Below are positions 1 to 64,000 of a stretch of 64,000 bases of DNA, piece after piece. The notes below the pieces were generated by a model. It was given only the letters and a program-made list of their open reading frames with translations, was not told where the DNA came from and ran no database searches. This stretch comes from Chloracidobacterium thermophilum B. Its GTDB lineage: Bacteria; Acidobacteriota; Blastocatellia; Chloracidobacteriales; Chloracidobacteriaceae. A program made the position numbers and the translations under genes. Numbering within the stretch: the first letter of the stretch is position 1; every line of letters starts with the position of its first letter. The stretch spans positions 868,001 through 932,000 of the forward strand of contig NC_016025.1 of assembly GCF_000226295.1 (NCBI RefSeq). The letters run 5' to 3'.

Positions 1-4792
<4,792 letters not shown>

Positions 4793-4843
4793 CCTTGGCA
4801 CGAGAGCATGATGCCCGGCACGATGACGCCGGTCATCACCTGG

Positions 4844-4878
4844 AAAAAACCGCACGGTGGAAGCGAACCACCGTGCGG
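4844..4878 (-). terminator. Rho-independent terminator of the P-domain nuclease gene
   Basis: A perfect 11-bp stem (4850-4860 with 4868-4878, core CCGCACGGTGG) encloses a 7-nt loop and is followed on the minus strand by six T residues (4844-4849). It sits just downstream of the nuclease stop codon and also separates that gene from the convergent helicase gene. Confidence 0.9.
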
Positions 4879-4909
4879 CTGAGTGATGCCAAGCAATGGA
4901 TCAACCGAC

Positions 4910-6733
4910 CTAACGTCCTTTCTCGCGCAGCGCTGCCTGCACTTCTGGCGGCAGGTTCGTGAAGAACCGCATGTTGGTGGCACGTTCGATGTCTGCCACC
5001 GACACCCGGTAGTCTTCCCAGTTGTCGTTGCGGATGCCCTGGCGGTTGGGCATATCCACGGCGATGACCTGCGTATCCCGGTTGATGCGCTCCAGGTCGT
5101 TGTCACCCCGTGGGATCAGCACCACGACTTTCCAGACCCGTTCGGGAATGGCGATGTTGGCGTCACCTCCCTGCCCCGGAATCCGGCCCACTTCGCCGTA
5201 GCTGCCCATGATGGTGTAGGCCTCCATGTCGTTCTGGCGAATCTGGTCGCGGACGTACCGTTCCATCCGCTCCCAAGGCCCCTGGTTGTTGTCCGGCGCC
5301 TGGGGAAGGACATTCGTCATCAGAAATGTGCCGTTGTTAGCCTCGCGCGAAGCTGTACGGTCGGCGCTGGGCAGGTGATGCCCACGGTCATAGCCGCTGC
5401 CGGTGTAGTCAAACGTCGTAACGCGCCGCCAGCCTTCGGGAAGCTGGTTGTCAGTGCTGTTTTCATCGAACTTGCCGCGCCCTTCGCGTCCGAGGTGTGA
5501 CCGGTCGGTGTGCCAGGCCACCCAGTTCGGTTTGGCATCGGCCCGGTTGTACGAAGCCGTGAACTGATCGCGGACGATGAGGTAGTTGTTTTCCTGGCGC
5601 ACATCCGGGACGGCATTCGAGGGATTGCCCAGCAGCAGCGGGCTGTTGTCCGGTGGCGGCGTCGGACGCGGCGGCGCGGGCGGCGGCGTGCGGTCCGTGC
5701 CTGTGACTGACAGCGACCAACTCCGCAGCGTTCCCACATCTCCCCGCTCGCGGTCTTCCACGATGAGCGTCCATTCGCCCTTGGCGTCCGTTCCGTTGAA
5801 ATCGGAAGGGTTGGCCGTAAAGCTGACCGTACCGTTGCCCCGCCCGCCCTCACGGTTGCGTAGCGTTACTTCCTGTCCCTGGGGCGAACGCAGCTTGACT
5901 ACCAGATCGCTGGCGTAGGTGTGGGCAATGTTGACATCCACGCGCACGCCGGTTGTCTTCAGGTCGTCATTGATGGCAATCGTTGAGGTTGTTGTCTGAA
6001 AGTCACGGATGGACGCATTCGGCGTGGCCGTTTGCGTCACGGTACGGCCGCCGGTTGCCGGTGGCGGCTCCGGCGCAGGACGGGTGCCGGTCAGTGCCAG
6101 CGACCAGTTACGCAGTGTGCCGACATCGCCGCCAGCGCGGTCTTCGACCACCAGCGTCCAGTTGCCTTTGGTTGAAACCCCGTTGAAATCAGTGGGGTTG
6201 GCTGTGAAGCTGACCGTACCGGTGCCGCGTCCGCCCTCACGATTGCGCAGCAGCACTTCGCGCCCTTCGGGCGAGCGCAGCTTGACCACCAGATCGCTGG
6301 CATAGCTGTGCGCGATGTTGACATCCACGCGCACGCCGGTTGTTTTCAAATCCTCGGTGATGGCAATCGTGGAAGTTGTTGTCTGGAAGTCACGGATGGC
6401 GGCGTTGGGGGCGGCTGAGGCCGTTACCGTCTGGGTATTGCCGGCTGCGGCAGCCGCAGACGTGGCAGCCGTGGGCGCGGCCGTAGGCGCAGCAGCCGGA
6501 CGGAACATCGAGAAGAGGCTGGCCCGCAGTCGGTCAGCCTGGTTGAAACCTACCCGCGCTGTGTGGGCGGCATCGAGTGAAGTCGGGCTGAACGTTGTCG
6601 GGCGTGCCGGCGTTGTTTCGGAGGGGGTTGGCGCCGGTTGGGGGCGCGTCCGGGGAGCAATGGACTGGTCTTCCACCCGCGCACGTTGCAGACGGGAGAC
6701 AAGGGCAGCGAAGGGATTACCGATGCGCGACAT
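4910..6733 (-). CDS. DNA/RNA non-specific endonuclease (NUC family) with two P-domains
   Basis: A 607-residue protein. Residues 1-100 are a Pro/Ala-rich leader without a recognisable Sec signal peptide. Residues about 101-217 and 232-346 are two nearly identical proprotein-convertase P-domains (SDLVVKLRSP, NWTLVVEDRA / EWTLIVEDRE). About 380-600 is a NUC1/EndA-type nuclease with the signature YDRGHHLPSADR (449-459); the His of DRGH is the expected general base, and N469/N474 may be metal-ligand candidates. The start at 6733 is preferred over the in-frame ATG at 6820 because AAAGG lies 7 nt upstream. It cleaves DNA and RNA without sequence specificity by family analogy. P-domains usually sit on secreted enzymes, so export by a non-Sec route is possible. 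A terminator follows the stop. Confidence 0.88.
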   Translation of the reverse strand: MSRIGNPFAALVSRLQRARVEDQSIAPRTRPQPAPTPSETTPARPTTFSPTSLDAAHTARVGFNQADRLRASLFSMFRPAAAPTAAPTAATSAAAAAGNTQTVTASAAPNAAIRDFQTTTSTIAITEDLKTTGVRVDVNIAHSYASDLVVKLRSPEGREVLLRNREGGRGTGTVSFTANPTDFNGVSTKGNWTLVVEDRAGGDVGTLRNWSLALTGTRPAPEPPPATGGRTVTQTATPNASIRDFQTTTSTIAINDDLKTTGVRVDVNIAHTYASDLVVKLRSPQGQEVTLRNREGGRGNGTVSFTANPSDFNGTDAKGEWTLIVEDRERGDVGTLRSWSLSVTGTDRTPPPAPPRPTPPPDNSPLLLGNPSNAVPDVRQENNYLIVRDQFTASYNRADAKPNWVAWHTDRSHLGREGRGKFDENSTDNQLPEGWRRVTTFDYTGSGYDRGHHLPSADRTASREANNGTFLMTNVLPQAPDNNQGPWERMERYVRDQIRQNDMEAYTIMGSYGEVGRIPGQGGDANIAIPERVWKVVVLIPRGDNDLERINRDTQVIAVDMPNRQGIRNDNWEDYRVSVADIERATNMRFFTNLPPEVQAALREKGR

Positions 6734-7038
6734 GACAAACCTTTCAAAAAGACCACAGGGGCGAATGAAAAAATAGGTAACGGCTCTGGTGCCGGGTGGA
6801 CCCATACCAGGGCTTTCCACACCATGTTATCGCCCCGGTCAGGCGCGTGTTGCGTCCGGCTAAGTCTTTTCTGGAAAAATAGTTAGGACACAAGCCGGAA
6901 TGTAAACGGGAGATTTCAGAAGAGGCTCTTGCCGCCACCGATGACACAGAAACGCAACATTATGAGAACGTCCGTGACACAGCAGGTCCATCTTTTCTGG
7001 AAGGAAGTTACACCCCTAGCCGGAAGGTAAACAGAAGA
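6734..7038. other. 305-bp intergenic stretch between nuclease start and helicase end
   Basis: It holds the nuclease ribosome-binding site at its left edge and most of an imperfect direct repeat (see the repeat entry). No credible gene is present; short frames here are not supported. Confidence 0.5.
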
Positions 7039-7053
7039 TTACAGGAAGAGCCT
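6865..7053. repeat. Imperfect direct repeat of about 63 bp at the island edge
   Basis: Copy 1 (6865-6928) and copy 2 (6991-7053) both begin TCTTTTCTGGAA and share AGCCGGAA.GTAAAC and the final GAGGCT/GAGCCT. Copy 2 includes the last codons of the helicase at 7039, so copy 1 resembles a duplicated gene end. It may mark the border of the AT-richer island. Confidence 0.6.
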
Positions 7054-9405
7054 TTCACAGGTAGCCGAGATAAAAGGCAAAACATCTCTGGGCAATGTTG
7101 GTAGCTTGATTCCGTCTTGAGGTTGCCTTGAAGGTTGCGGGTGCATTCTTGGTTGTTGTGTCGAAATCGTATCCGGCTTGGACACACCAGTGGAATCCTG
7201 CACTGGTTCTGATTTATCCCAGTTTATTCCATGGGAATCAAACGAAGCTTCTTTCAGGTTTTTCGCCATAACACAGAAGTATTCAAGTTTTTTCCACTCA
7301 CTGCGGTCACCGATAACATACAGCCGTTCCCGGGCGCGGCTGATAGCCACATTGAGCAGATTGGGTTTTTGAGCAGACCAACTTTTTGCAAGTGGTTTCT
7401 TTGGGTTTCCACCCAGCACCAAGATCACAATGTCAGCTTCCTTTCCTTGACTTGCGTGTACTGTACCGACCTTTTTTTCATCAAGTTTGTAATTCTCAGC
7501 TTTATTTTTCAGTTCTTCAGCAACGGAGCGGAAAGGAGTGATGAGATAGATGTTCTTAGGATTAACTTTCCTGATTTCTACCAGCTCTTTGAGCAGCTTA
7601 TCAAGTGCCTCCCCTTCTTCCTCAATCCAGTGACCTTTTGACTTCTGCCCGCACACATGAATCCAAGCTGGTTCAGGTAGAACACAGGATGTACTAACTT
7701 TGCCATGAATCATCAATCCTCCGTAGGCAATCTTGTTAATAATGGAAAACATAGGTTCGCTGCAACGCCAATGGACGCGCAATGGGCAGCTGACCCAGAT
7801 ATTTTCTTTCTTTTCTTTACTCTTTTGTTTAATCAATCCTTCAATTGTCGTTCCCCATCTACTGGCCCGGTCGGCTAGGTGCTGAACTGACGAACGACTT
7901 GGGCGAAATTCTGCTTCTACTCCAAGAGTTTCTGCCAGCTTTTTTTCAAGCTCCCCCGGTAAAGTGACAATGGGTTCGAGCTGTAGTGGGTCACCAACAA
8001 CAACGACCCGCCGCGCCCGCCAGATGGCACCGACGGCCTGCTGCGGAGCTGCCTGCCCGGCTTCGTCAACAAGCAACCAGCCAATCCCGCCCTTTCCGAT
8101 ACCGGAAAACATCCGTCCGACGGAGGCAAATGTCGTCGAGATGACTGGTACAATAAAGCACAGGGCATCAAGAGCGTGCTGGCAGGCCTGTTCTTCTGAC
8201 GAAAGCTTGCCTTCCAACCACTCACGGACAACCTGCAACAGGGCGAGCCACTCTTCAGGGTAAGCTTCAATGAACGCCCGATGCAGGTCGAGCGCGGCAA
8301 GAAACAGGTTCTGACGTTCTAAAAACCATTCTTTGCTATGGAAAGGTGATGACTTTTCGCGATCGTCTTCCTTTTGAGAATGTAAAGGGTTATTTTCAGC
8401 AGTACTTTTCACTTTCTCTCTCGATTTTTTCTCAGCTTTTAAGACATCATTAAACTTCTTCCGAGCCTCTTCTAACTCGATCGCCGGCTGAGCTTTTCCA
8501 TCTTTCAGCGAGAGAAGATGCTGACGTAACCCACTGGAAGCTGCTTCCGAGTCGCAGAGTGCACGAATGAACTTCTGACAATTCTCCTTTTTTCCCAGTG
8601 CGGCTGAAATTAGTCCCCAAGCTTTCTCTTCCGTCTCTTCAGCAGCTTTGATACTATCTTGCTCAGGAACGTCTTTTTTTCGGCCATTGAGGAGCCTTGT
8701 GGCGATGTCGCGAAAATAGTCATGGCCTCTGACTCTTTCCTGCGACACAGAGGCCATGCGTGGCAGCTCCAAAGAAATGTTTTCAACAGGGCTATTATTC
8801 GATGATGCTACAACAATGGAGTGATCACGTAGTTCTTCCTTCAGAGGACGGTAGCCAAATTCTTGGTTACTAATGTTAATCTTTATTTCTTCGAAAATTC
8901 CTTTCCTATCTTCTTGAAGCTTTGATAATTTTAGGGCGCGTCCGACTACAACCATTGCGACAATGTCACGAAGTAGGACCGTTTTTCCCGTGCCAGGTGG
9001 ACCATTGACAGCAAAAAGACCTTCCTTTAAGGCGGAGGTACTCGTATCTTCCTCGTGGGCTTCTCTTTTTTCGGCAAACTCCTCGCACATAGCATTGATA
9101 GCGAGCTGCTGGCTGAAAACAAGGGGGTAATCACTTGGCCAGCATCCAAGTGGAAAATTTTCTGGTCTCAGCTTTTCCCAAACTTTTTGGTCTTTACGCA
9201 CATCTATTTTTTGGGTTTGCTTAGTGAAGTAGCTTTGCAAAGCTTTTCCGAAGTTATTTTCACCTGCTTTGGTTATCTTGTAGAGATCATTAATAAAAAA
9301 ACTGCTGGTAGGAACACTGTCAATGTCAACTTCGACTTCATTGTCCTGGTATTCACTTTGAGGACTAAGAAAGGGAAAATCACTTTCATCATTTTTTTTG
9401 TTCAC
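7039..9405 (-). CDS. UPF1/DNA2-type superfamily 1 helicase, probable C-terminal part of a split gene
   Basis: A 788-residue frame with a GTG start. Superfamily 1 motifs in order: NGPPGTGKTVLLRD (Walker A), SSNNSPVEN (motif Ib region), WLLVDEAGQAAPQQ (Walker B), VVVGDPLQLEP (motif III), GTVHASQGKEADIV (motif V), NVAISRARERLYVIGD (motif VI). The C-terminal 60 residues are low complexity. Base composition is markedly AT-richer than the flanks, suggesting acquisition by transfer. The GTG start has no clear ribosome-binding site and lies inside the upstream frame; deleting one A of the A8 run at 9392-9399 would join both frames into about 1,020 residues. From memory, related helicases carry the upstream domain on the same chain. 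A defence or RNA/DNA surveillance role is inference. Confidence 0.85.
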   Translation of the reverse strand: MNKKNDESDFPFLSPQSEYQDNEVEVDIDSVPTSSFFINDLYKITKAGENNFGKALQSYFTKQTQKIDVRKDQKVWEKLRPENFPLGCWPSDYPLVFSQQLAINAMCEEFAEKREAHEEDTSTSALKEGLFAVNGPPGTGKTVLLRDIVAMVVVGRALKLSKLQEDRKGIFEEIKINISNQEFGYRPLKEELRDHSIVVASSNNSPVENISLELPRMASVSQERVRGHDYFRDIATRLLNGRKKDVPEQDSIKAAEETEEKAWGLISAALGKKENCQKFIRALCDSEAASSGLRQHLLSLKDGKAQPAIELEEARKKFNDVLKAEKKSREKVKSTAENNPLHSQKEDDREKSSPFHSKEWFLERQNLFLAALDLHRAFIEAYPEEWLALLQVVREWLEGKLSSEEQACQHALDALCFIVPVISTTFASVGRMFSGIGKGGIGWLLVDEAGQAAPQQAVGAIWRARRVVVVGDPLQLEPIVTLPGELEKKLAETLGVEAEFRPSRSSVQHLADRASRWGTTIEGLIKQKSKEKKENIWVSCPLRVHWRCSEPMFSIINKIAYGGLMIHGKVSTSCVLPEPAWIHVCGQKSKGHWIEEEGEALDKLLKELVEIRKVNPKNIYLITPFRSVAEELKNKAENYKLDEKKVGTVHASQGKEADIVILVLGGNPKKPLAKSWSAQKPNLLNVAISRARERLYVIGDRSEWKKLEYFCVMAKNLKEASFDSHGINWDKSEPVQDSTGVSKPDTISTQQPRMHPQPSRQPQDGIKLPTLPRDVLPFISATCERLFL

Positions 9406-10087
9406 TTAGCCTAACAGACTTCACCAGCATGCTTATTTCTTCTCCGAGGAGTTCCTCGGGAAATTGACATTTTTCAGCTATGTGTGTTATAAGCTTATCA
9501 ATACACTCTTTACTTCCTCCCATTCTCCTGAATTCTTCCCAATTTTTTTCGATATACTCAATTAGTTCTTTTCTAAGTTCAAATAATTTGTTATAACAGC
9601 CTTCTGCAACATAAGAATTTTCATTGTAAGAACCCTCTTTTTCCAAGGTTTTCAAGACTTTTTCTCCGCTGTCCTTACACCCTAAAACAATACCAGACGC
9701 CCAAGCATTCAGTGTCAGGTTGAGAGTATCTGGTATTGGCTGTCCGTACTTATCAAAGTGTAGATCAAAGAGACGTGCAGTTACTTCTGTAGCATTCTGC
9801 TTTTTTTTATCTTTTGGATCGATGTGCTTTACCAATTTCTCTACCAATTCTTGGGTATCATAAAGCCCACAATGCACAACATACCTCCAGTGCGTTTTTT
9901 GATGTTCCTCGCGTTCTTGGTGTTTGTGGCCTTTCTCCCACGGCAGCAATGCGTTTCCACCTTTCACAAGGTATGATGGCTGGTATTTGTCATCTGGTTT
10001 CTCCTTACTGATCTGCTGAGGGGACAGGGCTTCGACAGCACGCCAGAAAGCCAAAACTTTGAGGATTGCGTCTTTTTCTGTGCTCAT
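9389..10087 (-). CDS. Uncharacterised protein, probable N-terminal domain of the adjacent helicase
   Basis: About 232 residues from ATG 10087 (alternative upstream start at 10126). The N-terminus reads ILKVLAFWRAVEALSPQQ, a motif I associate with the N-terminus of large DNA2/NAM7-type helicases, followed by WRYVVHCGLYD and a helical, charged C-terminal half. No catalytic motif is visible. It overlaps the helicase frame by 17 bp and ends at TGA directly after an A8 tract (CAA AAA AAA TGA). It shares the low-GC composition of the helicase. It is either a separately translated subunit, one product of transcript slippage at A8, or the 5' half of a frameshifted gene. Confidence 0.65.
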   Translation of the reverse strand: MSTEKDAILKVLAFWRAVEALSPQQISKEKPDDKYQPSYLVKGGNALLPWEKGHKHQEREEHQKTHWRYVVHCGLYDTQELVEKLVKHIDPKDKKKQNATEVTARLFDLHFDKYGQPIPDTLNLTLNAWASGIVLGCKDSGEKVLKTLEKEGSYNENSYVAEGCYNKLFELRKELIEYIEKNWEEFRRMGGSKECIDKLITHIAEKCQFPEELLGEEISMLVKSVRLSEQKK

Positions 10088-10236
10088 TGCCTTACGACCT
10101 CGTTCGCTTTTGCTGCCAGCCGGCACCGATGAGAAGTTCGCGTCACCCCGAATACCAATGGCATACCAAATGTGTTACATGATACTCATCTTGAGGCCGA
10201 TCTCAAGGCACCAAACCTGATCAAGGAAACAAACGG

Positions 10237-10848
10237 ATGTCGCGCCGTTCGTGGTTTGCCAAGCTGTTCCTCAAAGATGAGGAACTCTACTTCTTCGGCG
10301 TCCAGCTCGTCATTCGCGCCTTCGGCGAAGACACCCTCCGCCGGCGGCTGGCCACGGTCGTGGCCGACCCGGATGGCGATCTTCAGGATGTTGCCGCCAA
10401 GCAGCGTTACTTCAAGCGCATTGTGGCCCTGCTGCTCGAACAGGAACCCTACTGGACGCACGCCTACTGGGAATATGTTACCGGCGAGGAAGGACAGACC
10501 ATGTTCGAGGAATGGTCGGCAGAACTGGCGGCTTCCTCGGCAACCGAAGATGAAGAAGTCGGCGACGACGTGGACCAGATGCGCCGTCTCTCCAACCGCA
10601 AGGACTACGTCGCGGCAACCATTCTGCTGCTGCTGAGCGTCCCATACCCGCCCGGTGAGGCCGTCACCGATGAGCGGCGCTACTGGCAGCGTGAAACCCT
10701 GCGCTCGCTCGTCAACGGCATTCTGTACGTCAACCCGGAGACGATTCTGGCCGACGCCGTGTTCGTCATGCCGGGCAGTCCCGAAGACGGCCTCTCCGAA
10801 GAAGACCTCCTGACGGGCGGGTGGAGTCACCTGCGCGTCATCATGTGA
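10237..10848 (+). CDS. Hypothetical acidic protein
   Basis: 203 residues, not recognised. It begins MSRRSWFAKLFLKDEELYFF, has an acidic middle (EDEEVGDDVDQM), a hydrophobic stretch AATILLLLSV and a conserved-looking end (VNGILYVNPETI). No signal peptide is evident. AAGGAAAC lies about 9 nt before the ATG and supports this start. The stop lies 10 bp before the following VWA gene, so the two are probably co-transcribed. GC returns to the chromosomal level here, marking the right edge of the AT-rich island. Confidence 0.7.
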   Translation: MSRRSWFAKLFLKDEELYFFGVQLVIRAFGEDTLRRRLATVVADPDGDLQDVAAKQRYFKRIVALLLEQEPYWTHAYWEYVTGEEGQTMFEEWSAELAASSATEDEEVGDDVDQMRRLSNRKDYVAATILLLLSVPYPPGEAVTDERRYWQRETLRSLVNGILYVNPETILADAVFVMPGSPEDGLSEEDLLTGGWSHLRVIM

Positions 10849-10858
10849 GTTGCCCCCT

Positions 10859-11884
10859 ATGTCCCTACGCTGGCCTGGCTTTTTTCCGGCGCTTCTGGTC
10901 ACGTTGCTGTTTCCCTTGCTCAATCCGGCCCAGGACGGCGGACGCCCACGCCCGGCCACACCGCCGCTGCCCGACCCCGGCGATGAAATCGCCCTCGTTG
11001 CTGACTCGCGGGGTGTTGTGTTCAGTGTCGTGGACGAGCGCGGGCGCATCGTCTCCAACCTGCAAGCCTCTGACTTCGAGCTTTATGAAGACGGACAGCG
11101 ACAGACCATTGACCTTTTTCGCACAAGCAACGAACTGCCGCTGATGCTGGCCGTCCTGCTCGACACCAGCGACAGCCAGGCATCGCTTTTGCCAGCCGAA
11201 AAACGCGCTGTGGATGTGTTCTTCGATGCGTTTTTCCGCCCCGGCAAAGACTACGGCGCGCTGGCGACCTTTGGCGGCGAAGTCCATCTCGTCAACGGAC
11301 TGACCAGCCACCTCAAATCACTCAAAACCGCCCTCGGACGCATCGAACGCGAACAGCTTTTCCGCGATGAAGCCAACGGCACACCGCCTCTCGGCACAGC
11401 GCTCTATGACGCGCTGGACATCACCGGGCGCGAAATTCTCGAAGGACACACCGCCCGGCGGGTCATCGGCAGCGGCGGCGCGCGCCGCGCCATTCGCCGG
11501 GCCATTTGCGTTCTGACCGACGGCCGCGACACCGCCAGCCAGCTTTCGCCGGGGCGCGTGGCGGCCAGTCTGCGCCGGCGCGGGATTGTCGTCTATGCGC
11601 TCGGTCTCGGCGACCGCTTCCGGTTCGGCGACGTGGACCGCGACGCCCTCGAACAGCTCTGCACCGCCACCGGGGGCAAGGCATTCTTCCCTACCGACGA
11701 AGCCGATCTGGAACGGAGCTTCAAACGCATCGTGGACGATCTCAGCGGGCAGTACATTGCCGTCTATCGCCCGACGGGGCCGCCCGGCGCAGCTGCCCGG
11801 CGGACGGTGGAGGTTCGTCCCCGCGACCGGCGGCTGCGGGTCTTTTCCCAAACCGAATACACTTCCGAGTACGACACCCCATGA
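10859..11884 (+). CDS. Exported VWA-domain protein of acidobacterial type
   Basis: 341 residues from ATG 10859 (an upstream TTG at 10850 is in frame but less likely). The N-terminus has a signal-like hydrophobic segment ending near NPAQ. The fold begins VFSVVDERGRIVSNLQ and DFELYEDGQRQTID, the pre-VWA strand typical of the VWFA-related acidobacterial family. The MIDAS DxSxS is LLDTSDSQAS, followed by AVCVLTDGRD-type sequence (ICVLTDGRD) and ALGLGDRFRFGD. It likely binds metal and a protein partner outside the inner membrane. Its stop overlaps the start of the OmpA-family gene (ATGA), indicating translational coupling. Confidence 0.85.
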   Translation: MSLRWPGFFPALLVTLLFPLLNPAQDGGRPRPATPPLPDPGDEIALVADSRGVVFSVVDERGRIVSNLQASDFELYEDGQRQTIDLFRTSNELPLMLAVLLDTSDSQASLLPAEKRAVDVFFDAFFRPGKDYGALATFGGEVHLVNGLTSHLKSLKTALGRIEREQLFRDEANGTPPLGTALYDALDITGREILEGHTARRVIGSGGARRAIRRAICVLTDGRDTASQLSPGRVAASLRRRGIVVYALGLGDRFRFGDVDRDALEQLCTATGGKAFFPTDEADLERSFKRIVDDLSGQYIAVYRPTGPPGAAARRTVEVRPRDRRLRVFSQTEYTSEYDTP

Positions 11885-13443
11885 CAGAACCGACCATGCA
11901 CCACAGGATAGGCCGGCTGTTCCTGGCCGCGGCCCTTAGCCTCGCTGCCCTGTGCCCGGCTGCGGCGCAGCAGCTTCCGCCCGTGCCGCGCAGCGATGTC
12001 ACCTTTCGCACCGTCACCATCCGCTATCCGTTCGACCGCGAAGTGCGCGTCCCGATGGTGGGCACCCAGCGGTTCGGGGCAAATGTCAGCGGCGAGGCCG
12101 TCGTCGAACGGCGCAGCAGCATTACGAAAATCTCCCTGACGCTCAAACGGCTGCCCCGCCCGGCCACGGTCGGGCCGATGGCCGCCACATACGTCATGTG
12201 GGCCGTGACGCCCGAAGGCATCTGCGACAACCTGGGCGAATACCGCAAGCGGCAGAGCGACACACTCGACGGCTGGTTCGGCTCGGAAATCAGCACCACG
12301 ACCCGTCACCGCAACTTCAGCCTGATCGTCACGGCCGAACCGCACTATCTGGTCACGTCGCCCTCGCGCCTCGTTGTGGCAGCCAATGCCGAAGTCCGTA
12401 CCGGACAGGTTTTCGTTGCCGACAACGAAATTGACTTCTCCGGCGATGCCGACGTGGAAAACCGCATCGTCAGCCCGGAGCCACCAGCGGCTGGGCGCGA
12501 TCCGCGCTATCCGCCGGAGCTGCTTCAGGCGCAGCGCGCCCGCGATATTGCGCGTTATTACGAAGCCGATCAGCTTGCCCCCCAACTGATGGCCGCCGCC
12601 GGCGATGCCTTTGCGGCGGCCGAAGACCTCTACCGCCGCGGCCGCCGCGATGAAGCCGCCGAAACGGCCGATACGGCCATCCGGCTGGCCGAGCGGGCGC
12701 GTCGCATTGCCACGGCGCGCCGCGCTGCCGAACGCCGCCGTCAGGAACTGGCAGCCAAGGATGATGTCATTGCCGAACTTCAGGATCGGGTCGGGCAGAT
12801 TCCCACCCTGCAGGCGCAGCTCGACAACGAACGGCGGCTGCGGCGCGAAGTCGAGGCCGACCGGGAGCGCCTGCGCGATGCTTACAACCGGCTGGCGGCC
12901 GACAAAACGCAGGGGGATGCCAATACAGCCAGTTTGCGCGAGGAAATCCGCCGCCTGCGCAGCGAACTCGACCGCGCCCAGGCCGCAACCCGCGAAGCGC
13001 GCATCAAAGCCCTGCGGGAAGAACTGGCCCGTCTCTTTGGCGATGCCCGGTTTGAAGCGCGCGGCTCGGTGCTCGTACTGCCGGACAGCGATTTCATCAC
13101 TACGCCCCGCCAGCCTATGGCTCTGACGCCAGCGGCAATGGCCAAACTCGACCGGCTGGTGGAGTTTCTGCGCCTGACGGAAGCCGCTGTCCGCATCGAA
13201 GCCTACAGCGACAACACCGGAACGGAACAAAGCCGCCAGGACTTCTGCCGTGAGCGCGGGCAACTCGTGCTGGGCTACCTGACGGCGCGCGGCATTCCAA
13301 CCGAGCGCGTCCAGGCGTTTGCCATGGGCAACACCAATCCGCGCCAGCCAAACACCACGCCCCGCGGCCGGACCGCCAACCGGCGCGTCGAGCTGATTCT
13401 GCCGCCACCTTCCGAACTCGAAAGCGCCACGGCTACGCCATGA
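11881..13443 (+). CDS. Exported protein with coiled coil and C-terminal OmpA domain
   Basis: 520 residues. A signal peptide (LFLAAALSLAALCPAAAQ) is followed by a beta-rich region of about 170 residues, then an Ala/Arg/Glu-rich helical stretch with repeated heptads (about 215-380) and an OmpA/MotB-like peptidoglycan-binding domain at the end: RIEAYSDNTGTEQSRQ, RERGQLVLGYL, RGIPTERVQAFAMG and the RTANRRVEL motif. It probably anchors the cell envelope to peptidoglycan, perhaps with the VWA protein it is coupled to by a 4-bp overlap. The longer open frame upstream of ATG 11881 overlaps the VWA gene and is not used. Confidence 0.87.
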   Translation: MTEPTMHHRIGRLFLAAALSLAALCPAAAQQLPPVPRSDVTFRTVTIRYPFDREVRVPMVGTQRFGANVSGEAVVERRSSITKISLTLKRLPRPATVGPMAATYVMWAVTPEGICDNLGEYRKRQSDTLDGWFGSEISTTTRHRNFSLIVTAEPHYLVTSPSRLVVAANAEVRTGQVFVADNEIDFSGDADVENRIVSPEPPAAGRDPRYPPELLQAQRARDIARYYEADQLAPQLMAAAGDAFAAAEDLYRRGRRDEAAETADTAIRLAERARRIATARRAAERRRQELAAKDDVIAELQDRVGQIPTLQAQLDNERRLRREVEADRERLRDAYNRLAADKTQGDANTASLREEIRRLRSELDRAQAATREARIKALREELARLFGDARFEARGSVLVLPDSDFITTPRQPMALTPAAMAKLDRLVEFLRLTEAAVRIEAYSDNTGTEQSRQDFCRERGQLVLGYLTARGIPTERVQAFAMGNTNPRQPNTTPRGRTANRRVELILPPPSELESATATP

Positions 13444-13464
13444 TGGCCGACACGTAACCGGAAC

Positions 13465-13503
13465 CCTTCCTGCCCTGTCCCAACGAGAGACAAGGCAGGA
13501 AGG
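13465..13503. terminator. Inverted repeat between convergent genes
   Basis: CCTTCCTGCC (13465-13474) pairs perfectly with GGCAGGAAGG (13494-13503). It lies midway between the convergent stops at 13443 and 13526 and can serve both. No T-run follows, so termination efficiency is uncertain. Confidence 0.55.
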
Positions 13504-13525
13504 CTCCCACAGAGCTTGATGTCCA

Positions 13526-16500
13526 TCACTGCGCCGTGGCCCGGGGTGCGATGCGCGGCAGGTTCAACGCCTGAAACTTCGCGTTGAACTCCGCCAGATC
13601 GCGCGACATGACCTCGCGCAGCTTTTGCAGTTCGGCGTCTGTCTTTGCGCTCAAATCGGCAAAGACCTCCCGCGCCTGCGCGGTCGGAGCCGCGTCCGCG
13701 CTGTCCACGACACCGATCAACGCCGCCAGCTTGTTGTTGAGCCGGATGGGATAGTTGAGCGGATCCTGGCTGCTCTGAATCTTCGTCTGTACCAGCGTTT
13801 CCTCAACGGCGGTGAGCTTTTCCTTGAGGGCCTTTGCCAGTTCGAGCAGTGGCTTGGCTTCTTCCCGTCCGCGCAACTGGCTTTCGACCTCTTCCACCTG
13901 CCGCCGGGTATCCCGGATGTTCAGAATGGCCTGATGCGTTTCTGAAACCTTGTCCCGGATGGCCACCAGCAGGTCAAACTGCGCCTGGAGGTCTTCCGGC
14001 GGCACGGCCACACGCGGGTCGGCGACGAGATCAAAGGTCTGGGTCTGTCGTACGTCATCGGCCCGAAGTGTGACGCGATAGGTTCCCGGCAGCACCCGTG
14101 GGCCGCGCAAGTCAGCCGCCCACAGCACCATGCCCGGTACGCGCGTCGGCCCCGGCAAACGCAAGTCCCACACGAAGCGGTTGAGGCCTGGTTCATACGT
14201 GAAGGTGTCGGTCGGCCCTTCGTCGCGCCCCGGCCCGGCCGGAGTCGTTTCGGCGGTTGCCTTGGCGCGTCCGGTGAACGTGCGCAAGGGCTTGCCGGCG
14301 GCGTCTTCAAAGGTGAGCGTCACCTGTTTGAAGGGCTTGTCGGGCAGCTCGAAAAAGACCACGGCCCCCACCGGCGGGTTGGCCCCGACGGTCGCCGTGG
14401 GCGGCGGCGCAAAACCGCCAAAACCACGCAACCGGTGGGTTTTTTCCGGCGCGTACAGCCTGACGCCCGCGGCCGTTGGCTGGGATGCTGGCTGGGCGGC
14501 GTACTGCTGCAATACGGTCAGGTCGTCGAGCGCCCAGAAGGAACGTCCCTGGGTGGCCACCACAAGCACGTTGTCGCGCGGCTGAATGGCCAGATCGGTA
14601 ATCGGCACGGCCGGCAGGTTGAGTTGCAGTGACCGCCAGTTCGCACCGTCGTCAAAGGAAACGTACATGCCGGTTTCCGTCCCGGCGTAGAGCAGTCCCC
14701 GCCGCCGGGGGTCTTCCCGGATGACGCGGGTGAAGGCATCGGCCGGAATGCCGTTGACGATTTTCGTCCAGGTTTTGCCGTAGTCGGTCGTCTTGTAAAG
14801 GTAGGGCGCAAAGTCGTTGTGCTTGTACATCGTCGCCGCCAGGTACGCCGCGCCCGGCTCGTGCGGTGAGGCTTCGATGGCGTTGATCTGAATCCAGTCG
14901 GGCAGTCCCTTGGGCGTGACATTTTCCCAGGTTGTTCCGCCATCACGGGTCAGGTGCACCAGACCGTCATCCGTTCCCGCCCAGATGAGGCCGGCCGCTT
15001 TCGGGGATTCAGCCAGGGCAAAAATCGTGCAGTAATACTCGACGCTGGTGTTGTCCCTGGTGATGGGGCCGCCCGACGGCCCCAGCTTCGTCGGATCGTT
15101 GCGCGTCAGGTCGGGTGAGATGGGCTTCCAGCTTGCACCTTCGTCATCACTGCGGAACAACCGGTTGCCAGCGGCATACAGCGGATGCGGTGGATGCTGG
15201 GAAAAGATGACGGGAAAGTTCCACTGAAAGCGGTACTTCATACTTTCCGCGCCGGCACCCATCGGGTTCTCAGGATACACGGTGATGTCGCGCACCTGTC
15301 CGGTACGCCGGTCGTAACGGGTCAGCAGGCCGCCGTAGCTGCCGGCAACAATGATGTCCGGGTTGGCCGGGTGTGGCGCAATCCAGCCGGACTCGCCGCC
15401 GCCGACATCTTCCCAGTCGCGCAGACCGATGCCAAAGCCACGGGTCGCACGGCTGGCAATGCCGACTGTGGTGTTGTCCTGCTGTGCGCCGTAGATGAAA
15501 AATGGAAACCGGCTGTCGAGGGCGACCCGGTAGAACTGGGCCGTGGGCTGATCGGTTTCCGTCCAACTGCGGCCGCCATCGGTGGAGACGGCCGCGCCGC
15601 CGTCATTGCCCAGAATCATGCGGTTTGGCTCATCGGGCGCAATCCACAGGTCGTGATGATCCGCGTGGGTCGTGGGCATGGGGGAAAACGTCCGCCCGCC
15701 GTCGCTCGAACGATGCCACTGCACGTTGAGCACATAGACGACGTTGGCATCCTTTGGATCGGCCTGAAGGCGGGAAAAATACCAGGCGCGCTGGCGCAGG
15801 TTGCGGTCGCCCGTGGTGCGCGTCCAGGTGGCGCCGCCGTCGTCGCTGCGAAAGATACCGCCTTCTTCAGCTTCAACGCTGGCCCACAGCCGGTCGGGGT
15901 TGGCCGGCGAAACGGTGACACAGATTTTTCCCAGCACTCCCGTGGGCAGCCCCGGCTTGCGGGTCAGTTCCTGCCAGGTCTCGCCGCCGTCGGTGCTTTT
16001 CCACAGGCCGCTTCCAGGACCGCCGCTGCTGAAAAAGTACGGCCCGCGCTGTGCCTCCCACATCCCGGCGTAGAGAATGCGCGGGTTCGTCGGGTCCATG
16101 GCCAGATCGGCGCAACCGGCGCGGTCGCTGACAAAGAGCACGCGCTGCCAGGTTTTGCCGCCGTCGGTCGAACGATAGACGCCACGTTCAGGATTCGGCC
16201 CGAAACAGTGTCCCATGGCAGCCGCATAGACGACCTCCGGGTTGGTCGGATGGATGCGAATCCGGGCAATGTGGCGCGTGTTTTCCAGCCCCACGCGCCG
16301 CCACGTCCGGCCGGCGTCCGTGGATTTGTAAACGCCGTCGCCGTGCGAGACATTGCCGCGCCAGGTGTGTTCGCCCATGCCGACGTAGATGACATTCGGA
16401 TCACTGGGGGCAACGGCAATGGCTCCGACAGAGCCGGTACGGAACGAGCCATCTCCGAGCGGCTGCCAGTTGACGCCACCATCGGTTGTTTTCCACACAC

Positions 16501-16768
16501 CGCCGCCGGTAGCGCCAAAGTAGTACAGGTTGGGCTGTCCGGGGACGCCGGTCACAGCATCCACCCGTCCCCCGCGAAAGGGGCCGATCAGGCGGTACTT
16601 GAGTTGGGTATAAGCCTCGGCTTTGGCTTCCGGTTTGTCACCGGCGGACGGTTTGGCCGCCGTCTGCTGCGCCCGCACCAGTGGCGTTGCGGTCAACAGA
16701 GCGGCAATCCACAGGGCGAGCCACCACCGGACGCGCGCCGGTGAACTGGCATGAGAGCTTGATTTCAT
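13526..16768 (-). CDS. Exported BNR/sortilin-type beta-propeller protein
   Basis: 1,080 residues. The signal peptide (WWLALWIAALLTATPLVRAQ) is followed by many repeats of the type SxDGGxTW (TTDGGVNWQ, STDAGRTWR, STDGGKTWQ, SDDGGATWT, TRDGGTTWEN, TTDYGKTWT), which form one or two large propellers covering about residues 50-720. The C-terminal 300 residues include an immunoglobulin-like strand region (PGTYRVTLRADD) and a helical tail. The family is annotated as WD40/YVTN/BNR-like or VPS10-like glycosyl hydrolase, but no catalytic residues are evident; binding is more certain than hydrolysis. Such proteins are abundant in Acidobacteriota. The BluB gene lies 55 bp upstream on the same strand. Confidence 0.9.
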   Translation of the reverse strand: MKSSSHASSPARVRWWLALWIAALLTATPLVRAQQTAAKPSAGDKPEAKAEAYTQLKYRLIGPFRGGRVDAVTGVPGQPNLYYFGATGGGVWKTTDGGVNWQPLGDGSFRTGSVGAIAVAPSDPNVIYVGMGEHTWRGNVSHGDGVYKSTDAGRTWRRVGLENTRHIARIRIHPTNPEVVYAAAMGHCFGPNPERGVYRSTDGGKTWQRVLFVSDRAGCADLAMDPTNPRILYAGMWEAQRGPYFFSSGGPGSGLWKSTDGGETWQELTRKPGLPTGVLGKICVTVSPANPDRLWASVEAEEGGIFRSDDGGATWTRTTGDRNLRQRAWYFSRLQADPKDANVVYVLNVQWHRSSDGGRTFSPMPTTHADHHDLWIAPDEPNRMILGNDGGAAVSTDGGRSWTETDQPTAQFYRVALDSRFPFFIYGAQQDNTTVGIASRATRGFGIGLRDWEDVGGGESGWIAPHPANPDIIVAGSYGGLLTRYDRRTGQVRDITVYPENPMGAGAESMKYRFQWNFPVIFSQHPPHPLYAAGNRLFRSDDEGASWKPISPDLTRNDPTKLGPSGGPITRDNTSVEYYCTIFALAESPKAAGLIWAGTDDGLVHLTRDGGTTWENVTPKGLPDWIQINAIEASPHEPGAAYLAATMYKHNDFAPYLYKTTDYGKTWTKIVNGIPADAFTRVIREDPRRRGLLYAGTETGMYVSFDDGANWRSLQLNLPAVPITDLAIQPRDNVLVVATQGRSFWALDDLTVLQQYAAQPASQPTAAGVRLYAPEKTHRLRGFGGFAPPPTATVGANPPVGAVVFFELPDKPFKQVTLTFEDAAGKPLRTFTGRAKATAETTPAGPGRDEGPTDTFTYEPGLNRFVWDLRLPGPTRVPGMVLWAADLRGPRVLPGTYRVTLRADDVRQTQTFDLVADPRVAVPPEDLQAQFDLLVAIRDKVSETHQAILNIRDTRRQVEEVESQLRGREEAKPLLELAKALKEKLTAVEETLVQTKIQSSQDPLNYPIRLNNKLAALIGVVDSADAAPTAQAREVFADLSAKTDAELQKLREVMSRDLAEFNAKFQALNLPRIAPRATAQ

Positions 16769-16823
16769 GGTCAGTCGTGTTCTGTACAGAAGTGTCAGAG
16801 GTTGTCGTGGGGGGAGTCAGGGT

Positions 16824-17486
16824 TCACGGGTGGCGAACGCCGTAGCGGTCGAAATACACCATTTCGGTCAGGTCGCGCGCATGTTCCCAGCCTTTGGTTT
16901 CAAGTTCGGGTTGGGCGGGAAAGTCGCTGACATACCCGACGCACAGGTAGGCCACCAGCGTCAGGTGCGCCGGAATGTCGAGCCGGGTTTTGACCGTTTC
17001 CGGCTCAAGGATGCTGACCCAGCCGACGCCGATGTTTTCGGCGCGCGCCGCCAGCCAGACATTCTGTACGGCGCAGACCGTCGAGAAGACGGCCGTTTCC
17101 GGCATGGTCTGGCGTCCCAGACCGCGCCCGCGCCGGGTTGTTGTGTCGCAGGTGAAGCACAGGTTGAGCGGTGTTTCGATAATGGCGGCCAGCTTGAGGG
17201 CATCGTAGGCGCGGCGGTCGGCGTCCGTATAAACTTCAGCCGCAGCCCGGTTGACGCTTTCAAAGTGCGCGTGAATCTGCCGCCGCACCTCCGTATCCCG
17301 GATGACGATGATCTCCGTCGGCTGCATGAAGCCCACGGATGGCGCCGCAGCGGCCGCGCCGAGCAGCCGCCACAGGATGGCATCGGGGATGGGTTGTGGC
17401 AGAAAGGTGGAGCGAATGTCCCGCCGGGTGTGGATGGCCCGATAGACGGCCGCCCGTTCGGCTTCTGAAAACATCCAGTCGTTCAT
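16824..17486 (-). CDS. bluB: 5,6-dimethylbenzimidazole synthase
   Basis: 220 residues of the flavin destructase subgroup of the nitroreductase fold. It breaks down reduced FMN with oxygen to 5,6-dimethylbenzimidazole, the lower ligand of cobalamin. Supporting segments are AIHTRRDIRSTF (FMN phosphate binding), APSVGFMQPTEIIVI (family hallmark), GRGLGRQTMPET and NIGVGWVSILEP. The length fits BluB (about 200-220). Its ATG overlaps the stop of the SDR gene by one base (TGATG), so translation is coupled. No other cobalamin genes are in the window. Confidence 0.93.
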   Translation of the reverse strand: MNDWMFSEAERAAVYRAIHTRRDIRSTFLPQPIPDAILWRLLGAAAAAPSVGFMQPTEIIVIRDTEVRRQIHAHFESVNRAAAEVYTDADRRAYDALKLAAIIETPLNLCFTCDTTTRRGRGLGRQTMPETAVFSTVCAVQNVWLAARAENIGVGWVSILEPETVKTRLDIPAHLTLVAYLCVGYVSDFPAQPELETKGWEHARDLTEMVYFDRYGVRHP

Positions 17487-18307
17487 CAGCCGCCTTCACG
17501 AAACTCCGGGTAGAGCGTCATGCCGCCATCAACATAGAGCGTCGCACCGGTGATGTAGTCCGAAGCATCCGACGCCAGCCAGACGACTGCGCGCCCGATG
17601 TCTTCCGGCTCGCCCACCCGTTCGTAAGGGATGAGTTTGAGCAGCGCTGCCTCGGCTTCGGGCGTCTCCCATGCGGCGCGGTTGATGGGCGTCCGAATGG
17701 CGCCGGGCGAGACGGCATTGACGCGAATCTTTTTCTCGGCCACTTCCTGCGCCAGCGATTTTACGAGCAGCGACAGACCGCCTTTCGAGGCAGCGTAGTT
17801 GACATGCCCGGCCCAGGGAATGACATCGTGAACGCTGGATATGCAGATGATTTTGCCCAGAGCGGACGACACCTCCGGGCGCGCTTCCTGGGCGAGAAAC
17901 TGCCGGACGGCTGCGCGGGTGCACAGGAACTGCCCTGTCAGGTTGACAGCCATGACGCGCTCCCAGGCTTCAAGCGTCATCTCCACAAAAGGCGCATCGC
18001 GTTGCAGGCCGGCGTTGCCAACGAGGATGTCAAGTCGTCCAAAGGCGTCGAGCACGGCGGAAAACATGGTGGTCACTTCGGCTTCGACGCTGACATCAGC
18101 CCGGACGATGATGGCCCGACCGCCAGCCGCCGTAATGGCGTCGGCCACCGACTGCGCGCCGGCCGGGTTTCCGGCGTAGTTGACGGCCACGGCCGCGCCG
18201 GCCCGGGCCAGTTCACGCGCCACGGCCGCGCCAATACCGGAACTGGCGCCAGTCACAAGCGCCACTTGTCCCTGCAACACTTCACCGATGTCCACCTTGG
18301 GGGGCAT
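17486..18307 (-). CDS. Short-chain dehydrogenase/reductase (glucose 1-dehydrogenase-like)
   Basis: 273 residues from ATG 18307, set by a strong AAGGAG 7 nt upstream; the longer frame to 18541 runs through the Hpt gene and is rejected. Classical SDR features: TGASSGIG cofactor loop, NAG (VGNAGLQ), catalytic Ser in ICISSVHD, and YAASK catalytic Tyr/Lys. A VNYAG segment follows the second strand, which fits NADP(H) preference in glucose 1-dehydrogenase-like enzymes. The C-terminus DGGMTLYPEF matches that subgroup. The true substrate is unknown; the position between Hpt and BluB gives no clear pathway. Confidence 0.88.
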   Translation of the reverse strand: MPPKVDIGEVLQGQVALVTGASSGIGAAVARELARAGAAVAVNYAGNPAGAQSVADAITAAGGRAIIVRADVSVEAEVTTMFSAVLDAFGRLDILVGNAGLQRDAPFVEMTLEAWERVMAVNLTGQFLCTRAAVRQFLAQEARPEVSSALGKIICISSVHDVIPWAGHVNYAASKGGLSLLVKSLAQEVAEKKIRVNAVSPGAIRTPINRAAWETPEAEAALLKLIPYERVGEPEDIGRAVVWLASDASDYITGATLYVDGGMTLYPEFREGG

Positions 18308-18335
18308 GTGATTCTCCTTGTGGGTGGGGAGGGGT

Positions 18336-18680
18336 TCAGTTTTGCATTTCGGCCTGAAGCGCCAGGCGAACCTGCTGAAGCTCGGTTTCGATGGCGGCCA
18401 CCGAGCCAGCCACATCCGGGACGTGCTCTGCACGGGCGGACGTTTCCAAGGCTTCGCACATGGCCATGAGATTCTGCGCTCCAATTGTGCTGGCGGCACC
18501 GCGTAACTTGTGCGCCGCCCGCTCCAGAGCGCGGATGTCATTGGCGGCTTGGGCAGCGTAGAGCTGCTCGAAGGTCACTTTGGCGTTGTCGAGAAACGTG
18601 TTCACCATCTCAGCGAAAAAGCCGTCGCCGTCATCGAGGGCCTTGAGCGCCGCGATGGTTTCCGGGTTGAGCGAACTCAT
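18336..18680 (-). CDS. Stand-alone Hpt phosphotransfer protein
   Basis: 114 residues making up a single histidine phosphotransfer domain: a four-helix bundle with the phosphorylatable His in RAAHKLRGAASTIGA. It would shuttle phosphate between a hybrid histidine kinase and a response regulator; the hybrid kinase at 23142 already has its own Hpt, so the partner is open. Its ATG overlaps the Anbu stop codon by 4 bp (ATGA), placing it in the alpha-E/Anbu transcript. Confidence 0.88.
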   Translation of the reverse strand: MSSLNPETIAALKALDDGDGFFAEMVNTFLDNAKVTFEQLYAAQAANDIRALERAAHKLRGAASTIGAQNLMAMCEALETSARAEHVPDVAGSVAAIETELQQVRLALQAEMQN

Positions 18681-19405
18681 AAGCCAGACTCCAGGTTGAG
18701 GAAGCTCAGCCAGTTTCCAGGAGCGTCAGCGACGAGACGGCGAAGGTTGGTGCGCCACCAGACAGCATAGCTTGCCATGTCCGGCTCAGTGAAGCGATGC
18801 TCAATGAAATCAGAAGCTCCGGCGCGCAGGACAGCCACATCCAGCGGATAGCTCACATCACTGGCGCTCGTCAACGTACAGTCGAACGCCAGCAGCGCCG
18901 CCTTGAGGGCCGCTTCAAGAGAACAGCCGTAATCCAGCATCCGGTCGAGAATGGGCTTGCCGTAGAAGGCATTGCCGATAATGGCGTAGGGCGATGACTC
19001 GCCGATTTCGACCCAGTTGGCCTGGGGATAGACCAGAAACAGCCGGTGTTCGCCGTCGTCGGGCAGCCGTCCGCCAATAATCGAAAAGAGGTCAAAGCGC
19101 AGGCCGTCGCGCTCCAGCATAGCATGGTCTTCGCGCACGACCCGCCGTACCTGCTCGCCATAGGCATTGACGAGTTCATACAGCCGGCGGTGGATGACGG
19201 TTTCGCCCCGGAGCCACTCGTCAAAATACGTCACCACCTTGTCGCGTGCGGAACGCAGGCCCGAAGTCATGACGAAGACCGGCGCGGCAGCCGCACGGTG
19301 GATGGTCAGCTTGCGCGAGGTACGGCACTCGGTCCCGGAGGTAATGCGCGTGTCGGCGACGGCAACCAACCCTTCCACCGTCTTGATACCGAGGCAAAAG
19401 GTCAT
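18677..19405 (-). CDS. Anbu-type proteasome-like peptidase
   Basis: 242 residues from ATG 19405; an in-frame GTG at 19411 would add two residues but hide the likely catalytic Thr2 (MTFCLGIKTVEGLVAVADTR). The N-terminal strand and the ADTRITSG segment match the bacterial Ntn-hydrolase family called Anbu (proteasome-type protease, COG3484), with PVFVMTSGLRSARDKV and YPQANWVEIG also typical. AAGGA lies about 9 nt before the start. It follows the alpha-E gene by 12 bp and precedes Hpt. In other bacteria Anbu is encoded with alpha-E, circularly permuted ATP-grasp and transglutaminase-like proteins; the ATP-grasp gene is here 11 kb away. Confidence 0.9.
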   Translation of the reverse strand: MTFCLGIKTVEGLVAVADTRITSGTECRTSRKLTIHRAAAAPVFVMTSGLRSARDKVVTYFDEWLRGETVIHRRLYELVNAYGEQVRRVVREDHAMLERDGLRFDLFSIIGGRLPDDGEHRLFLVYPQANWVEIGESSPYAIIGNAFYGKPILDRMLDYGCSLEAALKAALLAFDCTLTSASDVSYPLDVAVLRAGASDFIEHRFTEPDMASYAVWWRTNLRRLVADAPGNWLSFLNLESGL

Positions 19406-19417
19406 AGGCACAATCCT

Positions 19418-20365
19418 TCAGTTGGGAAAAAATGTCGCGGCAATGGCGTCGCCAGCGGCATAGAGGTCACGCCGGAAGCGGTTCAGAAACGGACGGGCGT
19501 CGCGGGGTGACTCGGGCGGAAGAATATCCTCGACGCCGGCGTAGTCGAGCTGCGCCGCCAGCCGTCCCAACCGCTGTTCGGGCAGGTTGGTGTAAGTGCC
19601 GGGCAGGGTACCGGAAATGGCATGGACGGATTCCACGCAGCGCAGCAGGCAGTAGTGCGCCGCCCGTGGAAACTCCCGACTCAGCAACAGGAATTCAAAA
19701 ACCCGGCGTGGTTCGATGCGGCCGAAGCGTTTGCGATACATCTCAAGGGCGCTGGCAGCGCGCAGCAGGCCCGACCAGTGCAGATCGTCTATGAGGGAGC
19801 TGCCGGCAAGGGTCGTGGCATTGAAGCGTTCAACGCCCAGAATGCAGGCCGTTTTGTCGGCGCGTTCGAGCAGGCGTCCGATCCGGTTGAAGTGCCAGGC
19901 TTCGCCGTGGGACATCGTTGAATCCGTCACGCCAACAAACAGGTGGCTGGACATTTTCACCTGGGTGAAAAAGGCATGCGGCATAGCGCCGAACCGCCCC
20001 TGGGTGGCGGCGCTTTTGACATCGAGGTAGAAGCGGTTGGCCTGCTCCCACATTTCCGAGGAAATGGTGTCGCGTACACAGCGGGCATTTTCCCGGGCCC
20101 GTGCCAGCGTGGTCAGGATGGAGTTGGGGTTTTGTTCATCGAAGGTCAGGTAGCGCAGTACGGCCGCCGGGGTGGGCGTGCCGTAGCGGGCGGCGAAGTC
20201 AACGGGGTCGCCCACACTGGCGACGAGTTCGACCCAGGCGGCCGTGTCATCGGCCGGCAGGTCGAGCGTCAGCGTCATGGTGGCATCCACGAAGCGGGCA
20301 ATGTTTTCCGCCCGTTCGATGTAGCGGCTCATCCAGAAGATCGAATCGGCAACCCGGCTCAGCAT
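19418..20365 (-). CDS. Alpha-E domain protein (DUF403, COG2307)
   Basis: 315 residues, all helical, beginning with the family signature MLSRVADSIFWMSRYIERAE and containing ENARCVRDTISSEMWEQ, HGEAWHFNRIGRLLERADKT and HWSGLLRAASALE. The biochemical function is not established; comparative genomics by Iyer and colleagues placed the family with ATP-grasp ligases, Anbu and transglutaminase-like proteins in a predicted peptide synthesis or modification system. It is the first gene of the alpha-E/Anbu/Hpt/SDR/BluB run, and the divergent region to the restriction-modification pair should hold its promoter. Confidence 0.92.
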   Translation of the reverse strand: MLSRVADSIFWMSRYIERAENIARFVDATMTLTLDLPADDTAAWVELVASVGDPVDFAARYGTPTPAAVLRYLTFDEQNPNSILTTLARARENARCVRDTISSEMWEQANRFYLDVKSAATQGRFGAMPHAFFTQVKMSSHLFVGVTDSTMSHGEAWHFNRIGRLLERADKTACILGVERFNATTLAGSSLIDDLHWSGLLRAASALEMYRKRFGRIEPRRVFEFLLLSREFPRAAHYCLLRCVESVHAISGTLPGTYTNLPEQRLGRLAAQLDYAGVEDILPPESPRDARPFLNRFRRDLYAAGDAIAATFFPN

Positions 20366-20452
20366 GGACGTGGCAAAATACGGCGGACAGGCTCAACACC
20401 ACCGCCAGAAATCCACCTGAGAGATACAATAAACGGCATGGAATATCATCCG

Positions 20453-20473
20453 TGGCAGGGGGATGACCTGCCA
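20453..20473. promoter_or_regulatory. Short inverted repeat upstream of the methyltransferase gene
   Basis: TGGCAGG (20453-20459) and CCTGCCA (20467-20473) form a 7-bp dyad 21 nt before the methyltransferase start, inside the divergent promoter region. It could be an operator or an mRNA hairpin; no controller (C) protein gene is visible. Confidence 0.35.
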
Positions 20474-20493
20474 TAGTTCACTGGTCGGGCAGG

Positions 20494-22101
20494 ATGGTTG
20501 TCAAAAGCCAAATCTACAGGCATGAAGCTGTGATGCAAAGGGCCAGCGCGACACTTTGGAAACCAGACGAACAGCAGGTGGACGAGCCTCTCCTGGAGAC
20601 GGTGGAGAACATGCGGCGCCATCTTTCGGAGCACCTGGGTCGGCAGCGCCGCGCCCTCTGGGGACAATTCTTCACACCGGCCGCCATCGCTCTGTTCATG
20701 GCAGAAAGCTTCGAGGCGCGCCAGCCGGCACTGCGGGTACTGGATGCCGGTGCCGGGGTCGGTTCCCTTTCGGCAGCCTTCGTGACCGCGATGGCTCGCC
20801 GGGAGCACCGTCCGCAGGCCATCTCCATTACAGCCTTTGAGATCGATCCCAGGCTGATTCCCTATCTCCAAACGACGCTTGATCTTTGTCGGGCAGCCAG
20901 CCGCGCGGCGGGCATTCAGTTCGACGCCCGAATTGTTGAGGGAAATTTCCTCGAAGCCGGGCCGCGAACATTGACTGGCGATCTCTTCACGCCGGGTTTG
21001 GGTGAAGGCTTTGACTGCGCGATTCTCAATCCGCCCTACCGGAAGATTCGTTCGGACTCGCGCGACCGCCAGCTTCTGCGCGCAATGGGCGTGGAAACAA
21101 GCAATCTGTACGCCGGTTTCCTGGCCGTCGCCACGACCCTGCTTGCGCCCGGGGGCGAAATCGTGGCCATTACGCCCAGAAGTTTCTGCAATGGCCCTTA
21201 CTTTGAACCTTTCCGCCGTTTTTTCCTGAAGGCGATGCGCTTCCGCCGCATTCATGTGTTTGACCGGCGTGATTGCGCCTTTGCCGACGATGCAGTTTTA
21301 CAGGAAAACATCATTTTCCGGGCTGTGAAGGCCGCCGACGGAACGGATGACGTGGTGGTATCCGGCAGTCCCGACCTGAAGGGGGCCAACCGGCACATTC
21401 AAACTGTAAAACACGCTGATCTCGTCCGGCCGGGTGATCCGCATCTCTTCATCCACGTTGTCCCGGACACGGACGGGCAAGGCGTCCGCCGCCGGATGCT
21501 GGAACTTGAATGCACCCTGGAAGAGCTGGGCCTGGCGGTATCCACCGGGAGGGTAGTGGACTTCAGAGCCAAGCACCTGCTTTGTCTCCAGCCGGAGCCG
21601 AATACTGTGCCGCTCATCTATCCCTGTCACCTGCAACGTGGTTTTGTCGAATGGCCTGGCTGCCGGGCGCGCAAGCCGAACGCCCTTGTGCTTGGCCCGG
21701 GAGCGCAGAAGCTGCTTGTCCCGAAAGGCTGCTACGTGCTCGTCAAAAGATTTTCAGCCAAGGAAGAACGGCGTCGGGTTGTGGCCGGCATCTATGACCC
21801 TCTCCGTCTTCCTCCAGCAGAACAGGTCGCCTTCGAGAACCATCTGAACTTCTACCACGTACGAGGCGCTGGTTTGCCGGTGAACTTGGCCAAGGGGCTT
21901 GCCGCGTTTCTCAATTCGACCCTCGTGGATACTTACTTTCGCCAGTTCAGCGGTCATACCCAGGTCAACGCCACTGACCTCCGCTCACTGCGCTATCCGG
22001 CAAGAGACAAATTGGTGCGGATTGGCCAGCACATCGGCACAACCTTTCCTGACCAGGCGGAGGTTGACCGCCTGGTGAGGGAGGTGGTGAGTCATGGGTG
22101 A
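20494..22101 (+). CDS. Adenine-N6 DNA methyltransferase of a PstI/BsuBI-type system
   Basis: 535 residues. Class I methyltransferase motifs: QFFTPAAIALFM before the fold, VLDAGAGVGSLSAAF (SAM binding, motif I), and CAILNPPYRKI (motif IV NPPY, adenine-N6). The large C-terminal half holds the target recognition region and VDTYFRQFSGHTQVNATDLR. The order of motifs and the partner nuclease point to methylation of CTGCAG to protect the host. It overlaps the endonuclease gene by 8 bp. A second possible start is ATG 20533. Methyltransferase-first order allows protection before cutting. Confidence 0.92.
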   Translation: MVVKSQIYRHEAVMQRASATLWKPDEQQVDEPLLETVENMRRHLSEHLGRQRRALWGQFFTPAAIALFMAESFEARQPALRVLDAGAGVGSLSAAFVTAMARREHRPQAISITAFEIDPRLIPYLQTTLDLCRAASRAAGIQFDARIVEGNFLEAGPRTLTGDLFTPGLGEGFDCAILNPPYRKIRSDSRDRQLLRAMGVETSNLYAGFLAVATTLLAPGGEIVAITPRSFCNGPYFEPFRRFFLKAMRFRRIHVFDRRDCAFADDAVLQENIIFRAVKAADGTDDVVVSGSPDLKGANRHIQTVKHADLVRPGDPHLFIHVVPDTDGQGVRRRMLELECTLEELGLAVSTGRVVDFRAKHLLCLQPEPNTVPLIYPCHLQRGFVEWPGCRARKPNALVLGPGAQKLLVPKGCYVLVKRFSAKEERRRVVAGIYDPLRLPPAEQVAFENHLNFYHVRGAGLPVNLAKGLAAFLNSTLVDTYFRQFSGHTQVNATDLRSLRYPARDKLVRIGQHIGTTFPDQAEVDRLVREVVSHG

Positions 22102-23056
22102 CCGGGCCGGGACTCAGGCGGCCGACAGAGTATCGGAGGCACTGAACATCCTCCGGGCGCTTGGTGTCCCACAAAAACAGCAAAACGAGCGGTCGGCGCT
22201 GACTCTACTTGCATTGCTCGGACTGACGCCAGAGAAAGGCTGGACTCAGGCGGCGGACCCATGCCTTGGCATCAATCAAATGATGAAGCATTTCGAGCAG
22301 CACTTCGGCAAAAGGTATGCTCCGAACACCCGCGAAACCGTCCGGCGCTCCACGATTCATCAATTCGTCCAAATGGGTCTGGTTCTGGCAAACCCGGACA
22401 GACCTGACCGTCCGGTGAACAGTCCTAAAAATTGTTACCAAGTCGCACCGGCCCTGTTGGAACTCGTCAGGGCATACGGCACAGCTTCCTGGGACGAGTC
22501 TCTCAAAAACTTCGTGACCAGCGCAGAAGCGCTCCGCCGGTTACAGCCAAGAGAGCGGGTGATGCCCTTGATTCCGGTCACGCTGCCCGATGGCCGTCAG
22601 CTTGACCTCACGGCTGGCGGGCAAAACCCATTGGTGAAACAGATCGTGGAAGAGTTTTGCCCGCGCTTCACGCCCGGCGGCGTGCTGGTCTACGTGGGCG
22701 ACGCTGGCAGGAAACAGCGACACCTAGAGACAGACTATCTCACGAAGCTCGGCGTGGTGCTTGATGAGCATGGCAAAATGCCAGACGTTATCGTTCATTT
22801 GCCGGAGAAGCATTGGCTTGTTCTCATCGAGGCTGTCACCAGTCATGGTCCCATCAACGTCAAGCGTCAGCACGAACTCAGGGAGCTGTTCAAAAAGGTC
22901 CCGGCTGGCCTGGTTTTCGTCACCGCCTTCCCTACCCGTCGGGCGATGGCCAGGTATCTCTCCGAAATCGCATGGGAGACGGAGGTTTGGGTCGCAGAAG
23001 CGCCAGGTCACATTATCCATTTCAACGGTGAACGCTTTCCTGGTCCGTATGAATGA
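22094..23056 (+). CDS. BsuBI/PstI-family type II restriction endonuclease
   Basis: 320 residues. The N-terminal half is a helical DNA-recognition region (APNTRETVRRSTIHQFVQMG); the C-terminal half carries the family hallmark HWLVLIEAVTSHGPIN followed by KRQHELRELF and GLVFVTAFPTR. The acidic residues and Glu of LIEAVTSHG belong to the PD-(D/E)XK-type core of the BsuBI/PstI family, which cuts CTGCAG. It starts inside the end of the methyltransferase gene, giving coupled expression. It appears intact. Confidence 0.93.
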   Translation: MGDRAGTQAADRVSEALNILRALGVPQKQQNERSALTLLALLGLTPEKGWTQAADPCLGINQMMKHFEQHFGKRYAPNTRETVRRSTIHQFVQMGLVLANPDRPDRPVNSPKNCYQVAPALLELVRAYGTASWDESLKNFVTSAEALRRLQPRERVMPLIPVTLPDGRQLDLTAGGQNPLVKQIVEEFCPRFTPGGVLVYVGDAGRKQRHLETDYLTKLGVVLDEHGKMPDVIVHLPEKHWLVLIEAVTSHGPINVKRQHELRELFKKVPAGLVFVTAFPTRRAMARYLSEIAWETEVWVAEAPGHIIHFNGERFPGPYE

Positions 23057-23141
23057 CAGGTCTGGCTGACAACCGGCTGGAGCGGACAGGATTCCACGGC
23101 TGAATTGACCGGTAACGGGGTCGGTTCGACCCGGAGCTTGT

Positions 23142-25883
<2,742 letters not shown>

Positions 25884-26070
25884 CGCTGCGTCTGCCAGTG
25901 CAGTGTGGCTTTCTGATCACAACCGACCTGCTGAAACAGACTTGACGTTGGCAAGCAGCATTAACAAATATCGTCCGTGGTAGGGGAAAGAGCCGGTCAA
26001 CGGTTTGGCCGCAAGCTCTCCTGACTGGCCCCACGGTTCCTTATCGCTGATTAAGGCGGCAGGTTGCATC

Positions 26071-26997
26071 GTGTCATCTTCATCGCTCCAGCTTTCCCCT
26101 GGCGCCCCTTCCCTTGAAGCGGCTTATGCCTATTGCCAGCGCGTCGCTCTTGGCCATTACGAAAACTTCCCTGTCGGTTCACTGATCCTGCCCAAGAACG
26201 TGCGTCCGCACGTCTATGCCATTTACGCTTTCGCCCGCGCTGCTGATGACTTTGCCGACGAGGGGACAACGCCGGCCGCCCAGCGGCTCGCCAACCTGGC
26301 CGACTGGCGCTGCCAGCTCGAAGCCTGCACCGTGGGCCGCCCCACGCACCCCGTGTTTCTGGCCCTGGGCCATACCATTCAAACGCACAACCTGCCACAA
26401 CAGCTTTTCCACGACCTGCTTGACGCCTTTGAACTCGATGTCCGCCGCGCGCGGCATGCGACGTTCGAGGACCTGCTGGACTACAGCCGGTGTTCAGCCA
26501 ATCCGGTCGGGCGGCTCATGCTTTTGCTGTTCGGCCACCGCGATCCGGTGTGGCACCAGATGTCGGATGCCATCTGCACGGCGCTCCAGCTCACCAACTT
26601 CTGGCAGGATGTGGCCGTGGACCTGCGTCAGAACCGGGTGTATCTCCCGTTGGAGGAGATGACACGGCATGGCTACTGCGAAGCCGATTTGCAGGCACAG
26701 CGCTACACACCGGCCTTTGTGAACCTGATGTCCAGCCTGGCGGCGCGCACCGAGGCGCTGTTTGAGCGCGGCCGCCCCTTATGCGGACTCGTCCCCGGTC
26801 GTTTCGGGTTTGAACTGCGCCTTATCTGGCTGGGTGGTATGCACATTCTGCAGGCGCTGCGCCGCATTGAGTTCAACGTTTTTGAGCGGCGACCGACGCT
26901 TGACCTGCGCGCCAAAGCGGCCCTGGCTCTGGGTGCCTTGCGCCGGGCAACGTTTTCGGCCACCACCCCACCGACGACGCTTCAGATACCAACCTGA
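26071..26997 (+). CDS. hpnC: Hydroxysqualene synthase
   Basis: 308 residues of the squalene/phytoene synthase fold from a GTG at 26071; the longer frame starts at a TTG and lacks support. Signature segments: YAFARAADDFADE (first Asp-rich motif), LELDVRRAR-like EFELDVRR region, and LTNFWQDVAVDLRQNRVYLP (second motif). By the pathway shown for HpnC/HpnD/HpnE, HpnC turns presqualene diphosphate into hydroxysqualene. It is followed by hpnD after 13 bp, so both are in one transcript. Confidence 0.92.
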   Translation: MSSSSLQLSPGAPSLEAAYAYCQRVALGHYENFPVGSLILPKNVRPHVYAIYAFARAADDFADEGTTPAAQRLANLADWRCQLEACTVGRPTHPVFLALGHTIQTHNLPQQLFHDLLDAFELDVRRARHATFEDLLDYSRCSANPVGRLMLLLFGHRDPVWHQMSDAICTALQLTNFWQDVAVDLRQNRVYLPLEEMTRHGYCEADLQAQRYTPAFVNLMSSLAARTEALFERGRPLCGLVPGRFGFELRLIWLGGMHILQALRRIEFNVFERRPTLDLRAKAALALGALRRATFSATTPPTTLQIPT

Positions 26998-27010
26998 TTG
27001 ATGTTCACCA

Positions 27011-27892
27011 ATGGACCATACACTCCAGCCTTCGGTCACGGCTGTTGCGGAAGGCATCACCCACCGTTCACGTACTAACTTCCTCTACTCGTTTCTCATC
27101 CTGCCCCGGGCGCAACGGCGTGCCATTGAAACTGTCTATGCGTTTTGCCGCATCGTGGACGACATCGTGGATGGCGACAGTGTGGACACCACCAACCCCC
27201 AAAGGGAACTCGACCGCTGGCGCGGCGAAATCCATGCCTGCTTCAACGGACAGACCCCCCGCCATCCGGTAGCCCGCGAACTCAAAGCCATCCTGCAGGC
27301 CTTTCCCATCCCCGAAGAGCACTTTCTGGCGCTCATCCGTGGCATGGAAATGGACCTGGTGCGCCGCCGCTACGCGACATTTGCGGAACTGGATGAGTAT
27401 TGCTATCACGTCGCCTCGGTCATCGGGCTGATGTGCATTGAAATCTTCGGCTACCGGCACGCCAGCGCCCGCGACTATGCTATCCATCTGGGCAAGGCAC
27501 TCCAGCTTATCAACATCGTCCGGGACGTACCGGAAGATGCGGCCCGGGGGCGGGTCTATCTGCCGCTCGATGAAATGGCCCGGTTTGGCGTGACGGAAGA
27601 AGCTTTGCGGGCCGGGGTTTACGACGAATCCTTCATCCAGTTGGCGGCACAGCAAGCGGCGCGGGCGCGCCGTTTTCGCTTTCAGGCTCTGGCAGCGCTG
27701 CGCTGTGAAGACCGGCCCGCCATGGTGGCGGCTGAAATCATGGCGACGATTTACTTCAAACTGCTCGACCAGATGGAGGCGATGCGGTTTAATGTTTTTC
27801 ACCATCGCCCACGTCTGTCCAAGCTTCAGAAAGCGCTGATTGCGGCAACGCTTTTGCTCAAGTCGCGCCTGTTGCCCTTTGGAAAGGAGTAG
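27011..27892 (+). CDS. hpnD: Presqualene diphosphate synthase
   Basis: 293 residues, squalene/phytoene synthase family. First Asp-rich motif VYAFCRIVDDIVDGD, second motif GKALQLINIVRDVPEDAARG with RVYLPLDEM. HpnD condenses two farnesyl diphosphates to presqualene diphosphate, feeding HpnC and HpnE. A phytoene synthase role cannot be excluded by sequence alone, but pairing with HpnC and the HpnE gene at 39.3 kb supports squalene. The first DUF2059 gene begins 4 bp after its stop, so expression may extend into it. Confidence 0.93.
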   Translation: MDHTLQPSVTAVAEGITHRSRTNFLYSFLILPRAQRRAIETVYAFCRIVDDIVDGDSVDTTNPQRELDRWRGEIHACFNGQTPRHPVARELKAILQAFPIPEEHFLALIRGMEMDLVRRRYATFAELDEYCYHVASVIGLMCIEIFGYRHASARDYAIHLGKALQLINIVRDVPEDAARGRVYLPLDEMARFGVTEEALRAGVYDESFIQLAAQQAARARRFRFQALAALRCEDRPAMVAAEIMATIYFKLLDQMEAMRFNVFHHRPRLSKLQKALIAATLLLKSRLLPFGKE

Positions 27893-27896
27893 CCCC

Positions 27897-28664
27897 GTGC
27901 CGCCCATCCTGCTTCAGGTTTCCGGTCGTTGTTTCCAGCCAGCGGCGACATGGCTGGTTGGTGCCGGGATGGTCTGCCTGTTGTACGCTACGGACCTTGC
28001 GCAGCAGGAAACCCGGCCGCGCCGGGTGCGTCCGCCGGTCTCTTCCAGCCAGCCAGTCCCAGTTTCCCAGCCGGACTTCACTTCACCTGCCGCCAGTCCG
28101 TCCGCACTCAGCCGTGACCAGCGCGAAAAGAGGCTCATCGCCGCCCGTGAATTCGTTGTTGCAACGGGATTGCCGACTATCTGTGTCCGAAAGCTCCTGG
28201 ATGCCTTTGAGGAGTACCTCCGTAAAAAACCGCCCAAGTACCAGGCGCAAGCCGACATTTTTATGGACTTCATCGAACAGTGTGCGGGAGATGAAGCGCT
28301 CTCCGAAGAAATCGCTACTTACCTGGCGCGAAACTTTGAAGAACAGGAATTACTCCAGCTCAAAGCCATTGCGAAGACCAGTGCCGGGCGGAAGATATTT
28401 TATCGCTTTGATAACCTTCCCCAAGCAGAGCGACTTAGCGACCCGGATTACCTGCGTCTCTTTGATGAACAGGAACTCAAACAGTTTGAGACGTTCCTGC
28501 GGATACCCGCTTTTCAGAAGTTTTCCGTCCGGTCGGCTATGTTGCTTGGCATCAGCACAGAAATCGTCGCGGGAAAGCTTGAGTCGAACCGCGATGAACT
28601 GTTCCGCCAGATGCTCGACGAGATGTACCGTTACCAAAAGGAACAACCTTTGCCCCGAGACTGA
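27897..28664 (+). CDS. Exported DUF2059-like protein, paralogue 1
   Basis: 255 residues from GTG 27897, set by GGAAAGGAG 7 nt upstream. Signal-like segment around WLVGAGMVCLLYA, then a Pro-rich linker (RPRRVRPPVSS), then a helical domain with YLARNFEEQELLQLKAIAKT and SAGRKIF, matching DUF2059 (secreted helical domain of unknown role). It is the first of three tandem paralogues and starts 4 bp after hpnD. Its 5' part is strikingly similar to paralogue 3. Confidence 0.8.
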   Translation: MPPILLQVSGRCFQPAATWLVGAGMVCLLYATDLAQQETRPRRVRPPVSSSQPVPVSQPDFTSPAASPSALSRDQREKRLIAAREFVVATGLPTICVRKLLDAFEEYLRKKPPKYQAQADIFMDFIEQCAGDEALSEEIATYLARNFEEQELLQLKAIAKTSAGRKIFYRFDNLPQAERLSDPDYLRLFDEQELKQFETFLRIPAFQKFSVRSAMLLGISTEIVAGKLESNRDELFRQMLDEMYRYQKEQPLPRD

Positions 28665-28668
28665 AGCC

Positions 28669-29400
28669 ATGGTGTCCCTACATACCCCGGCAAAGCCTGT
28701 CCTCGGTCTGGTTTTCCTTGGTCTGTTCTGGCCGTCCCTGCCGGTTGCAGCCCAACAGGAAAGCCGCCAGCCGTCAAGAACACGTTCTGTGACCACCTCC
28801 AGTCAACCAACCGGCTCGCCAGCGCCAGTCTCCAGCCTTCCCGCCAACAGTCGGGCGACGCCAAACCGGACCCAAGGTGAAATCAACTTTATGGCCGCAC
28901 AGGAACTGCTTGAACTGACCGGATTCCCTTCCCTTGTCAAGCAGACCTCTATCAGGATCCTGCGGAAGGAAATACGCAAACGTCCCGAAATGCGTGAAGC
29001 GGGAAACATCATTCGTGACTTTCTCGAAGATCGCATCTCGACACAAATCATTTCAGAAGAAATGGCCAAGTATCTGGCTGACAGATTCGACGAGCAGGAA
29101 CTACGCCAACTCAAAGCTATCCTGGATACCAGCACCGGACGCAAAATGTTTACCAGCTTTGAGACCCTGCCGACAGATGATCGGGTCCGGAAAGCCAGTT
29201 ACCTTGACCTTTTTGATGAACAGGAGAAAAAAGAGTTTCAAACATTCTACCGGCTCACCGTCTTTCAGAGATTTTCTGACTACACCTCAATGTTGCTTCG
29301 GATTGGAATGCAGAGCTTTCAGGAGCAGTTCAAGCTTCAGGAAAAAGATTTTGTCAAGGAGCTTGTCCTCCAGCCTCGGGAACAACAGCCAAAACCATAG
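28669..29400 (+). CDS. Exported DUF2059-like protein, paralogue 2
   Basis: 243 residues from ATG 28669, four bases after the previous stop. Signal peptide LGLVFLGLFWPSLPVAAQ, variable Ser/Pro-rich linker, then the shared domain with YLADRFDEQELRQLKAILDT, STGRKMF and LFDEQEKKEFQTF. It lacks the RPRRVRPPVSS linker of paralogues 1 and 3. No ribosome-binding site stands out, so it may rely on coupling. The longer frame to the left overlaps paralogue 1 and is not used. Confidence 0.78.
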   Translation: MVSLHTPAKPVLGLVFLGLFWPSLPVAAQQESRQPSRTRSVTTSSQPTGSPAPVSSLPANSRATPNRTQGEINFMAAQELLELTGFPSLVKQTSIRILRKEIRKRPEMREAGNIIRDFLEDRISTQIISEEMAKYLADRFDEQELRQLKAILDTSTGRKMFTSFETLPTDDRVRKASYLDLFDEQEKKEFQTFYRLTVFQRFSDYTSMLLRIGMQSFQEQFKLQEKDFVKELVLQPREQQPKP

Positions 29401-29514
29401 ACATTTCCCTTTTGGGAGTGTTCAGCCCGGCAACGAATGTTCTTCCGGCGGCTCCCCCTGATGACTGCCAGATACATCCTTACCAACCCGCTCGACCTCT
29501 GAAAGGAGCGTCCC

Positions 29515-30246
29515 ATGTCAGCTTCTACGCTTCCGTCTTCCGGTTGTCGTTTCAGGGCATCTGTGACGCAGCTCGCAAGCTTTGGGCTGGTCTGGCTGTT
29601 GTACGCCACAATCCCTGCGCAGCAGGAAGTCCGGCCGCGCCGGGTGCGTCCGCCGGTCTCCTCTGTTCAGCCGGACGCAGCTCCCCGTCCGGCCTCCCCG
29701 GCGGAGCCTGCCCCGGAACAACGTGCCAGGAATCTTCCGCTTGCGCAGGAACTGCTCGCCCTGACAAAGCTACCCACCATCTGCGAACGCAAAATGATGA
29801 GCGTTTTACTCAAAGAAATACGTACCACACCTGAAATGCGTGGTTATACCGATATCTTCCGCGACTTCTTCCAGCAGCATGTTTCAGCATCGCTTATGTC
29901 CGAAGAGATGGCACGGTATCTGGTTGAAAATTTTTCAGAACGCGAGTTGCTTCAGCTCAAGGCCATTGTGAACACCAGCGCCGGACAGAAGATGTTCAGT
30001 ACTCTTGAAAATCTGCCTGACGTAGAGCGACTCAACGATGCCAACTACCTTCAGCTCTTTGATGAGGAGGAAACCAGACAGTACAAGGTTTTCTCCCGCC
30101 TTCCGGCTTTTCAGAAATTTTCCGACTGCGTTCCGACACTGATAGACCTCGGCGGCGAAGTGACCACAAAGCGTGTCAATGCCCATTTCCCTGACCTGAT
30201 GGACGATCTCATGCGTCGTATGCAGGAGCGACCACCGCTGAACTGA
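29515..30246 (+). CDS. Exported DUF2059-like protein, paralogue 3
   Basis: 243 residues from ATG 29515 with GAAAGGAG about 8 nt upstream. Signal-like region ends near YATIPAQQE, then the same RPRRVRPPVSS linker as paralogue 1, then YLVENFSERELLQLKAIVNT, SAGQKMF and LFDEEETRQYKVF. Role unknown; the domain is found in secreted proteins. Three copies side by side suggest tandem duplication with later divergence. Confidence 0.8.
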   Translation: MSASTLPSSGCRFRASVTQLASFGLVWLLYATIPAQQEVRPRRVRPPVSSVQPDAAPRPASPAEPAPEQRARNLPLAQELLALTKLPTICERKMMSVLLKEIRTTPEMRGYTDIFRDFFQQHVSASLMSEEMARYLVENFSERELLQLKAIVNTSAGQKMFSTLENLPDVERLNDANYLQLFDEEETRQYKVFSRLPAFQKFSDCVPTLIDLGGEVTTKRVNAHFPDLMDDLMRRMQERPPLN

Positions 30247-30433
30247 GCGGACAGCCCACCGTGGCAGCTCCGTTCGCTGACTGGACGACAAAGCAGCGGG
30301 TTCGCTATGGTTGTCCGGCAACCCTTGGCAGAGCGATCGTCCAGCCCCAACGTCGGCGCAGAATCCGGCCCCGACCCAGGGGACGCCCTGTTCCGCGCCT
30401 GGACGGCGCGCCCGGCACGATCAGGTCACGGTC

Positions 30434-31885
30434 ATGTTCGAGGACTACGATGTTGGCGACTTCTATGATGAAATGTTCCTGATGCCGGGTGTGCCGCGCC
30501 CGGAAGCGGCCTTCCTCATGCAAACGCTGTCCCTGCTACGCGATGAGGAAATCCTCCGGCGGCAGGCCACGGCCGAGCAGTCCCTGCTGCACCTGGGCAT
30601 CACCTTCAACGTCTATGGCAGCCCGGACGGCGTCGAGAAAATCTTTCCCTTCGACCTCATTCCCCGTGTCATTGCCGCCCGTGAATGGGCCTGGATTGAA
30701 GCCGGTCTCCAGCAGCGGATTCGGGCGCTCAATGCCTTCATTGCCGATGTGTACGGCGAACAGCGGATTCTGCGCGATGGCGTCATCCCCTCTGACCTTG
30801 TCCTCACCAATCCGGCGTATCTCGAGGCCTGCCGTGGCTTGCGTCCGCCGCACGACATCTGGTGCCACATCACGGGCACCGATCTGGTCCGCGACCGCGA
30901 CGGGCAAATCTACGTCCTGGAAGACAACCTGCGCTGTCCGTCGGGTGTGTCGTATGTGCTCGGCAACCGCTCGGTGATGAAGTACACCCTGCCGCAGCTC
31001 TTTGAAGCGGCCACGATTCGCCCGGTTTCAACCTACCCCAGCAAGCTGCTTGAAACGCTCAAGCGGCTGGCACCGGAGCACATCCTTGACCCAACTGTGG
31101 TCGTACTGACGCCGGGTGTGGCGAACTCGGCCTACTTCGAGCATTCCTTCCTGGCGCAGCAAATGGGTGTCGAACTGGTGGAAGGACGCGACCTTGTGGT
31201 GGACGGCGGACTGGTCAAGATGCGGACGACCCGCGGCCTCAAGCCGGTGGATGTCATTTACCGCCGGATTGACGATACGTTTCTCGATCCCGAAACCTTC
31301 CGCCCGGATTCCCTGCTGGGCGTCCCGGGCCTGATGCAGGTCTATCGGTCCGGCCGGGTCGCACTGGCGAATGCCCCCGGTACGGGCGTCGCCGACGACA
31401 AAGCCATCTACGCCTACGTTCCCGACATCATCCGCTATTACCTGTCCGAAACGCCGATCCTGCCAAACGTGCCGACCTACCTGTGCCGCGACCCGGAAGC
31501 GCGGGCTTACGTTCTCGATCATCTGGAGCAGCTTGTGGTCAAAACGACCGGCGGCTCAGGCGGGTACGGCATGCTGGTCGGCCCGACTTCGACGGCGCTG
31601 GAACGCGATGCCTTCCGGGAACGCATCCTGGCGCGGCCGGAGGAGTACATTGCCCAGCCGGCGCTGCGCCTGTCGCGCGTCCCAACGATTGTCGGCGACC
31701 GCATCGAGGGGCGCCATGTGGACCTGCGCCCGTACATCCTCTATGGCGAAGACATCTTCGTGCTGCCCGGCGGACTGACGCGCGTGGCGCTGCGCCGTGG
31801 CTCGCTGGTGGTCAACTCCTCACAGGGCGGCGGCAGCAAAGACACCTGGGTGCTGGCCGATGACCACGACCTGACCCGGCCGTAG
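30434..31885 (+). CDS. Circularly permuted ATP-grasp protein (COG2308)
   Basis: 483 residues from ATG 30434; the open frame extends to a TTG at 30311 but the family usually starts near [14 protein letters not shown]. Family segments: [67 protein letters not shown] and [12 protein letters not shown]. The fold is an amide-bond ligase type that uses ATP. With alpha-E and Anbu (16-20 kb upstream) it makes up the predicted peptide-tagging system. Its 3' end overlaps the convergent cofH frame by 145 bp. Confidence 0.92.
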
Positions 31886-32961
31886 GTGGTTGTCCGCTGA
31901 ACCGGCTCCAGCCCCAGCGCAGCAATGGTTGCAGCCAGGCGTTCGGCCGGGACGTATGCGCCAAACCGCGATCCGGCGCGGTTGGAAATTTCCTCTTCAA
32001 GCAACGTGCCGCCCAAGTCATCTGCGCCACAGAGCAGACTGCGCTGGGCCAGCGCCAGCCCCCGTTTGACCCATCCGAGTTGCAGATGCATGAGATCGCA
32101 TCCGAAGAACAGCCGGGCCACTGCCAACACAAGCAGCACTTCTTCGTCGTCAATTTCACGGCGACCCACGGCGCGCCCCAGGGGTGATTTGGCGGCAATG
32201 AACGGCAGCGGGATGAACTCCGTCAAACCGCCGGTCTCGCGCTGCAACCGGCGCAGGGTATCCAAGTGCGCCACCCGGTCGTCCAGCGACTCGATGTGCC
32301 CAAACAGCATGGTGGATGTCGTGCGTGTGCCGGCCCGGTGCGCCGCCCGGACGATTTCCAGCCAGCGCGCCCCGCTGATTTTCTCCGGGCAGATTCTATG
32401 GCGCGTCGGTTCGACGAGGATTTCGGCGGCCGTCCCGCAGAGCGTGCCCTGCCCGGCCTCGCGCAGGGCATCAAAAATCCGGCCCAGCGTCCAGCCGCTC
32501 CGCTGCTGGATGAAGTCAATTTCCTGCGGCGAATAGGCGTGCAGGTGCACGTCCGGGCACGTCTGTTTGAGCGCACGCAGCAGGTCAAAGTAGTAGCTGA
32601 CCGGAAGGGCCGGGTTGAGTCCACCCTGAATCGTCACTTCAGTAATGGAGTACTCCTGGCGATACCACACAACCTTCTCCACGGCGGCGTCAATGCTGTG
32701 GGCATAGGCTTCGCGGGCGTCAGCTTCGCGGCGAAAGGCGCAGAAGGTGCAGTGCAGGGCGCAGATGTTGGTGAAGTTGAGGTTCAGATTGACGACGTAT
32801 GTCGCACGCGGCCCCACAAGCGCCTGCTTGCACGCCTGCGCGGCCGCAAAAATGTCCTGCCGCGCCGCCGAATCCGTCGTCCCCAGCAACAACCGGGCTT
32901 CCGGCGGTGTCAGCGGTTCAAAGCGGGTGGCTCTTTCCAGAACGGCGGCCAAAGTTGTCAT
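31741..32961 (-). CDS. cofH: FO synthase subunit 2 (radical SAM)
   Basis: 406 residues from ATG 32961 (an ATG at 33045 is possible). Radical SAM cluster [10 protein letters not shown], preceded by NLNLNFTNI. CofH-type segments: [45 protein letters not shown] and [23 protein letters not shown]. CofH, with CofG, makes the deazaflavin FO of coenzyme F420 from tyrosine and a ribityl-diaminouracil; the related MqnC and MqnE fit less well. CofG is not in the window. The last about 48 residues lie antisense to the ATP-grasp gene and look like an extension past the usual end. Confidence 0.85.
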
Positions 32962-33119
32962 AGCGGTCGTGGAGTCTGCCACGTTGCCCCAAGGGTCACA
33001 AGCGTGGCTGGATTTCGTATCTTTCCTGTTTCTGTGACTTCCCATCCAAAAACATCCGCTTTATAGTGGGCAGCCGGCGAATGATAACCAACATACGTCT
33101 CTGGTGAGGTCTTTGTCCC

Positions 33120-33818
33120 ATGCATCACTTCCTGCATCGTTTGATGACATTGGTCATTCTCATCGGGCTGCCGGCAATGGCCGCCACGGCACAGGAAAAA
33201 CCCCGTTCCCCCAAAGCTGCCGCCGCAAGAGCGGCTTCGGAACAGAAAACGACGCCAACGTCATCCACGGAAGACATGCTCTACTGGATTCGGGAAGACG
33301 GCAAATTTGGCTACATTGACAACACCGGCAAGGTCGTCATTCCCGTCCAGTACGAAAACACCTTTGGCTTCCGGGAAGGGCTGGCCGGAGTACGCATCAA
33401 CGGCAAGCACGGCTACATTGACCGCACGGGCAGGCTCGTCATTCCAGCCATCTTTGACAGCACCTATGCCTTCCGGGAAGGGCTGGCGTGGGTCAAACAG
33501 GACGGCAAGTACGGTTACATTGACAAAACCGGCAAGATGGTCATTCCACCGCAGTTTGACGATGCCGAAGACTTTTCCGAGGGACTGGCCGCGGTCAAAG
33601 TCGGCAATCTCTACGGCTACATTGACCGCACCGGCAAAATGGTCATTCCCCCCCAGTTTTCCCACACGCACCGCTTCATGGGCGGGGTGGCGCAGGTCGT
33701 GGTGGACAAGCGGACGGCCTACATTGACCGCACCGGGCGCGTGCTCTGGGTTCAGAAGGACAGTCCCAAAGAAAGCTCCAGGGAAGGCCACGAAGGCGGA
33801 AAGCCGCACAAGCACTGA
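33120..33818 (+). CDS. Exported WG-repeat protein
   Basis: 232 residues. A signal peptide (VILIGLPAMAATAQ) is followed by five WG/KWG-type repeats of about 35 residues: KFGYIDNTGKVVIPVQY, KHGYIDRTGRLVIPAIF, KYGYIDKTGKMVIPPQF, LYGYIDRTGKMVIPPQF and a divergent last copy TAYIDRTGRVLW. Such repeats form beta structure and likely bind partners; no enzyme activity is implied. It is divergent from cofH and the 158-bp gap between them should hold both promoters. The next gene starts 27 bp downstream. Confidence 0.85.
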   Translation: MHHFLHRLMTLVILIGLPAMAATAQEKPRSPKAAAARAASEQKTTPTSSTEDMLYWIREDGKFGYIDNTGKVVIPVQYENTFGFREGLAGVRINGKHGYIDRTGRLVIPAIFDSTYAFREGLAWVKQDGKYGYIDKTGKMVIPPQFDDAEDFSEGLAAVKVGNLYGYIDRTGKMVIPPQFSHTHRFMGGVAQVVVDKRTAYIDRTGRVLWVQKDSPKESSREGHEGGKPHKH

Positions 33819-33845
33819 CCCGGCTTCGCCAACTGGTTCCGCTCC

Positions 33846-34763
33846 ATGCTCCTGAACCGTTCTGACTGCTTTCCGCACCGCACCTGGCTATGCGTAGCGC
33901 TGGCACTGCTGCTGGCGTCGTTCGGCGCGTGGCCAGCCCCCAGCACGGCCCGCGCTCAGGAACATCAACAGGGCTTTCAGGCCCAATCCCGCACCCAAGA
34001 AGCGGCCGCGTGGGCCGACTGTTTTTCGCTGGACGGCCTGCTGCCGGAACAACGCGCCCGCGCCGAGGCTTTGTTTCTGGCCATGCTGGATTCCGAAGCC
34101 CTGTACACCATTGCCGCCGATCTCAAGCCGATGAGCAGTGGCTACGTACGCTTTCAGTTCGAGGTTGCCAAGCCGGAACTGGCCGACATCGAGACAACGC
34201 GCGCCCTGCTGGCCCGTTTCCGGTGCGGCGACCGCTTTTATGCCGATGTGCTCACCTTTGCGGCCGTGTATGACGGGAAGCGCTATGCTGAAGGTGTGGT
34301 CTTCAACCGCGCGGCTCTGGAGCGGGCCATCCGGGCCCATCCGACCTATTTTGCCTCTTTCGGGTTGACGCCCAACGCGCACCCGATGGCCGTTGTACAC
34401 ACCGTTGAGCAGGCGGAGCCGGCCGCCCGCTGGCGGGGCTACGGCTATCTTTTCGGCTATCCCGACGCCGCCGTGGATTTCTTCGTCACGGCCGGAACCT
34501 CTCAGGCGGAAACCGGCAAGTTCGTCGAACGGGATTTCCGGCACATCCCGACCCAGACGCGGGCTACCGGCGGATTTACCTGGGCGGTTCCCAGAGGAAG
34601 CGCGGAAACCGACGAGGAAAAACACCTGCGCACCCGGGCGCTGGCGGTACTGGAAGACTACCGCGCGCGCCGCGCCCGACTCATCGGTGAAGGCAAACCC
34701 GGTGTTGTGGCCCTGCTGCGGGAGTTGACGGCCCAACCGGCGTGGAAAGCTGCCGCCCCGTAG
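33846..34763 (+). CDS. Exported protein of unknown function
   Basis: 305 residues, not recognised. It has a signal peptide (LCVALALLLASFGAWPAPSTARA) and a soluble region with FSLDGLLPEQRARAEALFLAML, RFRCGDRFYADVLTFAAVYD and GYGYLFGYPDAAVDFFV. The segments near YGYLFGYPD suggest a compact enzyme or binding domain but no catalytic pattern is clear. It follows the WG-repeat gene by 27 bp on the same strand. The following convergent gene ends 13 bp after its stop. Confidence 0.7.
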   Translation: MLLNRSDCFPHRTWLCVALALLLASFGAWPAPSTARAQEHQQGFQAQSRTQEAAAWADCFSLDGLLPEQRARAEALFLAMLDSEALYTIAADLKPMSSGYVRFQFEVAKPELADIETTRALLARFRCGDRFYADVLTFAAVYDGKRYAEGVVFNRAALERAIRAHPTYFASFGLTPNAHPMAVVHTVEQAEPAARWRGYGYLFGYPDAAVDFFVTAGTSQAETGKFVERDFRHIPTQTRATGGFTWAVPRGSAETDEEKHLRTRALAVLEDYRARRARLIGEGKPGVVALLRELTAQPAWKAAAP

Positions 34764-34775
34764 AGCCGGCAGCCA

Positions 34776-36605
34776 CTAGCGGCCGCCGGCAGCGCGGATG
34801 GCGTTGACGATTTCGATGTCGCCGTTGCGCACGGCCAGCGTGTAGGCCGTCATCCCGGTGCGACTGCGCACATTGACGTTGGGACGCCGGGCCAGAATCG
34901 CCCGTACGGCCGCCCGGTGGCCCCGGTCAGCGGCGTGCATCAGCGCCGTCATCCCTTCTTCATCCTGCGCATCAACCCCGATGCCACCCCGACTGAGCAG
35001 CGCCGTCACACACTCGATGTTGCCGGTGCGCGCGGCATACATGAGCGCCGTTCGTCCCTGGCTGTCCACCGCGCTGACATCGGCCTGCGCCTGCAACAAT
35101 GCCTGGACAATCCGCCCGTAGCCACTATCGGCCGCGATCATCAGTGCCGTCATGCCGTTGGCTGCCACCACGTTGGGCGACATCCCCTGCTGAAGCATCT
35201 GCCGCACGCGCGCTTCGTTGCCGTCCCGAATCGCCCGCAGAAAAGCCAATGCCTGAGTGTTCCCGATGCTTGATACCATGCCGGCAGATGAGCCACCGGT
35301 GGTCATCCCGCCGCCCGGCAGCGGGTCCGGATCGGTTGGGGCGGGGTTCGGGCGCGGCGTGGAACGCCCCGGACGTGCCGGCTGGTCATCCGGCAGTGGC
35401 TCGGTATCCTGGCCGGGAGGCATCCCGGTTACAACCCGCCGTGGACGCCCACGCCGCCCGGCAGAGTCGTCCGGCGGTTCGGCGCGGTCATCCGGCGGTT
35501 GGCGGCGTGGTGGAGCGGTCTGGGGCGGTGGTGTGGCCGCCTCAAGCTGTGCGGCCACATCTTCGGCAGCCTTGCCGTACACGGTCTTCTGCCCGACATC
35601 GAGCGTGAAGCACTGCCTGAAATCAGCATCGGCGGCTTCCAGTTGCCCCATCTCACGGTGCGTCATGGCGCGGTAGCAAAAGACCTTGCCCGTGTTGGGG
35701 TCAAGTTCCAGTGCGCGGTCAAAATCCGCTTTCGCCAGTGCATAGTCCTTGACCTGATAGCGCGCAAAACCGCGTCCGACGTAACCGCGTGCGTTGTTGG
35801 GATCGAGCCGCACGAGTTCGTCGAAGTCCTTTACTGCCTGGTCGAAGCGTTTGAGTTCGATATGGGCCTGGCCACGGTAGGCCAGCATGTCCTGATTGTT
35901 CGGTTCGGTGCGCAGGACCACGTCGAAATCGGCAATGGCGCGTTCAAACTGCCCCTGCACGTAGAGCGCCACGCCCCGCGCCGTCCGCGCCCGGACATTG
36001 TTCGGGTCCAACAGCAACGCCTGCTCATAATCCGACAGGGCGCGTTTGCTGTCGCGTTTGGCCTCGTAAGCCCGTCCCCGATAGACAAACCAGAGCGCTT
36101 CACGGGGGCTGGCCTTGATGGCGGCATCAAAGTCACGGATGGCCTCGTCGTACTGCTCCAGCCCGAAATAGCACAGGCCGCGGTAGCCGATATTGGACTG
36201 GGACTTGGGATCGAGCTTGAACACCTCGGTGTAGTCCTTGACGGCATCGGCGTACTGGCCGAGTTCATAGAGCGTCAGGGCGCGCAGCTCATAGGCTTTG
36301 GCGTAGTTGGGGCGTAACTGGATGGCGCGGTCGAAATCCCGGCGCGCTTCTTCGCGCCGTCCGGTGGCACGGTAGGCGAATCCGCGCCAGTTGTAGGCTT
36401 CCGGGAAGTCTGCCTTCCGCTCGATGGCCTGGGTGTACAACTGGATGGCTTCTTCGTACTTTCCGGCCGACAGCGCCTGGGTGGCCTGGTTGTAGGCCGC
36501 AAGGGCATCCGGTGCGGCCGCCCCCTGAGCGCCGGGGAGGGACGGGAAGGCAACGGCCGGAGCGCCGAGCCACAGGGTCATGCAAAGCAGGATCAGGGCA
36601 CGCAT
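34776..36605 (-). CDS. Exported TPR and ankyrin repeat protein
   Basis: 609 residues from ATG 36605 (AGGAAAC upstream; the frame extending to 36815 is not used). Signal peptide LILLCMTLWLGAPAVA, then about nine TPR units (AYNWRGFAYRATGRREEARR, AYELRALTLYELGQY and so on) to about residue 350, a Pro/Arg-rich linker to about 460, then four ankyrin repeats (NGMTALMIAADSGYGRIVQA, QGRTALMYAARTGNIECV, EGMTALMHAADRGHRAAV, TGMTAYTLAVRNGDIEIV). It is a scaffold for protein binding in the envelope by inference. Confidence 0.87.
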   Translation of the reverse strand: MRALILLCMTLWLGAPAVAFPSLPGAQGAAAPDALAAYNQATQALSAGKYEEAIQLYTQAIERKADFPEAYNWRGFAYRATGRREEARRDFDRAIQLRPNYAKAYELRALTLYELGQYADAVKDYTEVFKLDPKSQSNIGYRGLCYFGLEQYDEAIRDFDAAIKASPREALWFVYRGRAYEAKRDSKRALSDYEQALLLDPNNVRARTARGVALYVQGQFERAIADFDVVLRTEPNNQDMLAYRGQAHIELKRFDQAVKDFDELVRLDPNNARGYVGRGFARYQVKDYALAKADFDRALELDPNTGKVFCYRAMTHREMGQLEAADADFRQCFTLDVGQKTVYGKAAEDVAAQLEAATPPPQTAPPRRQPPDDRAEPPDDSAGRRGRPRRVVTGMPPGQDTEPLPDDQPARPGRSTPRPNPAPTDPDPLPGGGMTTGGSSAGMVSSIGNTQALAFLRAIRDGNEARVRQMLQQGMSPNVVAANGMTALMIAADSGYGRIVQALLQAQADVSAVDSQGRTALMYAARTGNIECVTALLSRGGIGVDAQDEEGMTALMHAADRGHRAAVRAILARRPNVNVRSRTGMTAYTLAVRNGDIEIVNAIRAAGGR

Positions 36606-36959
36606 GGGATGGTTTCCTCGTCGCTTGTCGCCGCTTTTCTTTGTCGCCGCTTTCGGGACTGTCGTTCGGTGAAGGTCGGTGACACACAGGTACGTGGACG
36701 TGCCTGCGCGGGCAGACGTTGCCTTCAATCCTACTTGAAAAACAGAATGGCAACGAGGGGTTGCTATGGGCACCCCCCAACGACACCGCGCAGGAAGCCA
36801 CCCACCACGGGCCATGCACCAAAGCGACCGTTATGTTCCCGCCTCCGGTTGGAGAACAGCGACTTTGGAAGGCAACCGTCCAGTCTGCCAGGCGGCGCCG
36901 GTCATACTGCACGTTCTGACATCTTCCTCTGACAGACTCCTTCCGAAGGGCCTGGAACT
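36606..36959. other. 354-bp divergent intergenic region
   Basis: It separates the TPR/ankyrin gene and ackA and should hold both promoters. A short direct repeat, GTCGCCGCTTT, occurs twice near 36627-36650. I see no gene, terminator or clear -35/-10 pair. Confidence 0.5.
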
Positions 36960-38204
36960 ATGAACATTCTCGTTCTCAACTGCGGCAGTTCGTCGGTCAA
37001 GTTTCAAATCATCGCCACCGACGTGGACGCCATCGAGCACAACGCCGACCGCCGGCTGGCCTCCGGCATCATCGAACGCATCGGCGGCGAGGCCGTGCTG
37101 ACCTTCCGCGTGGACGGCAAGGTTTCACGCCAAACCGCCCCGGTCCGCGACCATCGCCAGGCTGTCGAACAAATCCTGCGCTGGGCCTGTTCCGGCGAAT
37201 CAGGGATTGCGGAAGTCCAGAGCGTTGCGGACATCCACGCCATCGGCCACCGGGTGGTTCACGGCGGCGAATGCTTTACCCACTCGACGCTCATCACGGA
37301 TGAGGTCATCCGTGGCATCGAGGCCTGCATTGATCTGGCGCCACTGCACAACCCGGCCAATCTGAAGGGCATTCGGGCCGGGGCGGAAGTGTTCGGTCCT
37401 GGTTTTCCCCAGGTGGCCGTCTTTGACACAGCCTTTCATCAAACCCTGAACGAAGTGGCCTATCTCTATGCCCTGCCCTACCAGCTTTATCGGCGGCACA
37501 GGCTGCGGCGGTATGGTTTCCATGGAACTTCCTTTCGCTATGTGGCCTATCGTTACCGCCAACTGACTGGGAAATCACGAGAAGAAACCAACATTGTCGC
37601 GCTCCATCTGGGCAATGGGTGTTCTGCCTGTGCCATCAGGGCCGGGGCGTCAGTGGACACCTCCATGGGCTACACGCCGCTTGAAGGGCTGATGATGGGC
37701 ACCCGTGCCGGCGACATTGACCCCTCGATTGTGGATTTCCTTGAAATGAAAGAAGGTTTCACGGCGCGGGAAATCGAGGCGCTGCTCAACAAACAGTCGG
37801 GGTTGCTGGGTGTTTCCGGGCTGACCAACGATATGCGCGACCTGCTCGATGAAATCCACGAGCATGACGACCGCCGCGCCAAACTGGCGGTGGCAATGTT
37901 CTGCTACCGGGCCAGGAAGTACATCGGAGCCTACCTGGCTGCAATGGGCGGCGCAGATGCCGTCGTTTTTACCGGTGGCATCGGGGAAAATGCGGCTGAA
38001 GTCCGCACACGCATCTGTGAGGGGCTGGAGTGGTTTGGTCTCGAACTCGACCCGGCGCAAAACCAGGCGCTCGTGAACCGCAGGGAAGGCGTCATCAGCC
38101 GCGAAGGCAGCCGTCTGGCGGCCTATGTCATCCCGACCGATGAAGAGTTGCTCATTGCCCGCGACACGGCGCGCTGTGTGGCGGGCGTCCCGAATCCCTA
38201 CTGA
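36960..38204 (+). CDS. ackA: Acetate kinase
   Basis: 414 residues, typical length (about 400). It makes acetyl phosphate from acetate and ATP or the reverse. Signatures: [17 protein letters not shown] (N-terminal phosphate loop), [25 protein letters not shown] and [13 protein letters not shown]. The catalytic Arg and His regions ([15 protein letters not shown]) are present. Phosphotransacetylase is not in the window. The ATG is preceded by GAAGGG about 10 nt upstream. Confidence 0.96.
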
Positions 38205-38510
38205 ACCACAGTCATGACACGCCATCCGCTCCGCCAGACTGACTTCCTCATGCGGAGCTGCAGAGCCGTGGAGAATCACCTCTCCGAAGCTCCGCGTGAG
38301 GAGGTAAGGGTTGGGAAGGCGAATGGGGCGGACTTTGATGAGTTTTTGGTTCCGACCTGAGTGGCTTCCATACAGCAAACCCAAGAAGATTGAGCCCCTC
38401 TCTCCTCATACCATTCCCTACCTTCTCTCCCCGGCGCTAGGCAAAGTCTGACAGCCATGCTAGCGTGCGCCCGCTTTACCTCATCACTGCCTCAGGAGCC
38501 AGCAGAACCC
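38205..38510. other. 306-bp region between ackA and the lipoprotein gene
   Basis: No credible gene. A GGAGCT...AGCTCC dyad lies near 38255-38300, a purine-rich stretch (GAGGAGGTAAGGG) near 38297, and a long pyrimidine run at 38395-38432. The last 20 bases hold an AGGAG motif (38494-38498) before the lipoprotein start. Whether the purine and pyrimidine runs form RNA structure is unknown. Confidence 0.4.
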
Positions 38511-38885
38511 ATGCTTATTCGTCGCCATTCAGGACTGGCAACCGCCACACTCGGGCTGGTTGTTGCCGCCGGATTGGTGCTGTCCAGCGGTTGCTCTTCC
38601 GAAGAGAAGAAACCGGAAGCACCACCACCGACGCAACAAAAGGCCCCGGAACCGCCACCCCCTGCACCAGAACCGCCAAAACCATCTCCCGAAGACATCC
38701 AGCTCCAAAGCGCCATTGAGGCTGCCCTGCAAAAGGCAAAAATTACGGGCGTGACCGTCACCGTCATGAATGGTGAGGCGACGGTCAAGGGCACCGTACC
38801 AAAGGGCAAAAAGGCACAGGCGTTGGCCGCCGTCGGTTCGGCCAAGCCAAAAAAAGTCATTTCCGACGGGCTGACTGAACAATAA
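38511..38885 (+). CDS. Lipoprotein with BON-like domain
   Basis: 124 residues from ATG 38511. Lipobox LVLSSGC with the acylated Cys after a hydrophobic segment (LGLVVAAG), then a Pro-rich spacer (PPPPAPEPPKPSPED) and a BON-like fold (LQSAIEAALQKAKITGVTVT, GEATVKGTVP). It would be anchored in the outer or inner membrane. It precedes the BON/LysM gene by 20 bp, likely one transcript. Confidence 0.8.
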   Translation: MLIRRHSGLATATLGLVVAAGLVLSSGCSSEEKKPEAPPPTQQKAPEPPPPAPEPPKPSPEDIQLQSAIEAALQKAKITGVTVTVMNGEATVKGTVPKGKKAQALAAVGSAKPKKVISDGLTEQ

Positions 38886-38905
38886 GGGATCAAGGAGGGC
38901 ACATC

Positions 38906-39271
38906 ATGTCTGCAACGGAAAAATACCGCGCGCTGATTGATATGGCACACCGGCACGGCGTCGCCAATTTCTCGGCTTCGGAGGAAAATGGCGTCCTGAC
39001 GCTTTCCGGCTCAACAACTGACGCCGTCCAGCAGGAAATGCTCAAGGCCTGGCAGATCATTGACCCTTCCCTGAGTGCGGGCGATCTGGTGTTTGCCATC
39101 ACGGCCGACGGTCAGGGCAGCGGACAGACCTACACGGTCAAGCCCGGCGACACGCTGAGCAGGATTGCCGCACAGTACGGGACGACCTGGCAAAACATTT
39201 ATGAGCACAACCGCGATACCATCAAAAATCCCGATCTGATCTATCCCGGACAGGTCATTCGGATTCCCTGA
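38906..39271 (+). CDS. BON-LysM protein
   Basis: 121 residues, no signal peptide. The first half resembles a BON-like fold (NFSASEENGVLTLSGSTTD), the second is one LysM module (YTVKPGDTLSRIAAQYG, NPDLIYPGQVIRIP). The order matches small LysM/BON proteins of the YgaU type. LysM binds peptidoglycan, or potassium in YgaU; cytoplasmic or leaderless export is unresolved. AAGGAGG lies about 10 nt before the ATG. A terminator follows. Confidence 0.85.
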   Translation: MSATEKYRALIDMAHRHGVANFSASEENGVLTLSGSTTDAVQQEMLKAWQIIDPSLSAGDLVFAITADGQGSGQTYTVKPGDTLSRIAAQYGTTWQNIYEHNRDTIKNPDLIYPGQVIRIP

Positions 39272-39302
39272 GCAGAGACGTTTACCGCTTGAACGTGGGC
39301 AG

Positions 39303-39332
39303 GGCGCGCTCCGCAATGTGGCGCGCCTTTTT
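39303..39332 (+). terminator. Rho-independent terminator after the BON-LysM gene
   Basis: GGCGCGC (39303-39309) pairs with GCGCGCC (39321-39327), 11-nt loop, followed by five T residues. It lies 8 bp before hpnE and should separate it from the upstream transcript. Confidence 0.85.
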
Positions 39333-39340
39333 CCTGCAAC

Positions 39341-40729
39341 ATGGTGATGCGACCATTTCACTGCATTGTCATTGGCGGGGGTTTTGCCGGTTTGAGCGCC
39401 GCGACGGCGCTGGCGGAACGGGGCGTGCGCGTCACGGTACTGGAGCGCCGCCCACGACTGGGCGGCCGCGCCTATTCGTTCCGGGATGAAGTGACCGGCG
39501 ACACCGTGGACAACGGGCAGCACCTGATGATGGGCTGCTATCACGAAACGCTGCGCTTTCTGGAACGCATTGGCAGCCGCCACCTGGTACGCACCTTTGA
39601 CGCCCCACGGGTGGACTTCCTTGCGCCGGAAGGCGCGGCGTCGTTCCGGTGCCCGCCGCTTCCGGCGCCGCTGCACCTGTTGGGCGGGTTGCTCGGACTG
39701 GGCGGGCTGTCGCTGCGTGACAAGCTCGGACTGCTGCGGCTGGGGTGGAACCTGTACCGCCACAAACACCACTACCGGACGCGCCTGGCCGATCTCACCG
39801 CAGCCGAGTGGCTGGACGACTGCGGACAGTCGGCGCGCATGCGAAGACGCTTCTGGGACCCGCTCATCATGGCCACACTCAATGAAACCCCGGAACGGGC
39901 GGCCGCCGTCCTGCTGATGCGGGTGCTCCAGCAGGGCTTCGGAGGCAGCTTTGAGGATGCCAGGCTGGCCGTCTCGACGGTGGGTTTGAGTGAACTCTAC
40001 ACGGGGCAGGCGCAGCGTTTTATCGAGGCGCGGGGCGGCAGCGTACGCTGCCAGGCCACCGTCAAAACCCTTGCCGTCGAGCAGGGGCGCTTCCGGGGCG
40101 TCATTCTGGCCAACGGTGAAATGTTGCCCGGCGATGCCTGCATCAGTACGGCCCCCTACCACGATGTCGCCCGGTACGCCGGGACACTCATTCCGGCCGC
40201 CGCGCAGTTGACCAGTTCACCCATCGTTTCGGTCAACCTGTGGTTTGACCGTCCGGTGCTGGAAGCGCCATTCGTCGGACTGCTGGGCACAACCATGCAG
40301 TGGGCTTTCGACAAACGCGCGCTGACGACGCCGGTTTCACCTTACTATCACGTTTCGCTCGTCATCAGCGCCGCCCGCGAAACGGCGCAATTGCCATCTA
40401 AAGCCTTGATTGATTTGGCTTTATCCGATCTCAACCGGGTTATGTCAAAGGTCAATACGGCACGTCTTGTGCACGCGCGGGTCATCAAGGAACAGCACGC
40501 CACCTTTGCGGCGACCCCGGCGGCCGAAAAACTCCGCCCGGCGCACGAAACCGGTATCGCCGGGCTGTACCTGGCCGGTGACTGGACGGATACCGGGCTG
40601 CCGGCCACCATCGAGAGTGCCGTCGCCAGCGGCCATGCCTGTGCCGAGCGGGTTTGGGCGGCGTGTGCTGTCACGTCTCCCGAAGGGTTCAGTCTGCCGG
40701 CGCACCGGGCAGCAGTTTCTGCCGGCTGA
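39341..40729 (+). CDS. hpnE: Squalene-forming FAD-dependent desaturase
   Basis: 462 residues. FAD-binding Rossmann motif IVIGGGFAGLSAATALAERG and RRPRLGGRAYSF, then the amine-oxidase/desaturase body, NGQHLMMGCYHET, and the C-terminal FAD contact LYLAGDWTDTGLPATIESAV. HpnE reduces hydroxysqualene to squalene. hpnC and hpnD lie 12 kb upstream, so the three genes are split in this genome. A second ATG at 39347 is possible. No squalene-hopene cyclase is in the window. Confidence 0.92.
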   Translation: MVMRPFHCIVIGGGFAGLSAATALAERGVRVTVLERRPRLGGRAYSFRDEVTGDTVDNGQHLMMGCYHETLRFLERIGSRHLVRTFDAPRVDFLAPEGAASFRCPPLPAPLHLLGGLLGLGGLSLRDKLGLLRLGWNLYRHKHHYRTRLADLTAAEWLDDCGQSARMRRRFWDPLIMATLNETPERAAAVLLMRVLQQGFGGSFEDARLAVSTVGLSELYTGQAQRFIEARGGSVRCQATVKTLAVEQGRFRGVILANGEMLPGDACISTAPYHDVARYAGTLIPAAAQLTSSPIVSVNLWFDRPVLEAPFVGLLGTTMQWAFDKRALTTPVSPYYHVSLVISAARETAQLPSKALIDLALSDLNRVMSKVNTARLVHARVIKEQHATFAATPAAEKLRPAHETGIAGLYLAGDWTDTGLPATIESAVASGHACAERVWAACAVTSPEGFSLPAHRAAVSAG

Positions 40730-41000
40730 ACCGGCGGGTGATACCAGACAAAGCACACAGGGTGGTGTTCCGGGCAGTTTCCGGTTTTCGACGCGGTCTT
40801 CAACGGGACATTGCCGTACTAGGGCGTGTCCTGTAGCAGCGCCCGTGTGATTTCTGCGTACGTCTGGCGGTAACGGTTGGCTCCGGCTTCATCTCCAACC
40901 TGTTCCAGGGCCTTGATGAACAAGGGCTGGATGCTTTCTTTCCCTGGTGCGTCAGATGCTGCCAGAGTGCGCAGCAGCGTCAGCGCCCGGTGGGGATTGG

Positions 41001-43721
41001 TCAGCCCCAGCGACGTATCGAGTACAGATCAGCCGCCGTTCCAAGGACCGCGGGCGATGCCCCTTCGGTCCCGGACTGCGCCAGCCACTGCGCCAACCGG
41101 GCTTTGGCCGCCAGGGACGCGCCGGGATTGCCCAGGCGTCGGTAGGCTTCCACGAGCGTGCGCCAATACCGCACCCGCTGGAGGTCATCCGGCAGGTTGG
41201 GGATGATGGCTTCCAGCCGTTGGACCGCCTGCCAGCCGACAGCCAACGCATCGCACTGCACGGCCAATCTTGCCAGGTTGAGGGGCACTTCCGCCTGAAG
41301 CCCCTGAGCTTCCGTTGCCACAGAACCGACTTCCTGCAATTTTTGCCGATAGGCTTCGATACGCTGCCACTGCGCGAGAGCTTCCGCCGGATGGCCTGCG
41401 TCTTCTTCCATATTGGCAAAGCGGCTCAGCAGAGAAACGATGTCCAGCAGCAGTTCGCGGTTCGTGGGGTCTTCCGATGCCAAAGCCTCAAACTGCCGGA
41501 AGACCGTCTCAAACTGCCTTCGTGAGACAGCAAATTGCCTGAGCCGGCCGTTGATCTCGGCTTCATCCACCAGGCTGTCCAGAACCGAGCGCCGGAGTTC
41601 AACCGAGGTCGGTTGCGAAGCCAACAGTTTTTGGCGCAGGGCCAGCGCGCGTTGATGGAGGCCCCATGCCCGCTGGTACACGCGCTGCGCTTCAGCCGGC
41701 AGCCCGGAGTGCCTGAGAAACGTCCCCAGGTTGAGCAGGCAATACACTTTGCGCTGAAGAACACCGGCCAGCTTCCGCTCACAGGCCAGCGTGGCGGCGG
41801 GTCCCGTGGCCACCGGTTCGAGCAGGCGGTAAGCTCTGGCAAAGTGCTTCAGGGCATCTATGGCGTTGCCCTGCATGTGATACCAGTCACCATTGGCAAT
41901 GGCCAGCGTCGCCGTGAGATAGCGGACTTCGGGATGCTCCGGGTGGAGTCTGGTCAAGCGCTCGCGGAGCGTTGCTGCCCGGTCGAGATGGAAACGGGCG
42001 GCAGTGAAGTCCCGGTTGCGATACAGCACCAGCTCACCGAGCCGCTCATAGCTGATGCTCAGGTCACGCAGGCACTCAAAGTCATTTCCCTGCAACTGGC
42101 AGGCTTTCTCCAGCCACTGGCGTCCGGTTTCGTAACTTTTCAGCGCACCGGGCACGTCGCCGAGGTTGGCGGCGTAGGGGCGCCCCTGAACCTCACCCAC
42201 GCGGATGTAGGCGCGTCCCAGTTCGCGCTGAAATTTTGGATCGGAACTGGCCTGTTGTCCCAGCCGGTCAAGGTAGATCAGCGTCTGCTGTACCAGCACC
42301 TCACGGGCGGAAGTCGAACCGGGCAGGCGCTCGATGGCGTCGTGCAGCTCAAAGATGTTCGAGCGCGCCAGCGACCACGTTTCCTGAAACTGCCGTTTGG
42401 CCTGCTCCTCGGCCAGCGCGGACAGATGGGCCTGCCGGAGTGAAATGACGGTGGTGACGGCCAGCGCGGTGATGAACACCAGCGTGAGGCCGGCTGTGAC
42501 CCGGTGGCGATGCAGGAATTTCCGCAGCCGGTAGCGCGCTGACGCACCGCGCGCCAGCACGGGCCATCCCTGCAGATAGTGCTCGATGTCGGCGGCCAAC
42601 TGTTCCGCTGAGGCGTACCGCGCCGGTGGGTCCTTGTGCATGGCCCGCATGACGATGGCATCCAGGTCGCCGGCCAGTTCCCGGCTGGACGCCGGCCGGA
42701 CCTCGGCTGGTGAACCGGACGGTTTCAGCATCTTCTCCGGCTGCCGCACCGCCACGCTGGGCGGCGGCGGCTCGACCTGTTGAATGAGGTACTCCAACGA
42801 TGGCTTTCCTTCGCTGACCTTCTCGACATGAAAGGGCAGGCAGCCGGTGAGCAGCTCATACAGCAGGACGCCCAGCGCATAGACATCCGTCGCCGTGGTC
42901 ACAGCTTCCCCGCGCACCTGTTCGGGGCTGGCATAAGGGACGGTCATCGCCCGCTGGCGGGTGACAGTGTGGGCTTCGGCTGTGGAGGTCTGCTCGTCCA
43001 GCAGCTTGGCAATGCCAAAATCAATGAGCTTCGGTATGCCGTCCTCCGTCACGAGGATGTTGCCCGGCTTGAGATCGCGGTGGATGACCAGATTCTGATG
43101 GGCGTAATGCACGGCCTGGCACACCGACTGGAACATTTCCAACCGTTGCCGCGTCGTGAGCTGTCGCTGCTGGCAGTAGGCGGTAATGGGCACGCCCGGT
43201 ACGTACTCCATGACGAAAAAGGGCAGCCCGTTCCGGGTTGTTCCGCCGTCCAGCAGGCGCGCAATGTTCGGATGTTCGAGGCGGGCGAGAATGGCCCGTT
43301 CGGTTCGCAGACGGCGCTGCAAAAAGTCGCGGTTGAAGGCGTACTGGTGTCCGATTTTGATGGCGACCCGTTGTTCAAAATCCAGGTCATCCCGCACGGC
43401 GAGATAGACGGTTCCCATGCCCCCGGTGCCGAGTTCGTGGAGAATGCGGTAGGGACCAACCTTATCTTCGAGAACCGACGTGGTTTGCCTGGCGGCCAGG
43501 GCGCGGAGAGCATGGTCAACCAGCGGTGAAGAGCCAAAGTTCCACGAAGCCTCATCCGCCTCGTAGGCCGTAAGCAACTCCAACACTTCCCGGCACAGGC
43601 TCGGATACCCGCCACAGGCCGTTTGCACAAACTCACGGCGGGCCGCCGGAGGCAGTTCTATCGCCTGGCGCAGGATTTCGTTGACCTGCGCCCAGCGATC
43701 AGCAGACAAGTCGGTGGCCAT
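41001..43721 (-). CDS. Ser/Thr protein kinase with TPR C-terminal region, 3' end likely frameshifted
   Basis: 906 residues as read. Order: short helical N-terminus (SADRWAQVNEILRQAI), kinase domain (LGTGGMGTVYLAVRDD, VAIKIG, VIHRDLKPGNILV, LIDFGIAKLL, ASPEQVRGE), one membrane segment (LTLVFITALAVTTVISL), then a helical TPR-like region. It ends SIRRWG and stop at 41001. In the neighbouring frame the next bases read LTNPHRALTLLRTLAASD and continue to a TAG at 40819, so a single-base deletion near 41015-41030 has probably cut about 61 residues. Kinase domain looks intact. AGGAGG lies upstream of the start; the ECF sigma gene is 44 bp upstream. Confidence 0.88.
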   Translation of the reverse strand: MATDLSADRWAQVNEILRQAIELPPAARREFVQTACGGYPSLCREVLELLTAYEADEASWNFGSSPLVDHALRALAARQTTSVLEDKVGPYRILHELGTGGMGTVYLAVRDDLDFEQRVAIKIGHQYAFNRDFLQRRLRTERAILARLEHPNIARLLDGGTTRNGLPFFVMEYVPGVPITAYCQQRQLTTRQRLEMFQSVCQAVHYAHQNLVIHRDLKPGNILVTEDGIPKLIDFGIAKLLDEQTSTAEAHTVTRQRAMTVPYASPEQVRGEAVTTATDVYALGVLLYELLTGCLPFHVEKVSEGKPSLEYLIQQVEPPPPSVAVRQPEKMLKPSGSPAEVRPASSRELAGDLDAIVMRAMHKDPPARYASAEQLAADIEHYLQGWPVLARGASARYRLRKFLHRHRVTAGLTLVFITALAVTTVISLRQAHLSALAEEQAKRQFQETWSLARSNIFELHDAIERLPGSTSAREVLVQQTLIYLDRLGQQASSDPKFQRELGRAYIRVGEVQGRPYAANLGDVPGALKSYETGRQWLEKACQLQGNDFECLRDLSISYERLGELVLYRNRDFTAARFHLDRAATLRERLTRLHPEHPEVRYLTATLAIANGDWYHMQGNAIDALKHFARAYRLLEPVATGPAATLACERKLAGVLQRKVYCLLNLGTFLRHSGLPAEAQRVYQRAWGLHQRALALRQKLLASQPTSVELRRSVLDSLVDEAEINGRLRQFAVSRRQFETVFRQFEALASEDPTNRELLLDIVSLLSRFANMEEDAGHPAEALAQWQRIEAYRQKLQEVGSVATEAQGLQAEVPLNLARLAVQCDALAVGWQAVQRLEAIIPNLPDDLQRVRYWRTLVEAYRRLGNPGASLAAKARLAQWLAQSGTEGASPAVLGTAADLYSIRRWG

Positions 43722-43765
43722 GGGGGGATGACCTCCTGCTTCTGTTTTTGGGAAAACCTGACGAA

Positions 43766-44396
43766 TCAGGCCGCCGTCGGGCAGCCCGCGGCTTCAGCGT
43801 CAGAACCCGGCGTACTGACGGACAGGAAACGCCGTAACCAGGCCCGGGCCAGTGCCAACTCCCGATTAACGGTGCGCAGTGACACTCCCAGCGCCTCGGC
43901 AATTTCCAAGTTGGTCAGCCCGCCAAAGGCATGCAGTTCAAGTACCTGCCCCAGTTTTGGGTCATGGGCTTCGAGGCGGAGCAGGGCCTCGTGCAGGGCC
44001 AGAATGTCCGCGCTTGGCAGTCCGGCCACTGCCGGTATCTCCTGAAGCGATACCAGACGGCAGTCCGCGCCACGCTTGGCCGCTTTGGCACTACGGGCAT
44101 AGTCCACCAGAATGTGACGCATGATCCGACTGGCCAGACCGAAAAACAGCCGTCGGTTAGATAAGGTTCAGGTGCTTGTACTTGGCCAGTTGCAGGTAGG
44201 TTTCGTGAACGAGCGCCGTGGTTTGCAGGGTATGCAGTCCCTGTTCGCGCCGCATGTGAGCGTGCGCCAGACGGTGCAACTCAGCATAGACATCTTCCAC
44301 AAGTTGATTGATGCCAGCCTGGTTGCTGTCCGGCGGAGAAACATCCCCTTCGACGAAGGTCGTGGTGGAGGCAAGGCAGGCAAGGGAGTCCGGCAT
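43766..44396 (-). pseudogene. ECF sigma factor, frameshifted
   Basis: The N-terminal part (ATG 44396; region 2: QLVEDVYAELHRLAHAHMRR, TALVHETYLQL) ends at a TAA at 44157-44159. One frame over the sequence resumes as SNRRLFFGLASRIMRHILVD and continues through region 4 (LHAFGGLTNLEIAEALGVSL, TVNRELALARAWL) to 43766. Together they match the ECF subgroup common in Acidobacteriota and Planctomycetes. A one-base insertion near 44157-44175 breaks the gene, either really or by assembly error. It sits just before the TPR kinase, a usual pairing. Confidence 0.8.
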
Positions 44397-44416
44397 AGAG
44401 GGGGAGCCTCGTTTCT

Positions 44417-44680
44417 TCAGTAGCATTCCCGAAACTTCGCACACAGGCCGCAGCTTCCCGTTGCTTTCCTTTCGTCATAGAGCAGGAGCCAGCCGGCCGT
44501 CCCCAAGTGCCAACACAACCTGGTCAGTCGTTCAGCTTCAAGAGGAGCACACTTCACAAGTACATCACTCACGCCGGTTTTTCTAGCAGCATTCATCAAA
44601 AGCGACGCCGGAAGCGAAGGCTTGTTGGAGAACATCAGCATGTTTTTCGGCAACATGGATGCAACATCTGCCGAAGCCAC
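44417..44680 (-). CDS. Possible small Cys-rich protein
   Basis: 87 residues, not recognised. Sequence such as LVKCAPLEAERLTRLCWHLG and a C-terminus with GLCAKFRECY look more protein-like than the neighbouring shadow frames. It lies 20 bp upstream of the sigma factor start on the same strand. No start-site evidence beyond the ATG is clear, so it may be non-coding. Confidence 0.25.
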   Translation of the reverse strand: MASADVASMLPKNMLMFSNKPSLPASLLMNAARKTGVSDVLVKCAPLEAERLTRLCWHLGTAGWLLLYDERKATGSCGLCAKFRECY

Positions 44681-44765
44681 CCGATAACCTGGTTGCCAGG
44701 TCAGAAGGTCATGAATGTGGCCGCAATCCCTGGAATCCCGACCCCGGAAAAGAGAGGCTCGCGCT

Positions 44766-46757
44766 ATGTCTGTTCGTACCCGGCAGGTTTCCTCGCCACC
44801 TCCCGTCTCGCGTCAAACCACAACCCCGGCAACAACGGCACGCCGTCAGACGACCAGCGCTGCCACGGCCACACCCCAGGAAGCCGCCACACGCCGGGCA
44901 GAACTTTCCACCGCCGGCGCCATGACGCGCGCGCGGCTGACTTCGGGCCTCATCTACGACGGCACACGCCCGGCACCCGGGACGACGAACACCAATGCCG
45001 CGCGCCCGATTGATGCGCCGCTCAAAGGCGATCCCAACCACCGGACACCGGAGACCTACAACAACGTCATCAACCAGTTTGCCGTGGCGCACAACCCGCG
45101 CTACGCCATCCGTGACTCCAGCGGCGACGGCATCAAGGACACGTTCTGCAACATTTTTGTCTGGGATGTCACCCGCGCCATGGGCGCTGAAATTCCGCAC
45201 TGGGTGGACAAACGGACCGGTCAGCCGACGACTGTTTACAACTACAGCCAGAGCCGTGAACTCGACGCCAATGCCACCATGGACTGGCTGCGTCAGCACG
45301 GCGCGCAGCACGGCTGGCGGCGGGTCAGCGCCGAAGAAGCCCAGCGATTGGCCAATGAGGGACACCCGACGATGGTCGGGTGGAAGAACCCAGGCGGGAT
45401 TGGCCACGTGGCCATCGTGCGTCCGGGCAACATCAACGAGCGCGGCCCGGCCATTGCGCAGGCCGGTTCGACCAATGTCAACTACGCCCACGTACGCGAC
45501 ACCTTCGGAAGCCGGCCGGTTGAATACTGGGTCAATGACCGGGGACGTGCAGCCGGCGGTTCATCGCCCGCCCCCACACCGACCCCGCAACCGCCAGCTC
45601 CAACGCCGCCACCGGCAACACCTCCCAGCACAACACCTCCGACAACCGGGCTGCCACAGGCCACACTGCGGCAGGGCGACCGGGGTGAAGCCGTCCGCGC
45701 GCTTCAGCAATCCCTCATCCGGCTTGGCTACATGACCGAAGCCGCCTACAACACCGGCCCTGGCGTTTTCGGTCCCCGGACGGATGCCGCCCTGCGCGCC
45801 TTCCAGCGGGATGCTGGCATCACCGTGGACGGCATTTACGGGCCACAGACCCGGCAGGCACTGACCCAGGCCCTGGCACGGGTGCAGGGTGGTGGCAGCA
45901 CCTACACGGTACGCCCCGGCGATACGTTGTCCCAGATTGCGCAGCGGCACGGGACGACGGTGGATGAACTCGTCCGGCTCAACAACATCCGCAATCCCAA
46001 CCTCATCTATCCCGGTCAGGAACTGCGCCTGCCGGCCCGGACGTACACGGTACGCCCCGGCGATACGCTATCCCAAATTGCACAGCGGCACGGGACAACG
46101 GTGGATGAACTCGTCCGGCTCAACAACATTCGCAATCCGAACCTCATCTATCCCGGTCAGGAACTGCGCCTGCCGCCGTCATCCAGCGCGCCAGCGCCAG
46201 CGCCGCGCCCGGCTCCAACACCAGCCCCCAATCCGGGCCCGCCGCCTTCCGGCGTGGGTGGGAGTGCACCCATCGGGCAGATTCCACGCACGGGCAATGC
46301 TTTCATTGATTCGATTGCGGCGGATGCCATCCGCAACCAGCGGGAGACCGGCGTGCCAGCTTCCGTCACCATTGCCCAGGCCATTCTGGAAAGCGGCTGG
46401 GGCCGCTCAGAGTTGTCCCGCCAGGCAAATAACTTTTTCGGTATCAAGGGCACGGGGCCGGCCGGCTCGGTGACGATGCGGACGCGCGAAGTCATCAACG
46501 GGCGTGACGTTTACGTGAACGCACAATTCCGCAAATACCACACGCCGCAGGAGTCGTTTGCTGACCACGCGCGGCTCTTCACCCAAAGCCCGCGCTACGC
46601 CGAAGCCATGCGGCACACGCACGATGCCTTCCGGTTTGCAGCGGAAATTCACCGCGCCGGGTATGCCACGGACCCGGAATACACGAACAAGCTGCACAGC
46701 CTCATGCGGCAGTACAATTTGACGCAGTTTGACGCGATTGCCCGCGGCCAATCCTAA
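44766..46757 (+). CDS. Multidomain peptidoglycan hydrolase (CHAP/NlpC-like, PG-binding, two LysM, glucosaminidase)
   Basis: 663 residues from ATG 44766; no signal peptide, the first 60 residues are Thr/Ala/Pro-rich. About 90-260 is a papain-like amidase/endopeptidase candidate with [12 protein letters not shown] (Cys) and [11 protein letters not shown] (His). A Pro/Thr linker follows, then a PG_binding_1 domain ([32 protein letters not shown]), two LysM modules 47 residues apart, another Pro-rich linker and a FlgJ-type glucosaminidase ([26 protein letters not shown]). It probably cleaves both peptide and glycan bonds in peptidoglycan. Export must use a route other than Sec, or be lytic. Not part of a visible phage. 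Confidence 0.87.
45903..46176 (+). repeat. Two nearly identical LysM-coding repeats
   Basis: Unit 1 begins at 45903 and unit 2 at 46044, a period of 141 bp (47 codons). Both read [17 protein letters not shown] to YPGQELRLP with only a few synonymous changes, which indicates a recent duplication or gene conversion inside the hydrolase gene. Confidence 0.85.
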
Positions 46758-46794
46758 GTTCCTGGCAACAGGCAGACGTGAGTCAATCCCGTGA

Positions 46795-46826
46795 GTGGTG
46801 AGGTCTCAAGCTCACCACCCACAGTT
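46795..46826. terminator. Hairpin between convergent hydrolase and TPR genes
   Basis: GTGGTGAG (46795-46802) and CTCACCAC (46811-46818) form a perfect 8-bp stem, 8-nt loop, with five T residues nearby on the plus strand (46823-46827). It can terminate the hydrolase transcript and possibly the opposite one. Confidence 0.65.
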
Positions 46827-46841
46827 TTTGGGAGGTCAAGG

Positions 46842-47687
46842 CTATGGGGTGGCGGGCTGTATCCCCGTGGCAAATCTATAGACCCGCAGAGCAAGTTCTT
46901 TTTCAGCATGCCGATTCGTCCAGGGGGCGAAGTTGTAGTTTTTCGTCTTTTTCTGGCTGTCACGCACCTTGACATGGAAGGCGGCATATTCCGATCCGAC
47001 GAACTCATTGGGGAGGAATTCCCGGATGCTGTTGTGGTCAGCGGTAAAGGTATGTTGGCCATCGTCGGCCTGGAAGGCCACGCCGTCGGCGCTGATATGC
47101 AGATAGCCGGTACAGTTGCGTACAAAGAGGCCGTCGTGGTCATGAAAGACCCGGAACACGGCACTTCCCCCCCGCTTGATGGCCTCGCGCATGCAGTACT
47201 CGGCAGCACCCAACTGGTCTTTCCAGTACAGATAGGTTATTCCCAACAGTGAGAAGGCGTAGGGACCGGAAGGTTCCAGATCGGCCGCTTTTGTCAGGAG
47301 ACGCTCTGCCTTATCCGGTTCATTTCTCCACAGGGCCTCCATGCCCTGCTTCAGGAGAGGTTCATACTCCGGCGCCCAGGCATCAGAAGGCGGCGTATTC
47401 TGCGCCGGGTCCTGCGGGGGGTTGTCGGAGGACCTCCAGTTGTGGGGTGGGGCAACGCCTTTGCAGCTTGGGTGGTTGAGGGAAAAACATTCTGCCCGCC
47501 CAACCAGGCGCATGGGATGTCCGATACCGGCGGTTTGTCGTCTGGTTTTCTGTTTGACGGTCTGGCGCAACCGTTCAGAAGCCAGGTTTTTCCCGGAAAC
47601 CGACGGTTGCCCACTCAGCGTCAGTACTGGAAAAGCCAGAAAGACAAGGCAGACCCACAACCGGGAAGTGCTCTTTTTGTGGTTCAT
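46842..47687 (-). CDS. Exported TPR protein with PH-like C-terminal domain
   Basis: 281 residues. Signal peptide LWVCLVFLAFPVLTLSGQ, a basic stretch, then a TPR pair (MEALWRNEPDKAERLLTKAA, AFSLLGITYLYWKDQLGAAE) and a C-terminal domain with VFHDHDGLFVRN, YLHISADGVAF, DDGQHTFTADHNSIREF and HVKVRDSQKKTKNYNF. The last part resembles a PH-like strand pattern by inspection only. It is a paralogue of the gene at 47902. Function unknown. Confidence 0.72.
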   Translation of the reverse strand: MNHKKSTSRLWVCLVFLAFPVLTLSGQPSVSGKNLASERLRQTVKQKTRRQTAGIGHPMRLVGRAECFSLNHPSCKGVAPPHNWRSSDNPPQDPAQNTPPSDAWAPEYEPLLKQGMEALWRNEPDKAERLLTKAADLEPSGPYAFSLLGITYLYWKDQLGAAEYCMREAIKRGGSAVFRVFHDHDGLFVRNCTGYLHISADGVAFQADDGQHTFTADHNSIREFLPNEFVGSEYAAFHVKVRDSQKKTKNYNFAPWTNRHAEKELALRVYRFATGIQPATP

Positions 47688-47856
47688 CGCTCCCCCAACC
47701 TCTCTTCTTCCCGGTCAGTCAGAAGTCACAGGTTGAGGGTTTGACAGCAGCGCTTGCGCGCCCGTTATGGCACGTTCACGGCCGGAACCCTCTGCCGGGT
47801 TGGCGCCCTTTGGCTTCTGCCGGCAGGTAATCCCCTCGTGACAGACTGACCCAATA

Positions 47857-47890
47857 CGTGTGTGGTGATGTTTTGATTTCACCACACACG
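47857..47890 (-). terminator. 12-bp stem downstream of the second TPR/PH-like gene
   Basis: CGTGTGTGGTGA (47857-47868) and TCACCACACACG (47879-47890) pair perfectly with a 10-nt loop, 11 bp after the stop at 47902. It shares the core GTGGTGA with the hairpin at 46795. No T-run on the minus strand is evident. Confidence 0.55.
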
Positions 47891-47901
47891 GTTGGAGGAG
47901 G

Positions 47902-48549
47902 CTAGTCTCTGGAGGGCGGGAGGCGCGTCAGGCCGGCGGCGTTGTAGAGCCGGATAGCCAGCTCTGATTCAGAACGCTGCTGTGTCCGGGGAGCAAAGTT
48001 GAAGTTTTTGGTCTGGTTCTGACCCGTGCGCACCTTGATGTGAAAAGCGCCGTATTCCGACCCGACGAAGGCGTTGAGTTTGAATTCCCTGATGCTGTCG
48101 CGGGTGGCGGCAAAGGTATGTTGGCCATCATCCGCCCGGAAGGTCACATCCTGGGAAGTGATGAACAGGGAGCCAAAGCAAACGCTGGTGAAGAAACCAT
48201 CGTGGTCGTGGGCTACCCGTAATGCGGCACTGCCGCCCAACTCGATGGCGCGCCGCATGTGGCGTTCAGCCATTGCGAGGTCCGGCTTCCAGTAAAGACA
48301 GGTCATCCCCAGCATCGAGAAGGCACGCGGGTCGGAAGGATTCAAGCTGGCGGCCGTTGTGAAGTGGGTCAGGGCCAGATCGGCCTGCTCACTGCGCAGG
48401 GCCGCCACCCCCTGGTCGAAAATGTCATCATAGTCCGGCCCTGGAGTTGGGGGCGGCGGCGTGTTGACTGACGACTCAGCATCCTGTTTCCAGGACGATG
48501 CGTTGTTGTTCGTCGCCGTGGCATTGGACTGGGTATCGTTCTCGTACAT
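47902..48549 (-). CDS. TPR protein with PH-like C-terminal domain, no signal peptide
   Basis: 215 residues. Paralogue of the 46842 gene: TPR (AALRSEQADLALTHFTTAAS, FSMLGMTCLYWKPDLAMAE), VAHDHDGFFTSV, DDGQHTFAATRDSIREF and HIKVRTGQNQTKNFNF. The N-terminus is Asn/Ser-rich and lacks a signal. It lies 27 bp downstream of the 48577 gene, so it may be co-translated with it. Role unknown. Confidence 0.7.
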   Translation of the reverse strand: MYENDTQSNATATNNNASSWKQDAESSVNTPPPPTPGPDYDDIFDQGVAALRSEQADLALTHFTTAASLNPSDPRAFSMLGMTCLYWKPDLAMAERHMRRAIELGGSAALRVAHDHDGFFTSVCFGSLFITSQDVTFRADDGQHTFAATRDSIREFKLNAFVGSEYGAFHIKVRTGQNQTKNFNFAPRTQQRSESELAIRLYNAAGLTRLPPSRD

Positions 48550-48576
48550 GCCAACCGGGTCTGCAAGGATGCCACG

Positions 48577-48927
48577 CTAGTTGAGGCGTACAGCCTCGAT
48601 AATTTCGGGCGTGGCACCGGCGGCCAGCAATGCCTGCTCGTTCTCGTCTGTAAGCTCGAAATCAACCCCGCGCCGTTCAATCTCACGGATAATCTCTGCC
48701 GTTGACAGGCCATTGATGCGGAGGGCCTGTGTCAAACCGGGCAAGCGAATCGGACGCTTGGCGCGGGCAGTGGTTTGTCGCCCCGGTTTCTGTTTGGCAG
48801 CCTGGGGCGCTTGGCCCGCAACGAGAAGCATCTCGGAGCTGGAGAACTGCCAACTCAGGATGAGGGGAAGAACGATCATAAAGACGAAGAAAGTCCACGA
48901 CCGGGAAGGTCCTCTTCTGCGGTTCAT
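48577..48927 (-). CDS. Small exported protein with helical C-terminal motif
   Basis: 116 residues from ATG 48927 (GAGG about 8 nt upstream). Signal-like hydrophobic segment (FFVFMIVLPLILSWQF), basic linker, and a helical C-terminus (NGLSTAEIIREIERRGVDFE, ENEQALLAAGATPEIIEAV) of a type found in Acidobacteriota kinase-associated proteins. It lies 33 bp downstream of the kinase and upstream of the TPR/PH-like gene; its leader-like part matches the start of the 46842 gene. Confidence 0.65.
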   Translation of the reverse strand: MNRRRGPSRSWTFFVFMIVLPLILSWQFSSSEMLLVAGQAPQAAKQKPGRQTTARAKRPIRLPGLTQALRINGLSTAEIIREIERRGVDFELTDENEQALLAAGATPEIIEAVRLN

Positions 48928-48960
48928 CGTCCACCTCACTTTCTCCTGGTCAGTGCGCCG

Positions 48961-50394
48961 TCACTGGTCGAGGGCTTTGAGGGCCTCGCGGCGGCGGCGT
49001 TCGCGCTCACTTACCACGGCGCGGTCTTTGTCCCTGCGTTTCGGCGATGGCTTTTCCCTGGACTCTTCCGGCGCCGTCGCCCGGTCGGATGCCACCGGTG
49101 GCGGAACCACCGATGGTGGTGTTGCCGGGGTCGAGCCAACCGGCGCTCTGGGTGGTGGCAAGGTCTGAATGTTCTCTGGATCAGTTTCCGGAACCGTGGT
49201 CGGCCGTTCCTCGATGGATACCGGCGATGTCGCAGCAGGTATCTGGGAAGAAGCTGATTCCCTGTCTGGCGGCAGAGGCGGTGTCGTCACGCTGCCTGTC
49301 GGTGGCGTGGCCGGGTGGTGGTGCACCCAGACATAAGCCAGCATCGCCAGCAGAAACGCAAAGACGGCAAAGCCGGCCAGGCTCCAGGTGAGCACCTTGC
49401 GCCACGGCGGTTCGGTTGGCTTCAACGCCGGACGTGGCAGGGTGGGGTTGGCCACAGACGGTATGGCCCTGGCCGGCGGCGTGAAAGGTGCGGCCACAGG
49501 CGCCACGGGTGTTACGGGCGGCGGCGCGTGTGGAAGTTGAACGGCCACTCGCAGGTGGGCAGGAACTGAAGCGAGGCCCGGCGCAGCAGCCAGCGACAGG
49601 GCCAGCTTGAATTCTTCCGCCGTCTGGAAACGCCGCAGCGGGTCTTTCTCCAGGGCATGCAGGACCACCTGAGCGACGGTTTCCGGGATGGTCGGCGTCA
49701 ACACCTGTGGCGGCGGCGGGGGATTGTGGATGTGTGCCTGAAGCAGGGCGTACTCACTGTCGGCAACGAAGGGCACGCGCCCGGTCAGCATTTCGTAAAG
49801 CAGAATCCCCAGCGCATAGATGTCGCTGCAGGCATCGGCTTCCTTGCCCTGGATTTGTTCGGGCGACATGTATTCGAGCGTGCCCACAATGGCGCCGACC
49901 CGTGTCTGGTGGCTGCTTCCCATGGCGCGGGCAATGCCAAAATCCATGACCTTGGGTGTGCCATCCGGCAACATCATGACGTTGGACGGCTTGAGGTCGC
50001 GGTGAATGATGCCGTGCTGATGGGCATGGCCGATGGCATCGAGGATGCCGGAAAACACGACAACGGCCTGGCCCAGCGGCATGGCCCCGTACTGTCGCAG
50101 CCAGGCATCGAGAGACAGTCCCGGCAGGAACTCCATCACCATGGCGAACTGCTGCGGGCCAATCGGCACAAAGCCATACAGCGTTGCAATGTTGGGATGA
50201 TTGAGTTTCGCCAGCAGAACGGCTTCGGTACGAAACCGCTCGATGAGTTGCAGGTTGTTGACGAGTTCCGGCTTGAGAACCTTGATGGCCACCGGACGGT
50301 CAAGCATGACATCCACACCGCGATAGACCGTCCCCATGCCACCCGTCCCCAGGCAGGATTCGACGCGATAAGTGCCAATCACACTGCCGATCAT
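48961..50394 (-). CDS. Membrane Ser/Thr protein kinase
   Basis: 477 residues from ATG 50394, which overlaps the PP2C stop (ATGA). Kinase domain residues 1-265: LGTGGMGTVYRGVD, VAIKVLKPE, IIHRDLKPSNVMM, VMDFGIARAMG, GTLEYMSPEQIQG. Then a Pro-rich linker, one membrane helix (AGFAVFAFLLAMLAYVWV) and a Pro/Thr-rich tail ending in basic/acidic residues. This is the PASTA-less PknB-like plan. Its neighbours, PP2C and an FHA-domain protease, suggest reversible phosphorylation of the FHA partner. Confidence 0.93.
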   Translation of the reverse strand: MIGSVIGTYRVESCLGTGGMGTVYRGVDVMLDRPVAIKVLKPELVNNLQLIERFRTEAVLLAKLNHPNIATLYGFVPIGPQQFAMVMEFLPGLSLDAWLRQYGAMPLGQAVVVFSGILDAIGHAHQHGIIHRDLKPSNVMMLPDGTPKVMDFGIARAMGSSHQTRVGAIVGTLEYMSPEQIQGKEADACSDIYALGILLYEMLTGRVPFVADSEYALLQAHIHNPPPPPQVLTPTIPETVAQVVLHALEKDPLRRFQTAEEFKLALSLAAAPGLASVPAHLRVAVQLPHAPPPVTPVAPVAAPFTPPARAIPSVANPTLPRPALKPTEPPWRKVLTWSLAGFAVFAFLLAMLAYVWVHHHPATPPTGSVTTPPLPPDRESASSQIPAATSPVSIEERPTTVPETDPENIQTLPPPRAPVGSTPATPPSVVPPPVASDRATAPEESREKPSPKRRDKDRAVVSERERRRREALKALDQ

Positions 50395-51251
50395 GAGACG
50401 ACCCTCACTTCCCGGGTCTCGCGCAGCCGCAGGGGGACAGCTCCCACTGGCTGCGCAGCCCCCTCTGAACCGGCCGCCCACACCACCCCGACCGTGATGT
50501 TGTCGTGGCCGCCACGTGCTTTGGCGAGATCAACCAACCGTTGACAGGCGATGTCCGGCGGCGCGTCGAGCAGGACGGCGTACATTTCCTCATCGGTGAC
50601 AAGGTCGTGCAGGCCGTCCGACACCAGCAAAAACTGATCCCCAACGGATACCCGTAAGGGGCGCTCCCAGAAACCCGGCGTGATGGTGGGCCTTGTGCCC
50701 AGCGCCTTGAGCAGGATGTTTTTCTCCGGATGCCGCTCAGCAGCCTCGCGTGACAGGCGCCCCTGGCGGACATACTCCATGACCTCTGAATCATCTTCGG
50801 TCATCTGGTAGATACGCCCGCCCCGAATCAGGTAGAGACGGGTATCCCCGACGTGGGCAGCAAAGGCTTCCCATGCCCGGATGGCCAGCGCCGTACAGGT
50901 TGTTCCCATGCCGCGCAGCAGGGGGTGTCGCCGGGCGGTCTCCCAGATCAGATGGTTGGCTTCGACAAAAGCCTCCCGCAGGGCTTCAGCCGGCTCGGCT
51001 GGCGAGGTGTAATAGACCTGGCGGATGACTTCCGCCGCCATCCGGCTGGCCACCTCCCCTCCCGCGTGGCCGCCAAGACCATCGGCAACCACCACCAGCG
51101 TCCCCTTGTGCGCGGCTTCCGACGTTTCAGCCGGGGGCACTTCCGAAAGCGCAAAATCTTCATTGACGCTCCGCTGACAACCCACATCGCTCAGCAGAGC
51201 AACGCCCAGCGTCGGTTGGGAAAGCTGGATGTCACCAACACCTTGCGTCAT
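50391..51251 (-). CDS. PP2C-type protein phosphatase
   Basis: 286 residues from ATG 51251, preceded by AAAGGAGAGACGG. Metal-dependent PP2C motifs: SDVGCQRSVNEDFAL, VVADGLGGHAGGEVAS, GTTCTALAIRAW, HVGDTRLYLIRGG, LVSDGLHDLVTDEEM and GHDNITVGVVW. It removes phosphate from Ser/Thr and would oppose the adjacent kinase, whose start overlaps its stop. No membrane segment, so it acts in the cytoplasm. Confidence 0.94.
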   Translation of the reverse strand: MTQGVGDIQLSQPTLGVALLSDVGCQRSVNEDFALSEVPPAETSEAAHKGTLVVVADGLGGHAGGEVASRMAAEVIRQVYYTSPAEPAEALREAFVEANHLIWETARRHPLLRGMGTTCTALAIRAWEAFAAHVGDTRLYLIRGGRIYQMTEDDSEVMEYVRQGRLSREAAERHPEKNILLKALGTRPTITPGFWERPLRVSVGDQFLLVSDGLHDLVTDEEMYAVLLDAPPDIACQRLVDLAKARGGHDNITVGVVWAAGSEGAAQPVGAVPLRLRETREVRVVS

Positions 51252-51295
51252 GGCCGTCTCTCCTTTCTGCCAGCGCACGTGGCTTCTGGCAGCAC

Positions 51296-53092
51296 CTACC
51301 GGCTGGCCGGGTTCATCAACTCCAGGGCATACCGAATCGGCACGGCGTAGGTGACGCGCTCGGCGCCCGCATTGAACACGGCGATGACGCGCCCACGGTT
51401 ATCGAAAACCGGTCCGCCGCTGTTGCCCGGACCTGTCGAGTTGATGGAGAGTTGATAGCTGTCCCCCATGACGCTCACGATCCGGTCCCGACCGGCGATG
51501 GTCGTCGAGGTGTCATCGCGCAGCAGCGAGCTGATGACGCCCGAACTGACGGTGACATGGGGCACCACTCTGGTCTGCGCCTCACGGTTGAAGATGTCTT
51601 TGGAAGCAACGACACCGTATTTCTTCGGCGTCAGTCCGGGATACCCCAGGACCGTGACGCTGTCACCGGGCTTGATGCTGTCGTAGCCGTCAAACAGTTC
51701 GACGGGCTTGATGCGCCCCGGGACACCGATCTTGACCAGGGCTACGTCGTGGCGGTCGGAAGACACCGAAAGCTGGCCCAGAATCCGCTGCGTCTTGTTG
51801 GCAAAGGTCACGTAGAGGTAGTCGTTGCGTCCCTCGAAGCCACCCTGGAGAAACTTCCCTCCGGCCTGCTTCGTCTCGCTGGGCACCCACTCCGGCAGGG
51901 TCGCCAGAAAGGTGCAATTGCCGCTACCCACATCGAAGACCATGCCAGTGGCATCTGGAAACTCATAGCGCGACTTCCAGCTCGCGGCCACATGCCGGTT
52001 GGTGAGCAGGAAACCATCCTCACTCACGACAAACCCCGTGCCCGTGTGTTCGCCGCCAATCGGGCGGTTGCCCTTCGAATCCGTGGTCAACCACGGTTCA
52101 ATCGTGCCGTCTTGAAGGCGTACAAACAGCGGCAAACCGTCCTGGAAGCGGTGGTACAACTGTTGTCCGGTTGGGGTGTAGATCAGCTTCCAGCCAACTT
52201 CGAGATACACCACGGAAGCCGAGTTCGCCGCGGCAATGGCGCTGGCATCGAGAGGGGTATCCAATTTTTGACGCTCAACTTTTTGACGCTCAACCTCCGA
52301 GCGGGCTGCTTCCGCCTGCTGTTTGCCCCGTTGGGTTTCCTGCTCAGCAACAACAATTTTTGTATTCACCTGCTGCTGCTTGTATCCCAGATAGCCAAGG
52401 TAACTGACCAGCCCGGCCACCACGAGCAGCACCAGGGAGGACACCAGCACAATGGTCAACCGGTTGTCACTTTTGGCCTGGCCAATCATGCGTTCGACCG
52501 TCGCCTTGCCAATCCCACCCCCTGCTGCAACCGGCGTCACCGCAACCGGCGGCTGCCAGGTGGCAGGCGGCGGAGCGCCAGCCGGCCCCCCAGGGGGCTT
52601 CATTGGAGAAGCCATGGCGGCTGGCGCCATGGCAGCCGGTGGCTGAACATCGGCCACCCGGGTCGGTTTGGGCGGCGCTGGAGCCAGCCCTTCACCGGCA
52701 ATGCGCGTGGGACGGGGGGCTTCCGGCGGACGCGGTTCAAGATCAAAGATGAACTCCGGCCCACCCGGGCCAAGCTGTACGACATCGCCCGGATAGAGCC
52801 GAACCGGCGCCGCAATTCGCTGCCGGTTGACGTACGTCCCATTGCGACTTCCCAGGTCTTTCAGGGTGAAGACCGGATGCTCTCCTCCCTCGATGCTGAT
52901 TTTGGCGTGATGCCGCCCCACGAGATCATCCCGGTCGGGGTCATAGCGAACCCGGCAGGCGGCGTCACGCCCGATCTCCAGTTCGTTCAGGTGTGCCAGC
53001 GGAAATTCCTCAATCTGGTTGACCCGCGAACCACTGACATGACGCAAAACGATTTTGGTTACGGTTGGTGAAGTGTACGTCGCGGTGGCCAT
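51296..53092 (-). CDS. FHA-domain membrane-anchored serine protease
   Basis: 598 residues from ATG 53092 (AAGGAGCG upstream). An FHA domain (about 20-115) shows GRDAACRVRYD, GRHHAKISI and LGSRNGTYVN, the phosphothreonine-binding strands. A Pro-rich linker and one membrane helix (LTIVLVSSLVLLVVAGLVSYL) follow, then a trypsin-like protease with His in LLTNRHVAA, Asp in RHDVALVKIG and Ser in GPGNSGGPVF. The topology puts the FHA domain in the cytoplasm and the protease outside. It is the first gene of the kinase cassette. Confidence 0.93.
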   Translation of the reverse strand: MATATYTSPTVTKIVLRHVSGSRVNQIEEFPLAHLNELEIGRDAACRVRYDPDRDDLVGRHHAKISIEGGEHPVFTLKDLGSRNGTYVNRQRIAAPVRLYPGDVVQLGPGGPEFIFDLEPRPPEAPRPTRIAGEGLAPAPPKPTRVADVQPPAAMAPAAMASPMKPPGGPAGAPPPATWQPPVAVTPVAAGGGIGKATVERMIGQAKSDNRLTIVLVSSLVLLVVAGLVSYLGYLGYKQQQVNTKIVVAEQETQRGKQQAEAARSEVERQKVERQKLDTPLDASAIAAANSASVVYLEVGWKLIYTPTGQQLYHRFQDGLPLFVRLQDGTIEPWLTTDSKGNRPIGGEHTGTGFVVSEDGFLLTNRHVAASWKSRYEFPDATGMVFDVGSGNCTFLATLPEWVPSETKQAGGKFLQGGFEGRNDYLYVTFANKTQRILGQLSVSSDRHDVALVKIGVPGRIKPVELFDGYDSIKPGDSVTVLGYPGLTPKKYGVVASKDIFNREAQTRVVPHVTVSSGVISSLLRDDTSTTIAGRDRIVSVMGDSYQLSINSTGPGNSGGPVFDNRGRVIAVFNAGAERVTYAVPIRYALELMNPASR

Positions 53093-53278
53093 GGCAGGCG
53101 CTCCTTTTATCTGGTTTGGGGACGGCGATGACGGCATCGTGTCGCAGTGGTTTCCCCTCACCCCTTCAAGCGCAAAACAGGCGGCGAGCATGCCAACGGA
53201 TGAAAAAATTTTGGCGGCGAGCCGGCCCCCATAAGCCGAGACCCACCGCCAGGTTTCATCGGAGAGCGTATGACGCGC

Positions 53279-53993
53279 CTAGCGCAGGCCCGTCGTGACG
53301 ACCAACTTGCCCTTTGCGAAGGGATTGTCCTCGTCAGGAAACGTCACCACAGGATACCGTGACGGAGCGGAGGGATCGTAATCCCACATACCGGTAGCGA
53401 TGACTTGCCCGTTGCGCCCGGCAACAAACTTGATGCGGCCGCTACGCTCGGCATCCGCCGGGATCGTAACCCGTACCCGACGGGTCTCACCCGGTCCAAT
53501 GCGGTTTTCAGGGCCGAAGGCTTCGCCGGCAACACAGAGATGGACCGGATCACTGGAAGCGTTTTTGAACACGGCCTCAATTACCTTCTGGGATGAAGGC
53601 GGAGGTTGCCGCATCCCACCACCCGGAGGACTACTCGGTGGACTGACCGGAGGGCTGGTTGGCGGCGGTTGCTGTCTCCCGCCACCGGGTGGGTTGTCCG
53701 GTGGACTGGCCGGCGGTGTCCGACCGTCAGCTTCGGCCGGATACCCCTTCACCACAGCCATCCCGGCGCCGCCAGTCCCGCTGTTCTGCGCCCACGTCGC
53801 CGGGTCAGAGTCCACAATGGTGTATGTCCCGGCCGGCACGACGACATTCGGCGCACATTCCCAGTACGCATTCGGCACGCCACCCTGCCCCGGCGTCCCC
53901 CGCATCTGCCACGGCCCGTATATCCTTCCGCTGCTTTGCATCAAACCCACAGTCCCGGGGCGTGCGCCACGGCCGTGGTTCCAGTGGTACGTC
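53279..53993 (-). pseudogene. C-terminal part of an envelope protein, 5' end replaced by IS sequence
   Basis: The frame runs upstream to 54085, but the part before 53993 reads into the end of an IS200/IS605-type element (RAGIPRLQAGEEVK), so the native start is lost. The host part has TYHWNHGRGARPGTVGLMQ and GGVPNAYWECAPNVVVPAG, DPATWAQNSGTGGAGMAV, a widely seen secreted-domain pattern, then a Pro/Gly linker and an Ig-like end (HLCVAGEAFGPENRIGPGE). It may be the 3' remainder of the gene whose other part lies at 55812-59302, in the same direction. Confidence 0.7.
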
Positions 53994-54178
53994 TTGACCT
54001 CCTCTCCCGCCTGAAGGCGGGGGATTCCCGCCCGTCGCGAGAAGTTGCGTTTCTCACTACGCCGCCGCTTGTACGGCGGTGTCACTTACCGAAAAAACGC
54101 CGTAAAGCCCTGCACTTTAGGGCAGGGATATAAGGCGCACGCTGTTTTATCAAGCCAAACCTGTGCTAAAATAGCAGT

Positions 54179-55441
54179 ATGAGAGTCATGGAAGCCAAGC
54201 TACTCAACGGGACAGCAGAGCAGTATCAGGCTCTGGATGAAGCCATCCGTACCGCACAGTTTGTCAGAAACAAATGTGTGCGGTACTGGATGGACAACAA
54301 GAGCGTAAACAAAGCTGTTCTCTATGCCCACTGCAAAGACCTGGCCAAAGAGTTTGACTTTGCCAGGAAGTTAAACTCAGCGGCAAGGCAGGCAAGTGCA
54401 GAGCGAGCTTGGGCTTCCATTTCTCGGTTCTATACCAACTGCAGAAACAAGGCGGTCAAGAAAGGCTATCCGCAGTTCAAGAAGAACTGTCGGTCGGTCG
54501 AGTACAAGCTGTCCGGCTGGAAGCTGTCTACTGACGGCATGTCCATCACGTTCACCGACGGCTTCAACGCAGGAACATTCGCCTTGTACTGCAATGGTGA
54601 GGCAAGACACCATATCCTAAGCTTCAAAATCAATCGGGTGCGGGTGATACGCAGGGCAGATGGATACTATGCCCAGTTCTGCCTGGATGTGGAGCGCAAA
54701 GAGCGGGGAGAATACACAGGCAATGTGATTGGCATTGACTTGGGCTTGCAGGCTTTCTACACCGACCAGAACGGCAACCCTGTAGAGTGTCCCAAGTATC
54801 TGCGGAAAGCAGAGAAGCGGCTAAAGCGCCACCAGCGCAGGTTGAGTAGGAAGTTCAAGAAAGGGGCGAAACCTCAATCCAAGAACTACCACAAGCAAAA
54901 GAAAAGACTAGGCAAAGCACATCTGAAAGTCCAACGCCAGCGTAAAGACTGGGTGATTAAGTTAGCTCGGTGCGTGGTAGCATCTCACGATGTCGTGGTG
55001 TACGAAGACTTGCAGATGAAGAACCTGGTCAAGAACCATCATCTTGCCAAATCCATTCATGATGCTGGCTGGTCTCAATTCACTGCGTGGCTGGACTACT
55101 ACGGCAAGGTGTGGGACAAGGCAGTCGTCAGCGTACCGCCGCAGTACACCACACAGGACTGTAGTAACTGTGGGCGTATGGTAGTAAAAACCCTATCCAC
55201 CAGAACCCATAGTTGTCCTCAATGTGGATTTGAATCAGACAGAGACCAGAATGCGGCTTTGAACATCCTCAAGAAGGGACTAAGCATCTTGGGAATGGAG
55301 TGGCAAAACAGTACCTTTGGGCAAAAGGGAACTGCCTCGAAAGAGGGAACGCTTGGGGAGAGATGCACCGCTGCTTTAGAGGGGCAACCTGATGAAGTAA
55401 GTGCGCTCGCAGAACCAAGAACAAGAATCCCCTGCCTTTAG
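54179..55441 (+). CDS. tnpB: RNA-guided nuclease TnpB of the IS605 family
   Basis: 420 residues, intact. RuvC-like triad: Asp in GIDLGLQAFYTDQNG, Glu in VVYEDLQMKNLVK, Asp in ESDRDQNAALNIL. Zinc finger CSNCGRMVV and CPQCGFE. TnpB cuts DNA with an RNA from the element's right end as guide and helps the element persist. The first ATG is at 54179, another at 54188; TAAAAT at 54168-54173 could be a -10. Its stop codon (55439-55441) lies inside the right-end hairpin, so the gene and the guide RNA overlap. Confidence 0.93.
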   Translation: MRVMEAKLLNGTAEQYQALDEAIRTAQFVRNKCVRYWMDNKSVNKAVLYAHCKDLAKEFDFARKLNSAARQASAERAWASISRFYTNCRNKAVKKGYPQFKKNCRSVEYKLSGWKLSTDGMSITFTDGFNAGTFALYCNGEARHHILSFKINRVRVIRRADGYYAQFCLDVERKERGEYTGNVIGIDLGLQAFYTDQNGNPVECPKYLRKAEKRLKRHQRRLSRKFKKGAKPQSKNYHKQKKRLGKAHLKVQRQRKDWVIKLARCVVASHDVVVYEDLQMKNLVKNHHLAKSIHDAGWSQFTAWLDYYGKVWDKAVVSVPPQYTTQDCSNCGRMVVKTLSTRTHSCPQCGFESDRDQNAALNILKKGLSILGMEWQNSTFGQKGTASKEGTLGERCTAALEGQPDEVSALAEPRTRIPCL

Positions 55442-55458
55442 GCAGGGGAGTATGTCAA
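55300..55458 (+). ncRNA. Probable omega RNA scaffold of the inner element
   Basis: In TnpB elements the guide RNA comes from the 3' end of tnpB and the right end, with the flanking bases as guide. Here it would end at the GAATCCCC hairpin (55429-55448) and TCAA, with the guide starting at about 55459. The 5' boundary is a guess; there is no direct evidence of transcription. Confidence 0.45.
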
Positions 55459-55731
55459 TGGTTTCCAGAGGCAGGCAACGGAATCGCTTGACTCTGGTGC
55501 GGGCTATGGTTTTGCAGATGGTCTGGTTGATCCATGCGCTGCCGATCTCGATCTGGGCAAACGACCGGCTAGTGAGCTTGCGCTAGTGAGCTTGCGCCGT
55601 TCTGGTTTCGGCATCGCCAGGATCGTATTGGCAACCTCTGTGTTACGGGACTGAAGACGCGCCAATTCTTCCGCCTTGACCCGGTTCAGGCGCAGGAAAG
55701 GGAGCTTGAGGGTCTTGGTTACGGTTGCCAT
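55459..55731 (-). pseudogene. Truncated, frameshifted tnpB of the outer element
   Basis: ATG 55731 starts TVTKTLKLPFLRLNRVKAEE and PKPERRKLTS, a TnpB N-terminus unlike the inner one. A 14-bp tandem duplication (TAGTGAGCTTGCGC at 55570-55583 and 55584-55597) breaks the frame. With one copy removed the frame continues as FAQIEIGSAWINQTICKT and RCLPLETIDI up to the inner element's right end, where it is cut off. The catalytic part is absent, so it is dead. Confidence 0.78.
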
Positions 55732-55811
55732 GGTGATATGATGCACTATCTTCCGAACGAATATCAGGAGCAATTCTTCGCTATCCATCCCCGCCCTGAA
55801 GGGAGGGGCTT

Positions 55812-58800
55812 TTCGCGGGGAAGCCCGGTAAACTGGCAATGATGGCTTTCGCTTCGCGCTGGGCGGCCTCAACCTGTCGCACCAGGTAGGCGCGGTCGCT
55901 GTTGTCCCAGCAACCGCCGCCGCTGACACTGTAACTGACGACCAGGCGCCCCGGTTTGCCAATGGCCTGCCCCCGCCCACTCGCTCCCAAGTAAGAACCG
56001 GTGTATCCAGAGCCCCACGACCCACGGCGTATCCAGACGGCAAAATCCGCCAGCGCCCCGTCAAATGCGCCAATTTTCAAACTGCTGACCCCTTCGATGC
56101 CGCCGCCTTTGAATAGCCCAACCGCCATGTCAGAAGGCACGTCGCCCTGCGGACGGTCCTTCAACATTTTTTCCGCCCAGGCGCGGATAGCCTGCGGATG
56201 TTGTAGTTCATCGGTTGTGGACACCGGCTCAATGTAGGCCTGGACGGTGGCCGTCACACGGCTCTCCCACCCGTAGGGGCCTTTGATGACCGCGGGCTTG
56301 CGGGTCAAAACAAGCCCATCCTTCGAGTTTGGCCCGCTTGATGGTTTCCAGGTCATGCGTCGCCGAAGCTTCCGCCCTGGCAATATCGGTGAGATAGCGC
56401 CGGAGCAGGTCGGCATCGAGTTCGGGCTTGGCGGTCAACGGCAGCGAGCGCGTCAGGGGCCGTGGTCGGACGACCCGGCCCAACCGGCTGATCATGGCGC
56501 CTTCAATGGCTTCCCGCGCCTGCACAACACCTTCGTACACACGAAGAAACTTCTGGATGGCTTTGACGGCGGCGACCTGTTTCTCCCGGTCAGACATCAG
56601 CCACCCCTTGATGACGCTATAGGGTGCGCCTTCCGCCTCCAGCGACCGCGTCCCTTCCGCCGTGATTTCCAGTGCCCTGAAAACGGTTTGCAGCCGTTCA
56701 TATTGCTCGACGGCCTTCCGGCCACGGTCGGTATCCAGCGCCAGTTCGGCGGCCCGGCGTTCTTCAAAGGTACGCACAATGGCTTCGGCCGTGGCTTGCC
56801 GGGCCTGTTGCCGCCACGACTCACGGGCCGCCAGGAGGGTATCGAGCGCCCGGCGCTGTCCCCGGTCAAGAGACGACGCCCACGCTTCCGCCGTGGTCGC
56901 ATCCTGGGGCAGATTCACGCCCCACATTTTGCCCAGGTCAGTGAGGTCCTCATTGACCTTGCGAGTTCCGGCACAGGCCCGCATCAGTGGGCCATCCTGG
57001 GTAAACAGTCCCGGCCGCCCCTGGTTGACGGTGGCCTGAATGGCTCTGGCCAGCGCCAGAATGGCCAGGCGATTGGCGCCCGAACCGAAGTCCGTCGCCG
57101 TTGAGCGGCGGATGAAATCCTGCGCCACGGCTTCGGCTTCTCCGTCACACATGGCGTCCACAAACTGGCGTGCGCCGGGCACCCCGCCGACATCCAGCCC
57201 CCCCAGATCAACCAGTCGTGCCTGGTCGTCAAAACGACTGGCGGCGTAGAGGCGGTCGAGTTGCTGGTCGAACAGCGTCTGTGCCCCCAAGGTGATGACC
57301 GTTTCGCCGAGGGCTTCGACCAGCGCCGGCAGCGCCGTTTCAGGCACGAGCAGATACATCACGGCCCGGAGAAAAGCCGCGTTGTCACCCTGTTTGAAGG
57401 CGTACAGCGATTGGAAGACCATCCCGAAAAAGGTGTTTTCCACGAGGGTCCGGCTCAGCGCCATGACGAGTTCGACATCGCTTTGCGCGGTGGTGATGCT
57501 GTTCAGTACACCGGCCCACATGGACGCTGACCCCAGATAATCCACCACCTTCAGCCCTTGGGCCCGCGCCGAAGTGCCGATCTCGGTCAACAGATCAACT
57601 GTGCCGCTTCGGTAGCGCCCCTCGGCCGGTGGAAAGATGCGCCCGATGTCCAGCATCTGACCGGCCCGCTTGAGCAGTTCCTGCCCCAGTTCGGTGAGTT
57701 CCAGAAGCTCTTTCAGACGGTTCTTTTTCCCTGCTTCGGCCTGGCGAATCCTTTCCAGGGCAAGGCGCTGCTGGCGCAGGGCATCTATCGTGCCGTCCGC
57801 TTCAGCCTGGCGTACCTTTTCGATGGTTTGCCGGGCGGCCCGGGCATGCTCGGCATAGCTGCCCCCCCCCATGCCCTCGACGATCCGAAAATCATTTTCC
57901 AGCCGGTCGAGGGCTTGCCGGCGGCGTTCCGGGGTTGGCTCCTCCAGGTGATGCGGTCAATCTCGGCCTGGTAGGCGACTTCCGAATACCGCAGGATCAT
58001 CTCCGTCAGCCGGTTGCCGAGTTCCTGCAAACCGGCGTCCGGGTAATTGCCGAAATGCTGTCTGAGCAGGATGTCGAGTTCGGCCGGCGTGGCTTTCTCA
58101 ACGGCGCGGGCCAGGCTCAGCAGCGAGGTGTAGGCTGGATCGGAGAGCAGCGGATCATCGGCAATGAGTTGCCTGACCCCCGGTGCGGCCTGTGCCAGCG
58201 TGTGGGCGCGGGGCAGGTACTTGAGCATCCGCTTGAGCCGCGTCCTGGCATTCAGGTGGGGCACATCGAGCACCTCCAGGCGCAGGTGGCGGGCCATGTC
58301 CAGGCAACCGCCGGGTGCCGTCGAAGTCTGGCTGCGGAAGTAATCCACGCCCAGTCCTTCGAGGATCGGGCGGTAGCGCTCCCAGAGCGTCTGTCCCTGC
58401 CCGCCGCCCGTATCGTTGAAGACGCTCTCACGTAAAAACCCACGCGCATCAAACATCCGGTCATAATCGCCGTTGCGGGCGGCTTCATGGCGCAACCGGG
58501 CCATCATCGAGGCATAGGCCAACTCGCCGGCCGGGTCGCCACGCCACAGTTCGATGGTGCGCGTTTTGCCATCGGGGTAGATGAGTTCAATCCTTTTGAG
58601 ATTACGTCTGGCCCAGTCAATCCCGCCCTGGGTTTCAAACACATGGGATTCGACTTCCGCTCCCTCGGCCGTGACGACGACATCGAAATCCCGGAGTTGA
58701 AACCCCTGCGCCCCCAGCGTCTCCAGAATGGCAGCGCCGCAGGCATCGCGGACCTGACGGTTGACCTCCACATCCGCCCCAAAGATGGTGAAATCAAAGT

Positions 58801-59302
58801 CGCTCCCCACATTGACCGGCTGGTTGGAATCGGGCCACGAACCAGAGTCGCCAATGGCACTCAGGCTGCGCCCCTGGGGAGTCCCAACCCATGAGCGCAA
58901 GGCCCTCTGGCGGCCTTCCAGAATGGCCTGGCGGACTTTGCCCTGGTAAGTGCGCTGTTTGACCTCGATTTGGGCAAACTGCTGCCGTATGTCCTCCGCG
59001 AGTTGTCCCCGCTGCTGTGCCAGGTTGAGTGCGCGCAGGGTATCAATCACAGGTACATTGGGCACGAGCTGCCGGATGCGCTCGGACAGCGTCACCGGAG
59101 ACTGGCCATCCCAGTTCAGAACAGCCCGCCCGACTTCATTCAGAGCGGGCAGGTCCTGTGGCGTAACACCGGCAACGGGTTGACCGGCGTGGAGACTGAG
59201 AAAGCACAGAACCGTGAACAGCACACCGAGACGAACTGAAAACCACCACGGGGAAAACCTTCTCCCAACGGGAAGCGGCGCGAAAACCCGGAGGCAACGC
59301 AT
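55812..59302 (-). pseudogene. Decayed large exported protein with nucleotidyltransferase-like motif
   Basis: Start ATG 59302 is preceded by AAGGAGC. Signal segment LGVLFTVLCFLSLHAGQ, helical region, then GSDFDFTIFG followed about 35 residues later by LRDFDVVV, the acidic pattern of the nucleotidyltransferase fold. Frame 1 runs to about 57950, where DRIT should continue as LEEPTPERRRQALDRLEN in the next frame (one-base deletion). That frame runs through a long helical region to about 56322, where AKL should continue as KDGLVLTRKPAVIKGPYG in a third frame (one-base insertion). The third part ends at the IS at 55812. The downstream part may be at 53279-53993. Function unknown; nothing here is likely expressed whole. 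Confidence 0.72.
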
Positions 59303-59439
59303 GGCCATGCTCCTTGTCTGTGAACTTGCGCGGCCGGGGGCAGAACCACTCCCCCCGGAGACCGCTCACCCCTACAAGCGAGAATGGCGTCCAAAGTGTG
59401 CCAGTCTGGTTGTGTGCTCAATGTGACCGGGGCTGCCGA

Positions 59440-60675
59440 CTAGTTGACATCGGCAGCGGTGAGTTCCCAGTCGCCAAACGGATCAGGCAACCTTGCCCAG
59501 GCGGCCAGACCCCGTTCGGCTTCGGTGTCGGTCAGCAGACAGGCGTCAAGGGCGGCTTCAATGGCCTCCCGGTTCATCCGCCGGTCGCCAATGAAAACCA
59601 GTTCCTGGCGTCGGTCGCCGAAGAGGCCCTCGAAAAGGGAGCGGATTTCGGCACGCATGGCATCATCCACGCCCCATTCGCTCTCCGGTTGGGTGGCCCA
59701 CCAGTAACCGCCGGGTTCGATCCGACAGGCTCCGCCGGCCTGACTCCAGACACCTACCATAGCCATGCGGGTGGCCAGCCAGAAAAAGCCCTTTGACCGT
59801 AACACCCCGTGCCACTCCTGACCGTCAGTTTCACCGTGGAAAAACGCCCACAGCCGTTCGGGATGAAACGGACGCCGCCGCCGATAGACAAAGCTGGATA
59901 TGCCGTAGGTCTCGGTTTCCGGCGGATGCTCGCCACGTAACTCCCTGAGCCAGCCGGCGGACTGACTGGCGCGCTCAAAGCTGAAGCGTCCTGTCCCAAG
60001 CACTTCTGTCAGCGGCACGACACCAAACCGGCAGTCCAGCAGACGGGCTTCCGGGTTGAGACGCCGCAGGATGCCCCGCAACCGGGCCAGTTCCTCCGGG
60101 GTCACAAGGTCAGCCTTGTTGATGAGCAGGACATCGGCAAACTCGACCTGTTCGATGAGCAGATCGGCAATGGTCCGGTCATCTTCCGGGCCAACTTCAA
60201 GCTGGCGTTCAGCAAGGCTTTGTGCCGCCTGGTAGTCGTGCAGAAAGTTCCGGGCATCCACGACCGTCACCATGGTGTCGAGACGGGTGATGTCCGACAG
60301 GCTGTTCCCGGACGCATCGGTAAACGTAAAAGTTTCTGCCACGGGCAGGGGTTCAGAAATGCCGGTGGACTCGATGAGCAGGTAATCAAACCGTCCTTCC
60401 CGCGCCAGCTTTCCGACTTCCACGAGCAGGTCTTCCCGCAGCGTACAGCAGATGCAGCCGTTCGACATTTCGACGAGCTTTTCCTCGACCCGGTTGAGCG
60501 CGGCTCCACCCTGGGCGACGAGTTGTGCGTCTATGTTGACCTCGCTCATGTCATTGACGATGACCGCCACACGCTTTCCCTCGCGGTTTTGCAGGATGTG
60601 GTTGAGCAGGGTGGTTTTCCCGGCTCCAAGGAAACCGGACAACACGGTAACGGGCAAACGCTGGGATATGGACAT
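59440..60675 (-). CDS. CobW/COG0523-family metal-trafficking GTPase
   Basis: 411 residues from ATG 60675 (AAAGGAG upstream; the longer frame lies in repeat and permease sequence). GTPase motifs [13 protein letters not shown] (P-loop), [10 protein letters not shown] (Walker B), and INKADLVT (base recognition); metal motif [11 protein letters not shown]-terminal domain with [12 protein letters not shown] and [16 protein letters not shown]0523 members pass zinc, cobalt or nickel to client proteins; the His-rich tail expected of zinc chaperones is limited here. The client is unknown. Preceding ABC genes read in the same direction. Confidence 0.9.
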
Positions 60676-60709
60676 TGACGCCGAAGCTCCTTTCCTGAGT
60701 AAAGCGTTT

Positions 60710-60774
60710 CCTGGGAGCGCGCGCGTCTCGCGCGCCTGATTTTCAACCTCATCGTGCGGGCAGGATGCCCGCAC
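60710..60774. repeat. Dispersed palindromic repeat at the ABC permease 3' end
   Basis: Two dyads: GCGCGCG-TCT-CGCGCGC around 60717-60735 and GTGCGGGCA-GGA-TGCCCGCAC (60754-60774). The second lies over the permease stop region, so its last codons read SAGILPAR. This pattern (GCGGGCATCCTGCCCGC) is known to me as an interspersed element in several bacteria; the function is unknown, possibly mRNA end protection. Confidence 0.6.
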
Positions 60775-62179
60775 TCCCAGCCCGCGTGCCTGCCACCCAA
60801 AGCAGGACGCCCCCCAGACCCAACCACAAACCACCAGCCAGGGCCAGGTGCGGATACAACGCCGAAAGAGGCGGTTCGCGCAGGGTGAAGCGCGGCCAGG
60901 TTGGCACTTCTTCAGCGCGAATGAGGTCGTTGGGCAGGACGCGCCGCGCAAACCGTTCACGCCACGTCTTCTGGAAAGCCAACACCTGGTCGTAAAACGC
61001 CAGCCAGCGGTCGGCATCCACGCCGGAAAGCCCATCCAGAAGCGACTGCATCAGGGCTGTTGGTGAAAGCCACGCCAGGCGCGAACGCCATTGGTGACGA
61101 CGGCGGCGCGCCTGTTCCTCGGATTCCCACAACGGACGCATGTCGGACTCTATGGCAGCCAATCGCGCCAGCGCCTGCAGGGAGAAGTCTTCTGGCGGAA
61201 GCGCCGTCGGTGCACCTTGGGCGGCAAGGTAGCGGGCTGTCAGTTCCTTTTCGTTGGCCTCAAAGGCGCGGTCAGCCGAACGCCGTGCATTGACGAGTTC
61301 GATGGGGGACGGCCCGGGAGCCAACCCGTTGGCGACTCCCGCACCAGCCGCCGGAATGAGAAGGCCCCACACCAACCACACCACTGACAACACCACGGCG
61401 TTCGTTGCCGAAGCCCACCCGCCAGCCGCCACGACAGCCACCACCGCCAGCCACAGCCAGACATACACCGCGACCAGCCCCATCCAGAGGACAAGCCGCA
61501 GCAGGGCCGCTCCCGATGGCCCTTCGGTCAGCAAAAAGGCCAGCAGGCCCGCCCCCCACATGGTTCCCACCAGCCAGACGCCCCGGGCCGCAAGCTTTGT
61601 CACCAGCAACGCAAAGGGGGTGATGGGCTGCGCCAACACCAGCGCCAGCGTTCCCCGCTCACGTTCGCCCGACAGCACATCGTAACCAAAAGCAAAAACC
61701 ATGAGCGGCAGCAGGAAGGTGACCACAAAGGCGATGTCAAACCACCCGGTTGCCGCATGGAGCGGGTTTTCCGGGTCGGGTTGTACGGCTGCCTCGCGCA
61801 TGGTGATGCGAAAGGCGTAGGGACGCAGGTCGCGGTCGCCAATGGCAAAGGTTGCCAGGGGCGCAGGCGGCAGCACGGCCGGTTGAAAGACCCGGAACAT
61901 ACCAGCAATCAACGGGCGGCGTGCGTCGAATTCACGGTCCGGCGCCTGCTTTTGCTCCAATGCGGCCACGGCCTCACGGTAGGCGGTCAGGCGCTCATCG
62001 GCGGACTTCTGGAACGCGGCGCTGGCCGTTTGCTGGAAGGTTGTCCAGCGCAGGCCGTTGTAAGCCCCGAAGACACACAGGCCAGACAGGACCAGCCCAA
62101 CCAGCCACAGACTCTTTTCCCGCAGAAGGTGCTGCCACTCGTGCCGGAAGACGGACAGCCAAAGTTTTGCGTGCATCAT
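60749..62179 (-). CDS. ABC-2 type permease with large periplasmic loop (DUF3526-like), second copy
   Basis: 476 residues. First helix after an N-terminal [13 protein letters not shown] (cytoplasmic amphipathic start), a large loop of about 140 residues, then five more helices ([56 protein letters not shown]). The segment [16 protein letters not shown] is typical of ABC-2 permeases. The tail is derived from the dispersed repeat. It follows the sister permease by 18 bp. Confidence 0.85.
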
Positions 62180-62197
62180 GGAAACAAGGTTGCCGGT

Positions 62198-63616
62198 TCA
62201 GGTTGTCGCTGTCAGACCGCGTGCTGCGCTGGAGAGCGCCAGAAGGGAGAAACCCAACCAACCACCGAGCCAGGCCAGCGCCAACCACTGCCGTTTCAGC
62301 GCCAGCGTCAGCGGCGGCGGGGTGTAGGTAAAAGGCTGGACACTCGTCCAAAGCCGGGTATCGGCAACGTAGGTTTCATCCGTCGCCAGCGTTGAGTTGT
62401 AGGCCCAGTCTTCGTTGAGGGTTTTGATGAGCGGTTGGCGGTAGCGCTCGGCGGCGTCGGCAAAGTCCAGGTGGTGGAAGACATCCGTTCCGGCCAGGGC
62501 CATCGAGAGGCTGCGGACGGCCAGCACCGGCGCGACGACGGCGGCGGCGTTGTGCAGCGCCACCTGCCGCTCAAATGCTGACCACAGGCGGGCATAGTGA
62601 TGGGCATAGACCTGGTTGCTGTGCTCTTCGCTTTCCTGCATCAGCAAGCCAGCCGGATTGATGGGCAAGTCTTCGAGACGCCTGGCGTTGTATTGGGCCA
62701 GCAACCTGGCCTCGAAGGCTTTGAGTCGTTCTTCCTGGGGATTGTGACCATCAATCCCCTGCCTGATGTCGTGTGCGACGGCGGCATCAAAAGCTGCGCG
62801 GGCGGGCGTCGGATACCAGCGGGCCGCCAGGTCAGTCACCATCCGCGGCACGACAAAACTACTCACCGCCCAGAATGTCAACATACCCAACAGTGTCATC
62901 CGCGCTGACCAACGGGACGACACCGCCAGGGTCAGCGCCAGAAAGATGAAACCGTAGAGCAGATAGCTGACCACCATCAGGGCCAGGCGGACGAAATCCC
63001 ACGGGGCATCCTCCAGCCACCACAGAAGCAGGAAACTACTGACCGCAGCCGGCAGCAACGCCACACCCAGGGCGGCCCCGATGCCGGCCAGCTTGCCCGC
63101 GAGCAGCGTCCGGGGGCGAACGCCAAGGCTGAGGAGATAGCGCAGCGTACCGTGTTCGCGTTCGCCGGCAAGGGCGTCGAAGGCCAGGACGATGATGAGC
63201 AGCGGGAGCAGGTACTGCAACACCCCGGCGGCGGTGAGCGCGAGCAGGCGTTGGGTACGTCCATCCTGGGCGGCAGCGCCGGTGAGATCATGGCGTTTGT
63301 GAGCTTCGAGAAAAGCCACGACGCCGGCGTGCTCATCCACGCCAATATCAACGAACGCCAGCGCCGTCTGGGGCTTGAAGGCATAGACGCCGTAGTGGGC
63401 CGCCGCATGGGGATTCTTCGGCGGCTGTGTCACCCAGTGCTCGCGGGCGACAGCGTTCGCGGCAGTGCGCTGGGCGCGAACCGTCTGCGTCTGTTGCCAA
63501 CCGACGATGAGGACGGCCAGAAGGCAGAGTCCAACGGCGCTGCACAGCCAGCGAAAGCGGCGGTCGCGGAGCAGGCCTCGGAACTCCTGCCGGGCAATGA
63601 TCAACCATCCAGCCAT
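62198..63616 (-). CDS. ABC-2 type permease with large periplasmic loop (DUF3526-like), first copy
   Basis: 472 residues from ATG 63616 (GGGGAGAA upstream; the frame extending to 63679 enters the ATPase gene spacer). Plan like its sister: RQEFRGLLRDRRFRW, helix GLCLLAVLIVGWQQ, loop, then a helix set with AGEREHGTLRYLLSLG and further membrane segments near the end of the protein. It lies 28 bp after the ATPase stop, so the three genes form one operon. The exported substrate is unknown. Confidence 0.87.
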   Translation of the reverse strand: MAGWLIIARQEFRGLLRDRRFRWLCSAVGLCLLAVLIVGWQQTQTVRAQRTAANAVAREHWVTQPPKNPHAAAHYGVYAFKPQTALAFVDIGVDEHAGVVAFLEAHKRHDLTGAAAQDGRTQRLLALTAAGVLQYLLPLLIIVLAFDALAGEREHGTLRYLLSLGVRPRTLLAGKLAGIGAALGVALLPAAVSSFLLLWWLEDAPWDFVRLALMVVSYLLYGFIFLALTLAVSSRWSARMTLLGMLTFWAVSSFVVPRMVTDLAARWYPTPARAAFDAAVAHDIRQGIDGHNPQEERLKAFEARLLAQYNARRLEDLPINPAGLLMQESEEHSNQVYAHHYARLWSAFERQVALHNAAAVVAPVLAVRSLSMALAGTDVFHHLDFADAAERYRQPLIKTLNEDWAYNSTLATDETYVADTRLWTSVQPFTYTPPPLTLALKRQWLALAWLGGWLGFSLLALSSAARGLTATT

Positions 63617-63644
63617 ATTGTTCGGTTCTCCCCGGTGGCGGGGT

Positions 63645-64000
63645 TCAGTTCCGCATGTAGTCGAGATAAAGCTGTTCAAGCGCCTGGGGTGTCAGGTCAG
63701 TGCCGGTCAGGGTCGTCAACAGTTTTCCCTGGCGCATGATGCCGATGTGCATACCGATTTCTCTGGCGCGGAACAGATCGTGGGTCGCCATCAGGACGGC
63801 CATGCCCTGGGCGGCCAGCCGGGTCAGCAGTTGTGAAAACTCATTGGCAGCTTGTGGGTCCAGTCCCGAAGTTGGTTCGTCCAGCAGAAGGGCTTTGGCT
63901 TCTTTGGCCAGGGCAATGGCGATGCCGACCTTCTGGCGCATCCCTTTGGAGTACGTGGCTACGCGCCGCTCGGCAGCCTCGGCAGACAAACCAACACCGG
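63645..64000 (-). CDS. ABC transporter ATP-binding protein, 5' end outside window
   Basis: The C-terminal 118 residues are visible. ABC signature YSKGMRQKVGIAIAL, Walker B ALLLDEPTSGLDP, switch His in MATHDLFRA. The frame stays open at the window end. With the two downstream permeases it makes an ABC-2 exporter; transcription runs from outside the window through both permeases, perhaps to the CobW gene. Confidence 0.93.
   Translation of the reverse strand, partial: GVGLSAEAAERRVATYSKGMRQKVGIAIALAKEAKALLLDEPTSGLDPQAANEFSQLLTRLAAQGMAVLMATHDLFRAREIGMHIGIMRQGKLLTTLTGTDLTPQALEQLYLDYMRN

Follow-up and report, generated by a model that had tools for sequence, protein, structure and literature searches.

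A UPF1-like helicase gene of Chloracidobacterium thermophilum B is split at an A8 tract, most likely by a miscount or plain frameshift

Results

Two reading frames meet at an A8 tract

Within the window (the whole 64-kb stretch of DNA that was analyzed), two open reading frames on the minus strand meet at a run of eight A residues (9392-9399), which is crossed by both. The upstream frame (9389-10087, minus strand) encodes an N-terminal domain of 232 aa when translated from ATG 10087 and 245 aa if GTG 10126 is used. ATG 10087 is the better start, with GAGGT located 9 nt upstream, and FWRAVEALSPQQ, which the preliminary description had placed at the start of the protein, is indeed found near the beginning of this frame. 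At its other end the frame reads ...GTT AGG CTA AGT GAA CAA AAA AAA TGA TGA... and stops at TGA 9391-9389, directly followed by a second in-frame TGA. The helicase frame (7039-9405, minus strand) reads GTG AAC AAA AAA AAT GAT GAA... from GTG 9405-9403, which abuts the in-frame TAA 9408-9406. It encodes a UPF1-like SF1 helicase of 788 aa with intact Walker A (GPPGTGKT) and DEAGQ motifs, in which AAA_11 (1.5e-16) and AAA_12 (2.1e-14) were identified by a Pfam scan. The earlier account of an upstream frame ending in CAA AAA AAA TGA and a helicase frame crossing the same eight As was thus read correctly from the sequence, and removal of one A joins the frames into a single protein of 1,020-1,033 aa, in line with the ∼1,020 residues predicted.

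The two frames are both open over only 14 nt (9392-9405, minus strand), bounded by TAA 9408-9406 of the helicase frame and TGA 9391-9389 of the upstream frame, and 8 of these 14 belong to the A8. Therefore, a single-base change that joins the frames must fall within 9405-9392. Both frames are otherwise uninterrupted across 1,020 codons, with no extra stop and no second frame break. The A8 codes for part of the linker between the N-terminal domain and the helicase, where a lysine-rich A tract is unremarkable. A second A8 of the same gene (9801-9808, minus strand) lies within the intact upstream frame. These two are the only A8 runs in the window, a count close to that expected by chance from its dinucleotide make-up. 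As only 20 of the 3,245 17-nt stretches in the island carrying the gene contain an A8 (0.6%), the break does not fall at the tract by mere chance.

The position of the tract, at the only place where loss of one base rejoins the frames, would suit transcript slippage at the A8 or +1 ribosomal slippage at AAA-TGA, by which some full-length protein would be made besides a short N-domain product. This is considered very unlikely, since the transcript must lose one base, or gain two, and a tract of eight does not exceed the usual threshold: in many genomes, selection against slippage becomes evident at a length of nine (PMC1088944). A prfB-type +1 ribosomal frameshift was rejected, as no Shine-Dalgarno-like stretch was found beside AAA-TGA.

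The same arrangement could be that of two overlapping, translationally coupled genes, with the N-terminal domain and the helicase as separate subunits. A GTG that abuts the in-frame TAA could serve as the helicase's own start, but it is preceded only by a weak AGG at 4 nt, a poor ribosome-binding site next to the GAGGT of the N-domain start, and before the conserved GCWPSDYPLVFSQQ the helicase frame contains no other in-frame ATG, GTG or TTG.

Homologs are encoded as a single chain

The family set comprised 80 loci from many phyla, identified in a genome-wide scan, and 3 further loci, from C. thermophilum B itself and from its class. The N-terminal domain and the helicase were both present in all 83 loci, and in 80 of them they formed one chain of 889-1852 aa. 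The single-chain homologs that the preliminary description had called for could thus be identified, and they support its view of the two frames as one gene. One of them is an intact paralog on the other chromosome of C. thermophilum B (L024:4352-7804, plus strand), in which a single frame of 1,151 aa spans both domains, with 33% identity to the split gene over the N-terminal domain and 44-52% over the helicase. The GC content of this paralog is 54% and it is AT-richer than its own flanks. Annotated plasmid copies are likewise a single gene of ∼3.2-3.4 kb.

The helicase frame shares 37-49% identity with its intact relatives. The upstream frame was matched at 1.6e-39 by a profile of 51 other homologous N-domains, built without it, and it contains the N-terminal W..xE.xSPQ domain as in the rest of the family. 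In the recorded sequence the two domains do not share one reading frame, which is broken at the A8. Since the homologs are single-chain, the family was single-chain before the break in this copy, and the two frames represent the halves of one ancestral gene.

The remaining three loci are broken as well, none of them at the equivalent of the A8 position. On a Rhodococcus contig the break lies inside the helicase, in a low-coverage hot-spring MAG the gene is in three pieces, and in the leaf symbiont Candidatus Burkholderia verschuerenii it is interrupted ∼40 helicase residues past the domain boundary, with no homopolymer. An evolved two-gene form, the finding that would have spoken against a single gene, was thus present in 0 of 83 loci. 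A true two-gene arrangement is therefore considered very unlikely, even though the break falls in the linker and the N-terminal domain is predicted to fold alone. That no homolog uses such a break also weighs against slippage, for which the predicted independent folding of the N-terminal domain is a point in favor.

The gene lies in an AT-rich island

The split gene lies in an inserted island of ∼3.26 kb (6962-10223), which replaces 172 bp of the spacer of the nearest relative (G004). The GC content is 45.5% for the island, 46% for the helicase and 42% for the upstream frame, with a GC3 of 39-44%, compared to ∼62% for the flanks, in agreement with the earlier remark that the locus is AT-richer than its surroundings. 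For four genus members (G003-G006), the two flanking genes could be located on the same stretch of a contig, where they are ∼320-410 bp apart. The locus is absent from six other Chloracidobacterium genomes; one genome of the genus (G006) encodes a distant single-chain family member at another site. The island's 3' edge carries two imperfect direct repeats (6865-6922 and 6991-7047) of flank-like intergenic sequence, the second of which contains the helicase stop. Inverted repeats were not detected at either edge. Judged by these sequence features, the locus is best described as a mobile, horizontally acquired single-gene insertion.

The family was identified in 750 plasmid records, mostly predicted to be conjugative, and it is patchily distributed across phyla. 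Among the plasmid matches H1, H5 and H20 (L186, L187 and L188), relatives on Klebsiella conjugative plasmids follow TraG among conjugation genes and a relative on a Delftia plasmid lies near a MobH relaxase gene. A search of phages for relatives yielded four records with 27-37% identity, and no match to the DNA of the tract was found in the viral contigs searched.

Several other features were observed in the window. The frame at 56-4792 (plus strand) encodes a large helicase of the DEAD/DEAH type that includes an MrfA zinc-binding domain; its best PADLOC match is DruE (7e-67), over the C-terminal part. The gene adjoining the island (4910-6820, minus strand) encodes a DNA/RNA non-specific endonuclease with two proprotein-convertase P-domains and is conserved in the genus. 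The regions 53858-56263 (with a low GC content of 52-55%), 58247-58983 and 22108-22755 have no colinear match in G004 and are probably further strain-specific islands.

The N-terminal domain is conserved and the split copy has derived features

The N-terminal domain was predicted by AlphaFold2 as a self-contained fold (pLDDT 87.6, pTM 0.85), with its last predicted strand (residues 219-228, of 232 in all) running up to the A8 tract. In the alignment of the relatives, a variable linker follows the domain. No match to a Pfam, NCBIfam or PADLOC family was obtained, although the domain has been conserved across many phyla, in 83 loci. A fold search against the PDB gave nothing at E<=0.001, the best hit being VIA with a Z-score of 3.2, where a weak or missing match does not imply a new fold; viral models likewise gave no noteworthy match. 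Across 162 genomes searched from the class, C. thermophilum B was the only one with the domain.

None of the family-invariant N-domain residues is lost in the split copy. At the conserved helicase positions (>=90%) it keeps 107 of 118, the sixth lowest number of 81. It lacks an insert of ∼160-170 aa between motifs I and II, which is present in most relatives including its nearest kin. Because a tree of the helicase cores places the split copy together with three proteins that carry the insert (SH-aLRT 99), absence of the insert is regarded as a secondary loss, which is also seen in other intact family members. The C-terminal tail after the helicase core is 72 aa long, compared to at most 35 aa in all but three others, and the helicase stop falls within a duplicated piece of flank-like DNA.

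These features bear on a strong rival to a sequencing error, namely that a real one-base slippage mutation occurred at the A8, so that the locus would be a decaying copy or a minority allele that yields an N-domain fragment and perhaps little helicase. The horizontally acquired single-gene island, the other derived changes (insert lost, C-terminal tail replaced), and losses at conserved helicase positions that are somewhat more numerous than in most homologs are consistent with decay. The intact paralog could make the split copy redundant, and three of the 83 relatives are broken too, though elsewhere. Against decay, the frames show no other interruption, the helicase motifs and N-domain invariants are all kept, and the insert was also lost from members that remained intact. 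On balance, decay is regarded as a possible but not probable explanation.

Similarity to known systems

The best-scoring named model for the helicase was MkoC of Mokosh type II (PADLOC PDLC03924; 5.9e-61, best stretch 501-946 of 1136), and this was also the case for 8 of 8 relatives scanned. Like MkoC, the protein is a single large SF1 helicase. However, the match is limited to the helicase core, and the N-terminal FW..xE.LSPQ domain lies outside the model. MkoC is described as an RNA helicase with a PLD domain (PMC10013915), whereas no PLD nuclease domain was detected in either frame (Pfam scan, E<=1) and the helicase core is followed by a tail of 72 aa.

The AAA_11/AAA_12 core and the DEAGQ, GDPxQLEP and TVHxxQGKEAD motifs are shared with the SF1B helicases UPF1, IGHMBP2 and DNA2, and matches of the helicase in the PDB were UPF1, Nam7, DNA2 and SEN1. 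The score against the IGHMBP2 family model TIGR00376 (54.6 bits) was far below the cut-off of 348.9. The protein differs from the UPF1, IGHMBP2 and DNA2 helicases in its lineage-specific N-terminal domain and, in most relatives, in the ∼160-170-aa insert. The protein would probably work on nucleic acid as an SF1 helicase powered by ATP, with the N-terminal domain as a putative sensing or partner-binding module. An anti-phage role would be plausible. The preliminary description had called the locus a mobile defence gene: mobility agrees with the AT-rich single-gene insertion, while a part in defence would depend on the likeness to MkoC, the nearest model, from which the protein departs in lacking PLD.

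Homopolymers in the assembly

Homopolymer length errors are a known weakness of pyrosequencing. The assembly (3,695,372 bp, two contigs) represents the C. thermophilum 'strain B (2011)' consensus, which was obtained by Roche 454 sequencing of a non-axenic, non-clonal culture; later a clonal isolate, not identical to the 2011 consensus, was resequenced with PacBio (PMC8245765).

A second gene of the same assembly is broken at an A10 tract (L124:1501-1510, corresponding to G000:C1:1861297-1861306). It is one frame of 656 aa in G004, relative to which C. thermophilum B has one extra base. A survey of 35 other A/T runs of at least 8, drawn from the retrieved loci of the assembly, placed 19 in frames of at least 300 aa that are open on both sides. 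The error rate per tract is therefore modest and miscounts are not the rule. The toleration of these 19 runs in coding frames of the same genome also argues against slippage at the A8.

Two further one-base differences from G004 were observed in the window. The one at 57949 (CAGGTGATG vs CAGGATGATG) affects a minus-strand frame, 807 aa long in G004, and splits it into the overlapping frames 56232-57956 and 57788-59365. The difference at 41022 lies near the end of a minus-strand frame that measures 930 aa, compared to 1,031 aa in G004.

Discussion

The break most likely originates from a miscount or a simple frameshift, and not from a regulatory switch. The explanation we hold somewhat probable is that the locus is one single-chain gene in which the recorded A8 has one A too many, a 454 homopolymer miscount in the consensus of a non-clonal enrichment. 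Together the two frames make up the gene of a stand-alone, single-chain protein, in which a variable linker joins an N-terminal domain of 230 residues to a UPF1-like SF1 helicase. The A8 lies in the linker codons, and the recorded sequence is one A over frame; if the miscount arose in the Roche 454 consensus, living cells would carry an intact gene. A miscount is likely because of the platform, the non-clonal culture and the A10 break in the same assembly. It builds on established ground, namely homology that makes the two frames one gene, a break confined to 14 nt that include the A8, the sequencing platform and a second homopolymer break; that the tract at 9392-9399 in particular was miscounted is what we infer from these. 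On the other side, the loss of the insert, the long C-terminal tail ending in flank-like DNA and the sixth-lowest conservation also fit decay.

The preliminary description had proposed the A8 as a slippage or phase-variation site. A working site of this kind could yield a free N-terminal domain together with the full helicase, or turn the helicase off in a fraction of the population. This proposal did not hold up well and is now considered improbable: no homolog breaks at the domain boundary, the A8 is shorter than the at least nine As of the precedents, the assembly derives from Roche 454 sequencing of a non-clonal culture, and a second gene in it is broken at an A10. The precedents for slippage are Thermus dnaX with A9 (PMC1088944) and Citrobacter tssM with A11 (PMC4256274), in which a frame break likewise lies at an A tract and a change in tract length rejoins the frames. 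They differ from the present case, in which the tract has eight As and is not conserved, the homologs are intact single chains, and the sequencing platform is prone to this very error. For phase variation, tract length would have to differ between cells and thereby toggle the full-length helicase. A coding homopolymer in a mobile, possibly defensive gene and the non-clonal source culture are compatible with this, but eight As are few for a contingency locus, and there is no comparable break among the homologs, which leaves it a very slim prospect. If the A8 were nevertheless a working site, this gene would be under regulation in a helicase family that is otherwise single-chain.

With a miscount as the favored explanation, the two open frames in this Roche 454 genome should not be read as two genes or as a switch. 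The gene belongs to a widespread, plasmid-borne and patchily inherited family of stand-alone SF1 helicases, which may merit study as defence or mobile-element genes.
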